Below are positions 1-49,687 of a DNA stretch of 49,687 nucleotides, one piece after another. Origin of the DNA: an uncultured Lachnospiraceae bacterium (lineage in GTDB: Bacteria; Bacillota; Clostridia; Lachnospirales; Lachnospiraceae); the NCBI GenBank assembly GCA_944376745.1, contig CALWDR010000112.1:1-49687 (forward strand), given 5' to 3'. Under the pieces are notes generated by a model. That model did not search any database. It saw only the letters and a list, made by a program, of their open reading frames with translations, and had not been told where the DNA came from. Position 1 is the stretch's first letter. Every line of letters starts with the position of its first letter. The translations under genes were made by a program, and so were the position numbers.

Positions 1-14
1 TGGCTTGCACTCAT

Positions 15-32
15 TAAGTGCTCAATGCCTAC
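15..32. repeat. 18-bp repeat, copy 1, at the rpsN stop codon
   Basis: An 18-bp stretch, taagtgctcaatgcctac on the plus strand, occurs again exactly at 4659-4676. In both places the minus-strand gene's TAG stop lies at the same point within the repeat, and the remainder runs just downstream of the stop. I saw no third copy. Function unknown. Confidence 0.6.
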
Positions 33-214
33 CAAGAAGCCTTCTTTACGCCAGGAATCTGGCCCTTGTATGCTAATTCACGGAAGCAGATCCTGCAGAT
101 TCCGTATTTTCTTAAATAAGCATGTGGACGGCCACAAATTCTGCAACGGTTGTATTCTCTGGTAGAGAATTTCTGTTTGCGCTGCTGTTTCACTTTCATA
201 GATGTTTTTGCCAT
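29..214 (-). CDS. rpsN: Ribosomal protein S14, zinc-binding type
   Basis: Small-subunit protein S14 (61 aa, full length for the short form). Two CxxC pairs, in CRICG and CRIC about 15 residues apart, form the zinc knuckle of the zinc-dependent S14 type typical of Gram-positive bacteria. The start has a strong GGAGGGAA site 15 nt after the rplE stop. It is the last complete gene of the S10-type operon in the window; rpsH would be expected next, beyond position 1. An 18-bp repeat overlaps its stop codon. Confidence 0.97.
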
Positions 215-229
215 TGAAATTCCCTCCTT

Positions 230-769
230 CTACTTGGCGAATGGCATATTGAACTGAGTCAATAATTCACGGGCTTCCTCATCGGTCTTGGCGGTGGTCA
301 CGAAGATCACGTCCATGCCGCGCACCTTGTCAACCTTGTCGTACTCGATTTCCGGGAAGATCAACTGCTCCTTGATGCCCAGGGCGTAATTTCCTCTTCC
401 GTCAAAGGCGTTGGGATTCACGCCCCGGAAGTCACGCACACGGGGAAGGGCCAGGTTGATCAGGCGGTCAACGAACTCATACATCTTCTCGCCTCTTAAG
501 GTAACCTTGCATCCGATGGACATTCCCTCCCTGATCTTGAAGTTCGCCACGGATTTCTTCGCCTTGGTGACAACAGCCTTCTGTCCGGTAATGGTCTCCA
601 TATCCTTCACGGCTGCTTCCAAAAGCTTCGCGTTCTCTCTGGCCTCGCCGACGCCCATGTTGACAACGACTTTCTCCAGCTTGGGCACCTGCAGCACATT
701 TTTATATCCAAATTTTTTGACCATAGCGGGTATGATCTCATTTTGATATGTCTCTTTTAATCTACTCAA
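230..769 (-). CDS. rplE: Ribosomal protein L5
   Basis: Large-subunit protein L5 (179 aa, normal length), which binds 5S rRNA in the central protuberance. Recognisable stretches include [11 protein letters not shown] near residue 33, [10 protein letters not shown] near 111 and the C-terminal [15 protein letters not shown]. The start is a TTG preceded by GAGGAGGTCC, about 10 nt upstream, so an unusual start codon is well supported. It lies between rplX and rpsN in the normal order. Confidence 0.97.
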
Positions 770-793
770 CTTGATGGACCTCCTCTCTCACGA

Positions 794-1105
794 TTAATCA
801 ATGACGTCGCCGGTAGATTTGGCATAACGTACTTTCTTGTCGCCGTCCATCTTGAATCCCACTCTGGTAGCGGTTCCCTTGTGAACGTACATTACATTGG
901 AAATATCAATGGGTCCTTCCTGGTGAACAATACCGCCCTGCTGATTGGACATGCTGGGCTTTGTGTGCTTGGTGATCATGTTGACACCTTCCACAAGCAC
1001 GGTATTCTTCTTGCTGTTTACGGCAATGACCTTGCCCTCTTTATCTTTTTCCGCTCCGGCGATCACCTTCACCATGTCGCCTTTTTTAATCTTCATTGTT
1101 GCCAT
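794..1105 (-). CDS. rplX: Ribosomal protein L24
   Basis: Large-subunit assembly protein L24 (103 aa). The KOW motif is clear (KKGDMVKVIAGAEKDKEGKV, residues 7-26), followed by the family's PSMSNQQGGIVHQEGPIDISNVM segment. The ATG start sits behind AGGAGGTAGCACG. It begins 11 nt after the rplN stop, consistent with co-transcription. Confidence 0.97.
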   Translation of the reverse strand: MATMKIKKGDMVKVIAGAEKDKEGKVIAVNSKKNTVLVEGVNMITKHTKPSMSNQQGGIVHQEGPIDISNVMYVHKGTATRVGFKMDGDKKVRYAKSTGDVID

Positions 1106-1116
1106 CGTGCTACCTC

Positions 1117-1485
1117 CTATAATACTTCCGGAGCTAAGGAAACAATCTTCATAAACTGTTTTTCACGAAGCTCTCTAGCAACGGGTCCAAAAATACGGGT
1201 TCCTCTGGGGGTCTTGTCGTCCTTGATGATAACAGCCGCATTTTCGTCAAATCTGATGTAAGAACCGTCTTTCCGACGCGCGCCCTTCACGGTACGAACC
1301 ACTACGGCCTTTACTACGTCGCCCTTCTTTACAACACCGCCTGGTGTTGCATCTTTGACCGTAGCGGTGATAATGTCGCCAATGTTTGCATATCTTCTGG
1401 TAGATCCGCCCATAACACGAATGCACAGTAATTCTTTTGCCCCGGTGTTATCAGCGACTTTCAGTCTACTTTCCTGTTGTATCAT
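1117..1485 (-). CDS. rplN: Ribosomal protein L14
   Basis: Large-subunit protein L14 (122 aa, standard length). It starts [20 protein letters not shown] and contains the family signature around [21 protein letters not shown], followed by [15 protein letters not shown] near the C-terminus. The ribosome binding site is GGAGGCTACCGGC. L14 helps form the L14/L19 bridge to the 30S subunit. The next gene downstream, rplX, follows after 11 nt. Confidence 0.97.
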
Positions 1486-1499
1486 GCCGGTAGCCTCCT

Positions 1500-1754
1500 T
1501 TATTTCGCTCTCTCAACAATTTCAACAAGTCTCCATCTCTTATCCTTGGATAAAGGTCTTGTCTCCATAACTCTGACGGTATCGCCAATCCTGCACTCGT
1601 TGTTCTCGTCATGAGCCTTTAATTTATAAGTTTTCTTAACGATCTTGTTGTACAGCGGATGTCTCACGTTGTCCTGCACCGCAACCACAACGGTCTTATC
1701 CATCTTATCGCTTACAACCTTGCCGGTACGTGTTTTCCTAAGATTTCTTTCCAC
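1500..1754 (-). CDS. rpsQ: Ribosomal protein S17
   Basis: Small-subunit 16S-binding protein S17 (84 aa). OB-fold signatures are readable: [21 protein letters not shown] at the N-terminus and [23 protein letters not shown] at the C-terminus. It lies 24 nt after rpmC and 14 nt before rplN, in the conserved rpmC-rpsQ-rplN order. Confidence 0.97.
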
Positions 1755-1778
1755 GATTGTTTACCCCTTCCTATAGGA

Positions 1779-1988
1779 TTATTCCGCCGCGTTTGCTTTC
1801 TCAGTGATAATCGTCTGAATCCTGGCAATATTTCTTCTTACTTCTTTGATTCTTCCTGTATTATCCAACTGATTGGTTGCGTTCTGGAATCTTAAATTGA
1901 AAAGTTCTTTCTTGGCCGCCACCAGAAGCTCGTTGAGCTCTGCTGCGCTCTTGGTCTTTAAATCTTCTACATATTTACTAGTTTTCAT
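1779..1988 (-). CDS. rpmC: Ribosomal protein L29
   Basis: Large-subunit protein L29 (69 aa from the chosen start), an all-helical protein at the tunnel exit. The motif [31 protein letters not shown] is the family core. I chose the ATG at 1988 ([10 protein letters not shown]) rather than the in-frame GTG at 1997, because AGGCGGTGA lies at the right distance upstream of it and relatives start with this sequence. The start overlaps the end of rplP by 11 nt, so translation is probably coupled. Confidence 0.95.
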
Positions 1989-2415
1989 TTGATTCACCGC
2001 CTTCTAAGTCTGCACGTGAAACTACTTTACATTTACAAGGTAATTTGTGTGTAGCAAGACGCAACGCTTCACGGGCTATTTCATCGGAAACGCCGGAGAT
2101 CTCAAACATCACGCGTCCGGGTTTCACAACAGCTACCCAATATTCCAGTGTTCCTTTACCGGAACCCATACGGGTCTCAGCCGGCTTGGTGGTAACCGGT
2201 TTGTCCGGGAAAATCTTGATCCATACCTTACCGCCACGCTTGATGTAACGGGTCATGGCAATACGGGCCGCCTCGATCTGGTTGGATTTGATCCAGCAGG
2301 GCTCCAGCGCAACGATACCGTAATCGCCGTTTGTAATTTTATTTCCTCTCAACGCCTTTCCAGCCATGGAACCACGGAACTGCTTACGACGCTTTACTCT
2401 TTTTGGCATTAACAT
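1978..2415 (-). CDS. rplP: Ribosomal protein L16
   Basis: Large-subunit protein L16 (145 aa). The start [17 protein letters not shown] and the later [17 protein letters not shown] are diagnostic. The start codon overlaps the rpsC stop as TAATG. A second in-frame ATG two codons on (2409) is possible, but the spacing from GGGAG (9 nt) favours 2415. L16 organises the A-site region of 23S rRNA. Confidence 0.96.
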
Positions 2416-3071
2416 TATTTATCGCTCCCTTCCTTTGCTGCCTTTGTTGGAAGAATTTCGCCTTTGTAGATCCACACCTTAACGCCAAGCTTGCCGTAGG
2501 TGGTATCCGCTTCCGCGAAACCATAATCGATATCTGCTCTTAATGTCTGAAGGGGGATAGTTCCCTCAGAGTAGAACTCGGTACGGGCAATGTCCGCTCC
2601 GCCAAGACGTCCGGAAACGGCGCTCTTGATACCCAGTGCTCCGGCCTTCATGCTTCTCTGCATGCTGGACTTCATCGCTCTCCGGAAGGAAACACGGTTC
2701 TCAAGCTGCTGGGCGATGTTCTCCGCCACCAGCTGAGCGTCTCTGTCCGGCCGCTTCACCTCTTTGATGTCCACAACCAGCTTCTTGTCAACCAGCTTCT
2801 GAAGCTCGGCCTTCACCTTCTCGATCTCCGCTCCGCCTTTGCCGATCACCACGCCGGGCTTTGCCGTGTAAAGGATCACCTTTACCCGGTCGGAAGCGCG
2901 CTCGATCTCGATTTTGGAAACGCCTGCGCTGTAGAGCTTCTTCTTTAAAAATGTTCTGATATTATAGTCTTCCACTAAAAAGTCTGCGAAGTCGCCTTCC
3001 GCATACCATTTAGAATCCCAATCCTTGATTACACCGACTCTTAAGCCATGAGGATTCACTTTCTGTCCCAT
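2415..3071 (-). CDS. rpsC: Ribosomal protein S3
   Basis: Small-subunit protein S3 (218 aa from the chosen start), which forms part of the mRNA entry site. [22 protein letters not shown] opens the protein, the KH-domain GKGGAEIE loop is near residue 77, and the C-terminal domain carries [13 protein letters not shown] placed the start at 3071 because AGGAGGGCAAAC precedes that ATG; an upstream in-frame extension to 3092 would add seven untypical residues and overlap rplV. Confidence 0.96.
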
Positions 3072-3081
3072 GTTTGCCCTC

Positions 3082-3468
3082 CTATCTTTCATTCAGCACA
3101 ATCGTAATATGGCTCATTCTCTTCTCGATTCTATAAGCCCTTCCCTGTGCCCTCGGTCTGATTCTCTTCATCGTAGGTCCTTTATTGGCGTAGCACTCCT
3201 CGATATAAAGGTTATCTACATTCATTCCGTTGTTGTTCTCCGCGTTGGCGATGGCGGATTTTAATAATTTCTCTATGATACTGGAAGCGTATCTGGGATT
3301 GTATGCCAGGATAGCCAGCGCTGTCTTCACGTCCTTGCCGCGGATCGCGTCCAGCACAAAGCAAGCCTTCTGAACGGACACTCTAGCATAGGATAACTTC
3401 GCTGAAGGTCTGGTATCTTTCTGCGCGTTTCTTTCTCTCTTAATCTGACTTCTATGTCCCTTAGCCAT
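3082..3468 (-). CDS. rplV: Ribosomal protein L22
   Basis: Large-subunit protein L22 (128 aa), lining the nascent peptide tunnel. The C-terminal hook sequence [17 protein letters not shown] is the family signature. An N-terminal extension of about 12 basic residues ([21 protein letters not shown]) is longer than the E. coli form, as in other clostridia. A GGAGG-containing site precedes the ATG. Confidence 0.97.
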
Positions 3469-3497
3469 GGATGAAACCTCCTTTCAAATTCTTATGC

Positions 3498-3779
3498 TTA
3501 ACGAACCTTTGACTTCTTTTCGTCTTTTCCATGTCCCCGGTAGGTTCTGGTCACCACGAACTCGCCGAGCTTATGTCCAACCATATCCTCCGTAACGTAT
3601 ACGGGTACATGCTTTCTGCCGTCATGAACCGCAAATGTGTGTCCTACAAACTGGGGAAAGATTGTGGAACGGCGGGACCAGGTCTTGATAACCTGCTTGT
3701 CTCCTGCTGCGTTCATGGCATCTACTTTTTTCAGCAGACTTGCGTCTGCGAACGGTCCTTTTTTCAGTGAACGTGCCAT
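3498..3779 (-). CDS. rpsS: Ribosomal protein S19
   Basis: Small-subunit protein S19 (93 aa). [12 protein letters not shown] and the [39 protein letters not shown] core are diagnostic. S19 sits in the 30S head with S13. It starts 14 nt after the rplB stop behind a GGAGGATAAC site. Confidence 0.97.
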
Positions 3780-3793
3780 AACTGTTATCCTCC

Positions 3794-4639
3794 TTATTTG
3801 ATCGCCTTACCGTCGCGTCTTCTCACGATAAGCTTGTTAGATTGCTTGTTCTTCTTTCTGGTCTTCAAGCCAAGAGCCGGTTTGCCCCAGGGTGTGCTGG
3901 GACCGGGACGTCCGATACCGGTCTTGCCTTCGCCGCCGCCGTGAGGATGGTCATTGGGGTTCATAACGGAACCGCGGACGGTGGGACGGATACCCATATG
4001 GCGCTTGCGTCCTGCTTTACCGATGTTTACAAGGTTGTGGTCCATATTGCCCACCACGCCGACGGTGGCTCTGCAGATGATCGGAACCATTCTCATCTCG
4101 CCGGAGGGAAGTCTTAAGGTGGCGTACTTGCCTTCCTTGGCCATCAGCTGGGCGCTGTTGCCGGCGGAACGCACAAGCTGTCCTCCCTTGCCGGGATATA
4201 ACTCGATGTTGTGCACCTCGGTACCTACCGGGATGTTCTCCAGGGGCAGGCAGTTGCCGACCCGCACCTCTGCCTCCGGGCCGCTCATGACCTTCATGCC
4301 GTCAGTCAGGCCGTTGGGAGCCAGGATATAGGACTTCTCGCCGTCCGCATAGCAGATCAGCGCGATGTTGGCCGTCCGGTTGGGATCGTACTCGATTCCG
4401 ATCACGGTAGCCGGAATGCCGTCCTTCTTATTTCTCTTAAAGTCGATGATCCTGTATTTTCTTCTGGAACCGCCTCCGCGATGCCGTACTGTGATCTTAC
4501 CCTGATTGTTGCGACCAGAATTTTTCTTCAGGGAAACCAGCAGGGATTTCTCCGGAGCCGCTTTCGTTATCTCAGAAAAATCGGAACCAGTCATATGTCT
4601 TCTGGAAGGTGTATATGGGTTGTATGTCTTGATTCCCAT
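3794..4639 (-). CDS. rplB: Ribosomal protein L2
   Basis: Large-subunit protein L2 (281 aa), needed for subunit joining and for the peptidyl transferase centre. The near-invariant C-terminal stretch [27 protein letters not shown] is present, including the conserved histidine of the family. The ATG start has a GAAAGGAGAAC site. The 33-nt gap to rplW upstream contains the second copy of the 18-bp repeat. Confidence 0.97.
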
Positions 4640-4658
4640 TGTAGTTCTCCTTTCAATC

Positions 4659-4676
4659 TAAGTGCTCAATGCCTAC
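4659..4676. repeat. 18-bp repeat, copy 2, at the rplW stop codon
   Basis: Exact second copy of the 18-bp sequence at 15-32. It spans the rplW TAG stop and the first 14 nt of the rplW-rplB spacer. Its placement relative to the stop codon is the same as at rpsN. Confidence 0.6.
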
Positions 4677-4972
4677 AGTCCAGCAAAAATCTCAATATCC
4701 TTGCTGTCCGCGGTCAACTGGACGATGGCCTTCTTGGTCTTGGCTGTGCGGCCAACCACCATGCCCCGTCTCTTCTTCTTGCCGTCGATGTTCATGGTGT
4801 TCACACTCTTTACCTTGGTTCCCTCGAACATTTTCTCAACGGCTTCCTTGATCATGGTCTTGTTCGCTTCCGGGTGCACCAGAAATGTGTATTTCTTCTC
4901 GCCCATGGCGTTCATGCTCTTCTCCGTAATCACCGGTTTGAGGATTACATCATAATATTGTACGTTTGCCAT
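4673..4972 (-). CDS. rplW: Ribosomal protein L23
   Basis: Large-subunit protein L23 (99 aa), the docking site for trigger factor and SRP at the tunnel exit. [21 protein letters not shown] and the [30 protein letters not shown] core identify it. The start overlaps the rplD stop (TAATG), indicating coupled translation. Confidence 0.96.
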
Positions 4973-5592
4973 TATGCATACACCTCCTCGATGGTTGCTA
5001 CAGCAGCCTTGGTAACTACCACTGTGTCATATTTCAAAATGTCGTATACGTTGATGGTGTTGGTCAGCGCGGTCTTGACTGCCGGAATGTTTCTGGCGGA
5101 CATCACCACGTTCTGGTCATTCTCATTCAGCACTACCAGAGCCTTGTTCACCTTCAGGTTGTTGAGAACCTCCTGGAATTTCTTGGTCTTGATCTCCTCA
5201 AGCTTCAGCTCATCCAGGATGATGAACTTGTTGTCATTGACTCTGGAGGTTAAGGCGGACTTAAGGGCCGCTCTCTTTTCCTTCTTGTTCAGCTTAAAGC
5301 TGTAATCTCTCGGTGTGGGAGCAAATACCACTCCGCCGCCGGTCCACTGGGGAGCACGGATGGACCCCTGTCTCGCGTGACCGGTTCCTTTCTGTCTCCA
5401 GGGCTTTCTTCCGCCGCCGCTCACCTCGGAACGGGTCTTTGCCTTCTGCGTTCCCTGACGGTTGTTGGCAAGCTGCTGAACCACTGCCATGTGTACTAAA
5501 TGCTCGTTAATCTGAACGCCAAATACGGCATCGTTCAGTTCAAGGCTTCCTACTTCTTTGCCTTCCATATTAAAAACAGCTACATTAGCCAT
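4972..5592 (-). CDS. rplD: Ribosomal protein L4
   Basis: Large-subunit protein L4 (206 aa). The tunnel-loop signature [34 protein letters not shown] lies near residues 54-87, with the [18 protein letters not shown] helix after it. In E. coli, and reportedly in a Bacillus relative, L4 represses its own operon by binding the S10 leader, so the folded leader at 6787-6884 is a candidate target. Overlaps rplW by one base. Confidence 0.97.
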
Positions 5593-5619
5593 GTTTAGTT
5601 CCTCCTTTCCTACTCAGCT

Positions 5620-6303
5620 CTACCTTGCAGCCTTCACTGCTTCCTTGATTGTCACTAAAGATTTCTTGGGTCCCGGTACCGCGCCCTTCACCAGAAGCAG
5701 ATTGTTCTCCGCGTCCACCTTTACGATCTCCAGATTCTGGATGGTGATTCTCCTGCAGCCCATGTGTCCGGGCATCTTCTTACCCTTGAACACCTTGCTG
5801 GGGCTGGAGCAGGCGCCGTTGGAACCGGCGTGACGGTGGAATTTAGAGCCGTGAGCCATAGGTCCTCTGGACTGTCCATGTCTCTTGATCGCGCCCTGGA
5901 ATCCTTTTCCCTTGGAGATCGCGGTTGCGTCCACCTTGTCGCCCTCGGCGAAGATGTCAGCCTTGATCTCGTCAGCCAGGTTATAGTCAGCGGCGTTCTC
6001 AAACTTGAATTCCCGCACAAATCTCTTGCCGGAAACCCCAGCCTTGGCGAAATGTCCTTTCTCCGCCTTGTTTACGCCGTGTCTGTTTCTGATTTCTTTC
6101 TTGCCGGCGGCGTCCTTGTTGACGATCCTGTCCTTCTTGTCAACAAAACCAACCTGCACCGCACTGTATCCGTCGTTCTCAACGGTCTTGATCTGTGTCA
6201 CCACACAGGGGCCGGCCTGCAATACGGTCACCGGAGTGAGGACTCCGTCCGCATTGAAGATCTGCGTCATTCCGACTTTGGTAGCTAAAATTGCTTTCTT
6301 CAT
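5620..6303 (-). CDS. rplC: Ribosomal protein L3
   Basis: Large-subunit protein L3 (227 aa). [20 protein letters not shown] and the central [32 protein letters not shown] loop, which reaches towards the peptidyl transferase centre, are diagnostic. The ribosome binding site is AGGAGGGAAAGA. A 126-nt gap separates it from rpsJ, much longer than the other gaps in this operon, and that gap holds a perfect 9-bp hairpin. Confidence 0.97.
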
Positions 6304-6331
6304 TTCTTTCCCTCCTGTTTTCTCTACAGCG

Positions 6332-6368
6332 GAACGTTTCTTGCCCTACCCTGGCAGCGGAAACGTTC
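6332..6368 (-). promoter_or_regulatory. Hairpin in the rpsJ-rplC spacer
   Basis: On the minus strand, GAACGTTTC at one side and GAAACGTTC at the other form a perfect 9-bp stem around a 19-nt loop, about 29 nt before the rplC start. AACGTTTCCGCTG and AACGTTCCGCTG also form an imperfect direct repeat here. There is no T-run, so it is not a plain terminator. It could be a processing or translational control element. Confidence 0.45.
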
Positions 6369-6429
6369 ATCCTAGAACAGTCGCTATGAACCTATCATAT
6401 AAACCCTTCAGGATATTTCTCTTTGCTGC

Positions 6430-6747
6430 TTATTTGCTCTTCATTTTGATGTCGATATACACACCTGCGGGCATCTCCAGTCTGGATAACGCGTCCACCG
6501 TCTTCTGGGTGGGGGTGATGATATCGATGAGTCTCTTGTGGGTCCTCTGCTCAAACTGCTCCCGGGAATCCTTATACTTGTGAACAGCCCTTAAGATGGT
6601 CACCACTTCCTTCTTGGTGGGAAGGGGAACCGGTCCGCTCACCTGTGATCCGTTCTTTTTTACAGTTTCGATGATCTTCTTCGCAGAAGCGTCCACCAGC
6701 TGATGGTCATATGCCTTCAGTGTGATTCTCATTACTTGACTTGCCAT
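6430..6747 (-). CDS. rpsJ: Ribosomal protein S10 (NusE)
   Basis: Small-subunit protein S10 (105 aa), also a NusB partner in transcription antitermination. The core [47 protein letters not shown] is unmistakable. The ATG at 6747 has AGGAGGCGAC upstream; an internal ATG five codons on would match the E. coli start but lacks a better site. First gene of the operon here: no tuf or rpsL lies upstream, so the S10 operon has its own promoter. Confidence 0.97.
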
Positions 6748-6786
6748 AAAAAAAGTCGCCTCCTTTTCGCACTCTAATAGCAGTAC

Positions 6787-6884
6787 GACAAGCGGTGACT
6801 GTACACTCTCCCGTGTGTATCTTAAAGATGTTCACACGTCGTTTCTACTCTCGGTAGACTTTTTATGAAGTACAGTGACTTGTC
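6787..6884 (-). ncRNA. Structured 5' leader of the S10 operon
   Basis: Between promoter and rpsJ the minus-strand transcript can fold into a three-way junction. A long closing stem pairs 6870-6884 with 6787-6804 (gacaag/cttgtc and ctgtac/gtacag blocks). It encloses one hairpin at 6844-6858 (tctac/gtaga) and one at 6812-6838 (cgtgtg/cacacg, with atctt/aagat inside). Known S10 leaders are targets of L4 autoregulation; that this one is bound by L4 is inference. Confidence 0.6.
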
Positions 6885-6977
6885 GCCAGTTTCCTAACTT
6901 GACATTCGCTCCACGGAAAACCTGCCACGCAGGCAGCAACCTCGCGCTTCACAGCTATCAATGTCACAGCACGTATT

Positions 6978-7006
6978 AGTATACAGGATGATCTTAAGGA
7001 TTGCAA
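6978..7006 (-). promoter_or_regulatory. Sigma-A promoter of the S10 operon
   Basis: On the minus strand TTGCAA (7001-7006), a 17-bp spacer and TATACT (6978-6983) make a near-consensus promoter. Transcription would start near 6971, giving a leader of roughly 220 nt before rpsJ. Confidence 0.75.
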
Positions 7007-7063
7007 GTAGTTTTTGAGAAATTTTGTATTTTTTTTGATACACGGTAACAATCCAGACAGCCA

Positions 7064-7120
7064 GGCAATAAAAAGACAGACCGTGCAAATTTATTTGCTA
7101 AGGGCGGTCTTTTTATTGCC
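7064..7120. terminator. Bidirectional terminator-like inverted repeat
   Basis: The arms 7064-7077 and 7107-7120 (ggcaataaaaagac / gtctttttattgcc) are perfect inverted repeats. An overlapping inner hairpin (agaccg...cggtct, with gcaaat/atttgc inside) ends in T-runs on both strands. It probably isolates the S10 operon promoter from transcription arriving from the surface-protein genes upstream on the minus strand. Confidence 0.6.
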
Positions 7121-7228
7121 GTAGATTGGTGGCACACGTTTAGCGCCGACCGAAGCGGAGCGTAGACCGCCAATCAGCCACAGACAGGAGCTGCGCAGCA
7201 GCGAATAGCCTTCGGAGAAGGCTCATAA

Positions 7229-7393
7229 GTGAAAGACGCAGCGGTACCAGGCTCGCCGCCCGCAAGTGGCCGGTTCGCCAAGTGCCGGCCCGTGATCCTG
7301 GTTAAGGAGGGCCATATCGTCAGCGTGGACGTGGACGCCAGCGGTTCCGAACTGAATGTCCGAAACCGCCTCAAAATGCTTCTGGACTGTTAG
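7229..7393 (+). pseudogene. Possible gene remnant in the 7121-7389 gap
   Basis: This 269-base gap holds no full gene. A plus-strand frame open from a GTG at 7229 to a TAG at 7391 has codon choice like the real genes and ends ILVKEGHIVSVDVDASG then ELNVRNRLKMLLDC. No ribosome binding site is evident, and the product (about 54 aa) is unrecognised, so it may be the 3' end of a lost gene. Upstream, gattggtgg (7124-7132) and ccgccaatc can pair across about 50 nt. Confidence 0.25.
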
Positions 7394-9282
7394 ATATCGT
7401 CCAGGTCAATGTAATCCACATCACCGTCTCCCTTCCCGCCTTTGCCGCGGCCTTGGCCCTTCACGGCAAAAAGCAGGATATTGATGATAGCGAAGATGGC
7501 CACCACAAGGAGGAAGATCAGCACCGCTATCACGAGGCGGGAGGTGGATTTTTCCTCTCTGTAGCGGTTATTCAGCTCATTGTAGGCCTTGTTCAGGGCC
7601 TCCACATCCTCCTGGTCCTCCTGGTCCTGCACGTACTCCGCCGCGTGGTAGCGTTGGAGGCTTACGTCCGCCGTGTCGTACTGATACCAGCCCGCCGCGC
7701 CGTCCCGGCTGACGCCGTAGAGCAGATAGAACTCGGCGGGCTCAGCGGCAGTTCTGTTCTCTTCCTGAGCAGCATCCACACCCATACGATCCGTATCTGT
7801 GCTGTTTGTCTCCACAGTATCCGCATTCGCGCCATCTGTGCCTGTGCTGTCCTCATCAGAGTCCGTTTCTCCTAGGCCTGTGCTTACCATTGTTCGAGTA
7901 TTTGCCTCTTTGCTTGCAGCTCCCACGGTTGTCCCATCCGGTTCCGTCGTATCCTCCGGGTCAGCCGTATTCTCCGGGTCAGTCATATCCTTCGGGGCGC
8001 TGGTATCGTTCCCGTCAGATGCTGTGTCCTCACCGCCAGCCGAAAGCCGGTATCCGCTCACGATAAACTCCCGGATGGCGACGTCCGCCTCCTGCCAGCC
8101 TGCCGGAGCCTCATCCTCCGCATAGCTTACCGGAAGCACCAGCACATAGGTATCGCCCACAGTGACATTTATATATGGAAAGAACTGTTCCTCCGCCTCA
8201 TTGTAAAAATAAAACTGCCCGCCTTGCGCATTTTCAGCTCCTTCCCCGGAATCCTCCTGGGAAGCCGGGATCAGATAAAGCAGCGTCAGAGCTTTGTAGG
8301 GGAAGATGTAGGCTTCCACCGTTTTGCCGCCATAGTCCGCGGTACTCTTCATAAATTCCGCCGGAAGCTCCGTATCCGGCAGTGTCTCGCTGATTTCATA
8401 ACTCACGCCGTCCAGAACAACCTCATTTTCCTCCGGCTCCTCTGCAGGTTCCTCCGGTTCCTCATCCGGCTCCTCCGCTGTCCCGCCCCGGGTGACGGTG
8501 ATGGTGTAGGTGGCCAGCGTTCCATTTTCCGCCTTCACCACGATCTTAATGGTGTTCTCCCCCATCTTCAGGTCCGTATTTCCGGTGACGGATTCCACCG
8601 TGGCCTTGGAATTGGAAACCTGGGCGTCCACGGCAATGCTGGTGACGTCCTCATCCACGCTGGCCGTGTATCTGGTGGTGGAGCCCTTAAAATCAGGGGA
8701 CAGCTTTCCGGGAGAGATCGTCAGGGATTTCAGGGAATTGTCCGCGGATTTCGGCGGCTCCTGGGTCCCGCCCCCGGAAGGTTCGTCTCCGCCGGTACTG
8801 CCGCCGCCTGTGCCGGAGCCTCCGCCGGTGCTGCCGCCAGGGTTGCTGCCGCCGCCGGAGGAGGCGGCGTTGTTGACGGTGACGGTGGCGCTGGAACCGC
8901 TGATACTAATTCCCTCTTGCGTCGTCACGTCATAGGCCTGGGTAACCGTCACCGAAATAGTGGCTGTACCCGGCGATACCGCTTTATAAGTCACTGTCAG
9001 GGAATCCGTTGCTCCGGCTGACGGCTCCAAAATCAGGATGCCGTTTCCCTGTCCTGAATATTCCAGCGCTCCGCCATCGCAGGATACGTTGGCCTGAATC
9101 AACGCCTCCACATCCGAGGATGCGGTGACCGTCACCGAGATGGTGTCTCCAATATTAACGCTGGAAGGTACCCCGCTGATCGATATACTCCCACTGGCCG
9201 CATGCGTCAGTATGGGAATCCCACCCAAAACAACCGCTGCCATCAAGCACAAACTTATAATACAACTTAATCCTTTTTTCAT
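7390..9282 (-). CDS. Membrane-anchored surface protein with beta-sandwich domains
   Basis: About 630 aa. Order of parts: signal peptide ending near THAAS; an N-terminal beta-rich domain of about 110 residues resembling cohesin or Big-type folds; a Gly/Ser/Pro linker; a cadherin-like beta-sandwich domain (SLKSLTISPGKLSPDFKG to TYTITVTRG); a Glu/Pro-rich stretch; an unrecognised domain; a long Thr/Asp/Glu-rich linker; a short helical segment; one transmembrane helix (LVIAVLIFLLVVAIFAIINI) and a basic then acidic tail. I chose the ATG at 9282 because AATGGAGGCTGT precedes it, overlapping the upstream gene's stop. Probably displayed outside the cell as a partner or scaffold for the upstream enzyme; no catalytic motif is seen. 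Confidence 0.75.
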   Translation of the reverse strand: MKKGLSCIISLCLMAAVVLGGIPILTHAASGSISISGVPSSVNIGDTISVTVTASSDVEALIQANVSCDGGALEYSGQGNGILILEPSAGATDSLTVTYKAVSPGTATISVTVTQAYDVTTQEGISISGSSATVTVNNAASSGGGSNPGGSTGGGSGTGGGSTGGDEPSGGGTQEPPKSADNSLKSLTISPGKLSPDFKGSTTRYTASVDEDVTSIAVDAQVSNSKATVESVTGNTDLKMGENTIKIVVKAENGTLATYTITVTRGGTAEEPDEEPEEPAEEPEENEVVLDGVSYEISETLPDTELPAEFMKSTADYGGKTVEAYIFPYKALTLLYLIPASQEDSGEGAENAQGGQFYFYNEAEEQFFPYINVTVGDTYVLVLPVSYAEDEAPAGWQEADVAIREFIVSGYRLSAGGEDTASDGNDTSAPKDMTDPENTADPEDTTEPDGTTVGAASKEANTRTMVSTGLGETDSDEDSTGTDGANADTVETNSTDTDRMGVDAAQEENRTAAEPAEFYLLYGVSRDGAAGWYQYDTADVSLQRYHAAEYVQDQEDQEDVEALNKAYNELNNRYREEKSTSRLVIAVLIFLLVVAIFAIINILLFAVKGQGRGKGGKGDGDVDYIDLDDI

Positions 9283-9292
9283 ACAGCCTCCA

Positions 9293-11062
9293 TTAACGAA
9301 TCGTCTCATATCCCATAATGTGACGTTTTATTTTCAAATAATCTAACAGCTCCACACTGCCATTACCGTTTATGTCCGCATTGCTGAACTGACTTTCTGA
9401 CAGCTCCTGTAATCCCATGATATATCGTTTTACAGGCAGCAGATCCAGCAGATCGATGGTCCCGTCTCCATTGACATCCCCCTTTGAACCGCTCCCCTGG
9501 CGCACAATCGTTATGGTATATTCTCTTGTGGTTCCATTCTCCGCTTTACAAATGATCTTTACCGTATTACTCCCATATGCCAGTGAAACCGTTCCTGTTC
9601 CCTGTATGCTCGAAGTAGATGCCACAGCCTCCGCATTCACTTTTACAGAGGAAACATCCTGTCCGACAATCATAGAATATGCCGTTGTCCCGCCGCTGAA
9701 AGACGGTGTCAGGTTATAGCCGGACACAGAAAGGGATTTTAACCAATTATTGGGGTTCCCATTGTTCGGGAGCGGGCAGGCCGTTTCCGGCATATTTTCA
9801 TAGACCGGGATCCGAAATACATATGCCTGATTCTTATTGGAATAGGCATTCCCCATGGTAATTCCCTCACTGATCGCGGCCTGCACATTTGCCATATACT
9901 GATGACCGAACAGGCCACTGTATTCATTTACCACATTGAATTTTTGGAAATACAGCGTATTCTGTCCTAAATTAATATACTTATCCGCCAGATAACCGGC
10001 TCCACCCACAATCGAGTTATAACCACTGTCCCAGCCATTTTTCTTAGCAGTCTGCAAGCCTCTTTCATAAAGCACGGACACAGGCGTCCCATATGCGCCT
10101 ATATTAAAATAATTGTAATATCCCTCATATCCTTTATAAGTCCCGCTGATCAACGGACTTGTACCATCCGTTCCCTGCTCCTGCCTGCACCGGGCGGCCA
10201 GATGTGTAGGATTTACGTCCGCACTCTTTCCCGCTTCTATAAAGGTGGAAGAATATGTGCGGCTATTATCATCCCGCAAAGTCCCGGACATAAAAGTTCC
10301 GTCAAGAACATTTTTTACATCCGTTTCATTCTGATACGCCGCATATTTTAAAGTCTCAAACTGAAAAATATTGGACGCATTCATAAAATTTCTCGGATCC
10401 ATACAGTAAGATATCATGGCCGATGAAGCCCCCACCCAACTGCTGCCGTCCAGAATCGTCCAGGTATTCGTCGCCCAATTATAAGAACCGGAATCTGTTG
10501 ACTTCTGCGCATCATTGGCGCTAGTTGACACCATATTGATTCCCTTCACGCTCTCCTTGGAAATCACCGTCTCCCAGTCCAGCCCCGTAACCACCGGCTC
10601 AAATTCCCAGTTCGGGTACTGCTGATGCAGCTGCTCCAACAGCACCGCGTAGCTTCGCGGAAACCCTTTGCTCACCAGCGCGTTGATATAATCCTCGTCC
10701 GCCGGCTTCTGCTCCACGGTGTGCACATTCGAAACGTATGCCCCGGAGACGTAGCCCGTGCCGGAGCTATACTCGATCTGATACCACGTTGTATTGCCGT
10801 TTATGGACTGTCCGGTCACAGTGGAGAGGATCGTCACCTGGGAGCCGTTGCTCAGCGCCCCCAGCACAGCGGAGGAGGTATTCGGCTCCCCGCGCACCGT
10901 AAGGGTACTGCCGCTGGTGGTGACCGTCCCTACCGTGACGGTGGCCGCGTTGCTGACCGTCACTCCCCGGTAGACCGCTCCGCCCAAAACCAGGCAGAAT
11001 AACAAAATTCCCGCATATATTTTCAACTTTTGTCTGTTCTCTTGCTTCATGGCGCCTTTCAT
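9293..11062 (-). CDS. Dockerin-bearing SH3b glucosaminidase-like cell wall hydrolase
   Basis: About 589 aa. An N-terminal membrane or signal segment is followed by an SH3b domain (TLTVRGEPNTSSAVLGALSNGSQVTIL), a LytG/GH73-like glucosaminidase region (LAARCRQEQGT, NYFNIGAYG, YLADKYINLGQNTLYFQKFN), a cadherin-like beta-sandwich domain and a C-terminal type I dockerin with two calcium-loop repeats (GDVNGDGTIDLLDLLPVKRYI and NADINGNGSVELLDYLKIKRHI). It probably cleaves peptidoglycan glycan strands outside the cell. The start is uncertain among three in-frame ATGs (11077, 11062, 11050); AGAGGG sits best for 11062. The anchored protein gene begins 10 nt downstream. Confidence 0.82.
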   Translation of the reverse strand: MKGAMKQENRQKLKIYAGILLFCLVLGGAVYRGVTVSNAATVTVGTVTTSGSTLTVRGEPNTSSAVLGALSNGSQVTILSTVTGQSINGNTTWYQIEYSSGTGYVSGAYVSNVHTVEQKPADEDYINALVSKGFPRSYAVLLEQLHQQYPNWEFEPVVTGLDWETVISKESVKGINMVSTSANDAQKSTDSGSYNWATNTWTILDGSSWVGASSAMISYCMDPRNFMNASNIFQFETLKYAAYQNETDVKNVLDGTFMSGTLRDDNSRTYSSTFIEAGKSADVNPTHLAARCRQEQGTDGTSPLISGTYKGYEGYYNYFNIGAYGTPVSVLYERGLQTAKKNGWDSGYNSIVGGAGYLADKYINLGQNTLYFQKFNVVNEYSGLFGHQYMANVQAAISEGITMGNAYSNKNQAYVFRIPVYENMPETACPLPNNGNPNNWLKSLSVSGYNLTPSFSGGTTAYSMIVGQDVSSVKVNAEAVASTSSIQGTGTVSLAYGSNTVKIICKAENGTTREYTITIVRQGSGSKGDVNGDGTIDLLDLLPVKRYIMGLQELSESQFSNADINGNGSVELLDYLKIKRHIMGYETIR

Positions 11063-11100
11063 CCCTGCCCTCTGCATGCTTATCCGTCCGATTCAGACCT

Positions 11101-11130
11101 ATTATAAGTTTTTATGTCAACTGTTGTCAA
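11101..11130 (-). promoter_or_regulatory. Promoter of the glucosaminidase gene
   Basis: Minus strand TTGACA (11125-11130), 18-bp spacer, TATAAT (11101-11106): both hexamers are perfect consensus. A second TTGACA at 11115-11120 is too close to the -10 to serve. Confidence 0.75.
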
Positions 11131-11301
11131 GACTTCCTGCAGATTCTGTCAAATTATGTCGGCACATCGCTGCTTCCCCCCCGTGACCAGTAACCGTCCG
11201 GCGTTCATATTTCGCAAATATTTGAAAATAGGACTGGCTTTTTTCCCGATTTTGTGGTATTTTTCCTATATACAAATATTATTTTACAGGAGGTGTTCAT
11301 A

Positions 11302-11463
11302 ATGCAGAAATATGTTTGTGAAGCTTGCGGTTACGTCTATGACCCGGCGGAAGGCGATCCCGACAACGGTATCGCAGCCGGTACTGCCTTTGAGGATCTG
11401 CCGGAGGATTGGGTTTGCCCCCTGTGCGGTCTCGGAAAGGATTCCTTCGTACCGGAGGAATAA
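11302..11463 (+). CDS. Rubredoxin
   Basis: A 53-aa one-iron electron carrier, normal length for the family. The two iron-binding pairs are C6/C9 (CEACGY) and C39/C42 (CPLCG), and the fold signature [28 protein letters not shown] is intact. Start at 11302 chosen from the strong ACAGGAGGTGTTCAT site. It stands alone, with a terminator directly behind it. In anaerobes such proteins pass electrons to oxygen- and peroxide-reducing enzymes; the partner is not in view. Confidence 0.96.
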
Positions 11464-11483
11464 GAAACATCACGGCGTACATA

Positions 11484-11537
11484 AAAAGAAGAGGCTGTCT
11501 TGCCGGCACACAATGGCAACAGACGCCTCTCTTTTTT
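11484..11537. terminator. Bidirectional terminator between rubredoxin and the PfkB-enzyme I gene
   Basis: An imperfect inverted repeat (agaggctgtcttgcc paired with ggcaacagacgcctct) is flanked by A-run and T-run, so it can stop transcription of the two convergent genes on both strands. Confidence 0.75.
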
Positions 11538-11540
11538 ATT

Positions 11541-14255
11541 TCATGATGTAGGGGGCAACGCTTTCAGATCGGTCTTGCGCACCAGCCTGCGCAGAGGCAG
11601 GATCTTTTCCGGGGAGACGGACAGCTCGTCCACGCCCATAGCCAGAAATTCCCGCAGAAGCTCAGGGTCTGCCCCCAGCTCACCGCAGATACCGGCCCGT
11701 ATCCCCGCCCGGTGGGCATTTTCCACCACCATGGCTATGGCGCGAAGAAGCGCCGGATGGCGGGGCTCGTAAAATTTCTCCAGCCGCCGGTTCTGCCGGT
11801 CCATGGCCAGCGTGTACTGGGTCAGATCGTTGGTCCCGATACTGAAAAAGTCCACCTCCCCGGCCAGCGCATCGCTCACAAGGACCGCCGCCGGCGTCTC
11901 GATCATAATCCCCTGCCTGGGCTGCCCATACGCCATTCCCTGGCGGCTCAGCTCTTCCTTCACCTGGGCCGCCAGCTTCCAAATCCGCTTCACCTCCCCG
12001 ACGCCGCTCACCATCGGATACAGAATCGAGAGATTTCCAAAGGCGCTGGCGCGGAAAAGAGCCCGAAGCTGCGTCCGAAACAGCTCCGGCTGGGTCAGGC
12101 TGACACGTATCCCTCGAAGCCCCAGCGCCGGATTTTCCTCACGGTCCAGCTTCAGATAATCGCACTGCTTGTCCGCCCCCAGATCCAGAGTGCGGACCAC
12201 CACAGGCCGTCCCTCCATTCTCTGAACCGCCTGCCGGTAGATCTCAAACTGCTCCTCCTCGGTGGGACAGCGGTCCTTTTCCATAAATAAAAACTCACTG
12301 CGGAAGAGTCCGATACCGCCGGCGTCATTTTCTATGGCCGCCTCCAAATCCTCCAGGCTTCCGATATTGGCATACAGCCCGATCCTCCGGCCATCCAGCG
12401 TGACCGTCTCCCTGCCCCGCAAGGCCAGAAGCGCCTCCTTTTCCTCCCGCTCCTGCCGCTGGCGGCAGGTATATTCCGCCAAAAGCGCTTCCCCCGGGTC
12501 CACGTACAGCCTGCCTGAACCGCCGTCCACGATCCCCAGCCTGCCGTCCAGACTTTCGTCCAGGGGAACCGGAACGCCTACCAGCGCCGGAATCCCCATG
12601 GTTCTGGCCAAAATGGCAGTGTGGGAGTTGGCGGAGCCCCGTACCGTCACAAAGGACAGCACCCTGCTCCTGTCAAGCCGCACCGTCTCGGCGGGCGTCA
12701 GATCCTGTGCCGCCACGATCACCGGCTCCCCGCCGGCCATCCTGGCCGCTGCGTCCCCCGGCTCTGCCTCGTCCGCTTTCTCCCCCTCCAAAATTCCCAG
12801 CAGGCGCCCGGAAATATCTCTCACATCCTCCGCCCGCGCCCGCAGATAATCGTCCTCCACAGCCTCCACGCTCCGGGCAAAGCTCTCCCCGGCAGCGCTC
12901 ACCGCGTACTCCGCGTTGAAGCCCTGGCCGCGGATCATCTCCTCCACGGCCTGCCCATAATCCTCATCCAACAGCACCATCTGAAGGCCCCTGAAGATTG
13001 AAGCGCCTTCCTCTCCCGCTTTTTCCAGGGCCTCCTCATACAGCTTTTCCATCTGCGCAAGACCGGCTTCCTTCGCCCTGCGAAAACGGGCGATTTCCAT
13101 CTGGGAATCCTCCGCCTTTCCAGGCTGCACCTTGGAAAACGTCTTTCGGTAAATGTGGATCCTGCCGATGGCAATGCCGCCGCATACGCCCTTTCCCTGA
13201 TAGCACCGCATCCTGCGGCTTTCCTCCGGAAGCGCTCGCTCCGGCCCCGGCGCTTCACTTTCCTCCGGAAGCACGTGCTCCGGCTCTCCATTTTCCTCCG
13301 GAAGCACATGCTCCGGCCACGGCGCTCCATTTTCCTCCAAAAGCACGCGCTCCGCCACCCGCCGGTATACCGCCCCGATCTCTTCCCCCGTGGCCAGGGC
13401 CTCGGAAAACGCGCTGGCGCTCCCTGCCGCCACGGCCAGACGGAAAGCCAGGCGGTAATCCTGTTTTTTCAGCCAGCCCGCCAGAAAGCCCGCCACCATG
13501 GAATCCCCGGCCCCAACGCCATTTACCAGGATTCCCTCCGGCGCGGGGGCCTCGTAGACCTGGCCGTTTTCCGCAAGGAGCACCGCTCCCTGGCCAGCCA
13601 GGGAGATCAGCACATTTCTGGCCCCCCGCTCCCTTAATTTTTTCCCGTAGGGGACCACATCCCTGCGGCTGGTAAGCTCCACGCCGAAAATCTCCCCCAG
13701 CTCCTGCTGATTGGGCTTGATCAGAAAGGGATGACAGGGGAGTACCTTTAATAGGAGGTCTTTCGCGGCGTCCACCACGATCAGGACCCCCTTCCCCGCA
13801 AGGCGCTCCATGATTTTCTGATAGGCGTCCGGCTTAAGACAGGCCGGGACGCTTCCCGCCAGAACCAGCACATCCCCCGACGAAAGGCCCGCAAGATATA
13901 TCATCAGCTCTTCCGCCTGCTCCGCCCCGATCCGGGGTCCCTGACCGTTCACCTCGGTGCCCTCTGGGGAGCTCAGTTTCACATTGATCCGGGTAAAGCC
14001 CTCCTTCAGAGGGATAAATCCACATTTGACGCCCATCTGCCCCAGCCGCCGCACCAGCTCCTCCCCGGTAAAGCCCGCCGTGAACCCCAGGGCTGTGCTC
14101 TCAACGCCCAGATTTCCAAGAACCAGGGAGACGTTGATCCCCTTTCCTCCCGGAACCAGCCGCTCAAAGCTGGCGCGGTTGGTCCGCCCCAGCCGAAAAT
14201 CCTCCACGCCCACCAGATAATCCAGGGACGGATTGAACGTAACGGTATAAATCAT
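11541..14255 (-). CDS. Fused 1-phosphofructokinase and PTS enzyme I
   Basis: 904 aa in one frame. Residues 1 to about 308 are a PfkB kinase of the FruK/LacC type: TFNPSLDY start, PGGKGINVS, and the GVGAGDS anion-hole motif with the catalytic Asp at 251. Residues 309-348 are a repetitive Glu/Pro-rich linker. Residues 349-904 are a complete phosphoenolpyruvate-protein phosphotransferase: GSANSHTAILAR with the phospho-His at 545, the PEP-binding GIGLFRSEFLFM, GTNDLTQYTLAMDR, and the catalytic Cys at 857 in GICGE. The protein could both phosphorylate fructose-1-phosphate (or a related sugar phosphate) and charge HPr from PEP. Strong GGGAGGCAGCTT site before the ATG. No HPr or EIIBC gene is adjacent. 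The fusion is unusual; both halves look intact. Confidence 0.93.
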   Translation of the reverse strand: MIYTVTFNPSLDYLVGVEDFRLGRTNRASFERLVPGGKGINVSLVLGNLGVESTALGFTAGFTGEELVRRLGQMGVKCGFIPLKEGFTRINVKLSSPEGTEVNGQGPRIGAEQAEELMIYLAGLSSGDVLVLAGSVPACLKPDAYQKIMERLAGKGVLIVVDAAKDLLLKVLPCHPFLIKPNQQELGEIFGVELTSRRDVVPYGKKLRERGARNVLISLAGQGAVLLAENGQVYEAPAPEGILVNGVGAGDSMVAGFLAGWLKKQDYRLAFRLAVAAGSASAFSEALATGEEIGAVYRRVAERVLLEENGAPWPEHVLPEENGEPEHVLPEESEAPGPERALPEESRRMRCYQGKGVCGGIAIGRIHIYRKTFSKVQPGKAEDSQMEIARFRRAKEAGLAQMEKLYEEALEKAGEEGASIFRGLQMVLLDEDYGQAVEEMIRGQGFNAEYAVSAAGESFARSVEAVEDDYLRARAEDVRDISGRLLGILEGEKADEAEPGDAAARMAGGEPVIVAAQDLTPAETVRLDRSRVLSFVTVRGSANSHTAILARTMGIPALVGVPVPLDESLDGRLGIVDGGSGRLYVDPGEALLAEYTCRQRQEREEKEALLALRGRETVTLDGRRIGLYANIGSLEDLEAAIENDAGGIGLFRSEFLFMEKDRCPTEEEQFEIYRQAVQRMEGRPVVVRTLDLGADKQCDYLKLDREENPALGLRGIRVSLTQPELFRTQLRALFRASAFGNLSILYPMVSGVGEVKRIWKLAAQVKEELSRQGMAYGQPRQGIMIETPAAVLVSDALAGEVDFFSIGTNDLTQYTLAMDRQNRRLEKFYEPRHPALLRAIAMVVENAHRAGIRAGICGELGADPELLREFLAMGVDELSVSPEKILPLRRLVRKTDLKALPPTS
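13221..13346 (-). repeat. In-frame tandem repeat encoding the PfkB-enzyme I linker
   Basis: Four degenerate copies of a ttcctccggaagc...gctccggc unit begin at 13221, 13260, 13293 and 13332, with spacings of 39, 33 and 39 bp, all multiples of three. They encode LPEE-type repeats joining the kinase to enzyme I. Confidence 0.8.
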
Positions 14256-14331
14256 AAGCTGCCTCCCTCTGCTTTCTCAGCCCGCAATTTTACAGTCGGC
14301 CTTCTCATCGTGTCCTCCCGTGGCCAGCCCG

Positions 14332-15510
14332 CTATCTTGCCATCTCATAAATCGCCAGCATGTCCTTTTCGTAGAGCACCCTGGCCGACCCCTTATGGCC
14401 CCCTGCGGAGGCGGCGCACTTTCTCGCCATCAGCGCAAGCTCCTCCTCTGTGGGCGCAAGGCCAAGCTCCCTTAAGGAGGTGGGCATTCCCAAGCTTCGG
14501 AAAAATGCTTCCACTGCCTCAATGCCCTTCTCGATGATCTCCTCCCAGCCGCTGCCGTCCACAACGCCCATCACCCGCAGGGCGAAGCGCAGAAACCGGG
14601 CGGGGCAGCTCCGATACACATACCGGGCCCAGCTTCCCCAGACCGCCGCCAGCCCCGCGCCGTGAGCCACGTCGTAGAGACCGCCCAGCTCGTGCTCCAG
14701 CCCATGGCAGGCAAAATCCCCGCCGTCGCCGCCAAACCCCGTCAGATCGTTGTGGGACAGGCTCCCCGCCCACATGATCTCCGCCCGGGCCTCGTAATTG
14801 TCCGGCTCCTCCATCAAGATTTCCGCCTTGGAGATCACCGTCCGCATCAGGGCTTCGGCGATCCCGTCCGTCAGCTCCATGGTCTGTGCCGAGGTAAAAT
14901 ACCGCTCCATGGTGTGCATCAGGATATCCACACAGCCGCAGGCGGTCTGATAGGGCGGCAGGGTCATGGTAAGCTCCGGGTTCATCACCGCGAATCTGGG
15001 GCGGCATAGATCGTTGCGGCAGCCTTTCTTGATCCAGCCCTCCTCGTTGGTGATCACGGTGGAATTGCTCATCTCGCTGCCGGAGGCCGCAATGGTCAGC
15101 ACCACACCCACGGGCAGGCTGGCCTGGGGCTTCCTCTTTCCCGCGTAATAATCCCAGACGTCCCCCTCTCCCGCCGCGCCGTAGCCGATGGCCTTGGCAG
15201 AGTCGATGACGCTGCCGCCGCCCACGGCCAGAATGAAATCCACCTGCTCCTGCTTCACCAGCTCGATCCCCCGGTACACCAGGGACAGGCGTGGATTGGG
15301 CACCACGCCCCCCAGCTCCACCCAGGAGATTTCCTGCTCCCGCAGGGACTGCCTCACCCTGTCCAGCAGGCCGGAGCGGCTGGCGCTGCCGCCCCCGTAG
15401 TGGAGCAGCACCTTCTTTCCTCCCTGCTCCCTGACAAGCGCCCCCGTCTGGGCCTCCGTACCTCTGCCGAATACCACCTTTGTGGGCGTGTAATAAGTAA
15501 AATTCTGCAT
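14332..15510 (-). CDS. Iron-containing alcohol dehydrogenase (butanol dehydrogenase-like)
   Basis: 392 aa, usual length. NAD(P)-binding signature GGGSVIDSAKAI near residue 96; the metal site is formed by the Asp and His of DILMHTMERY and the histidines of FACHGLEHELGGLYDVAHGAGLA. Such enzymes reduce aldehydes to alcohols in fermentation. The closest family type is the BdhA/YqhD-like group. The fused PfkB-enzyme I gene follows 76 nt downstream on the same strand, so the two may share a transcript. Confidence 0.93.
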   Translation of the reverse strand: MQNFTYYTPTKVVFGRGTEAQTGALVREQGGKKVLLHYGGGSASRSGLLDRVRQSLREQEISWVELGGVVPNPRLSLVYRGIELVKQEQVDFILAVGGGSVIDSAKAIGYGAAGEGDVWDYYAGKRKPQASLPVGVVLTIAASGSEMSNSTVITNEEGWIKKGCRNDLCRPRFAVMNPELTMTLPPYQTACGCVDILMHTMERYFTSAQTMELTDGIAEALMRTVISKAEILMEEPDNYEARAEIMWAGSLSHNDLTGFGGDGGDFACHGLEHELGGLYDVAHGAGLAAVWGSWARYVYRSCPARFLRFALRVMGVVDGSGWEEIIEKGIEAVEAFFRSLGMPTSLRELGLAPTEEELALMARKCAASAGGHKGSARVLYEKDMLAIYEMAR

Positions 15511-15612
15511 ATGCCGTAACCTTTCCCTTTCTGCTGCCTTTTCCTTTCCACAGGCTCCGCTGCGCGCCGGGCACTCCTGCGGGTTTCAAAATCCTTTTGA
15601 CTTCTACCTCAT

Positions 15613-15651
15613 AGTATAAGGCGGCAGGTCCCGGAATGCAATATGTTCCGG
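15613..15651 (-). promoter_or_regulatory. Promoter and likely operator of the alcohol dehydrogenase gene
   Basis: Minus strand TTGCAT (15636-15641), 17-bp spacer, TATACT (15613-15618). A 6-bp inverted repeat, ccggaa (15631-15636) and ttccgg (15646-15651), overlaps the -35 box, which would suit a repressor site. Confidence 0.6.
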
Positions 15652-15746
15652 ATACTTTTCAGGGGAGTGGGAAAATTGGCAAAATTTCCCCACCCCATGA
15701 AAAGCAACAACTTTCCCCCCAGATCATAAATTCGTCAGAACTCTTA

Positions 15747-15775
15747 TTTACACCGAAGGACTTCTCTGTTACAAT
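15747..15775 (+). promoter_or_regulatory. Promoter of the zinc-ribbon membrane protein gene
   Basis: TTTACA (15747-15752), 17-bp spacer, TACAAT (15770-15775). Transcription would begin near 15782, about 55 nt before the start codon. The rest of the 325-base gap shows nothing else beyond the divergent promoter. Confidence 0.65.
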
Positions 15776-15835
15776 GGTATCTGGTAAATATTTGAGGCGG
15801 CAGCCGTCTTTTTCGATGATGCAGGAGTTTTACCG

Positions 15836-16192
15836 ATGAAAACAAAAATAAAAAAATGTAGGTACTGCGGAAAGCCGCTGCACAGCCGGACAGATTTCTG
15901 TTCCGACGCCTGCGCCATGGCCTATGAACAGGCGCTGCGGCGCGACACCCCGAAAATCAAATTTTTCACAGCCGGAATCATCCTCGGCATCGGGATCATG
16001 CTCTGGGGCGTATTTTCCGGGCGTAGTCCGGTGACAGGCGCGGGGATCGGACTGCTGGGCGCAACGGTCCTTCTGTTGCCCTTCGCCACCCCGGAAACCG
16101 TGCGATTGCTGGGCTATCGGAAATCCAGGGCCCTGGGACGGCTTTTGGGGCTCCTGCTTGCGGCGGTTGGACTGTGGGTGGGATTTTTTTAA
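15836..16192 (+). CDS. Small membrane protein with an N-terminal zinc ribbon
   Basis: 118 aa, function unknown. C8/C11 (CRYCGKPL) and C22/C26 (FCSDAC) form a likely zinc-binding treble-clef. Two or three hydrophobic segments follow (about residues 43-60, 66-83 and 100-118). AGGAG lies 9 nt before the ATG. It precedes the methyltransferase gene by 42 nt and may share its transcript. Confidence 0.7.
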   Translation: MKTKIKKCRYCGKPLHSRTDFCSDACAMAYEQALRRDTPKIKFFTAGIILGIGIMLWGVFSGRSPVTGAGIGLLGATVLLLPFATPETVRLLGYRKSRALGRLLGLLLAAVGLWVGFF

Positions 16193-16234
16193 CTGCCCCA
16201 AGCTAAATTTATATTCAGAAAGGCACTAACCTAT

Positions 16235-17095
16235 ATGTGGATCGCAGATAACTGGAAAGATTATGAAGTCATAGATTGCTCCCGCGGGGAGAAACTGGAG
16301 CGCTGGGGAAGCTATATTCTGGTGCGCCCGGACCCGCAGGTCATCTGGGATACGCCCAGGAGAGAGCGGGGCTGGAAGCAGAGAAACGGCCATTACCACC
16401 GCAGCCAGAAGGGCGGCGGCCAGTGGGAATTCTTCGATCTGCCCCAGCAGTGGCAGATCCATTACGGTGCGCTGACCTTCAACTTGAAGCCCTTCTCCTT
16501 CAAGCACACGGGCCTGTTCCCGGAGCAGGCCGTCAACTGGGACTGGTTCGGGGAGAAGATCCGCCAGGCCGGACGGCCCATGAAGGTTCTAAACCTCTTT
16601 GCCTACACCGGAGGAGCCACCCTGGCCGCCGCGGCGGCCGGCGCCAGCGTCACCCACGTGGACGCCTCCAAGGGCATGGTGACCTGGGCCAAAGAGAACG
16701 CCCTTTCCTCCGGCCTCGGGGAAGCTCCCATCCGCTGGATCGTGGACGACTGCGTGAAATTCGTGGAGCGTGAGATCCGCCGGGGCAGCCGCTACGACGC
16801 CGTCATCATGGACCCGCCCTCCTATGGCCGGGGCCCCAAGGGCGAGATCTGGAAGATCGAGGACGCCATCCACCCGCTGGTGCGTCTCTGCGCGCAGCTT
16901 TTGACCGAAAAGCCCCTGTTTTTCCTCATCAACTCCTACACCACCGGACTGCAGCCCGCGGTGCTGGCCTATCTTCTGGGCACGGAGCTGAAGGGTCTGG
17001 GCGGGGCCGTAACGGCGGAGGAGATCGGCCTGCCGGTCACCGCCAGCGGCCTGATCCTGCCCTGCGGGGCAAGCGGAAGGTGGGAAGGCATTTAA
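16235..17095 (+). CDS. Class I SAM-dependent methyltransferase, RlmI/RlmK-like
   Basis: 286 aa. SAM-binding motif I is VLNLFAYTGGATLAAAAAGA (about residues 119-138), with the acidic HVDAS after it and the DPPSYGRGPKGE catalytic-loop motif near 190. This matches the rRNA methyltransferase group COG1092, but without the N-terminal PUA domain of RlmI, and the exact target base cannot be assigned. FKHTGLFPEQAVNWDW is typical of the group. A terminator hairpin overlaps its stop codon. Confidence 0.85.
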   Translation: MWIADNWKDYEVIDCSRGEKLERWGSYILVRPDPQVIWDTPRRERGWKQRNGHYHRSQKGGGQWEFFDLPQQWQIHYGALTFNLKPFSFKHTGLFPEQAVNWDWFGEKIRQAGRPMKVLNLFAYTGGATLAAAAAGASVTHVDASKGMVTWAKENALSSGLGEAPIRWIVDDCVKFVEREIRRGSRYDAVIMDPPSYGRGPKGEIWKIEDAIHPLVRLCAQLLTEKPLFFLINSYTTGLQPAVLAYLLGTELKGLGGAVTAEEIGLPVTASGLILPCGASGRWEGI

Positions 17096-17117
17096 GCCTT
17101 CCCACCTGTCGTTTTCT
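17078..17117 (+). terminator. Terminator overlapping the methyltransferase stop codon
   Basis: A perfect 12-bp stem (aggtgggaaggc at 17078-17089, gccttcccacct at 17096-17107) with a 6-nt loop holding the TAA stop, followed by GTCGTTTTCT. Works on the plus strand only, since no T-run follows on the minus strand. Confidence 0.7.
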
Positions 17118-17685
17118 ACCTGGTAACCGGCCAAATATCTTTATCAAATACATCCTTCCTTTTACCGGCAACAAGCCATAGTGCCTTACATAGCTTTCTG
17201 GAGATACTAAGTTCTCCATTGTGAGCCTTTTCTATAATATCAACAATTCGTATACAAATAATATCATTCATTCCAGTATTTAACTGTGCATCAATGATCG
17301 GCTGCAGATTCCGTTCGTCTGTTGCAAATATAGGTATACTCTTAGCCTTTGCATACGCAAGTGAACACGTCTCTCCCTTATTCTTGTTTGGCCTGCGCGG
17401 ATCCATCATAACCCTTTCAAGGTTCTTATAAGCTGCGTCAAATATCACACGTTCTCTGCTGTTCAGATCACTTTCGTTTACCAGCTTGACTTTTTCTTCT
17501 GAGACCAGATCCCGTAACTGGTTTACGGCTGAAGATGGCATCATAACTTCTGTATATGCATGAGTATGCATATAAATTTGCTTTGCAATCAGCGGCAAAA
17601 CATCATAAAGATACCTGTACTTGTTACTGCCGCCTAATTTTATGCATAAGTCCGCATCAACCATCATTTTGTCTATCATACTCAT
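17116..17685 (-). CDS. PIN-domain nuclease-like protein
   Basis: 189 aa. Acidic residues in the expected PIN positions: D10/D12 (VDADLCI), E46, E105 (NKGETCSLAYAK) and D123 (FATDERNLQ), which would bind a metal for RNA cleavage. The start overlaps the end of the ImmA-like gene by 4 nt (ATGA), so it is translated with it. It is the third gene of an XRE-ImmA-PIN cassette. The gene is visibly AT-richer than the flanking methyltransferase and pyruvate kinase genes, suggesting transfer. The likely role is a toxin or effector; the substrate is unknown. Confidence 0.75.
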   Translation of the reverse strand: MSMIDKMMVDADLCIKLGGSNKYRYLYDVLPLIAKQIYMHTHAYTEVMMPSSAVNQLRDLVSEEKVKLVNESDLNSRERVIFDAAYKNLERVMMDPRRPNKNKGETCSLAYAKAKSIPIFATDERNLQPIIDAQLNTGMNDIICIRIVDIIEKAHNGELSISRKLCKALWLVAGKRKDVFDKDIWPVTR

Positions 17686-18497
17686 TCCTCCATGACGCTA
17701 TCTAGTTCTTCATCAGAAGGGAACACTCTTCCAGACATTTTTGTGATACCAATATCTCCTGGCTTCAGACCGCATAACCATAGCAGATACTCAAGCTTCT
17801 CATAAGTAATTAAATCCGCTTCAAATGCGTTGACCGCTAACTCTGCAAGATTATCCATAGCGATATGTTCATCTGCTTCGGGCGAAGAAAAAGCATATCT
17901 CTTTTTATATCTCATGATAGAATCCTTCGATTCAGAAAGAAGTTTTTTTAACTCCTCATCTCCGATAAATCCTATCTCTCGTAATCGCTTTGCCATTGCC
18001 TGATAAGGCACTGTAAATAAGTCAGCTAATTGCAGAACAGATTTAATGGTACCTTCCCCTATTTTATAAATTTCCAGTTCCTGCCTAAGCACCATTTCAT
18101 CCACAAGAAATTCCGCCGCAAATCTATTCGCCCTTTTTTCATTTATTTCTTTTCCGTTTTCCTCTAACAAATCTGAAGGCAGAATATCCGGCTTCTGTTC
18201 AAACCAGATATGATATAATTCATGCGCTGCCGCAAAAACCTGGCAGTCAATCGAAATAGAGGTATTGATCGCCACAAATGGCTTTTTCAGCGCGGAATCA
18301 TTCTGTGAACCGCTTATTCTGGTGAATCCCCACGGAGCATCCTTTCCCAGAGGATAATAGATCACACGCGCATAAAGTCCCAAAATGGAAAAAATCTGGA
18401 CTCCGATTATGTCATTTACTTTTCGACATACCCCCAGCTTTTCTCTCGCCCTTTTTTTTACTTCTTCGACTTCAAAATCACTTAGCTCTTTATGCAT
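17682..18497 (-). CDS. ImmA/IrrE-family metallopeptidase
   Basis: 271 aa from the chosen start. The zinc peptidase motif HELYH is at residues 92-96 and the third ligand is likely E129 in RANRFAAEFL. Relatives cleave an XRE-type repressor on induction (ImmA on ImmR, IrrE/DdrO), and the gene next to this one is an XRE regulator. Start at 18497 chosen because GGAGGAAC lies 8 nt upstream and the ATG overlaps the XRE gene's stop (ATGCATAA). The roughly 150 residues after the peptidase are helical and unassigned. Confidence 0.85.
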   Translation of the reverse strand: MHKELSDFEVEEVKKRAREKLGVCRKVNDIIGVQIFSILGLYARVIYYPLGKDAPWGFTRISGSQNDSALKKPFVAINTSISIDCQVFAAAHELYHIWFEQKPDILPSDLLEENGKEINEKRANRFAAEFLVDEMVLRQELEIYKIGEGTIKSVLQLADLFTVPYQAMAKRLREIGFIGDEELKKLLSESKDSIMRYKKRYAFSSPEADEHIAMDNLAELAVNAFEADLITYEKLEYLLWLCGLKPGDIGITKMSGRVFPSDEELDSVMEE

Positions 18498-18834
18498 AAA
18501 GCAGTTCCTCCAGCATATGAATCTCATCAATAGCCGTGCGGATCAAATTTACTTTTTCAAGCGTTTTTTCATCTGTTATACTGCCCATAAAATTCAGGCT
18601 GTCTGCAGGTACCGGCTCCTTGTCTACCGTAAGCAGTTCATCAGCAGTAGTTCCCAGCACAGAAGCAATTTTTGCAAGCTCCTTTACATTAATGGCCTTG
18701 CTGCCTTTTATAATTTTATGCATCACCTGTTTTGAGATTCCCAAAGCGTCCGCCAAACCTTGCTGCGTAAAACCTTTTCTGTTTATCTGTTTTTGAATGT
18801 TAGCGCCAACCTGCGTAAAGTCCATTGCATACAT
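18490..18834 (-). CDS. XRE-family transcriptional regulator
   Basis: 114 aa. Helix-turn-helix in the first 60 residues (KGFTQQGLADALGISKQVMHKIIKGSKAINVKELAKIASVLG); the rest is a short helical tail. The start at 18834 was chosen for its TTGGAGGAAAATGCT site over longer in-frame options. It probably represses its own promoter through the palindrome at 18889-18907, and is the presumed substrate of the ImmA-like peptidase encoded directly downstream. Confidence 0.85.
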   Translation of the reverse strand: MYAMDFTQVGANIQKQINRKGFTQQGLADALGISKQVMHKIIKGSKAINVKELAKIASVLGTTADELLTVDKEPVPADSLNFMGSITDEKTLEKVNLIRTAIDEIHMLEELLYA

Positions 18835-18865
18835 AGCATTTTCCTCCAATTCTTTACCTGTGTTC

Positions 18866-18907
18866 AGTGTAGCACCCATCATATTAAAAGTCAACATTTT
18901 GTTGACT
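18866..18907 (-). promoter_or_regulatory. Promoter and palindromic operator of the XRE-ImmA-PIN cassette
   Basis: Minus strand TTGACT (18889-18894), 17-bp spacer, TACACT (18866-18871). A perfect palindrome with 8-bp arms (agtcaaca-ttt-tgttgact, 18889-18907) covers the -35 box. Binding of the XRE protein there would block transcription of the cassette. Confidence 0.75.
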
Positions 18908-18987
18908 CCACTTCCCCATTCCTTCCGCGAAACAAGTCAGGAATGGATGCGTAATACCCGACGCCCCGGGCGTTGCGGACATGCTGA
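18908..18987. other. Spacer between cassette and pyruvate kinase
   Basis: The 80 bases hold no gene. A plus-strand frame ending at a TAA near 19018 reads VIPDAPGVADMLISVFDVHADD, which may be a decayed gene end, but it overlaps the pyruvate kinase 3' end on the other strand and cannot be assigned. Confidence 0.2.
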
Positions 18988-20289
18988 TCAGCGTCTTTGA
19001 TGTCCATGCGGACGATTAATCCCCACCGCCGTCTCCACCGTCCTACACAGATACGCCATGGCCTCCGCCGGATACTCCCCGGCGGCTGTCTCCCCGGTGA
19101 GCATCACTGAGGAGGCGCCGTGAAGCACCGCGTAGAAAATATCGGAGACCTCCGCCCGGGTGGGAACCGCCGCATGCTCCATGGACGCCAGCATCTGCGT
19201 CACCACCATGTAGGGCTTGCCGGCCTTCCGGCACTGATTTCCAATTTCATACTGCACGGCGGGCAGCTTCCACAGGGGCATGGCGTTCCCCAGATCCCCC
19301 CGGGCAATGACGATCTCATCGGCATAGGGCAGAAGCTCCGGCAGCTTTCTTACACCTTCCAGGTTCTCTATCTTGGCGAAAATGCGGATGTCCTCCCCAC
19401 CCGTCTCCCCAATGGCCCGGCGCAGGACCTTAAGATCACCGGCGTCCCGGACGAAGGGCAGCATCACCCCCGTCACCCCGTACTCCCCGGCCAGTCTCAA
19501 ATTCGCCAGGTCGCTTTCCGTAAGGGTGGGCGGATGGAGCGTCAGCCCCGGAAGGGCTATGCTTTTGCGGGACTTTAAAAGGCCGCCCCGCAGGACCCTG
19601 CAAGGGACAGTCAAACTCCGGGCCCTATCTCTTCCTGCCATGTCCGTTCCCGCACTGCTCATTCCCGTATTGTCTATTCCCGCACTATCCGCTCCTGCAC
19701 TGTCCGTTCCCGCGCTGTCCGCTCCTGCACTGTTCATTCCCGCACCGTTCGCTCCCGCACTCTCAGCACAAACCTCCAGCAAAAACCTTCCATCGTCCAG
19801 CAGGATCTGCTGCCCCGGCTTTAATGCCTCCAGCACCATCCGGGGCACCGGTATCCTCCCCGGCCCGCAAGCCGCAGCCGCTTCACCAGCTTTCCCCGGC
19901 CCGCAAGCTACATCCGCTTCACCAGCTTTCCCCGGTCCGCAAGCCGTGTCCGCTCCGCAAGCCGTATCCGCTCTTCCAGACCCATCCGCTCCGTCGTCAG
20001 CTGCCAGCTCCACAACCTCCCCCGCCGTCAGTTCCCGGGGCGTCAGCACTCCCGTCCGAAGCTCCGGTCCCTGCAGATCGATGAGAAGCTTTGGCTTTCG
20101 GCCCGCCTTCCCGGCGGCTCTGCGGAAGCTTTGCAGCCACGCTGTACACCCGGCCAGCCCGGTGTGGGAGAGGTTCAGCCGCATGCCGGTCATGCCGCAG
20201 GCAAACATTTTTTCCAGGATTTCCTGCCGTCCGCAGGCCGGGCCCAGGGTCCCGTAAATATTGATCTTTTCCACATCCCTGTCCGTCAT
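18988..20289 (-). CDS. Pyruvate kinase-like protein lacking the C-terminal domain, with repeat insertions
   Basis: 433 aa. Pyruvate kinase signatures are clear: INIYGTLGPAC, MRLNLSHT, DLQGPELRTG, FAKIENLEG (catalytic Lys), IARGDLG, TQMLASM and PTRAEVSDIFYAVLHGASSVMLTGETAAGEYP. It ends after the barrel, so the usual regulatory C-domain is absent. The B-domain region carries two low-complexity insertions, at about residues 107-144 (ACGPGKAGEA-type repeats) and 177-216 (SAGAD/SAGTD pentapeptides). Strong AGGAGAAGAA site before the ATG. It may still convert PEP and ADP to pyruvate and ATP, but the insertions sit in the lid domain, so activity is not assured. It may be a paralogue of the housekeeping enzyme. 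Confidence 0.85.
   Translation of the reverse strand: MTDRDVEKINIYGTLGPACGRQEILEKMFACGMTGMRLNLSHTGLAGCTAWLQSFRRAAGKAGRKPKLLIDLQGPELRTGVLTPRELTAGEVVELAADDGADGSGRADTACGADTACGPGKAGEADVACGPGKAGEAAAACGPGRIPVPRMVLEALKPGQQILLDDGRFLLEVCAESAGANGAGMNSAGADSAGTDSAGADSAGIDNTGMSSAGTDMAGRDRARSLTVPCRVLRGGLLKSRKSIALPGLTLHPPTLTESDLANLRLAGEYGVTGVMLPFVRDAGDLKVLRRAIGETGGEDIRIFAKIENLEGVRKLPELLPYADEIVIARGDLGNAMPLWKLPAVQYEIGNQCRKAGKPYMVVTQMLASMEHAAVPTRAEVSDIFYAVLHGASSVMLTGETAAGEYPAEAMAYLCRTVETAVGINRPHGHQRR
19641..19760 (-). repeat. 15-bp tandem repeat, eight units, inside the pyruvate kinase gene
   Basis: Eight consecutive degenerate 15-bp units of the type tgtccgttcccgcac (plus strand). They encode an alternating SAGAD/SAGTD-like pentapeptide series in the B-domain. 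The in-frame period means copy number can change without breaking the gene. Confidence 0.85.
19858..19971 (-). repeat. 36-bp and 18-bp tandem repeat inside the pyruvate kinase gene
   Basis: Units beginning ccccggcccgcaagc start at 19858, 19894 and 19930 (36 bp apart), then two 18-bp ccgcaagccgt.tccgct units at 19936-19971. All periods are multiples of three. They encode the ACGPGKAGEA repeats. Confidence 0.85.
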
Positions 20290-20315
20290 TTCTTCTCCTG
20301 TCCGCCAATCTCATA

Positions 20316-20339
20316 CAGCCGGCGTAAAAACGCCGGCTG
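20316..20339. other. Strong hairpin between L,D-transpeptidase and pyruvate kinase genes
   Basis: A 10-bp perfect GC-rich stem (cagccggcgt / acgccggctg) with a 4-nt loop. No T-run follows on either strand, so it is not a standard intrinsic terminator; it may weaken read-through or protect mRNA ends. Confidence 0.4.
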
Positions 20340-20350
20340 CTTTGACCAAA

Positions 20351-21847
20351 CTACTGGGCGTCCGCCCCTGTCTCTTCCTCCTCCGGTTCCACGTAGGAGT
20401 AGGCGTTGGCAATCCTGCAATTCTCCGCCGTCAGCTCCACGGGCTCCCGGTAGTAGGCGATCACCGGGGTGTCCACTTCGATGGTGTCATACAGCTGCGC
20501 CGCGATATCCCCCGGCGCGTTGACGCAGCCGTGGGAGCCTCCGGTCCTGTAGTATTCGCCGCCGAACTGGGTCCGCCAGGAAGCGTCGTGGACGCCCACG
20601 TTGTAGGCAAAGACGATAAAATAGTCCACGTTGGACTCGTAGTCCTCACCCTTTAGGACCGCCGGGCTCTGCTTGTAGACCACCTTGAACAGGCCGTCCG
20701 GGGAGCCGTTGCCCTTGGAAATATTTCCGGTCACCACGTCGCTCTCCAGGATCAACTGGCCCTCCTCGTAATACCACATATGCTGCTTGGTATAATCGAT
20801 CTCCAGATAGGTGTTTCCAATGTCCTCAAAGCCTTCCACCTTGGCCCGCTGGGAGTACACCGGCTCCCGGGTCACCACCTGGCCGGACATGATATCCGCC
20901 TTGATCTGCTCCGCTTCCTTTTCTTTATTGACGATCCAGCCGTAATCCCCGCCGCCGATCTCGATGGTGTCCCCGGAGGAGGTCTTAAATTCCCGCACGT
21001 CCCCGTAGGTGTTGTACTTGGAGGCCAGATACTGGGCATAGTCCGCCAGCTTCTGTTCCCTGAAGGTGACGGTAAAATCCTCCTGAATCTCGATCATATC
21101 AAAAATGGCGTCGGCTTCCAGCTTCTCGTCGTAATCCGCGATCTCATAGACGATACCGGCGTTCAGATAAGACTCCACCGTGTCAAGGGCCGCCACCAGT
21201 GCCGGCGTCTCTGCGGTGATCTCCGGCGCCACATAGGCCTCGTCCGTCAAAGTCAGGGTTCCCGCCCCTTCGGTCACAGCGCGCTCCACAAGCTCCGTCA
21301 CCTTCTCCAGGATCATCTGATTGCCCGGCACCTCCGGCACCACCTCGTAGCCATCCTCCTGCCGCACCAGGTACGCGTTCTCGGGAGGCGTGATATTTAC
21401 CTCCTGAAAGCATGCAAGCCCCGCCACCGCCGCGTCCAGCTTGGCCTCGTCGTAGGTCATGGGCGTGGGCACGTCGATCTGATTTTTCCTGAAAATGGAA
21501 GGGATCCAGCCGAACATATTCTGCTGCTCCAGGGCCGCCTCCAGGGAGCCGTCGGGCACGTAGCTGTTGTCGATGTCCCGGCCATAGACATGGTATTTCT
21601 CCCCGTCCCTGTCATAAACCGTCAACAGATAATCCTCCGCGTCGGCGGAAATCTTCTCCGTGGCCTCCTCCACCGTCATGCCGCCCACCTTCAGGCCGTT
21701 GATCTCCGTGTGAAAATAGAAATGGCTCCGGAAATAAAAGGACAATGCCAGATATGTGATGGCCAGAAGCGCCGCCACACAGCCGACAATGATCAGAACC
21801 GGCATCCCACTCCATCGCTGCTGTCTGTATCTTCTTCGTCTTCTCAT
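20351..21847 (-). CDS. L,D-transpeptidase (YkuD) with peptidoglycan-binding domain
   Basis: 498 aa. A basic N-terminus and one transmembrane helix (residues 15-38) are followed by an extracellular region with a PG-binding-4 type domain (roughly 45-330) and a C-terminal YkuD domain. The catalytic motif is HDASWRTQFGG then GGSHGCVNAP, with His 439 and the nucleophile Cys 441. It would form 3-3 peptide cross-links or attach proteins to the wall. AGGAGGTAGAAATAAAC precedes the ATG. The C-terminal tail is Glu-rich. Confidence 0.92.
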   Translation of the reverse strand: MRRRRRYRQQRWSGMPVLIIVGCVAALLAITYLALSFYFRSHFYFHTEINGLKVGGMTVEEATEKISADAEDYLLTVYDRDGEKYHVYGRDIDNSYVPDGSLEAALEQQNMFGWIPSIFRKNQIDVPTPMTYDEAKLDAAVAGLACFQEVNITPPENAYLVRQEDGYEVVPEVPGNQMILEKVTELVERAVTEGAGTLTLTDEAYVAPEITAETPALVAALDTVESYLNAGIVYEIADYDEKLEADAIFDMIEIQEDFTVTFREQKLADYAQYLASKYNTYGDVREFKTSSGDTIEIGGGDYGWIVNKEKEAEQIKADIMSGQVVTREPVYSQRAKVEGFEDIGNTYLEIDYTKQHMWYYEEGQLILESDVVTGNISKGNGSPDGLFKVVYKQSPAVLKGEDYESNVDYFIVFAYNVGVHDASWRTQFGGEYYRTGGSHGCVNAPGDIAAQLYDTIEVDTPVIAYYREPVELTAENCRIANAYSYVEPEEEETGADAQ

Positions 21848-22011
21848 GTTTATTTCTACCTCCTGCCGTTTCAGCGCATGTCTTGATCCCTGCGGGTCCC
21901 AAGGTCATGCTTTTTCATACAGGCATGAAACGCATGACCCTTTGCCCCTGCTATCATACCATAATTTCTAAAAGAAAAGCTCCATTTTTTTATTAACTTT
22001 TGATTAATTAT

Positions 22012-22049
22012 AGGAAACGACAAAACGATTTTCGTTTCGCTCGTTTCCT
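22012..22049 (-). terminator. Hairpin downstream of the DUF4317 gene
   Basis: A near-perfect inverted repeat with 9-bp outer arms (aggaaacga / tcgtttcct) and further inner pairing. On the minus strand it is followed by AT-rich sequence rather than a clean T-run, so it is a likely but weak terminator. The other bases of this 225-nt gap show nothing firm. Confidence 0.45.
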
Positions 22050-22072
22050 GCGCCGGATTTGCGCATAAAACG

Positions 22073-23227
22073 TCAAGCTTCCTCCTCCCCGGTATCATAG
22101 AGGGGAATCCCGTTGACCGCCACCCGGTCCTCAATGGCGATCACCAGACAGTTGCGCCCGTCGATGACCTTGGTCTCCAGTAAATGGGTAAATTCCGGCT
22201 TCACCTGGACCGTAATGTTGGGGGTCTTCACCTCGAACCGGCGGGCGTTCACCACATTGGCCGCCACCAGCGGGGTCTCCGTGGGCAGAACCTTCTCGTA
22301 GACCGCCTCAAACTGGGAGAGCTGCTCCTGCCCCACGCCGCTCTCGGCGAAGATCTGCGCCACATCCCGCTTGCCCAGGGTCAGGGGCTCGGGATTTTCC
22401 TTGCTCTCCTCGATCTTCTCCTGGACGGTCTCCTGGATGCTCATCACCGTCTCGTACTCCCGTTTATCCCCCAGGGTCTCCTCGATCAGCGTCTGAAAGA
22501 TCTCCTTCTGGCTGCTGACGGGAAGGGGCGCCACGGCTCCCAGCATGGAGTCCACGAACTCCTCGTGAAGCTGGTCCGCATTTTTCGTATAATATAAAAC
22601 GCTGTGAATATCGGTGCTCCTGTCATTGAAGGCCGGGAACAAAAATCCGATTTCCGGCAGCTCCGCGATCCAGTCCCGATTGCAATTCTGAAACAGGTTG
22701 CTGTCAGGGTGGTAGCTCAAGCCAGGCTTGGACAGATTGACCGGACAGATGGAGCACAGAAGATAGGAAAACACCTCGTCGGAGGCGTCCTCCATTTCCA
22801 GGCCGTCCGTGGTCTGGCCGGGCACATCATAGACGTTATGGATCAGAAGGATCAGGTAGTTTCCCACACAATAATAATACTGAATGACCTTCCGGTAAAA
22901 TTCCTCCAGCAAGGCGTCGTCCTTAAGCTCGCTGTTTCGAAGGCGCAGCAGAAATTCCTGGGTGCCGCCCTCCGCCTCCTGGGCCAGAGGAAATTCCAGG
23001 TTATGCAGGTTCCGGCCCAGGGTGCCGGAGAGGGTTTTCTTGAAAATCTCATAATATTTGTAGGTATCCTCCTCCTGGAGGGAGTAAAAGGCTTCCCGGA
23101 ACGTGGCGATGATCTCTTTTTCATTTCCCACATAACAGCCGCAGATGCGGGTGATACAGCCTTTATCCTTGTTATAGAGCTTTTTCAGCTCGGCGGTTTC
23201 TTTTTTTGTCATTTTCGTCGTCTCCAT
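22073..23227 (-). CDS. DUF4317 family protein
   Basis: 384 aa, soluble, no signal or membrane segment. The N-terminal signature KKLYNKDKGCITRICGCYVGNEKEI identifies DUF4317, a family common in clostridia and without a known function. A YYTKNADQLHEEFVDSMLG motif lies near the middle. It is divergent from the ABC-class ATPase gene across a 200-nt spacer; both may belong to one regulated unit, but the sequence does not show how. Confidence 0.8.
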   Translation of the reverse strand: METTKMTKKETAELKKLYNKDKGCITRICGCYVGNEKEIIATFREAFYSLQEEDTYKYYEIFKKTLSGTLGRNLHNLEFPLAQEAEGGTQEFLLRLRNSELKDDALLEEFYRKVIQYYYCVGNYLILLIHNVYDVPGQTTDGLEMEDASDEVFSYLLCSICPVNLSKPGLSYHPDSNLFQNCNRDWIAELPEIGFLFPAFNDRSTDIHSVLYYTKNADQLHEEFVDSMLGAVAPLPVSSQKEIFQTLIEETLGDKREYETVMSIQETVQEKIEESKENPEPLTLGKRDVAQIFAESGVGQEQLSQFEAVYEKVLPTETPLVAANVVNARRFEVKTPNITVQVKPEFTHLLETKVIDGRNCLVIAIEDRVAVNGIPLYDTGEEEA

Positions 23228-23255
23228 TTACAAATGCCCGGATTTTGATTATAAT

Positions 23256-23285
23256 TTTATAACGTAGGGCCAGAAATTATTTGAA
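23256..23285 (-). promoter_or_regulatory. Promoter of the DUF4317 gene
   Basis: Minus strand TTCAAA (23280-23285), 18-bp spacer, TATAAA (23256-23261). Confidence 0.5.
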
Positions 23286-23294
23286 CCCCATGGG

Positions 23295-23353
23295 ACTGTC
23301 CAAAAAGAACGATCCCATCGGAACAGTTTCATTCTATCGTAATTTTGGACCGT
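23295..23353. promoter_or_regulatory. Inverted repeat in the DUF4317 / ATPase divergent spacer
   Basis: Arms actgtccaaaa (23295-23305) and ttttggaccgt (23343-23353) match with one mismatch around a 37-nt interior. A smaller atggga/tcccat pair is nested. It may be an operator shared by the divergent genes. Confidence 0.35.
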
Positions 23354-23427
23354 TGTAAACAGGAAATGCAAACCGGATTTTCTGTAAACCACGCGCGCCC
23401 TGTAATGAAATGAAAAAGGAGGAGCTT

Positions 23428-25134
23428 ATGAATACATCACAGCAATTAAGAACCGCGTTACTGAACATCAACCACAAAAGTTACCCCGCCTACAAGTCCG
23501 TGGCGGGCAGCTACCGCTTCGACACCTACGTGCTGGGCATCGACCATGTCCAGGGAGACCCCTTCGCCTCCCCCTCCAAGGTGCACCTTGCCGTGGACGG
23601 CAAGACTGCCGGCTTTCCCGGCCATCTCTTTGACACCACCCCGAAACGGATCGCCCTCCAGGACTACCTCACCAGGCGGCTGGGCCGGGAGCTCCATCGG
23701 GTCAGCGGCAAGGCCGGTGGCTCGGGAAAGAGCGGCCTTATTTTCATCAGCCAGTGCGGCCAGGAGATCCTGGAGCGCTCCTGCTGCGAGATCGACCCCG
23801 CAGACGGCAGCCTGCTGTTCCGCCTGGAGATCGGATTTCCGGCCAACGGGCGCACCATCAACTCCCCGGAACTCATCAAGATCCTGTTTGATTTTCTCCC
23901 GGTCTGCGTCACCAAAAGCCTGCTCTGCAAAAATCTTCCCATGGCGGAGCTTCTGGCCGTGGAGGCCCTCTGCGAGGACCAGCAGTTTATCCGCCGGGAG
24001 CTAAAGCGGCTCTCCCTGTCCGCCTTCGTGGCCAACGGCGCCATTTTGCCCCGGATGTCCGGCGTCTCCCAGCTTCCCATGAAAAATGCCGTGGCCTTTG
24101 AGAGTCCCAAGTCCATGGAGGTGACCTTGAACCTCCCCCACCACGGTCCCCTGACGGGCATGGGCATCCAAAACGGCATCACCCTCATTGTGGGCGGCGG
24201 CTTCCACGGGAAATCCACCCTCTTAAACGCCCTGGAGATGGGCGTCTACGACCACATTGCCGGGGACGGGCGGGAGTACGTGATCACCGATGACACGGCC
24301 TTCAAGCTGCGGGCGGAGGACTCCCGCTACATCAGCAACACGGACATTTCCCTTTTCATCCGCAACCTGCCCGGGAAGAAGGACACCGTCTCCTTCTCCA
24401 CCCAGGACGCCAGCGGCAGCACCTCCCAGGCGGCCAACGTCATTGAGAGCATGGAATCCGGTTCCTCCCTGTTCCTCATCGACGAGGACACCTCCGCCAC
24501 CAACTTTATGATCAGGGACCAGCTCATGCAGAGCGTCATTTCCGACAAAGAAGAGCCTATCACACCCTTCATCAGCCGGGTGCGGGCCCTCTATGAGAAA
24601 TCGGGAATCTCCTCCATCATCGTAGCCGGAAGCTCCGGAGCCTATTTCCATGTGGCGGACAAGGTCATCCAGATGAAGGACTATGTGCCCTACGATATCA
24701 CAGAGCGGGCCAAAGAGGCGGCCAAAGACTTCCCCTCCCTCCATACCGAAGGGCTCACCTATCAGGTGCCAGCCTTCAACCGCTGCCCTATAGCTTCCGG
24801 GAACCTTAAGGACAATGACCGGATGAAAATGAAGGTGCTGGGAAAGGACAGTATCCAGATCAACCGCACCACCGTGGATCTGCGCTATCTGGAGCAGTTA
24901 TCGGATACGGAGCAGCTCTCCGCCCTGGCCTACCTTCTGACCTACAGCGCGAAGCACTACTTTAGAAAGGGGCGGACCCTCACCCAGGTGGTGGATCTTT
25001 TAGAGCAGCAGCTGGAGGCGAAGGGCCTGGCCTCCCTGGCGGATTCCTCCTATCTGCCCTCCAACCTGGCCAGACCAAGACGGCAGGAGATCTTCGCCTG
25101 CTTTGACCGGTGCCGGGATCTTGTGTTTCAGTAG
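23428..25134 (+). CDS. ABC-class predicted ATPase (COG3044 type)
   Basis: 568 aa from the chosen start. Walker A is GGGFHGKSTLL near residue 256, Walker B is SLFLIDEDTSATNFM near 350, and SIIVAGSSGAYFHVADKVI fits the switch region. It is a single soluble ATPase with no membrane partner, matching the uncharacterised family of ABC-like ATPases found in many bacteria. Start at 23428 because AAAGGAGGAGCTT precedes that ATG. The last codons (LVFQ, stop) begin a tandem array that continues downstream. Confidence 0.85.
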   Translation: MNTSQQLRTALLNINHKSYPAYKSVAGSYRFDTYVLGIDHVQGDPFASPSKVHLAVDGKTAGFPGHLFDTTPKRIALQDYLTRRLGRELHRVSGKAGGSGKSGLIFISQCGQEILERSCCEIDPADGSLLFRLEIGFPANGRTINSPELIKILFDFLPVCVTKSLLCKNLPMAELLAVEALCEDQQFIRRELKRLSLSAFVANGAILPRMSGVSQLPMKNAVAFESPKSMEVTLNLPHHGPLTGMGIQNGITLIVGGGFHGKSTLLNALEMGVYDHIAGDGREYVITDDTAFKLRAEDSRYISNTDISLFIRNLPGKKDTVSFSTQDASGSTSQAANVIESMESGSSLFLIDEDTSATNFMIRDQLMQSVISDKEEPITPFISRVRALYEKSGISSIIVAGSSGAYFHVADKVIQMKDYVPYDITERAKEAAKDFPSLHTEGLTYQVPAFNRCPIASGNLKDNDRMKMKVLGKDSIQINRTTVDLRYLEQLSDTEQLSALAYLLTYSAKHYFRKGRTLTQVVDLLEQQLEAKGLASLADSSYLPSNLARPRRQEIFACFDRCRDLVFQ

Positions 25135-25240
25135 GAGATGGACAGGCGGCGCCGGATGCGTCTGTTTCAGTAGGGAGGATGACATGCGGCGCCGGATGCG
25201 TCTGTTTCGGCAGATGTGCCGGCAGGCGGTGCCGAGATAT
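25125..25240 (+). repeat. Tandem array copying the ATPase gene's 3' end
   Basis: Three degenerate copies start at 25125, 25163 and 25203 (38 and 40 bp apart). Each begins gtttcag/gtttcgg and contains gcggcgccggatgcgtct or a decayed form. The first copy holds the gene's final codons and TAG stop, and the second keeps the stop. Confidence 0.75.
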
Positions 25241-25289
25241 GTAATTCTGGAATTGTGAAAAGTACCGGACATTTCAAAAATTCTTTGAA

Positions 25290-25349
25290 CTGTAAAAAAT
25301 TTCCGGTTATAGATTTTTCTTGTCACAAGATTTCTATAACCGGAAATTT
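25290..25349 (-). terminator. Large hairpin downstream of the PadR-HAAS operon
   Basis: A perfect 16-bp stem (25297-25312 with 25334-25349; aaatttccggttatag and its complement) with a 21-nt loop that itself holds a 5-bp stem (cttgt/acaag). On the minus strand it runs into TTTTTT, so it should terminate the 25447-26584 operon. Confidence 0.7.
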
Positions 25350-25351
25350 AC

Positions 25352-25387
25352 GGGAAATGTCATAAAGAAAAACTTATAACATTTCCC
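25352..25387. other. Second large hairpin next to the terminator
   Basis: gggaaatgt-c-ataa pairs with ttat-a-acatttccc around an 8-nt loop. It is adjacent to the first hairpin and shares the ggaaat core, as if the two derived from one element. The 312-base gap holds these hairpins and the tandem array, and no gene. Confidence 0.5.
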
Positions 25388-25446
25388 ATGTATGTTTCTT
25401 TATTGGCCCTTGACACACCCTTTTCCGGGCTTTTGACGCAGATTTT

Positions 25447-26235
25447 CTATTCCAGAGCTCCTTCCTCATCGCAGGAAAAAGAAACGGTTTCCTCCCAGGC
25501 TTCGCCCTGATATTGTATGAGGAACGTCACCTGGGTAAGATTGTTCGTGTGAATCGTATCGTCAGCTTCCACCTGCCAGGAATCATCCAAAACCTCAATA
25601 TGTATCTGCGGTTCTTCCAGCATTGCTTCCGCCAACGCAGAGACGGCACTGTCAGGAATCAAAAAGTCCGCGGTGATCTCCGCATACCAGACGACATCCC
25701 CCTCCGCATCAAGACAGGACACCTCCTTTGCCGCGCGGATCTTTGTGGCCTTAGCCGGAGCCAGGGAATCTCCCTCTTCGGAAACGGGATAGGATGCAGA
25801 CTGGCCTGTCAGATCTATCTCCTCCAGATCGCCTCGAACAATCGTCTCCTCCAGATGAAACGCCTCCTCCTTCTCCGTTACAAGGTTTCCATCTCCCTTG
25901 CGGCGCCCATTTTCGTTCCCCAAAAACACTGCCAGAAAAATACCAAGCGCCAACAGCAGAAGGAACGCCGCCAGCAGGCAGATACGCCTTCGCCTGGCAA
26001 GTTTTCTCTCACGGATGATCGCTTCCCCGCTTTGTTCCTGGCTGAAGGATTCCGCGATTTCCTCCGGAGTCCCGAAGGTAGCCTCCAGCTTTTCCATAGA
26101 TACTTCCGAATGCTCGCTGCAATAACACTGCACACTCTCCGCCAGATTCTTAATATAAGCCTGCTTATTCCGACAGGAGGAGGGCAGGGATCTTCTGACG
26201 GAAGCGATGTATTTTCTGCACAATTTATTGTTCAT
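25447..26235 (-). CDS. HAAS/DUF6120-type membrane protein, PadR partner
   Basis: 262 aa. The first 75 residues contain the signature FGTPEEIAESF seen in small cytoplasmic domains that accompany PadR regulators (HAAS/DUF1700/DUF6120 group). One transmembrane helix (about residues 84-106) and an extracellular acidic domain of about 150 residues follow. It overlaps padR by 11 nt and has AGGAGGCAGATCGT as its own site. A role in sensing, or in holding the PadR signal at the membrane, is inference. Confidence 0.7.
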   Translation of the reverse strand: MNNKLCRKYIASVRRSLPSSCRNKQAYIKNLAESVQCYCSEHSEVSMEKLEATFGTPEEIAESFSQEQSGEAIIRERKLARRRRICLLAAFLLLLALGIFLAVFLGNENGRRKGDGNLVTEKEEAFHLEETIVRGDLEEIDLTGQSASYPVSEEGDSLAPAKATKIRAAKEVSCLDAEGDVVWYAEITADFLIPDSAVSALAEAMLEEPQIHIEVLDDSWQVEADDTIHTNNLTQVTFLIQYQGEAWEETVSFSCDEEGALE

Positions 26236-26584
26236 ACGATCTGCCTCCTGTCTCGTTACTCTTCTCTAAAATCTTCTGAATGGCCTGGTGCACCTGAAAA
26301 TAATCCTGCTGAAGCTCTTCCAGACGGTGAAGCCCCTGAGGCGTGATATAGTAATAAATCCTGGTCATCCGTTTCCCCACCAGCCGCCGTTCATCCTCAA
26401 TGAACCGATTATCCTGAAGCCTGTACAGCACCGGATATAAGGAACCTTCCGGAATATTAATGACGCCTTCACTCAGTTCCAGAATGGACTGTGAGATCTC
26501 GTATCCGTACATGGGTCCGTTTTTTAGTAAAGCCAGGGCCAGCATTTCTACAGAGCCCTTCTTGAAATTACTTTTGACTTCCAA
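26225..26584 (-). CDS. PadR-family transcriptional regulator
   Basis: 119 aa. Winged helix PadR core: KKGSVEMLALALLKNGPMYGYEISQSILELSEGVINIPEGSLYPVLYRLQDNRFIEDERR, then RIYYYITPQGLHRLEEL. The start is a TTG at 26584 with AAAGGAGGCG 8 nt upstream; an ATG at 26623 has no such site. It is divergent from the secreted-peptide/ABC cassette, which it most likely represses. Confidence 0.88.
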   Translation of the reverse strand: MEVKSNFKKGSVEMLALALLKNGPMYGYEISQSILELSEGVINIPEGSLYPVLYRLQDNRFIEDERRLVGKRMTRIYYYITPQGLHRLEELQQDYFQVHQAIQKILEKSNETGGRSYEQ

Positions 26585-26693
26585 TGGGACGCCTCCTTTC
26601 CTCTTCTTATTATCGTGTCTCATTATATACCACAAATCTTTTAATGTAAATATATAGGATACAAAAATATTTATAAATTTTAATATTATGATT

Positions 26694-26722
26694 GACATAG
26701 TATGAAATATGTGATATATAAT
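26694..26722 (+). promoter_or_regulatory. Promoter of the secreted-peptide/ABC cassette
   Basis: TTGACA (26694-26699), 17-bp spacer, TATATA (26717-26722), in a very AT-rich divergent spacer. The pair ACATA / TATGT (26697-26715) forms an inverted repeat within the spacer and is a candidate PadR site. A small hairpin (aatttac/gtaaatt, 26756-26776) lies in the leader. Confidence 0.6.
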
Positions 26723-26807
26723 TTATTAAATAGCCAAGAGGGGTTTTACTTACCGAATTTACTGCGCGCGTAAATTATAGAAAAAAAACAAAAAGGAGAA
26801 GTACCAT

Positions 26808-27245
26808 ATGAAACTTCGCAAACTAAGTGTTTTGTTCCTGACTGTCCTTGCCATGTCCACAGCAGCCAACGGCATCGCTCTGGCCGCTAACCACTCGGAC
26901 ACCGGCTACAGCTTCACCGTAGGCCCAGGATATGGCGCAAGAACGGAGTACCGTGAGAAGACGGATTCTTCCGGGGTGTATGTGTACAGCTTGTCCGGCC
27001 CCCGGCAGACCTATTTCTATGTGCTGAATCCATCCGGAACTATCAAGAATTCCGGGGAAGGTGTAGGTATCACATATCCGGGTAATAAATACCGAATTCA
27101 CACACATATCTGGGAGGACCGTTATACTGACGGCAATGTCGGTCCCACCAGATGCGCCCTTGCCAGCATCGACAATCCGTTTCCCGGTCAGAGCACAGGC
27201 GTGTGGAGTCCTGACTCCGTAGGCTCGTATCCATTTTGCAATTAG
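26808..27245 (+). CDS. Secreted small protein, possibly DUF2712 or lactococcin-972-like
   Basis: 145 aa. A signal peptide ends at ALA-ANHS (about residue 26), leaving about 119 residues rich in Gly, Ser, Thr and Tyr. There are two cysteines in the mature part (116 and 144) that could form one disulfide, and a WSPDSVGSYPFCN C-terminus. The opening DTGYSFTVGPGYGARTEYREKT recalls DUF2712-type secreted proteins that sit beside ABC cassettes; the match is from memory and weak. AAGGAGAAG site. It is the first gene after the PadR-facing promoter, so it may be an exported peptide or a substrate or ligand of the transporter system. Confidence 0.6.
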   Translation: MKLRKLSVLFLTVLAMSTAANGIALAANHSDTGYSFTVGPGYGARTEYREKTDSSGVYVYSLSGPRQTYFYVLNPSGTIKNSGEGVGITYPGNKYRIHTHIWEDRYTDGNVGPTRCALASIDNPFPGQSTGVWSPDSVGSYPFCN

Positions 27246-27304
27246 CAAAAAGTAAGCGTTGGGCGGCTCTCATGCCGCCCGCGCCTGCCAGAAAGGAGAA
27301 CCGT

Positions 27305-27988
27305 ATGCGAAAGAATCTATTGCTTCTGGGAATGGCATTTTTGCTCCTGTTTCAGCTTTCCGCCTGCTCCTACGTAGCCTTTGAGCAAAAGCTGCGGGGC
27401 TTCCCGCCAGCGGATACGGACATCGAAAGCAATACCGGGGAGGACCTCCCGGAGCAGTTCGATATTGACACGGAAACCGATATGGAACATCTGAAGCTGA
27501 GACAGATCGGGGACGAGATCACCATCAACGACGGGATCACGGAAATGTCTTACCGTGTGGATAAAGTCACCGTATATGACAATTTTGAGGAGGCGGGCCT
27601 GACCGCGGAAGATATGGGGTATATCTCAGGGGGACAGGAAAAAAATCCTTTTGTTCTGTTAGATATCACAGTGAAAAATAAAAAAGTCCTTCAGGAGACA
27701 GCCGATTATAACATCGCCGTCTTCCATCTGCTCAATCAGAAGATTCTAAACGACCCCTGGGTAGAAGCGCTCCCTGAAATGGCTTATTTCAGCGGCCACG
27801 CCCAGAACAGATTAGAATCCGAATATTTTCACTATGTGCTGAAAAAAGGCGGAGAGCTGCAGTGCCAGGTGGGCTGGATCCTGTATGGAGCCGTAAACAC
27901 CCCGGAAGATCTGGTACTCCATGTAGGCGCCAACATAGAGGGCACGGAATTTGTGGATCTGAACCAGGAAGGCATCAAGGAGGAATAA
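27305..27988 (+). CDS. Lipoprotein of the ABC cassette
   Basis: 227 aa. A lipobox (LFQLSAC) follows a hydrophobic signal, so the mature protein is anchored at the outer face of the membrane through Cys. The remaining part is acidic, with VLLDITVKNKKVLQETADYNIAVF resembling a DUF4352/DUF5028-like beta fold. Start at 27305 is supported by AAAGGAGAACCGT. It lies between the secreted protein and the first permease, 3 nt before the latter. Confidence 0.72.
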   Translation: MRKNLLLLGMAFLLLFQLSACSYVAFEQKLRGFPPADTDIESNTGEDLPEQFDIDTETDMEHLKLRQIGDEITINDGITEMSYRVDKVTVYDNFEEAGLTAEDMGYISGGQEKNPFVLLDITVKNKKVLQETADYNIAVFHLLNQKILNDPWVEALPEMAYFSGHAQNRLESEYFHYVLKKGGELQCQVGWILYGAVNTPEDLVLHVGANIEGTEFVDLNQEGIKEE

Positions 27989-27991
27989 CCT

Positions 27992-28873
27992 ATGGGGAAA
28001 ATGATGAAAGTGGAATTGACGAAAGCTTTCCGGGGGCGGTTCTTCCTGGCAGCGCTGGGGATCGCCCTGCTCATTGCCCTACTGCAGGTGGTATATCAGG
28101 CAGAAAATTATCAGAGCTATCAGGAAAGCGTCCAAAGAGCCGAGCTCTTTATGCAGGAAATGGAGGAGAATTATGAGCCTGGGAACCCCTATCTCCAGGA
28201 GTATACGCTTTTTAATCATTGGCTGTGTACCGATTATGTTTCGCTGACGGCCTCCCTTTTCTGGTTCCTGATCCCAATCCTGGCGCCGCTGGCCTACGGC
28301 TGGTCCTTATTTCTGGAGCGAAGGAGCGGCTATATCAAGAATGCGGTCTTACGTTCCTCACGGGCAGCCTATTTCTTCTCCAAGCTGGCCGCCGTGTTCC
28401 TTGCGGGAGGAACCGTGGCCACCGTGCCTGCGATCCTCAACGTACTGCTGGTGGCTTTGTTTGTGCCTGCCGTCCAGCCGGACATTGCATATAGCGTCAA
28501 CTATCCGGTCACCTATCCCACTATCTTTTCCTGGTTTTTCTACGCGATGCCCGTGCTGTACGTGGTGCTGAGGATCCTGCTGAATTTTGTGTTCGCCGGG
28601 GCGCTGGCCACCCTGAGCTACAGCCTGTCCTTCTGGGTACACAACCGTTTTGCGGTGGTGCTGCTGCCCTTTTTGCTGGCTCTGGCCCTCACCCACCTTC
28701 AATATCTGATACCGGCAAAGCTACACTACGCGGAATTTTCTCCCATGTATATCATGGGAGCCAACGGTTTCTACTATGAGCTTCCGGGGGTGGTACTGGC
28801 GGAGATCGGGATCCCGCTGGCGCTGAGCCTTATACTGGCGGCTGTCAGCAGCAGGAAATGTGAGATTTTTTAG
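27992..28873 (+). CDS. ABC transporter permease, first subunit
   Basis: 293 aa with about six hydrophobic segments (near residues 18-32, 82-108, 125-160, 185-220, 225-245 and 270-288). A soluble loop between the first and second segments (YQAENYQSYQESVQRAELFMQEMEENYEPGNPYLQ) matches the ABC-2 type permeases of bacteriocin-immunity or export systems. AAGGAGGAATAACCT precedes the ATG. Its end overlaps nothing; the ATPase start lies 22 nt downstream. Confidence 0.8.
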   Translation: MGKMMKVELTKAFRGRFFLAALGIALLIALLQVVYQAENYQSYQESVQRAELFMQEMEENYEPGNPYLQEYTLFNHWLCTDYVSLTASLFWFLIPILAPLAYGWSLFLERRSGYIKNAVLRSSRAAYFFSKLAAVFLAGGTVATVPAILNVLLVALFVPAVQPDIAYSVNYPVTYPTIFSWFFYAMPVLYVVLRILLNFVFAGALATLSYSLSFWVHNRFAVVLLPFLLALALTHLQYLIPAKLHYAEFSPMYIMGANGFYYELPGVVLAEIGIPLALSLILAAVSSRKCEIF

Positions 28874-28895
28874 AACGCAGAGAGGAGCTTGGACA

Positions 28896-29549
28896 ATGGC
28901 AATTATAGAATTAGATCATGTGACGAAGAAGATCCGGCGCCATACAGTCATCGATGATGTAACGGTTACCATACAATCCGGTGCGATCACCGGCCTGAAG
29001 GGGATCAACGGCTCCGGGAAGACCATGCTGATGCGGCTGGTTTCCGGATTGATCCTGCCTACCAGGGGCAATATCCATATCAACGGCGAGCTTCTGGGCA
29101 AGGACATTACCTTCCCCAGAAGCATCGGGGCCCTCATTGAGAACCCGGCGTTTCTGGACGCCTACTCAGGCTTCGACAATTTAAAGCTCCTGGCCTCCAT
29201 CCAAGGGAAGATAAGCGACGAAGAGATCGAGGACGCGATCCGCCGGGTGGAATTAAATCCCAAGGACAAGAAGAAATACCGGAAGTATTCTCTGGGAATG
29301 AAGCAGCGGCTGGGGATTGCGGCGGCCATCATGGAACACCCGGAGATACTGATACTGGACGAGCCAACCAATGCCCTGGACAGCGACGGCATCGAGCTGG
29401 TGCGGGATATCCTGCACCAGGAGAAGGAACGCGGGGCGCTGATCCTGATCTCCTGTCACGATCTGCATATTTTACAGGCACTGTCAGACGTGATCTATGT
29501 GATGCGGGAGGGGCGCCTGTCCCCCTATGAGAAGGAGGCGTCGGAATGA
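28896..29549 (+). CDS. ABC transporter ATP-binding protein
   Basis: 217 aa. Walker A GINGSGKT (about residues 35-42), signature YSLGMKQRLGIA, Walker B ILILDEPTNALD and switch His in SCHD are all intact. Start at 28896 is supported by GAGAGGAGCTTGGACA; a longer frame to 28860 lacks a site. It resembles the BcrA/lantibiotic-immunity type of ATPases that pair with two permeases. Its stop overlaps the next start (ATGA). Confidence 0.93.
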   Translation: MAIIELDHVTKKIRRHTVIDDVTVTIQSGAITGLKGINGSGKTMLMRLVSGLILPTRGNIHINGELLGKDITFPRSIGALIENPAFLDAYSGFDNLKLLASIQGKISDEEIEDAIRRVELNPKDKKKYRKYSLGMKQRLGIAAAIMEHPEILILDEPTNALDSDGIELVRDILHQEKERGALILISCHDLHILQALSDVIYVMREGRLSPYEKEASE

Positions 29550-30160
29550 AAAAACTCATGCGGTGCGGAATACCGGCGGCATTGGCCGCCCTGTGCCTGA
29601 CTGCCTGGGGCGTCCGGGTATATCAGCTGAACGCAGGGATCGAGAAGTTACAGACGGTTCGATATGCCATGGGGGAACAGGTGGAATTCGGCGACGATTA
29701 TTACTACCACCCTTCCGAAAGCCTGGCGGGATACGATATCACCGTGCAGTCCGCAACCCTGATGTCCTACAGGGACTTTGTGGAGGCCCACGGGGAGACG
29801 GTAGACTATATGCCGGAGGAGAGCAGACCATATTATGTGTACGATATCGTGGTCCTGCTCCACAACAAAAATACAGAAGCAAATCAAACTGCAGGGATCT
29901 CTTTTATTGACATGGCTTTGGAAACAACGGACGACTTCGTCCAGGTCAATAATGACCTGTTTGCCCTGCTCTATCCCGATTTAGAAGGAGCCATGGGGTA
30001 TGCCCTACGGCCCGACAGCAGCGCGATCATGCATATGCCCTATGCATTTGGACATCCCAGCGGCAAGAAATGGGCCTATGAAGAGATTCTTTCCAAGAAC
30101 TGGTATCTGCGGCTGTCTCTGTATCCCACAAAGAAGCTGATCGCGGTGACGGAATCATGA
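29546..30160 (+). CDS. Membrane-anchored extracytoplasmic protein (DUF5028-like)
   Basis: 204 aa. An uncleaved N-terminal hydrophobic segment (residues 8-24) is followed by an extracellular domain containing YMPEESRPYYVYDIVVLLHNKNTEANQT and KNWYLRLSLYPTKKLIAV. The WGVRVYQLN and YAMGEQVEFG pattern recalls DUF5028 proteins of ABC cassettes; assignment tentative. It parallels the lipoprotein at 27305 in size, location and the GEQVEFGDDYYY / GDEITINDG style N-terminus, so the two may be distant paralogues. Confidence 0.65.
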   Translation: MKKLMRCGIPAALAALCLTAWGVRVYQLNAGIEKLQTVRYAMGEQVEFGDDYYYHPSESLAGYDITVQSATLMSYRDFVEAHGETVDYMPEESRPYYVYDIVVLLHNKNTEANQTAGISFIDMALETTDDFVQVNNDLFALLYPDLEGAMGYALRPDSSAIMHMPYAFGHPSGKKWAYEEILSKNWYLRLSLYPTKKLIAVTES

Positions 30161-30197
30161 GAACTTGGAAACAAACGCGAAAAGGAGGGACACAACT

Positions 30198-31055
30198 ATG
30201 TTCTTGAAGCTGTTTTGGTACGATATTCGTGTGGGGATCCTGCAGCAATACCGGAAATGGCTGATCGCTGCGGCGGTTTTTACGGCGGCCTGTCTGGAAT
30301 ATCTAATGGAATTTCAGGGATACAGCAGCGGTCTGGCCATGGAGACATACCCTGTAGAGGAAACGCTGGGGAATTGCCTGCTGTTTCTCTTCCGGGGGAT
30401 GCAGGAATACAGCATTACCCTGGATAAACAATTTACCTTCCCGGCAATCTGGATGCTGATGTATCTGCTGGCGGCCTACTTTACTCTGTATTACCCTTAT
30501 CACGACCTGGAAGAGAGCGGGCAGAATCTGCTGCTCCGCTCCGGCGGCCGCAGGCTCTGGTGGATCTCTAAGTGCGTCTGGAACCTGCTGTCGGTGGGTC
30601 TGTTCTTTGGGATAAGCTGGATCGTAACAGGCCTTTTCTGTCTCTTTCGGGGAGTGCCGCTGACCATGGAGCTTTCGGAGAACATGGCGGCGTTTCTGGA
30701 GATGCGGTACAGCCAGCTGTGGCTGCATCCCAAGGAAATGACAGTGGAGATCCTGCTGCTGCCCATGCTGGTGATGATGGCCTGCTGCCTTCTGCAAATG
30801 ACCTTATCCCTGTTTCTGCGTCCGATCTTCAGCTTTATGGTGACGGGCACGATCCTTCTGGCGTCCGTTTATTATCAAACTCCTGCCCTGATCGGTAACT
30901 ATGCCATGACGATCCGAAACAGCAAGCTATTGGTGGGTGGCATGGATACAACCGTGGGTATTTTATTTTCTCTTGGAATTTTGGCAGGAGCCTTTCTGGT
31001 GGGCCTTGTGAAATTCAAGCGGTATGACATTCTGCGGAAGGAAAATGTCGCATAA
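30198..31055 (+). CDS. ABC transporter permease, second subunit
   Basis: 285 aa with six predicted transmembrane segments. MFLKLFWYDIRVGILQQYRKW opens the protein, followed by a large loop with YSITLDKQFTFPAIW. Start at 30198 is supported by AAAAGGAGGGACACAACT. It completes a cassette with the ATPase and first permease: two different permeases per ATPase, the arrangement seen in bacteriocin self-protection or peptide export. A terminator follows. Confidence 0.8.
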   Translation: MFLKLFWYDIRVGILQQYRKWLIAAAVFTAACLEYLMEFQGYSSGLAMETYPVEETLGNCLLFLFRGMQEYSITLDKQFTFPAIWMLMYLLAAYFTLYYPYHDLEESGQNLLLRSGGRRLWWISKCVWNLLSVGLFFGISWIVTGLFCLFRGVPLTMELSENMAAFLEMRYSQLWLHPKEMTVEILLLPMLVMMACCLLQMTLSLFLRPIFSFMVTGTILLASVYYQTPALIGNYAMTIRNSKLLVGGMDTTVGILFSLGILAGAFLVGLVKFKRYDILRKENVA

Positions 31056-31061
31056 TGATTT

Positions 31062-31087
31062 AAAAAACCGGCCTACAGCTGGTTTTT
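31062..31087. terminator. Bidirectional terminator between convergent operons
   Basis: An 8-bp stem (aaaccggc / gctggttt with one G-T pair) around ctaca, with A-run before and TTTTT after, serves both the ABC cassette (plus) and the AAA-ATPase gene (minus). Confidence 0.7.
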
Positions 31088-31089
31088 CA

Positions 31090-32808
31090 TTACGCCATCT
31101 CATACACGCTGCCCGTCCCGCAGCCCTCCAGCTCCACCTTCCTTACGAGGCAGTCCTTCTCATGGAAGGCGGCTCCGTAACAGAGTACCTTCTTATACCC
31201 TTTCAGGAACTTCTTCGCATATCGCTTCACATCCATCTGCCGTAGGGCCTTCCGGCAATCCTCCTCCATCTGCGCCTCCGTCCGTGAGCGCTTCACCTCT
31301 ATGAGAATGGCAGTCCGGTTCTTCCGGTCCTTCACCACCACATCCGTTCTTCCCAGCCCGTTCTCCCCATTGGAATTTACAATATAACCGGCTCCCGAAA
31401 ACAGCCCCGCCACGAAGGCGTGGTAATAATCCTCCCTGTAGTCGTAATAGCTGATGGAATCGCTCAAAATCTCCGAAACGGCCTCCGTGACGGTCTCCTC
31501 GTCCCCCGCCCACCAGGCGGCGAACATATCCCCACGCTCCTGTGCCTTCACAGGCGCCGTCTCCCGGAACCATTCCACAATGGTATCCCCGAAAATCGTC
31601 CGCACCTCCCGGTTGGGTATCCGCAGGCAGAATTCCCCGGCCTCCGGCTTTTCCCTCTGTTCCGCTTCCCGGTCCCGGGTCAGGTACCCCGTCAGATAGA
31701 GGATTCCCCAGGAATCGCTCTCCGAAGCCTCCCGAAAATCATAGGTGGATTCCTCGCTGACCCGCACCCGCACATAACCTCCTGCCAGAAGGGTCTCAAA
31801 TTTATCGTTGACCTCTAGATCCTCCCTGCCGATAAAGCGCCGGATAATATCGTTGTGGCTGGTGTCCTTCCAGTAATTGCCCGGCCTGGTATCCGGGTCC
31901 GCCCCAAGGTCGCTCACATAATTTAAAACATCCCAGGGACAGTAAATATCATAGGGTCCAAACTGATAGCCGTCGTACCACTCCTTCACCGCCAGGCCGT
32001 GGGAGCTTAAGCCCGCCTTCGCAAGAATCCCCTCCACCTCCCTGGCCGTAAAGCCAAAGCAGTCCAGATAATTTTTCCCTGCCACGGAATTTACTTTAAA
32101 ATGATTGGTTCCCGTAAAAATGCTCTCCCTGGCAACCCGCAGACAGCCGGTGACAACGGCAAATTTCAGGAAATCGTTGGTCTTAAAAGCACTGCTCATC
32201 AAGCTGCGGATCACGTCCAGCATTTCCGAATAATACCCGTACTCGCTGGCTTTTGCCAGGGGCACGTCGTATTCGTCGATCAGCAGGATGGCCGGGCGGC
32301 CATAGTGGGCATGCATCATACGGGTAAGCAGAAATAAGCTGTTTCGCACCTCCGCCTCTGTGGCAGTTCTGGCTTTCAGTCTCGCAAAAGAGGCTCTGTC
32401 ATCCTTGTCAACCTTCTCACTTTCCGCCAGATCATCATGCTCAATGCACACACTGGAAAGATTAAAGCATAGCTGGTCATAGGATGCGCGAAATGTCCTG
32501 TTAGCCACATCCTTAAAGCTGATAAACAACACCGGCCACTGATTTCTCCACTCCCGGCACAGCTCCGCATGCCTGGTGATTTCCAACCCCTCAAAAATTT
32601 CCCGGCTGTCCTTACGGATATCAAAGAAATTTTTCAGCATGCTCATAGCCAGCGTCTTGCCGAACCGGCGGGGGCGCGTGATCAGATTCACCTTGAACCT
32701 GTCCTGCAGCAGCTCCACGATCAGCTTCGTCTTATCTACGTAATAGCCCCCGCTTTCCCGGAAGGACGCGAAATTCTCCTCGCCGATGGGTATCACAATG
32801 TTCGCCAC
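31090..32808 (-). CDS. AAA-ATPase-like protein with PD-(D/E)XK nuclease-type C-terminus
   Basis: About 572 aa. The N-terminus reads YYVDKTKLIVELLQDRFKVNLITRPRRFGKTLAMSMLKNFF, with a Walker-A-like RPRRFGKT, and ILLIDEYDVPLAKA as Walker B. The C-terminal region holds RTDVVVKDRKNRTAILIEVKRS, a PD-(D/E)XK-like core (DUF1703 group). Such proteins are numerous in gut Bacteroidetes and clostridia and their function is unknown. The start is a GTG at 32808 with AGGAGG 8 nt upstream; a GTG three codons earlier abuts the site and is less likely. Confidence 0.88.
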   Translation of the reverse strand: MANIVIPIGEENFASFRESGGYYVDKTKLIVELLQDRFKVNLITRPRRFGKTLAMSMLKNFFDIRKDSREIFEGLEITRHAELCREWRNQWPVLFISFKDVANRTFRASYDQLCFNLSSVCIEHDDLAESEKVDKDDRASFARLKARTATEAEVRNSLFLLTRMMHAHYGRPAILLIDEYDVPLAKASEYGYYSEMLDVIRSLMSSAFKTNDFLKFAVVTGCLRVARESIFTGTNHFKVNSVAGKNYLDCFGFTAREVEGILAKAGLSSHGLAVKEWYDGYQFGPYDIYCPWDVLNYVSDLGADPDTRPGNYWKDTSHNDIIRRFIGREDLEVNDKFETLLAGGYVRVRVSEESTYDFREASESDSWGILYLTGYLTRDREAEQREKPEAGEFCLRIPNREVRTIFGDTIVEWFRETAPVKAQERGDMFAAWWAGDEETVTEAVSEILSDSISYYDYREDYYHAFVAGLFSGAGYIVNSNGENGLGRTDVVVKDRKNRTAILIEVKRSRTEAQMEEDCRKALRQMDVKRYAKKFLKGYKKVLCYGAAFHEKDCLVRKVELEGCGTGSVYEMA

Positions 32809-32896
32809 AGCCTTCACCTCCTGCTATTTCAAAAGATTCCCCCCGCACAAACGGCAAGCTTCCTTACCGCAACAGTGGGTTCCTGCCCGGAGAGCT

Positions 32897-32987
32897 TTTT
32901 ATTCTATAGGGAAGTTCGAGGAACCTTCCTAATAGAATAAAAAAATCCGCCATACCAGGTACTTCCTGCCCTTAGTATAACGGATTT
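32897..32987 (-). terminator. Two hairpins downstream of the glucokinase operon
   Basis: The minus-strand hairpin aaatccg...cggattt (32943-32987) runs directly into TTTTTTTATT and is a good terminator for the glucokinase operon. Just beyond it, 32897-32942 forms a second hairpin with 11-bp AT arms (ttttattctat / atagaataaaa) and an inner ggaag-ttc / gaa-cttcc stem. The rest of this 321-base gap is the tandem array. Confidence 0.7.
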
Positions 32988-33015
32988 CTCTTTAAAATAC
33001 AATCACCTTTTCGCA

Positions 33016-33155
33016 CCCGGCCCTTTCCTCCAACATCAGCCGTGCGCGGTCCCGGCCCTTTCCTCCAACATCAGCCGTGCGCGGTCCCGGTCCTTTACTC
33101 CAGGATCAACCGTGCGCAGTATCGGCCCTTTACTCCAGAATCAGCCGCACGCAGC
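33016..33155 (-). repeat. 35-bp tandem array copying the glucokinase 3' end
   Basis: Four units of exactly 35 bp start at 33016, 33051, 33086 and 33121. The unit at 33121 carries the gene's last codons and TAA stop; the three further units are downstream degenerate copies of that gene end (ccggccctttcctccaacatcagccg type). Confidence 0.88.
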
Positions 33156-34070
33156 CGTAGATCCCGGCGTCGTTGCCAAGGGTTGCCAGCGCGAATTTCG
33201 TCTCTTTGCAGGAAGAAAAGGCCTCCCCCCGGAAACGCTCCTGCACCGCGTCCAGCAGGGGCTGGCCGGCCTTGGACACGCCGCCGCCGATGACGAAGAT
33301 CTCCGGGTCCACCACGCAGGAAATAATGCTTAAGCCCCTGCCCAGCACTCCGGCAAATTTGTCCACGACCCCTGCGGCCACCTTGTCCCCGGCCTTGTAA
33401 GCGTCGAAGACATCCTTGGCCGTCACATTTCCCACGCCGTCCAGTGCGCTGGCCTCATGCTCTCCCGCCAGGGCCTGTCTGGCCAGGCGCGCCAAACCGG
33501 TGGCGGAGCTGTACTGCTCCAGACATCCCTTCCGTCCGCAGCCGCAGACCTCCGTCTCATGGGGGTTCATGGTGATGTGCCCGATCTCGCCGCCTGCGCC
33601 GTGAGCTCCGGCCACAACCTTGCCGCCCACGATGATGCCGCCGCCCACGCCGGTTCCAGAGTCACCATCACCACGTCCTGATAGCCCTTGCCGCCGCCCT
33701 GCCACATTTCGCCCAGAGCCGCCACATTGGCGTCATTGGCGGCCTTCACCGGGATACCGGACATTTTCCCGGACAGCTCCTTCGCCACAGCCACATGGCC
33801 CCAGCCCAGGTTCACGCAGACAGAGACCTCTCCGTTTGCGTCCACCGGCCCCGGGATCCCGATCCCGATTCCCTGAATCTCCTCCAGGGCGATCTGCTTC
33901 TCCGCTATCTTGGCCTTCAAAGCCGCCGCCACATGGTCCAGAATGTATTTTCCATTTTCGCTGGTGTCCGTGGGAATCTCCCATTTTTCCAGCAGGACGC
34001 CTGTGGTCTCAAAAAGCCCGATCTTGCAGGTGGTCCCACCCACGTCCACGCCAAAGCCATATTTTTTCAT
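33130..34070 (-). pseudogene. ROK-family glucokinase, single-base frameshift
   Basis: Read together the two frames make a full glucokinase of about 313 aa: MKKYGFGVDVGGTTCKIGLFE (ATP-binding loop), GIGIGIPGPVD, NDANVAALGE, then GTGVGGGIIVGG, the zinc-binding CGCGRKGCLEQY and VIGGGVSKAG. The shift is near 33656: the minus strand reads CTGGAACC where CTGGGAACC would keep the frame (VTL-GTGVGGG). One G is missing from a short G-run. This could be a real inactivating mutation or a sequencing error. GAGGGATAAAA site before the ATG. It is the last gene of an operon with the two membrane protein genes at 34087-35270. Confidence 0.85.
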
Positions 34071-34086
34071 TTTTATCCCTCGTTTT

Positions 34087-34554
34087 CTAACGCACCTTGC
34101 GCTTAGTCTGCATAATTTTCACAAATTCCGGGTCGGCCTCGATCACGATTGCCGTCCGCTTGTCCTGAATGTTGGCCACCAGGGTGTAGATCTCGCTGAC
34201 GTTGGCCTTATTGCAAAAATACTTGGTCACCTGCTGAGGCTCGATCTTCTTCACCATGTACTCCACATCGCTCATCTTCAGAGACATTTTTTTCTTGCGG
34301 CGGGCCTTGTTGTAGATGGCGGAAATGTCCATCTCATCGCTGAAATAGCTGAATTCATACTCCACATACGCATGGGTCTGAAGCCACATAAAGAGGATGC
34401 CAAAGCCCACCAGCACGATCATCGCAATGATGCTTCCGCTTAAGGCAAAAAACAGAAACATCGCCACTGCCGCCGCCAGAGCCGCAATCCTGCCCAGCTT
34501 GTGTCCCGCGCCCTCTCCTACCTGCGCCATCCATTCCAATGGTTTCTCGTTCAT
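34087..34554 (-). CDS. Membrane protein of unknown function (DUF6106-like)
   Basis: 155 aa from the ATG at 34554, which has AAAAGGAGAAAC upstream; the longer frame is unlikely. Two hydrophobic segments (about residues 20-37 and 40-58) form a hairpin in the membrane, followed by a cytoplasmic domain with EYEFSYFSDEMDISAIYNKARRKKKM and NIQDKRTAIVIEADPEFVKIMQ. It lies 24 nt after the gene upstream and 16 nt before the glucokinase. Function unknown; the DUF6106 label is tentative. Confidence 0.6.
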   Translation of the reverse strand: MNEKPLEWMAQVGEGAGHKLGRIAALAAAVAMFLFFALSGSIIAMIVLVGFGILFMWLQTHAYVEYEFSYFSDEMDISAIYNKARRKKKMSLKMSDVEYMVKKIEPQQVTKYFCNKANVSEIYTLVANIQDKRTAIVIEADPEFVKIMQTKRKVR

Positions 34555-34577
34555 TTTGTTTCTCCTTTTCTTGTTCT

Positions 34578-35270
34578 TTATTCTCCCAGCAAATAGACAA
34601 ATACGTCCTTTGCCATCTTTATATGTTCTTCGTTGGCGGTAACGGGGATCGCCATATAGACCTCCGTCCCGTAATAGCCCGCCTCTGTCAGCAGATTTCC
34701 CTCCGGCAGCTTTAAGCCGCACACATACTCCTCTCCGGTCTCCTCGTCCACTGCCGTGTAGAGGTCGTCGGCATATTTTTCCATCTGCTCCTCCGAAAGC
34801 ACCGTCTCCATTTCCAGGAAACCGCCGTCGGGTCCAAACATATCCAAAATGTATTTATCTCCCGCCAGAATGTCGATATCCGATGCCGCCACTCGCGCCA
34901 TCAGGCTCTGCATGGTCGCCATGTCCATCTGGCCGCCGGAGCCGTCCTCCGTCAGATACAGGTTCGAGGTGACGCTGATGGTTACCTCCTCCGGGTTGTA
35001 ACCATTTTCCGTGAGGTATTTGTTGAAAATGTCTTCCTCTTCCCCGTCTTCCGTCTGCACCGCCCCCAGCGAGTTCACCAGCGCCACATTCAGAAGTATC
35101 TCCGGGTCCGGATTCACGATTTTGTAGATAATATAAATGATAAGCGCCAGGCCCAGCGCAATGGCCAGCAATACCAGCCTGTAGTACGCCCAGATCTGTT
35201 CCACCTTCTCCCTGGGCGTCATATCCTTGAATGCTTTGGTCCGCTCCCTTACTTTCTTATGCTCTGCCAT
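34578..35270 (-). CDS. Single-pass membrane protein of unknown function
   Basis: 230 aa from the chosen ATG at 35270 (AAAGGG about 10 nt upstream). The N-terminus is charged (MTPREKVEQIWAYYR), followed by one transmembrane helix (about residues 34-52) and an acidic extracellular domain of about 175 residues containing DIDILAGDKYILDMFGPDGGFLEM, loosely like a periplasmic binding fold. First gene of the glucokinase operon, with a good promoter 131 nt upstream. Confidence 0.6.
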   Translation of the reverse strand: MAEHKKVRERTKAFKDMTPREKVEQIWAYYRLVLLAIALGLALIIYIIYKIVNPDPEILLNVALVNSLGAVQTEDGEEEDIFNKYLTENGYNPEEVTISVTSNLYLTEDGSGGQMDMATMQSLMARVAASDIDILAGDKYILDMFGPDGGFLEMETVLSEEQMEKYADDLYTAVDEETGEEYVCGLKLPEGNLLTEAGYYGTEVYMAIPVTANEEHIKMAKDVFVYLLGE

Positions 35271-35400
35271 ATCTTCTGCCCTTTCCAAACGATAAAAAAC
35301 ACGCCCTGCGGCCTTTCTGCGATCCTGCGCGGTAAGGTCCGCCTCCACAGGCAGCCTCCATTGCGCCAGCCGGACCCTGGTCCACAGCCGTCATAGATAA

Positions 35401-35429
35401 ATAGTAAAGATTTCAGCGATTCTTGTCAA
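35401..35429 (-). promoter_or_regulatory. Promoter of the glucokinase operon
   Basis: Minus strand TTGACA (35424-35429), 17-bp spacer, TACTAT (35401-35406). Confidence 0.65.
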
Positions 35430-35559
35430 TGTTTTTCGGGCAATTTATAGTTTTTTAAGATATGCCGGTCACCATTCACAGGCCAGTTCCGCAGGGTATT
35501 TTTGCGTGTGCAGAGAAGTAAGTGCCCCCAAAAAACCGAGGGCTGCAGCTCCAAAAGGC

Positions 35560-36027
35560 TTACGGGAGCTTGCAGACATCCACCCAGCTCACATAACCGG
35601 AATACTCCTCCAGCTCCTTGATGGAAAGCTCGATGGCGCTGTTGGCGCTGCCGCAGGCCGGAAAGACCGTCTCAAAGCGTTTGAGGGATTCGTCCAGATA
35701 CACCTCCACGCCCTCCTTCACCGCAAAGGGACATACGCCTCCCACCGCATGCCCGATCAGGGGCTCCGCCTCGTCAAAGGACAGCATCTTCGCCTTTGTG
35801 CCGAACCGGGCCTTATACTTGGCGTTATCGATCTTGGCGTCCCCCGCCGTGACGATCAGCACCACTTTATCTCCCACATGGAAGGAGAGGGTCTTGGCGA
35901 TGCGGCACTCCTCACAGTGCAGGGCCTCCGCCGCCAGGGCCACCGTTGCGCTGGAGCTGTCAAATTCCAGGATCCTGTCGGCAATCCCCCTGGACTTAAA
36001 ATAGGTTCTTACATTTTCAATGGACAT
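35560..36027 (-). CDS. YbaK/EbsC-family aminoacyl-tRNA deacylase-like protein
   Basis: 155 aa. The YbaK/ProX fold is indicated by AKTLSFHVGDKVVLIVTAGDAKIDNAKYK, with the catalytic-region Lys 45 in AKTL, and by LIGHAVGGVCPFAVKEGVEVYLDESLKRFETVFPACGSANSAIELS. Relatives clear mischarged tRNAs (Cys-tRNA-Pro, Ala-tRNA-Pro); which one this serves is not clear. GGAGGTAAGGCAGA precedes the ATG. It lies just behind the tRNA-Tyr gene. Confidence 0.88.
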   Translation of the reverse strand: MSIENVRTYFKSRGIADRILEFDSSSATVALAAEALHCEECRIAKTLSFHVGDKVVLIVTAGDAKIDNAKYKARFGTKAKMLSFDEAEPLIGHAVGGVCPFAVKEGVEVYLDESLKRFETVFPACGSANSAIELSIKELEEYSGYVSWVDVCKLP

Positions 36028-36062
36028 TCTGCCTTACCTCCGAATCTGTTTCCTCTGTCATT

Positions 36063-36096
36063 AAAAAAACACATCCCCTCATCAGAAATGTGTTTT
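36063..36096 (-). terminator. Terminator of tRNA-Tyr
   Basis: Stem aaaacacat / atgtgtttt (36066-36074 and 36088-36096) with a 13-nt loop, followed on the minus strand by TTTTTTT. Confidence 0.8.
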
Positions 36097-36105
36097 CTTT
36101 TATAA

Positions 36106-36187
36106 TGGATGGAGAAGGATTCGAACCTTCGAAGGCGGTGCCAACAGATTTACAGTCTGCCCCCTTTGGCCACTCGGGAATCCATCC
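36106..36187 (-). tRNA. tRNA-Tyr (anticodon GUA)
   Basis: 82 nt on the minus strand, class II with a variable arm. Acceptor stem GGATGGA pairs with TCCATCC, discriminator A at 36106, T-loop GGTTCGAATCC, anticodon loop CTGTAAA with GTA at 36151-36153. The 3' CCA is not encoded, so it must be added after transcription. It stands alone. Confidence 0.96.
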
Positions 36188-36227
36188 ATATGCCGGTCAG
36201 ACAGGCCCTCCTGCCTGACCGAAATTG

Positions 36228-36256
36228 ATTATACCATAAGTGCTTTGCGACTGCAA
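36228..36256 (-). promoter_or_regulatory. Promoter of tRNA-Tyr
   Basis: Minus strand TTGCAG (36251-36256), 17-bp spacer, TATAAT (36228-36233). A short GC-rich dyad (ggtcag...ctgacc) lies between it and the tRNA 5' end. Confidence 0.75.
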
Positions 36257-36314
36257 GCTTTTTTCGTAATTTTATTTTCCATTAGGAATGGCCTTTTTTA
36301 ATGGGATCATCATA

Positions 36315-36342
36315 TTGACTTTTTTTGCAAAAATGTTACCAT
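36315..36342 (+). promoter_or_regulatory. Promoter of the alpha-mannosidase operon
   Basis: TTGACT (36315-36320), 16-bp spacer, TACCAT (36337-36342). A tttgca motif lies in the spacer, similar to the direct repeats at 43628 and 45727. Confidence 0.5.
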
Positions 36343-36377
36343 GAAATTACATTTTATACGGTGAGAAGGAGTGCAAA

Positions 36378-38813
36378 ATGAAGAAACTATACATGATCGG
36401 AAATGCCCATTTAGACCCGGTGTGGCTCTGGCCCTGGCAGGAGGGGTTCCAGGAAAATAAGGCCACCTGCCGCTCCGCCCTGGACCGGCTGAAGGAATTC
36501 GACAACGTCGCCTTTACTTCCAGTTCCGCCCAGTTCTACGAGTGGATCGAACAGAACGACCCGGCCATGTTTGTGGAGATTGCCGCCCGCGTCAGGGAAG
36601 GCCGGTGGGTACTGTGCGGCGGCTGGTGGGTGCAGCCGGACTGCAACATTCCCGGCGGGGAAGCCTTCGCCCGCCACGGGCTGATCTCCCAGAATTATTT
36701 TCAGGAAAAATTCGGCGTCACCGCCAAAACCGGTTATAATGTGGACAGCTTCGGCCACAACGGCATGCTTCCCCAGATCCTGAAGCTCTCCGGCATGGAG
36801 AATTACGTGTTCATGCGGCCCCATCCCCATGAGAAGGAGCTGCCGGCAAGGAACTTTATCTGGGAATCCGCCGACGGCTCCCGGGTGCAGACCTTCCGGC
36901 TGCCCATATCCTACAACGTTTCCCGGAAGTTGGAGGAGCATCTCCAGAAATGCCGGGAGGAGTTCGATGCGGGCGTCGATGAGCTGATGTGCTTTTACGG
37001 CGTTGGAAATCACGGCGGAGGACCCACCATCGAGAACCTTCGGACCATCCAGCGGCTGCAGAAGGAATGGACGGATGTGGAGATCCTCTTTTCCGACCCC
37101 GACACCTATTTTGCGGATCTAAAGGAGAAATATTCCGATTTTCCCGTGGTTCACGGAGATCTGCAGCACCATGCCAGCGGCTGCTACAGCGCCCACTCTC
37201 AGATCAAAATGCTGAACCGCCGGGCGGAGAATGCCCTGCTTCGGGCCGAGAAATTCTCCGCGCTGTCAGAGGTGCTCACCGGCGTCTCCTGCCCCGCAAG
37301 CTTTACGGAGGGCTGGAAGCGGGTGCTTTTCAACCAGTTCCACGATACCCTGGCCGGCTCCGCCATCGAAAGTGCCTACGAGGATGCCAGAAATGACTAC
37401 GGCGAGGCCCTGTCCATCGCGGCCCGCAATGAAAACAACGGGCTGCAGGCCATCTCCTTCGGCATCCAGATCGAGCCCGAGGACGACATGAAGCCTCTGG
37501 TAGTCTTCAATCCCCACTCCTGGCCGGTGACAGAGCAGGTGGAAATTGAGACAGGCGCCTTCTCCACCTGCTGTCCCGGACACGACTACCAGATCAAGGA
37601 CGATCTGGGAAATGTGATTCCCTCCCAGCTTGTGACCCCCGAGGCCACGGCCCTGAACCGGAAGCGGATCGTATTTTCCGCCCAGGTTCCGGCTCTTGGC
37701 TACCGGACCTACCGCCTCTACGGGCTGAGGGAAGCCCCTGCCGAAGCGCCGGAAAGCGGAACCTCCGAGAGCCTGACCCTGGAAAATGAGAAGCTCAAAG
37801 TCGTTTTCGACAGGGACACCGGCGGAATCGCCTCTCTCCTTATGAAAGGCTCTGAAACAGAATTTTGCCGGGACATCCTGGGCAGAGCCGCCGTGATGCT
37901 GGATAAATCCGACACCTGGAGCCATGATGTGTTTGAATTCCATGACCTGGAGGGCTATTTTACCCCCGTATCCATCAAGAAGACGGAGGACGGCCCGGTG
38001 AGAAGCTCCATCCGCGTCACCGGCAAATACAGAAATTCCACGCTGGTGCAGACCTATACTCTGTACCACAACGAAGGACAGCTTCGGGTATCGGCCCGCA
38101 TCAACTGGCAGGAGCATTTCCGGTGCGTGAAGCTGCAATTCCCGGTACGCCTGGATGCGTACCGCGGAACCTATGAGATTCCCTTCGGCGCCATCGAGAA
38201 GGACTGCAACGGCCTGGAGGAGCCCATGCAGCGGTGGATGGATCTTACGGGTACCCAGGAGGGCCGCGGCAGCCGCGTGGGCCTTGCCATTCTCAACAAT
38301 GGCAAATACAGCGCCAGCATGGCGGGAAGCACCCTGGAGCTGACGGTCCTAAGAAGCCCCATATACGCCCACCATCAGCCCGAGATCCTCACCCGTGAGG
38401 AGGACGAGTATACATATATGGACCAGGGCCTCCAACGTTTCTCCTACACGCTGGTGCCCCACACGGGAGACTGGCAGGACTGCGGCATCGTGAAGCGGGC
38501 CGAGGAGCTGAACCAGCCCTGCCCCGCCATCATCGAGACATATCACAAGGGCCCCTTCCCCCAAAGGGCGCAGTACATCCGCATCGACCAGGAAAATATC
38601 ATCCTGACCGCCTTCAAGAAGGCCCACGACGGAAACGGCTATGTGGCCCGCTTCCGTGAGACCAACGGCCTTTCCACCAAGGCCGGGATTTCCATGGAGC
38701 TGTTTGGCCAGACAATCTCTGACACCTTCGGCCCCTACGAGATCAAAACCTACCGGTTCTGCCCAGGCCAGAAAGAGCCGGTAGAGGTCAATTTTTTGGA
38801 GTGGAAGCTATGA
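36378..38813 (+). CDS. Alpha-mannosidase, glycoside hydrolase family 38
   Basis: 811 aa, cytoplasmic (no signal peptide). Zinc-site and catalytic residues are visible: H11 and D13 in NAHLDPVWLWPW, nucleophile D123 in GYNVDSFGHNGMLPQIL, and H322 in FNQFHDTLAGSAIESAY. The helical middle and the large beta-sandwich C-terminal half (VVFNPHSWPVTEQVEIE onward) match full-length GH38. It would trim alpha-mannose residues from imported oligosaccharides. GAAGGAGTGCAAA-type site before the ATG. Its stop overlaps the start of the next gene by ATGA, so the two are translationally coupled. Confidence 0.95.
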   Translation: MKKLYMIGNAHLDPVWLWPWQEGFQENKATCRSALDRLKEFDNVAFTSSSAQFYEWIEQNDPAMFVEIAARVREGRWVLCGGWWVQPDCNIPGGEAFARHGLISQNYFQEKFGVTAKTGYNVDSFGHNGMLPQILKLSGMENYVFMRPHPHEKELPARNFIWESADGSRVQTFRLPISYNVSRKLEEHLQKCREEFDAGVDELMCFYGVGNHGGGPTIENLRTIQRLQKEWTDVEILFSDPDTYFADLKEKYSDFPVVHGDLQHHASGCYSAHSQIKMLNRRAENALLRAEKFSALSEVLTGVSCPASFTEGWKRVLFNQFHDTLAGSAIESAYEDARNDYGEALSIAARNENNGLQAISFGIQIEPEDDMKPLVVFNPHSWPVTEQVEIETGAFSTCCPGHDYQIKDDLGNVIPSQLVTPEATALNRKRIVFSAQVPALGYRTYRLYGLREAPAEAPESGTSESLTLENEKLKVVFDRDTGGIASLLMKGSETEFCRDILGRAAVMLDKSDTWSHDVFEFHDLEGYFTPVSIKKTEDGPVRSSIRVTGKYRNSTLVQTYTLYHNEGQLRVSARINWQEHFRCVKLQFPVRLDAYRGTYEIPFGAIEKDCNGLEEPMQRWMDLTGTQEGRGSRVGLAILNNGKYSASMAGSTLELTVLRSPIYAHHQPEILTREEDEYTYMDQGLQRFSYTLVPHTGDWQDCGIVKRAEELNQPCPAIIETYHKGPFPQRAQYIRIDQENIILTAFKKAHDGNGYVARFRETNGLSTKAGISMELFGQTISDTFGPYEIKTYRFCPGQKEPVEVNFLEWKL

Positions 38814-39772
38814 CAAGTAAAGAACGGGCGCAGCGCGCCATCCATTTTGGGAAGCCCGACCGGCTGCCCATCCTGATCTTCAACGCGGATCTTGCCCAGT
38901 CCGATCTGATCGTCTGCGACGTGGTGGACCATTTTGGGGGAGAAAATAAGGATACCTCCGAATTTGGCTTTGTCTGGGACAGCCGGGACGACACCATGGG
39001 ACAGCCCCGGGAAAACCTACTAAAAGAGTGGAGCGACCTTAAGGACTACCGCTTCCCGGAGGCCGCCCGCCCGGACCGGTTTGCGGATGCCCTGGAGAAA
39101 ATGAAGCTTTACGGAAATGACAAATACTATGTGGCCGGACTTTCCCTGTCCGGCTTCACGGTCATGACATTTCTCCGGGGCTTTGAAAATACCCTGTGCG
39201 ATCTGTACGAGGAGCCGGAGCTTTTGGGGAAGCTGGCCGACGGCGTGTTCGGCTTTGAGGAGGAGGTGATCCGCCTCTCCGCCGGAAAGGGTTTTTCTGC
39301 CGTCGCCTTCTTCGACGACTGGGGGACCCAGGACCGGCTGATCATCAGCCATGAACAGTGGCGCGACTTCTTTAAGCCCCGCTACAAAAGACAGTTTGAG
39401 CTGTGCCACGCGCTGGGGATGGACGTGTATTTCCACTGCTGCGGCTATATCTGGGACATCATCCCGGACCTCATCGAGATCGGCGTGGACATTTTAAATA
39501 TCAGCCAGCCCAACCTCTTCGACCTCCCCAGGCTAGGGCAGGCGTTTAAGGGAAATGTGTGCTTCCTCTGCCCCGTCAGCTATCAGACCACCTCCCTAAG
39601 CGGCACCCGGGAGGATATTTTCCGGGACGCGCGGGAGCTGTACCAGGCGCTGGGCGGGCCGGAGGGCGGGTTGATCGGATACATTGAAGAATATTCCTCC
39701 CTGGGCATGAGCCGGGAAAATTATGAGGCCTGCAAGGAGGCGTTTTTGAGCTGTGGGAGGGATGAGGGGTGA
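38810..39772 (+). CDS. Uroporphyrinogen decarboxylase-like protein (MtaA/CmuA group), first copy
   Basis: 320 aa from the ATG at 38810 (GGAGTGGAAGCT). The fold is that of UroD: GKPDRLPILIFN at the start, FFDDWGTQDRLIISHEQWRDFFKPRYKRQFE in the middle. H209-C-C211 (YFHCCGY) plus C251/C254 could form the H-x-C...C zinc site used by MtaA/CmuA methyltransferases. No heme genes are near, so it is unlikely to serve tetrapyrrole synthesis. The coupling to a GH38 gene suggests a role in sugar metabolism; the reaction is unknown. Confidence 0.82.
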   Translation: MTSKERAQRAIHFGKPDRLPILIFNADLAQSDLIVCDVVDHFGGENKDTSEFGFVWDSRDDTMGQPRENLLKEWSDLKDYRFPEAARPDRFADALEKMKLYGNDKYYVAGLSLSGFTVMTFLRGFENTLCDLYEEPELLGKLADGVFGFEEEVIRLSAGKGFSAVAFFDDWGTQDRLIISHEQWRDFFKPRYKRQFELCHALGMDVYFHCCGYIWDIIPDLIEIGVDILNISQPNLFDLPRLGQAFKGNVCFLCPVSYQTTSLSGTREDIFRDARELYQALGGPEGGLIGYIEEYSSLGMSRENYEACKEAFLSCGRDEG

Positions 39773-39797
39773 GGATGTCAGGGTAACCCCGGACACT

Positions 39798-39920
39798 CTG
39801 TGACAGAAAAAGAGCGGATGGTTCCCGGTTTCTTGGAGTCCTGTGACGGAAAAGAAATGGCGCGTTCCCGGTCTCCCAAAGCCCTGTGACGGAAAAGGAG
39901 CGGAAGTTTTCCGCTCCTAC
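39798..39920. repeat. 43-bp tandem array between convergent genes
   Basis: Units beginning ctgtgac start at 39798, 39841 and 39884, exactly 43 bp apart. A weaker related stretch (ctgtggga) begins at 39751 inside the last codons of the upstream gene. The third unit contains the 3' end of the SIS gene on the other strand. Confidence 0.75.
39897..39917 (-). terminator. Terminator at the SIS gene stop
   Basis: ggagcggaa and ttccgctcc form a 9-bp stem with a 3-nt loop; on the minus strand TTTT follows. It touches the SIS stop codon and lies in the last unit of the tandem array. Confidence 0.5.
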
Positions 39921-40480
39921 CGCTCAAACAGCGCCTCCTCCACCCGCATACAGATCTGATGGTACAGCGGCAGATGCAGCTCCTGAACCTTATAGGTCTC
40001 GGTCTCCGGCACGTTCAGCAAAATATCGCACAGCTCCGCTATTCTGCCGCCGCCGGCGCCGGTCATGCCGATGGTCGTAAGGCCCTGGGCCCTGGCCACG
40101 ATCAGGGCGCGGCAGACATTCTCCGCGTTTCCCGAGGTGGAGATGCCGATGATGACGTCTCCCTTCCGCCCATAGGCCGTCACCTGCTGGGCGTATACGG
40201 ACGCCCCCTCAATGTCATTGGACACAGCGGAAATCAAAGCTCCATTGGCGGTCAGATCCACACAGGGAAGCCCCTGCTGCAGATCCTTCCCCCAGTCCGC
40301 ACCGATCTTTTCCTGCAGCTCTTTGCTTAAGGGCCTTTTTTTCAGAAAGCCCTTGACCAGCTCCCCGGTGATATGGGCGCTGTCCGCCGCGCTGCCGCCG
40401 TTGCCGCAGACCAGCAGGGTTCCGCCTCGCCGGAAACAGGACACCAACACCTCTACTGCCTGTGTTACTTTTTCTTCCAT
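39917..40480 (-). CDS. SIS-domain sugar isomerase, GmhA/DiaA-like
   Basis: 187 aa. The phosphosugar-binding motifs CGNGGSAADSAHITGELVKGF (residues 25-45), NDIEGASVYAQQV and GISTSGNAENV are those of sedoheptulose-7-phosphate isomerase GmhA and relatives, and the ELHLPLYHQICMRVEE end fits. Heptose genes are not around, so a different phosphosugar is likely here. GGAGGAAAGAGT site. It is the last gene of the MBL-UroD-ROK-SIS operon, separated from the ROK gene by a 108-nt gap filled with tandem repeats. Confidence 0.85.
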   Translation of the reverse strand: MEEKVTQAVEVLVSCFRRGGTLLVCGNGGSAADSAHITGELVKGFLKKRPLSKELQEKIGADWGKDLQQGLPCVDLTANGALISAVSNDIEGASVYAQQVTAYGRKGDVIIGISTSGNAENVCRALIVARAQGLTTIGMTGAGGGRIAELCDILLNVPETETYKVQELHLPLYHQICMRVEEALFER

Positions 40481-40523
40481 ACTCTTTCCTCCATCCCTGA
40501 TTCGCTCTGTTTTCTCCCGTTGC

Positions 40524-40666
40524 CAACTGGCTACGGCGTGTGCTCTCGTACTACTCCATCAGGCCACAGATGGCTATGGCATATGTTCTCATGCCATTCC
40601 ATCAAGCCGCAGATGGCTATGAGATATGTTCTCATGCCGCTCTGCCAGGCCGCAGATAGCTACGGT
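40524..40666. repeat. 43-bp tandem array over the ROK gene's 3' end
   Basis: Units start at 40524 (caactggctacgg), 40567, 40610 (cagatggctatg) and 40653 (cagatagctacgg), each 43 bp apart. The ROK stop at 40589 falls inside the second unit, so the array encodes the protein's last 20-odd residues and continues towards the SIS gene. Confidence 0.85.
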
Positions 40667-41533
40667 CAGCGCGGCGACATCCCCGATGGCGTCCCCCAGG
40701 GCCGCCGGAACCACCCGGCATACCGTGGCGGAGGCCTTCAGGGCTTCCTGCTCTATCACCCGCTCCATGGGCTCCCGGAACCATTTTTCCGCACGGGCGA
40801 AAATACTGCCGATGACAATACATTCCGGGTTCAGCACGTCGATAAGCAGGGCAAGGCTCATGCCCAGCTTTTGGGCGCTGCTGTTTAAGACCTCCCTCAT
40901 CTCCTGGTCTCCGGCCTGTGCCAGCTCTGCCACCTCTTTGGCGCTTTTCCCTTTTGCCAGCTGCCGGATACCTCCGCCGGAACAAAAGCCCTCGTAGGAG
41001 CCGGCTTTGCCGTATCCCACAGGTCCCCCGTCAGCCGCCCGCACATGGCCGATCTCCCCCGCCATACCGTTGGTGCCCCGGTACAGGCGGCCGTCGAGGA
41101 TCAAACCTGCCCCGAACCCGGTGCCAAAGGTCAGGAAGATCATATTCCTGGTTCCCGCCCCGGCCCCGAAACGCCATTCCGCCAGAGCACAGGCATTGGC
41201 GTCATTTTGCAGGAAGGCCGGCGCCTTGTACCGCTGTTCCAGCCACGATACGATGGGCACCTCGTCCCAGCCCGGCAGGTTGGGCGGGGATAAAATATAG
41301 CCCCGTTCCTCATCCAGAGGCCCTCCGCAGCTTACGCCGATGGCCAGGGGATTCCCCGTTTCCGGCAGAAGGGCCGCAAGCAGATCCTGCCATTTGGGAT
41401 AATCGCCGGTAGCCACCTCCCGGCGCTTTATCACAGTGCCCTTCTCATCTCCGATGAGAAAGGCGCATTTCGTGCCGCCGATGTCCAGGCCCCAGATTTC
41501 CCGGTCCTGACATGGATCGATACCATTTTTCAT
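40589..41533 (-). CDS. ROK-family sugar kinase
   Basis: 314 aa from the ATG at 41533, chosen because AGAGGTGA lies 8 nt upstream; a GTG at 41545 would overlap the upstream stop. LDIGGTKCAFLIGDEKG is the phosphate loop and FLQNDANACALAEWRFGAG the substrate/catalytic Asp segment. The usual CxCGxxGCxE zinc motif is replaced by GKAGSYEGFCSGGG, as in some ROK kinases and regulators; no helix-turn-helix is present, so it is a kinase. The C-terminal tail after AICGL (ERHENISHSHLRLDGMA) is encoded by a tandem repeat. Confidence 0.87.
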   Translation of the reverse strand: MKNGIDPCQDREIWGLDIGGTKCAFLIGDEKGTVIKRREVATGDYPKWQDLLAALLPETGNPLAIGVSCGGPLDEERGYILSPPNLPGWDEVPIVSWLEQRYKAPAFLQNDANACALAEWRFGAGAGTRNMIFLTFGTGFGAGLILDGRLYRGTNGMAGEIGHVRAADGGPVGYGKAGSYEGFCSGGGIRQLAKGKSAKEVAELAQAGDQEMREVLNSSAQKLGMSLALLIDVLNPECIVIGSIFARAEKWFREPMERVIEQEALKASATVCRVVPAALGDAIGDVAALTVAICGLAERHENISHSHLRLDGMA

Positions 41534-41541
41534 CTTCTGTT

Positions 41542-42675
41542 TCACCTCTTTCCAGCCTTCCTGGCCGTCTCCAGCATGACCGCCAGCTTCTCCGGCGCCA
41601 CATCCTCCTGAATGTTGTGAGCCGCCGCAAAGATATAGCCCCCATCGGCCAGCATTATGTCCAGGACCTGCTCCACGGTCTCCCGGATCTGCTCCTTCTC
41701 CTGGAAGGGCAGAAGGTTCTGGGTATCGATCCCCCCGTGAAACACGATCCTGTCGCCGAACTCCCTCTTCAGCCGCCCCGGCTCCATATCCCTAGCCAGG
41801 GGCTGGATGGGATTTAAAATCTCTACTCCGCACTGGATCAGATCCTCCACCAGCAGATAAACGCTGCCGCAGGAATGGTGCAGATAATAGGCGTCCGTAA
41901 ATTTTTTCGTGCAGGCGATACGCTCCCTAAGATAGGGCGCGATCTGCTCCCGGAACATGGCCGGCGACACAAAGGGCCCGTTCTGAGTGGCGAAATCATC
42001 GCCGCTGGAGGTATAGTGGATATACTTCCCGATGCGCCCGTAATACTGCTCGATCACCCGTTTCTGATAGGCCAGCACCTTCTCAAAAAGCAGCTCCACA
42101 AATTCCGGCTCCGCCGCCATCCGGTAGAGGAAATTGTCAAACCCGCACAGCCAGCACCCCAGCTCAAAAATGCCGTAAACCGGATGCTCCCCGCAGATGA
42201 CATAGTCCGTGGTCTCATAGAGAAGCTTCGCTTCCCGCTCGATCTGCTTTAACTCCTCCTCGTCCAGGCTGTCGGGATTGGGGAAGGGATACTGCTCCAG
42301 CTCCTTAATATCCGCATTTTTCAGGGGCGCGTCCACCGCCTCCCAATAGGCTCCCGTGAAGATCCGCCGTATCCCCCACTCGTCCACATACTCCGTATCG
42401 GAAATCTTCCGATACAGGGATTCCCTGGGGGTCAAAATCTGCCCCACCGACCGGGTATCCACATCAAAAAACTGAAGGATCCGCTCGTCGATCCTTCTGG
42501 TCCGCCCAAACAGCAGACGCGGCTCCTCACCTTCCCTGGAATATCCCAGGAAATCCAGCAGATATTCCTGGCTTCGTCCTTCCATGGTGGAAAGGGGGCA
42601 GCCGCCGAAGTCAATGACCACATTTTCCGGCTGTTTATGCCCCATGGTATCGTAAAAATTTTGCCGTCTTCCCAT
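41542..42675 (-). CDS. Uroporphyrinogen decarboxylase-like protein, second copy
   Basis: 377 aa, longer than the copy at 38810. H267-x-C269 (YLHHSCGS) and H313 (VFHGGIDTQN) could form a metal site; LNPIQPLARDMEPGRLKREFGDRIVFHGG and the DGGYIFAAAHNIQEDVAPE end are typical of the MtaA/CmuA-like clade found in clostridial sugar loci. GGAGGAAGCA precedes the ATG. It sits 9 nt after the metallo-hydrolase gene and just before the ROK kinase, so its job is probably tied to sugar processing. Confidence 0.85.
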   Translation of the reverse strand: MGRRQNFYDTMGHKQPENVVIDFGGCPLSTMEGRSQEYLLDFLGYSREGEEPRLLFGRTRRIDERILQFFDVDTRSVGQILTPRESLYRKISDTEYVDEWGIRRIFTGAYWEAVDAPLKNADIKELEQYPFPNPDSLDEEELKQIEREAKLLYETTDYVICGEHPVYGIFELGCWLCGFDNFLYRMAAEPEFVELLFEKVLAYQKRVIEQYYGRIGKYIHYTSSGDDFATQNGPFVSPAMFREQIAPYLRERIACTKKFTDAYYLHHSCGSVYLLVEDLIQCGVEILNPIQPLARDMEPGRLKREFGDRIVFHGGIDTQNLLPFQEKEQIRETVEQVLDIMLADGGYIFAAAHNIQEDVAPEKLAVMLETARKAGKR

Positions 42676-42684
42676 TGCTTCCTC

Positions 42685-43509
42685 CTAAAAGGTTATCTCC
42701 AACCCGTCATAGGACACGATCATGCCCTCCTTCTCCACCTCCCGGCACATCTCCTCGTAGGTCAGCAGTCCGTTATGGGAGAAATGGTTCAGCACCACGA
42801 TGGTGCCCTCGTCCACAAGACCTTCCCTGCGCATCCGTTCCAGGACGCCGCGGATGTCCCGGACGCACATGTGATAATCCGGCCCGCCGATCTCCATGCA
42901 GCCGGTGCAGTCCATGGACACCAGATCGTACCGGCCCTCCTGCTTCAGCCCCTCCCAGGTATCCTCGAAAAAGACCCCGGTGTCGTGGGCGTAAAGCATC
43001 CGCCTGTCCCCGCAGGTGATGGAGTAGATCACCGGGGAGGTGTTCTCCGCGTGATTGGCCCGCAAGGGCAGCACGGAATATTTTCCTCCCTCCCCCACCG
43101 CAAACCGTTTTCCCGGTTCGATCAGGGAAACCTCCGCCCCGGCGGTCTTATCAAAATCCACCACTTCCCGCAGCCTGTCGTATCCACTCTGGGCGGCATA
43201 GAAATGCAGAGGCCGATGTTCATGGCTGTAGCCCTCCGTGGCCATCTCCACATCCTCCGGGTAGAGATGATCGCTGTGATTGTGCGTGATGAGGCAGTCG
43301 CCGATCTTCGTCCAGTCAAGGCCGAACCGCTGGGAATGCCACACCGTATCCGGCGGGAAATCCAAAAGCAGCTCATCATTGATGATGGCCTGGGAGCGTG
43401 AGCGAAGCTCACGTCCACCTGCCTGCGCCGCCCTGCGGCAGACCCGGCAGGTACAGAACAGAGAGGGGACGCCCTCGTAGGCCGCGGTTCCGAGATATTT
43501 GATCTTCAT
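42685..43509 (-). CDS. PhnP-like metallo-beta-lactamase-fold hydrolase
   Basis: 274 aa from the ATG at 43509 (AAGGAGCATACCA); the longer frame upstream is unlikely. The metal motif HNHSDH occupies residues 76-81 (H76, H78, D80, H81), with later ligands in YAHDTG and NHFSHNG. The N-terminal GTAAYEGVPSLFCTCRVCRRAA resembles PhnP-type phosphodiesterases that open cyclic sugar phosphates. First gene of the operon that runs into UroD-like, ROK and SIS genes. Confidence 0.85.
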   Translation of the reverse strand: MKIKYLGTAAYEGVPSLFCTCRVCRRAAQAGGRELRSRSQAIINDELLLDFPPDTVWHSQRFGLDWTKIGDCLITHNHSDHLYPEDVEMATEGYSHEHRPLHFYAAQSGYDRLREVVDFDKTAGAEVSLIEPGKRFAVGEGGKYSVLPLRANHAENTSPVIYSITCGDRRMLYAHDTGVFFEDTWEGLKQEGRYDLVSMDCTGCMEIGGPDYHMCVRDIRGVLERMRREGLVDEGTIVVLNHFSHNGLLTYEEMCREVEKEGMIVSYDGLEITF

Positions 43510-43584
43510 TGGTATGCTCCTTCCTTCCCCCGTCGCGGACCTTTCAGCCCTCCTGACAGCAGGGATCGCGATTTTTCTAATGGA

Positions 43585-43613
43585 ATCATAGCACAAGTCC
43601 CCCTGGATTACAA
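43585..43613 (-). promoter_or_regulatory. Promoter of the PhnP-like operon
   Basis: Minus strand TTGTAA (43608-43613), 17-bp spacer, TATGAT (43585-43590). Divergent from the promoter at 43687-43715. Confidence 0.65.
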
Positions 43614-43627
43614 ACAAAATCCCCCGG

Positions 43628-43664
43628 TTTCTTTTGCACTTTCTTTAATTTCTTTTGCACTTTC
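43628..43664. promoter_or_regulatory. Direct-repeat operator between divergent promoters
   Basis: tttcttttgcactttc occurs at 43628-43643 and again, identically, at 43649-43664: a 16-bp direct repeat with 21-bp spacing, two helical turns. It sits 15 bp from one -35 box and 22 bp from the other. This layout matches the tandem half-sites of AraC-family activators, two of which are encoded nearby. Confidence 0.65.
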
Positions 43665-43686
43665 GTTTCGATTCCGCCGGCGGGTC

Positions 43687-43715
43687 TTGCCAGCGCCCAG
43701 CTCTGCCTTTATAAT
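43687..43715 (+). promoter_or_regulatory. Promoter of the YesL-like gene
   Basis: TTGCCA (43687-43692), 17-bp spacer, TATAAT (43710-43715). The transcript would start within the tandem array that follows. Confidence 0.65.
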
Positions 43716-43718
43716 GAA

Positions 43719-43858
43719 AAGGAACGGATCGGCAGCCGGTAGGTTGTTGTAAGAAGAAACGCATCGGCAGCCGGTACGCTGTCGTAGGAAGAAACACATC
43801 GGCAGCCGGTACGCTGTCGTAAAAAAGGAGCGCACCGGCTGCGCCTCCCAGACCGAAG
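43719..43858 (+). repeat. 35-bp tandem array in the 5' leader of the YesL-like gene
   Basis: Three good units (43719, 43754, 43789) and a decayed fourth (43824), each 35 bp. The core is cggcagccggtacgctgtcg with an aagaaac head. Nearly the whole leader RNA consists of this repeat. The 350-base gap holds this array, the operator and the two promoters, and no gene. Confidence 0.85.
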
Positions 43859-43872
43859 AAATGGAGACTGCT

Positions 43873-44682
43873 ATGAAAAAGAAACGCACCGATTACAGCC
43901 GCCTGCGCTATGAGCAGGAGCTTGCCGCCAAAGAGCGCAGGGCAAAAAAAGAAGGCCGCCCCTTAAAGGGACCGCTTACGGAAGAACAGGGGCAGGAAAA
44001 CACCCGCTTCTTCTTTCTTAAGGGCATCCTGCTTCCCAATCTGTCGAATATCCTACTGAACAACCTGCTGTTTCTGTTGCTGTGCCTGCCTGTGATCACG
44101 CTCTTTGAGCTGACCCTGGTGACCGGGGCGGTAGTTTTCCTGGCAGGAGCATGGCTGTTTACGGCCCTGCTGGCCCCCGGCATGTCGGCGCTGTACCACC
44201 GGGCCTTTGAATACACCCGAAGGGTTCCCGTCTCCGTCCGGGTTCCCTTCCTCTCCTTTTTTGCCCAAAACTTCAAGGCGGCGGCGGGCTGCGGACTGCT
44301 TCTGGGCTTTCTGTGGCTGATCTGCGGTATCTATCTCTTCGGGGGGAACGGCCAGGACCCCACCACCACCCTGATCTATTATTTTGTGGTGCTGATCCTC
44401 CTGTTTCTGGTCAGCTGCTATACCGTCATGGTCATGGCGCAGGTGTCCCAGTTTGATCTGCCGATAAAGGCCATCCTCAAAAATGCCGTACTCCTGATCC
44501 CCTCCTGTGGCTGGCGGGGCGCTCTTTTCGCACTTTTGCAGATGGCCTATGTATTGCTGTTATTTTCCAATCTATGGCTGGGGCTGCTCCTCTTCTTCCT
44601 GGGGATCCCCAACCTTATCATCCTGCTGGCTGCCCACACGCTGTGGCCAAGGCTCAACAAGCTCCTGCTGAAGGCACCGTAG
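43873..44682 (+). CDS. YesL/DUF624-like membrane protein
   Basis: 269 aa from the ATG at 43873 (TGGAGACTGCT). A basic N-terminus of about 40 residues is followed by about six hydrophobic segments. The N-LSNILLNNLLFLLLCLPVITLFELT pattern and LPIKAILKNAVLLIP are those of the YesL/DUF624 family often found among sugar-uptake genes of Firmicutes. Function unknown; a helper for a carbohydrate transporter is plausible. Its 3' end begins a tandem array. Confidence 0.72.
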   Translation: MKKKRTDYSRLRYEQELAAKERRAKKEGRPLKGPLTEEQGQENTRFFFLKGILLPNLSNILLNNLLFLLLCLPVITLFELTLVTGAVVFLAGAWLFTALLAPGMSALYHRAFEYTRRVPVSVRVPFLSFFAQNFKAAAGCGLLLGFLWLICGIYLFGGNGQDPTTTLIYYFVVLILLFLVSCYTVMVMAQVSQFDLPIKAILKNAVLLIPSCGWRGALFALLQMAYVLLLFSNLWLGLLLFFLGIPNLIILLAAHTLWPRLNKLLLKAP

Positions 44683-44760
44683 CCGGGGCTCAGCAAGCTC
44701 CTGTTGAAAGAGTCACAGCCGGTGCTCAGTAAGCTCCCGCTGAAGGAACCGCTGCCGGGG
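44653..44760. repeat. 36-bp tandem array copying the YesL-like gene's 3' end
   Basis: Three units of 36 bp start at 44653, 44689 and 44725 (ctcaacaagctcctgctgaag type). The first encodes the last residues LNKLLLKAP and the stop; in the second the stop has become CAG. On the other strand the third unit encodes the C-terminal tail of the convergent AraC gene. Confidence 0.88.
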
Positions 44761-45607
44761 CTCTGAAATACTCCGGCTGCCCCTCCAGGACATAAGACCG
44801 GTTCCTGGCGTACCGCAGCCGGTATTCCACCGGGGAATACTGCTCCTTTGCCTTGAAGAAACGGCTGAAATAATGCACGCTGCTGAACCCCACCTGCTCG
44901 GAGATCTCCGAGATGCTGTGATCCGTATCCAGCAGCAGTTCTCTGGCTTTCTTAAGGCGCAGCTGGATGATATAATTGCGGGGCGTCGTTCCATAAACCT
45001 CTCTGAAATTTGCCAGCAGGGTGGTTTTATTGTAGTTGATCAGGGCTGCCAGCTCTTCCAGGGAAATCTGGCTGGTATAATGCTCCCTGCAGTAGCGCTC
45101 CACCTTCTGCATATCCTTCTCCTGCTGCTGTCCGGGATTCTTGATCTCAAGCTCCTCCTCCGCCACCACCGGCGCAAAATGAGGACGGATCAGCTCCATC
45201 AGGATCATCCAGAAATAGCAGGCGCTCATCTGGGTATAAAAAGTCCTCTTCGCCTGGCACTCCTCTAAGATTCCCTGAAAGCAGGATTTGATCAGATGAA
45301 AATTCTCAACAGTCACTGCCTGGTTCAGCCCCCGCAGCTGCTGAAGCAGCTGCGTATCGTGTACGTCAAAGGCAGCTTCATAGATATGGAAAGCATCCTT
45401 GCTCTCCTCCTCCTTGCGGGCCACGCATGTAGTTCCGGGCTGAAGCAGGATCATATCATTTGATTTCAGCGTCCATTTCTGTCCCTTTGCCGCCACCCGA
45501 AGCTTCCCGCCGGAAACCGCAAGCAGCCGAAAGGAAAGCTTCCCACCGGATCTGTTCTCCCAATCCCAGGTATACTCCCCGCAACGCAATAAATCAAAAC
45601 TGTTCAT
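44726..45607 (-). CDS. AraC-family transcriptional regulator, first copy
   Basis: 293 aa from the ATG at 45607 (GAGGGTGATGGC). The N-terminal 150 residues are a cupin-like effector domain (DMILLQPGTTCVAR), and the C-terminal 100 are the double helix-turn-helix (ISLEELAALINYNKTTLLANFREVYGTTPRNYIIQLRLKKARELLLDTDHSISEISEQVGFSSVHYFSRFFKAKEQYSPVEYR). The tail EYFRAPAAVPSAGAY comes from the tandem array. Divergent from the second AraC gene. Confidence 0.93.
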   Translation of the reverse strand: MNSFDLLRCGEYTWDWENRSGGKLSFRLLAVSGGKLRVAAKGQKWTLKSNDMILLQPGTTCVARKEEESKDAFHIYEAAFDVHDTQLLQQLRGLNQAVTVENFHLIKSCFQGILEECQAKRTFYTQMSACYFWMILMELIRPHFAPVVAEEELEIKNPGQQQEKDMQKVERYCREHYTSQISLEELAALINYNKTTLLANFREVYGTTPRNYIIQLRLKKARELLLDTDHSISEISEQVGFSSVHYFSRFFKAKEQYSPVEYRLRYARNRSYVLEGQPEYFRAPAAVPSAGAY

Positions 45608-45699
45608 GCCATCACCCTCAATCCTTTTAATCTGAAAATACACCTTTGTTACATAAAAATTACAGATTTTTTATTTTTCTTCTTGTTTTCTCTGTGCTA

Positions 45700-45754
45700 T
45701 TATGATATCATAAAAATATGCACAAATTTGCAACTATTTCATCTTTTATTTGCA
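45700..45754. promoter_or_regulatory. Palindrome and tttgca repeats between the two AraC genes
   Basis: A perfect 14-bp palindrome, ttatgatatcataa, lies at 45700-45713. The motif tttgca occurs at 45727 and 45749, 22 bp apart, within atttgca.ct.tatt-like contexts. This resembles the direct repeat at 43628-43664. The exact promoters of the divergent AraC genes are not clear. Confidence 0.45.
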
Positions 45755-45793
45755 CTCTATTGACCATATCAAGCAGAAAGACAGGTGATCACA

Positions 45794-46696
45794 TTGGCAG
45801 GTTTACTGGATAACAACTTTCAGTCCCGCTATTTTAAGCTGCCCATCGCGACTCATGTGGTAAAAGAGCCGCCCCACGACAGGGGAGACGCCATCGCGCC
45901 CTTTGTCCTGAAACACTACCACAAGGAATTTGAAGTCATCGGCGTGATCTCCGGGAGCTGCGATTTTATCATAGACCACAATACCTACAAACTGGAAAAA
46001 GGAGATCTCCTGCTGATCCCTCCCTACTCCCTCCACTACGGAAACGCCCTGCCGGGAGACGCCCACTCCCATTTCTGTTTCTGCTTCGACCTTTCGCTGC
46101 TCCAGAGCGAATACCTGGAGAAAAATCTGGAGACAGGCACCCTGGACGTCACCCGCCGGTTATCCCACTGCCATCCGGACACCGCTTTCTTCTATGAGAT
46201 CGCCCGCCTGGTATACCAGCAGTGCGAATCCATGCCCACCGGCTGGGAATACGTTGTCCGGGGACAACTTCTGACCCTGTTCGGAATGCTGGAACAGAAA
46301 AATCTTCTTATCACGAAGCTGAAGGAAAAACGCCAGGATGAGTTCGGACTTAACGTATTGAATATTTTAAGCCAGCGGTACGGACAGAACATCTCCTCCA
46401 ACGATATCGCCGCTTCCCTCTCCTACAGCCAGAGCTATTTCTGCCGCAAATTTCACGACGCCTTCGGGCTCACCTTCCAGCAGTACCTAAGCCAGTACCG
46501 CCTGTCGCGGGCGCGGCTTTTCCTGTCCCAGAAAAATCTTTCCGTGGAGGAGGTGGCCCGCCGGGTGGGCTTCAACCATGTGGGCTATTTTACCCGGCAG
46601 TTTCACGAGGCTTACGGCTGTACCCCCAAGCAATTCCAGAAGAACCAGGTGAAGGCCGCCAATTTCCAGACCTATTACCGCAGCAGCGACACGTAG
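45794..46696 (+). CDS. AraC-family transcriptional regulator, second copy
   Basis: 300 aa from a TTG at 45794: GGTGATC, matching the end of the 16S anti-SD, lies at the right distance; a GTG at 45785 is the alternative. The N-terminal cupin (HYHKEFEVIGVISGSCDFIIDHNTYKLEKGDLLLIPPYSLHYG) would bind a sugar. The C-terminal double helix-turn-helix is intact (ISSNDIAASLSYSQSYFCRKFHDAFGLTFQQYLSQYRLSRARLFL, VEEVARRVGFNHVGYFTRQFHEAYGCTPKQF). It is 60 nt upstream of the glycosidase gene and probably activates it. Confidence 0.93.
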   Translation: MAGLLDNNFQSRYFKLPIATHVVKEPPHDRGDAIAPFVLKHYHKEFEVIGVISGSCDFIIDHNTYKLEKGDLLLIPPYSLHYGNALPGDAHSHFCFCFDLSLLQSEYLEKNLETGTLDVTRRLSHCHPDTAFFYEIARLVYQQCESMPTGWEYVVRGQLLTLFGMLEQKNLLITKLKEKRQDEFGLNVLNILSQRYGQNISSNDIAASLSYSQSYFCRKFHDAFGLTFQQYLSQYRLSRARLFLSQKNLSVEEVARRVGFNHVGYFTRQFHEAYGCTPKQFQKNQVKAANFQTYYRSSDT

Positions 46697-46756
46697 AGAA
46701 CCGCCCGTACAGTGACGCTTTACACACGATCTTTTTATATTAGGAGGTATTTTTAG

Positions 46757-49573
46757 ATGCATATGGAATTTTCCACAGATACGGCAAACTTATGTCTTAA
46801 CCGGGAAGAAGGAGCCCTGCTCCTTCGGCTTGGCCCAAACCGGGGGATATCCCTCCGGGCAGAGGACCGTCTCCATGACAGCCTGTGGTTCCAAACCGCG
46901 GAGGACTGGCAGGAATTCCGCGCGGGCCAGCTGTACGGCGCGCGCTTTCGGGTGCATGCAGAGGCGGACGGCGCCAGAACCACCGGAACCTATACCATTT
47001 ACGCGAAGGAGCACTGCCCCGCCCTTCTGTTCACCGCCTCCGTGGACAGTGAGAACACCGCAGCCGTGGAGCTGCCCTTCCGCTGGCTGAACTTCGTGGT
47101 GGAGGACGCGCTGGGGCTATACACCCTTGCCCCCGCCTGGCAGATCAGCATCCCGGATCTCAAAAATACCATCTCCTTTCGGGAAAATATGCTGGTGGAG
47201 ACAGAAAACGGCATCGCGGGATTCTTCCGAAGCGGCGAGCCCGCCTATTTCCCGGCAGAGCATACGATATGCCCGGATATCTGCACCGAGACCGAGGGGC
47301 TGACAGGGTACCGGCCCCTGCACACCGCCGTCATCGGCTATTGCGAAGGCCCCGCCGGCATGGAAGCACTGAGAGACGCCGCGGAGGCCCTGTATGACGA
47401 GGTCCTCGCCGTACTGGCTCCCCTGTCCCACACGTACACTGGGACGCCCCATAAGATCTGCCACGGGCCCCTGTCCTTCACCGTCACCGTCTCCCAAGAC
47501 GGCGCGGCTTTGACCGCCATGAAAAATATCGGGCCGGAGGCCGCCTTCGCCCTTCCCCTCACGGAGCTGGTCCTCCGGGACCTGGATACGGGCAGGGAAT
47601 TTGCCGCGGACACCCGCAGCGGGTGGTCGCGGGCGGAGCTTAAGCTGGAAAATTCCGGCGGACGCATCATGCTTGGCGGATACGGCGACTATCGGGAGCT
47701 TTCTTTGGAGCTTGTCTTCACCCTGCTGCCGGAGAATCGGGTAGAGTGGGAGACGCATATTTTAAACGGACAGCAGAACTTAAGCGTTCTCTCCGCCTCC
47801 TATGTCCCGGCCCCCTGGGCGGCGGACAACGCCCACTGCTTTATCCCGGAGCACTCCGGCTGCGTGGTCAGAAACGCTCTTAGGACCCATTACTGCCGCC
47901 GGGGCATATATCCCAGAGGATGGACCTTTACCATGAGCTATTTCGCCGCCTATACGCCGGACAGGGAACAGGAAAACGGCTTTTACTGCGGCGTCTGCGA
48001 TCCCTTCGGCGCATTCCGCACCATGCAGGCGGAGACGGACCCCATCGCCAAAACCGGGCTGTTCTTCGCCCGCATGCACGCCCCCGGCTATGGCAAGGGC
48101 GGAAACGCCTTCTCCCTCTCCGGCAGACTCGTGTGGCAGATCTTCGACGGCGACTGGTACGACGCCACGCTTATTTACAAGGATTTTATACATACCAGGG
48201 CTTCCTGGCTCCCGGCTGTGGGGCCGGAGGGCCGGGAGGATACGCCGCTTTGGATGCGGGAGCTGCCCCTCTGGATCATGGACTGGCTGCCCAACACCAA
48301 TCCACTGGCAGACCCGGTTCCCACCAGCATCAACAAGCGGGACGACGAACCGGCGGACAAATGGTATATGGATCCCATTCGCCTGCAGCAGGAGATCGGC
48401 ACTCCCCTGGGCTACCATGTCTACAACTGGCACTGGATCCCCTTTAACAACGATTACCCCCATTATCTGCCCGCCAAAAAAGAATTTCAGGAAAATCTTC
48501 AGAAGCTTCGCGCGCACCACATCCGGGTCATGCCCTATATCAATGCCCGGCTGTGGGATACGAAGGATAAAGAGAATACGGACTGGATGTTTTCCGCCCG
48601 CGCCCGGCAGTGGGCCACAAAGGACGGCGAGGGCCAGCTGTTTACGGAGAAATACGAATCCCACGAGCCGGACGGCAGTCTCTGCGAGCTGGCCATCATG
48701 TGTCCCAGCAGCGGCGTATGGAAGGAGGAGCTGGCCGGTATCCTGCAGGCGCTTTTTGCGGACCTTGGCGTGGACGGCGTCTACATGGACCAGATCGCTG
48801 CCGCCGCCCCCTATCTCTGTCAGGACCCTGCCCACAACCATACTCCCGGCGGGGGAAGCTGGTGGGTGGAGCAGTACAATCTCATGATGCGCCGCAACCG
48901 GCAGATCCGCGGGGACCGCGGCATACTCACCACGGAGGACAACTCCGAGGTATACGCCAAGGCCATGGACGGCTTTTTGACCTGGATCTGGACTGCGGAC
49001 AACCTGGTGCCGGCTTTTCCGGTCCTGTACGCGGGCTATATCGCCATGTTTGGCCGGACCACCAACGGCCTCAAAAAGGGCGACCCGATATTCTTCAAAT
49101 ATGAGACCGCGGAACAGTTTTTATTCGGGGGACAGCTGGGCTGGCTCAATACCGACGTGTTATACCGGGAAAACGAGCTTGCCTTCCTGAAGGCCATGGC
49201 GAACCTCCGTTACAGATATGCCGCCTTTTTCTACAAGGGCGAAGCCCTGCGGCCAGGGGTCGTCACTTGTGACCGCCCGGTGAAGCTTACCACCCCCGCC
49301 TATTTTGACACCCGCCTGTTCGAAGCCAGGCAGGTGCTCACCGGAACCTGGCGTCTGTGGGACAAGAGCCGCGCCGTAACCTTTCTCATCAACTGCGACG
49401 ACAGCGACGCCGCCTTCACCCTGCGGCAGGAGGGCCTGGACGTGCGCCTGGAGGAGGGAAACGGCGTCCTCACAGAGGTCCGCAGCCATGACGGCTGGCT
49501 CACGGTGGAGGGCACCATAGAGGCAAACCAATATCTGGTGCTGGAAGTAACGCTCCCGGAAAAAAATCTGTAA
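46757..49573 (+). CDS. Glycoside hydrolase with DUF6259-type TIM barrel
   Basis: 938 aa, no signal peptide. A beta-sandwich N-terminal half of about 480 residues leads to a barrel starting near WMRELPLWIMDW. Candidate catalytic acids are D678 in DLGVDGVYMDQIAAAAP and E727 in GILTTEDNSEVYAKAMDG, in the positions expected for a retaining barrel; MPYINARLWDT and GYHVYNWHWIPFNNDYPHY are probable sugar-binding strands. The C-terminal 90 residues are another beta domain. The family matches DUF6259 proteins from gut bacteria; substrate unknown. TAGGAGGTATTTTTAG precedes the ATG. Confidence 0.8.
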   Translation: MHMEFSTDTANLCLNREEGALLLRLGPNRGISLRAEDRLHDSLWFQTAEDWQEFRAGQLYGARFRVHAEADGARTTGTYTIYAKEHCPALLFTASVDSENTAAVELPFRWLNFVVEDALGLYTLAPAWQISIPDLKNTISFRENMLVETENGIAGFFRSGEPAYFPAEHTICPDICTETEGLTGYRPLHTAVIGYCEGPAGMEALRDAAEALYDEVLAVLAPLSHTYTGTPHKICHGPLSFTVTVSQDGAALTAMKNIGPEAAFALPLTELVLRDLDTGREFAADTRSGWSRAELKLENSGGRIMLGGYGDYRELSLELVFTLLPENRVEWETHILNGQQNLSVLSASYVPAPWAADNAHCFIPEHSGCVVRNALRTHYCRRGIYPRGWTFTMSYFAAYTPDREQENGFYCGVCDPFGAFRTMQAETDPIAKTGLFFARMHAPGYGKGGNAFSLSGRLVWQIFDGDWYDATLIYKDFIHTRASWLPAVGPEGREDTPLWMRELPLWIMDWLPNTNPLADPVPTSINKRDDEPADKWYMDPIRLQQEIGTPLGYHVYNWHWIPFNNDYPHYLPAKKEFQENLQKLRAHHIRVMPYINARLWDTKDKENTDWMFSARARQWATKDGEGQLFTEKYESHEPDGSLCELAIMCPSSGVWKEELAGILQALFADLGVDGVYMDQIAAAAPYLCQDPAHNHTPGGGSWWVEQYNLMMRRNRQIRGDRGILTTEDNSEVYAKAMDGFLTWIWTADNLVPAFPVLYAGYIAMFGRTTNGLKKGDPIFFKYETAEQFLFGGQLGWLNTDVLYRENELAFLKAMANLRYRYAAFFYKGEALRPGVVTCDRPVKLTTPAYFDTRLFEARQVLTGTWRLWDKSRAVTFLINCDDSDAAFTLRQEGLDVRLEEGNGVLTEVRSHDGWLTVEGTIEANQYLVLEVTLPEKNL

Positions 49574-49589
49574 AGGAAGGGAAATGATT

Positions 49590-49687
49590 ATGCAGGAGCT
49601 GCTGATCGCCGTGGACGGCGGCGGAACGAAAACCGATCTGGTACTGTTTGATTTACAGGGAAGAATCCTGAGACGGGTGCTGGCCCC
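49590..49687 (+). CDS. BadF/BcrA-type ATPase or N-acetylglucosamine kinase, partial
   Basis: Only the first 32 residues are in the window. MQELLIAVDGGGTKTDLVLFDLQG is the phosphate-1 motif of the BadF/BadG/BcrA family, which includes GlcNAc kinases. GGAAGG precedes either ATG 49584 or 49590; spacing favours 49590. It starts 16 nt after the glycosidase stop and so belongs to the same operon, which supports a sugar-kinase role. Confidence 0.8.
   Translation, partial: MQELLIAVDGGGTKTDLVLFDLQGRILRRVLA

Follow-up and report, generated by a model that had tools for sequence, protein, structure and literature searches.

What does a small secreted protein do at the head of a run of transporter genes, opposite a PadR-type repressor? 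The question is raised by the region 25447-31055 of the window (the whole stretch of 49,687 nucleotides analysed here), in which a PadR gene and a HAAS-like gene diverge from six genes on the plus strand. The run consists of a secreted protein of 145 residues (SP, 26808..27245), a DUF5027 lipoprotein of 227 residues with the lipobox LSAC (27305..27988, Pfam DUF5027 at 4.3e-8, over the cut-off), permease A (293 residues, 27992..28873), an ABC ATPase (217 residues, 28896..29549), a DUF5028 protein (204 residues, 29546..30160, Pfam at 3e-14, over the cut-off) and permease B (285 residues, 30198..31055). All the parts claimed by the initial annotation, from the PadR/HAAS pair to the DUF5028-like protein, were located in the sequence. 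Its description of tight spacing holds for the overlap and the short gaps. However, its range of 3-35 nt was slightly too narrow, as the gaps measure 59, 3, 22, -4 and 37 nt. In 200 shuffles of the region, the longest plus-strand frame reached 200 codons at most (median 123), a maximum that five of the six plus-strand genes exceed, SP being the sole exception. SP and the other cassette genes recur in identical order in dozens of genomes. Thus, the frame lengths against the shuffles and the recurring order place the genes beyond chance, with SP resting on the recurrence.

SP is predicted to be cleaved after ALA (residue 26), leaving 119 mature residues with two cysteines. The mature length and the cysteine count agree with the initial annotation. 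However, the relatives share only the first cysteine position, not the second, and a disulfide was therefore rejected. The C-terminal end carries a WSPDS motif. No Pfam model matched the window SP, DUF2712 (PF10916, cut-off 22 bits) included. DUF2712 is matched by 8 of the 15 members of the SP alignment, and the relatives from loci L101, L144 and L071 lie over its cut-off. In a profile comparison with the Bacilli-type DUF2712, SP aligned over its signal-peptide region only, and the link thus rests on Pfam's own model and the intermediates. SP also heads a DUF2705/ABC cassette, as DUF2712 proteins do, with the link between permease B and DUF2705 (a weak match) being probable only. By sequence, SP is best described as a linked relative of DUF2712 rather than a formal member. 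The earlier proposal of a new effector without a match stands insofar as no characterised family was found. However, SP is no orphan, being linked to DUF2712, which has no assigned function. The literature searched contained no known activity for any DUF2712 protein and no paper mentioning DUF2712, DUF5027 or DUF5028.

The transporter comprises one ATPase and two different permeases with about six predicted transmembrane segments each, the make-up by which LanFEG transporters are defined (PMC5786555). The top-ranked curated model for the ATPase is lantibiotic protection (TIGR03740, LanF), although its 183.6 bits lie below the cut-off of 309.75; the same model is the best in 12 of the 12 ATPases tested. 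The structure model of the DUF5028 protein (pLDDT 92.5) has an N-terminal anchor helix and an Ig/telokin-like sandwich that is supported by its fold neighbours. Both the DUF5027 and the DUF5028 proteins are predicted to be anchored and outward-facing, lacking a cytoplasmic signalling domain. The predicted secretion of SP, the anchoring of these proteins and the transporter class are supported by sequence and structure models.

Is the transporter a constant partner of SP? The 39 SP loci were collected without using the transporter as a criterion. Wherever sufficient contig is left (32 loci), a LanF-like ATPase lies downstream of SP, and a search for SP without the transporter found no case away from contig ends. 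Thus, the neighbours are conserved together in other genomes, the check that the initial annotation had proposed. A further eight similar transporter cassettes have no SP. The system is present in 30 of the 397 sampled genomes of the family (28 of 334 genera) and occurs also in Bacilli and Coriobacteriia. The contigs of named genomes yielded no relatives when scanned with SP alone; the ATPase was used for the scan because alignments A1 and A2 held no stretch conserved enough for scanning.

An SP that always accompanies the transporter, together with transporter cassettes that lack SP, is the pattern expected of an effector and its immunity. The locus may therefore be a protein-antibiotic and immunity cassette, in which SP is the antibacterial effector and a LanFEG-like pump and the anchored proteins protect the producer; the chances of this explanation are judged to be even. 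The lantibiotic protection model of the ATPase and the LanFEG-like make-up argue for it, as does the position of SP as the first gene after the agrD-like, comX-like or LanA-LanM units of relatives. The SP distances track those of permease A and DUF5028 (0.29-0.30, p 0.001) and not those of the ATPase, which also points to an effector with its immunity, although the co-variation is modest and the p-distances are near saturation. Against this explanation stand the lack of a known DUF2712 activity and the variability of SP. SP showed no sign of evolving faster than the permeases and is no more variable than they are (median identity 0.31 vs 0.28-0.29). The earlier comparison with bacteriocin or immunity cassettes carrying an exported effector fits the conserved linkage. 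What the sequences show is which genes are present, their order, their conserved linkage and the exchange of control genes; toxicity, target, immunity and the PadR mechanism are inferences.

The fold of SP bears on a different role. The matches listed in the fold search with the jelly-roll model were generic jelly-roll neighbours, led by PirA (rmsd 2.4 over 89, Z 8.9), Ena fibre subunits (Z 8.7) and carbohydrate-binding modules (Z about 7), and a sequence search of solved structures gave nothing convincing. The latter two neighbours would suit a secreted structural or binding protein, such as an adhesin, a fibre or a carbohydrate-binding protein, whose transporter serves assembly or another envelope task; the quorum-sensing-like control circuits of relatives would then switch on a surface programme. 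However, the matches span many unrelated families at Z 6-9, and a protein with a Sec signal needs no exporter of its own. The relation of the ATPase to lantibiotic protection and the existence of transporter cassettes without SP also argue against such a role, which is considered unlikely.

How is the cassette controlled? The PadR-family repressor (119 residues, 26225..26584, minus strand, Pfam PadR 1.3e-18) is best read from a TTG behind AAAGGAGG, while an ATG-started frame runs to 26698; the PadR homologue of locus L035 has the identical start point. The partner gene (25447..26235, minus strand), which lies outside the range 26225-31055 annotated initially, encodes a membrane protein of 262 residues with one predicted transmembrane segment, a putative sensor partner for PadR. 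This protein matches DUF6120 at 41.2 bits and HAAS at 16.8 bits over nearly the same stretch (cut-off 27 for both), and its homologues adjoin PadR in L035 and L045. The control region between the divergent genes (26585..26807, 27% G+C) contains TTGACA-17-TATATA 5' of SP, a putative promoter assigned by eye and absent from the consensus list. A part of this region is similar in L035. A dyad in the promoter (ACATA-N8-TATGT) was set aside as a PadR site, since DNA this rich in A+T is expected to yield arms of 5 bp by chance and the dyad is not clearly kept in L035. The pair resembles the PadR-HAAS dyads of envelope-stress loci, proposed sensors of membrane signals, in that the PadR gene overlaps the gene of a membrane protein whose N-terminus is HAAS-like (PMC11237479). 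However, the HAAS match is below the cut-off and DUF6120 is the better one, and no PspC, Toastrack or LiaI-LiaF domain was seen in the window pair. The envelope-stress reading offered initially is compatible with these proposed sensors and with the ECF and BlaR1-type units that replace them elsewhere.

The control genes are swapped among relatives. PadR-HAAS control is found in the window and two relatives, AgrB/AgrD with a GHKL kinase and a LytTR regulator in eight loci, a ComX-Q-P-A-like set in one locus and LanA-LanM with a kinase and a regulator in two (L198 and L204); ECF sigma, BlaR1-type and kinase-regulator units without a peptide gene complete the set. Some of these units fit the main rival, a resistance module in which a LanFEG/CprABC-like pump and the anchored proteins clear a modified antimicrobial peptide, the cell's own or its neighbours', with SP as a secreted accessory (a decoy or binding protein) induced via envelope sensors such as PadR-HAAS. 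The LanA-like peptide and LanM genes that immediately precede SP in L198 and L204 and the sensor-type units, PadR-HAAS, ECF, BlaR1-type and kinase-regulator, speak for it and, to that extent, against an effector. CprABC-type resistance operons also share the transporter make-up (PMC5786555). However, LanM is present in only 2 of 45 loci, and peptides of the Agr and ComX types act as signals and not, as a rule, as antimicrobials. The LanFEG/CprABC modules described so far are not known to depend on a secreted protein like SP. The resistance module is considered rather doubtful.

In L207 and L212, SP comes immediately after a kinase gene, and the anchored proteins face outward, as would suit an SP that acts as a ligand or co-sensor on the cell via these proteins. 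However, the peptide signal is already a gene separate from SP in the agr-, ComX- and LanM-type loci, and the anchored proteins lack a signalling domain in the cytoplasm. Signalling of SP through the lipoproteins, as proposed initially, found no support among the results, and a signalling system is very unlikely.

Under the preferred explanation of an effector with its immunity, SP, an apparently unmodified jelly-roll protein of ~119 residues and divergent relative of DUF2712, would be exported by Sec and act on related bacteria. The ABC-2 transporter, with its LanF-like ATPase and two six-segment permeases, would, together with the DUF5027 (lipid-anchored) and DUF5028 (membrane-anchored) proteins, guard the membrane of the producer against the effector, as LanFEG and LanI do against lantibiotics. 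PadR would hold transcription down until its membrane-anchored, HAAS-like partner detects a cue from outside or from the membrane, with peptide quorum-sensing circuits taking the place of this pair in relatives. Extended further, and only tentatively, DUF2712-type proteins could be protein antibiotics of a new class, Sec-secreted, folded and without modification, spread with a self-immunity of the LanFEG type across Bacillota and Coriobacteriia, their control units (AgrD/AgrB, ComX/ComQ or LanA/LanM with kinase and regulator) being exchanged en bloc and a lanthipeptide serving as pheromone in the agr position. If true, an uncharacterised protein antibiotic-immunity system would be present in those 30 genomes of the family and beyond it, and the swapping of agr-, ComX- and lanthipeptide-type units before a single effector cassette would amount to a natural experiment on how quorum sensing is rewired.

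A precedent for the effector is mediterrocin, a Sec-secreted unmodified beta-sheet bacteriocin from a Lachnospiraceae (PMC12345188). Like SP, members of the lactococcin 972 family, mediterrocin included, are Sec-secreted, beta-rich, apparently unmodified proteins whose genes adjoin those of a membrane protein and of an ABC ATPase. However, SP is larger and is accompanied by two permeases and anchored proteins. A profile comparison gave 5.8% probability over 3 columns, with two reference sequences only, so that a remote relation is possible; DUF1430, the seven-TM partner of lactococcin 972, matched no cassette protein. The lactococcin 972 fold (2LGN) was not among the matches listed in the fold search, a listing that excludes nothing. 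By sequence, SP does not appear to be a lactococcin 972 relative.

In comparison with LanFEG/CprABC, the window has the same composition of one ATPase and two different permeases, LanI-like anchored proteins adjoining and the nearest curated ATPase model. However, the window ATPase does not reach the model cut-off, the window contains no lanthipeptide or LanM-like genes (LanM occurs only in the relatives L198 and L204), and the conserved partner here is a folded protein predicted to be Sec-secreted.

The Bacilli cassette DUF2712-DUF2705-WxPxxD-DUF2705-ABC is probably yybNMLKJ of B. subtilis, with YybN presumably the DUF2712 protein, as the B. subtilis control match suggests. Unlike this cassette, the window has two permeases instead of three, adds the DUF5027 and DUF5028 proteins, has an SP that the DUF2712 model does not reach and is controlled by PadR-HAAS, not Rok. 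In both, the gene of a secreted protein opens a single run that goes on with those of permeases and of a LanF-like ATPase; permease A is homologous over 255 columns, permease B probably so, and the small secreted proteins are linked via DUF2712. The yybN operon is described as of unknown function (PMC11841835). Rok represses it together with sboA-alb, sunA and sdp (PMC2978689), which argues for an effector-immunity role. If true, the preferred explanation would provide the yybN operon of B. subtilis, and likewise DUF2712, DUF5027 and DUF5028, with a function that can be put to the test.

The locus opens on the minus strand with a HAAS-like/DUF6120 membrane protein gene (25447-26235) that overlaps the padR gene (26225-26584), and an intergenic region of 223 nt with 27% G+C separates padR from a run of six genes on the plus strand. 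These encode the secreted protein SP (26808-27245), a DUF5027 lipoprotein (27305-27988), permease A (27992-28873), an ATPase (28896-29549), a DUF5028 protein (29546-30160) and permease B (30198-31055), with inter-gene gaps of 59, 3, 22, -4 and 37 nt. The gene set and order of the initial annotation hold, with spacing slightly wider than its 3-35 nt. The PadR/HAAS pair does lie opposite SP, but PadR starts later than was given and its partner gene falls outside the range then assigned. The next gene downstream is a convergent AAA-ATPase-like/PDDEXK_9 gene (31090-32808, minus strand), and genes with a similar N terminus follow the cassette in L045 (11799-13385) and L202. Beyond it, a ROK-type glucokinase-like gene (33130-34070, minus strand) is split into two overlapping frames (33567-34070 and 33130-33705) and looks frameshifted, either in the sequence or in the assembly.

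The signal peptide of SP ends in ALA, followed by ANHSDT, and its C-terminal motif is G.WSPDSVG.YP. Residues K51, Y58, W133, S134 and D136 are invariant among 21 relatives, in some of which WSPDS[VI] forms the exact C-terminal end. The two cysteines noted earlier are present, but the relatives share no conserved pair. No family model reached the window SP; DUF2712 was matched by 8 of the 15 members of the first SP alignment (best 3.3e-12), and WSPDS-type proteins from Ligilactobacillus ruminis (L101) and genome G460 (L144) exceed its cut-off. By sequence, SP is tied to DUF2712 through such intermediates; it is not filed as a formal member because the direct profile comparison with the Bacilli members was weak. 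An AlphaFold model from 15 sequences predicts a beta jelly-roll (pLDDT 78, pTM 0.69) with generic fold neighbours.

The Bacilli form of the cassette is arranged as DUF2712-(DUF2705)-WxPxxD-DUF2705-ABC. By profile comparison, the first permease of that form is a homologue of permease A (98.4%, 255 columns), and DUF2705 is probably one of permease B (68.8%, 177 columns). Among 14 control genomes, DUF2712 was matched in B. subtilis only, by a protein that we take to be YybN, the first gene product of yybNMLKJ. The yybN operon is a Rok target of undescribed function, tabulated with sboA-alb, sunA and sdp (PMC2978689, PMC11841835), and YybJ2KL is a transporter whose function is likewise undescribed (PMC11466899). 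An unannotated DUF2712-ABC cassette lies at 6989-10955 of L150 (NZ_CP030101.1), which is filed as a Listeria monocytogenes plasmid but at 2.9 Mb is evidently a chromosome. Plasmids carry both forms, that of the window on a Vescimonas plasmid (L056) and the Bacilli form on Priestia plasmids.

In the first sample of the family, a single-sequence search matched SP-like proteins in 15 of 299 genomes, though not all of the weakest matches were true members; the profile search found SP in 30 of 397 genomes of the family and, at class level, in three genomes beyond the window's own among 321. Of the 45 SP loci that we studied, six were reached through the ATPase scan (L061, L063, L065, L067, L068, L101). 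Among the other 39, the contig ends soon after SP or within the cassette in seven (L037, L046, L196, L198, L208, L210, L211), and in all 32 that remain SP is followed on its own strand by a LanF-like ATPase (in L045 by six-frame search). The neighbours are thus conserved together in other genomes, as expected of the proposed unit. SP is absent from eight two-permease cassettes of this ATPase type (L048, L049, L053, L057, L058, L062, L064, L066); a six-frame profile search of these eight found none, and the upstream stretches of the first six, read by eye, held no recognisable remnant. Tandem copies occur of SP with the lipoprotein (L047, 7563-9744; L196), of SP with permease A (L201) and of lipoprotein-permease A-DUF5028 (L053, 4811-10919), and two complete transporters adjoin in L061 (2242-10316). 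The window's Lachnospiraceae-type genome (G000), in which the window lies on contig 112, has two further loci with permease-A-like and LanF-like genes but lacking SP, on contigs C239 (L158, 7-2878) and C226 (L159, 254-7727); the C226 locus also encodes a large lipoprotein and a two-component pair. Other small secreted proteins, which have no Pfam match and frequently end in a G-[WFY] motif, precede similar ATPases (L080, 2298-2732; L110, 5727-6119; L116, 6174-6608; L104, 5863-6294) and are possibly more effector types of the same kind.

The control units upstream of the cassette are swapped between loci. PadR and the HAAS-like/DUF6120 gene stand opposite SP in the window, L035 and L045. AgrB lies upstream of SP in eight loci, accompanied by a GHKL kinase and/or LytTR regulator in seven (L038, L042, L044, L195, L202, L203, L209); the contig of the eighth (L211) ends just past SP. 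In five (L038, L042, L044, L195, L203) the run is headed by an AgrD-like peptide gene lying immediately before SP. The same agr unit precedes the SP-less cassette of L048, and of four peptides tested, including that of L048, two scored above the AgrD cut-off and two just below. In L143 (10621-14494, genome G882), a ComX-Q-P-A-like set lies opposite a DUF2712-DUF2705-ABC cassette; it comprises a polyprenyl synthase, a kinase, a LuxR-type regulator and a 56-aa peptide that ends in GDQWL and matched no model. A kinase and regulator occur in L207, L208 and L212, a regulator alone in L040, an ECF sigma factor in L056 and L194, and a BlaR1-type M56 protein in L067; in about half of the loci no control gene was recognised within 4.8 kb. 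Immediately upstream of SP in L198 (82-5893, G1344) and L204 (2221-12277, G289) are a LytTR-type regulator, a kinase, a LanA-like peptide (48-51 aa, ending in CC) and LanM (>700 bits against a cut-off of 304). In L204 a LanFEG-like cassette follows SP, and the stretch showed no peptidase-type exporter. Loci linked to LanM and control units of the stress type would also be compatible with a resistance module to which SP is an accessory, a reading that we consider rather unlikely.

The favoured reading, to which we give an even chance, is that SP is the effector and the remaining cassette provides self-protection; it draws on the LanFEG/LanI plan, the ATPase model, the co-variation of SP and the mediterrocin precedent. 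The set of one ATPase, two different six-TM permeases and anchored proteins follows the plan of LanFEG/LanI, whose pump removes the peptide from the membrane and whose lipoprotein binds the peptide (PMC5786555). Lantibiotic protection was the best curated ATPase model in 12 of 12 cassettes tested, below its cut-off every time. The DUF5028 protein is confidently modelled (pLDDT 92.5) as an N-terminal anchor and an Ig/telokin-like sandwich resembling YxkC (Z 10.9, r.m.s.d. 3.5 over 130 residues). Over 35 loci, SP distances show modest correlations with those of permease A and DUF5028 (0.29 and 0.30; p 0.001, also with the ATPase allowed for) but do not track the ATPase distances (0.10, p 0.11), as expected if these outward-facing parts recognise SP. 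Mediterrocin is a Sec-secreted, unmodified beta-sheet bacteriocin of gut Lachnospiraceae with an adjoining ABC gene (PMC12345188). SP is no more variable than the permeases, which speaks against an effector. The literature searched mentions none of DUF2712, DUF5027, DUF5028 and DUF2705 and so describes no activity for them, which also counts against this reading.

With SP as the secreted effector, the LanFEG-like pump and the anchored proteins would protect the producer, and the PadR-HAAS dyad would be the switch, by analogy with the role proposed for such dyads in place of two-component systems (PMC11237479). Membership of SP in the lactococcin 972 family is unsupported. The locus would work like a bacteriocin-immunity cassette but stands outside the described families: it shares the features of LanFEG in part, shows neither the sequence relation nor the DUF1430 partner of lactococcin 972, and carries a relative of the uncharacterised DUF2712.
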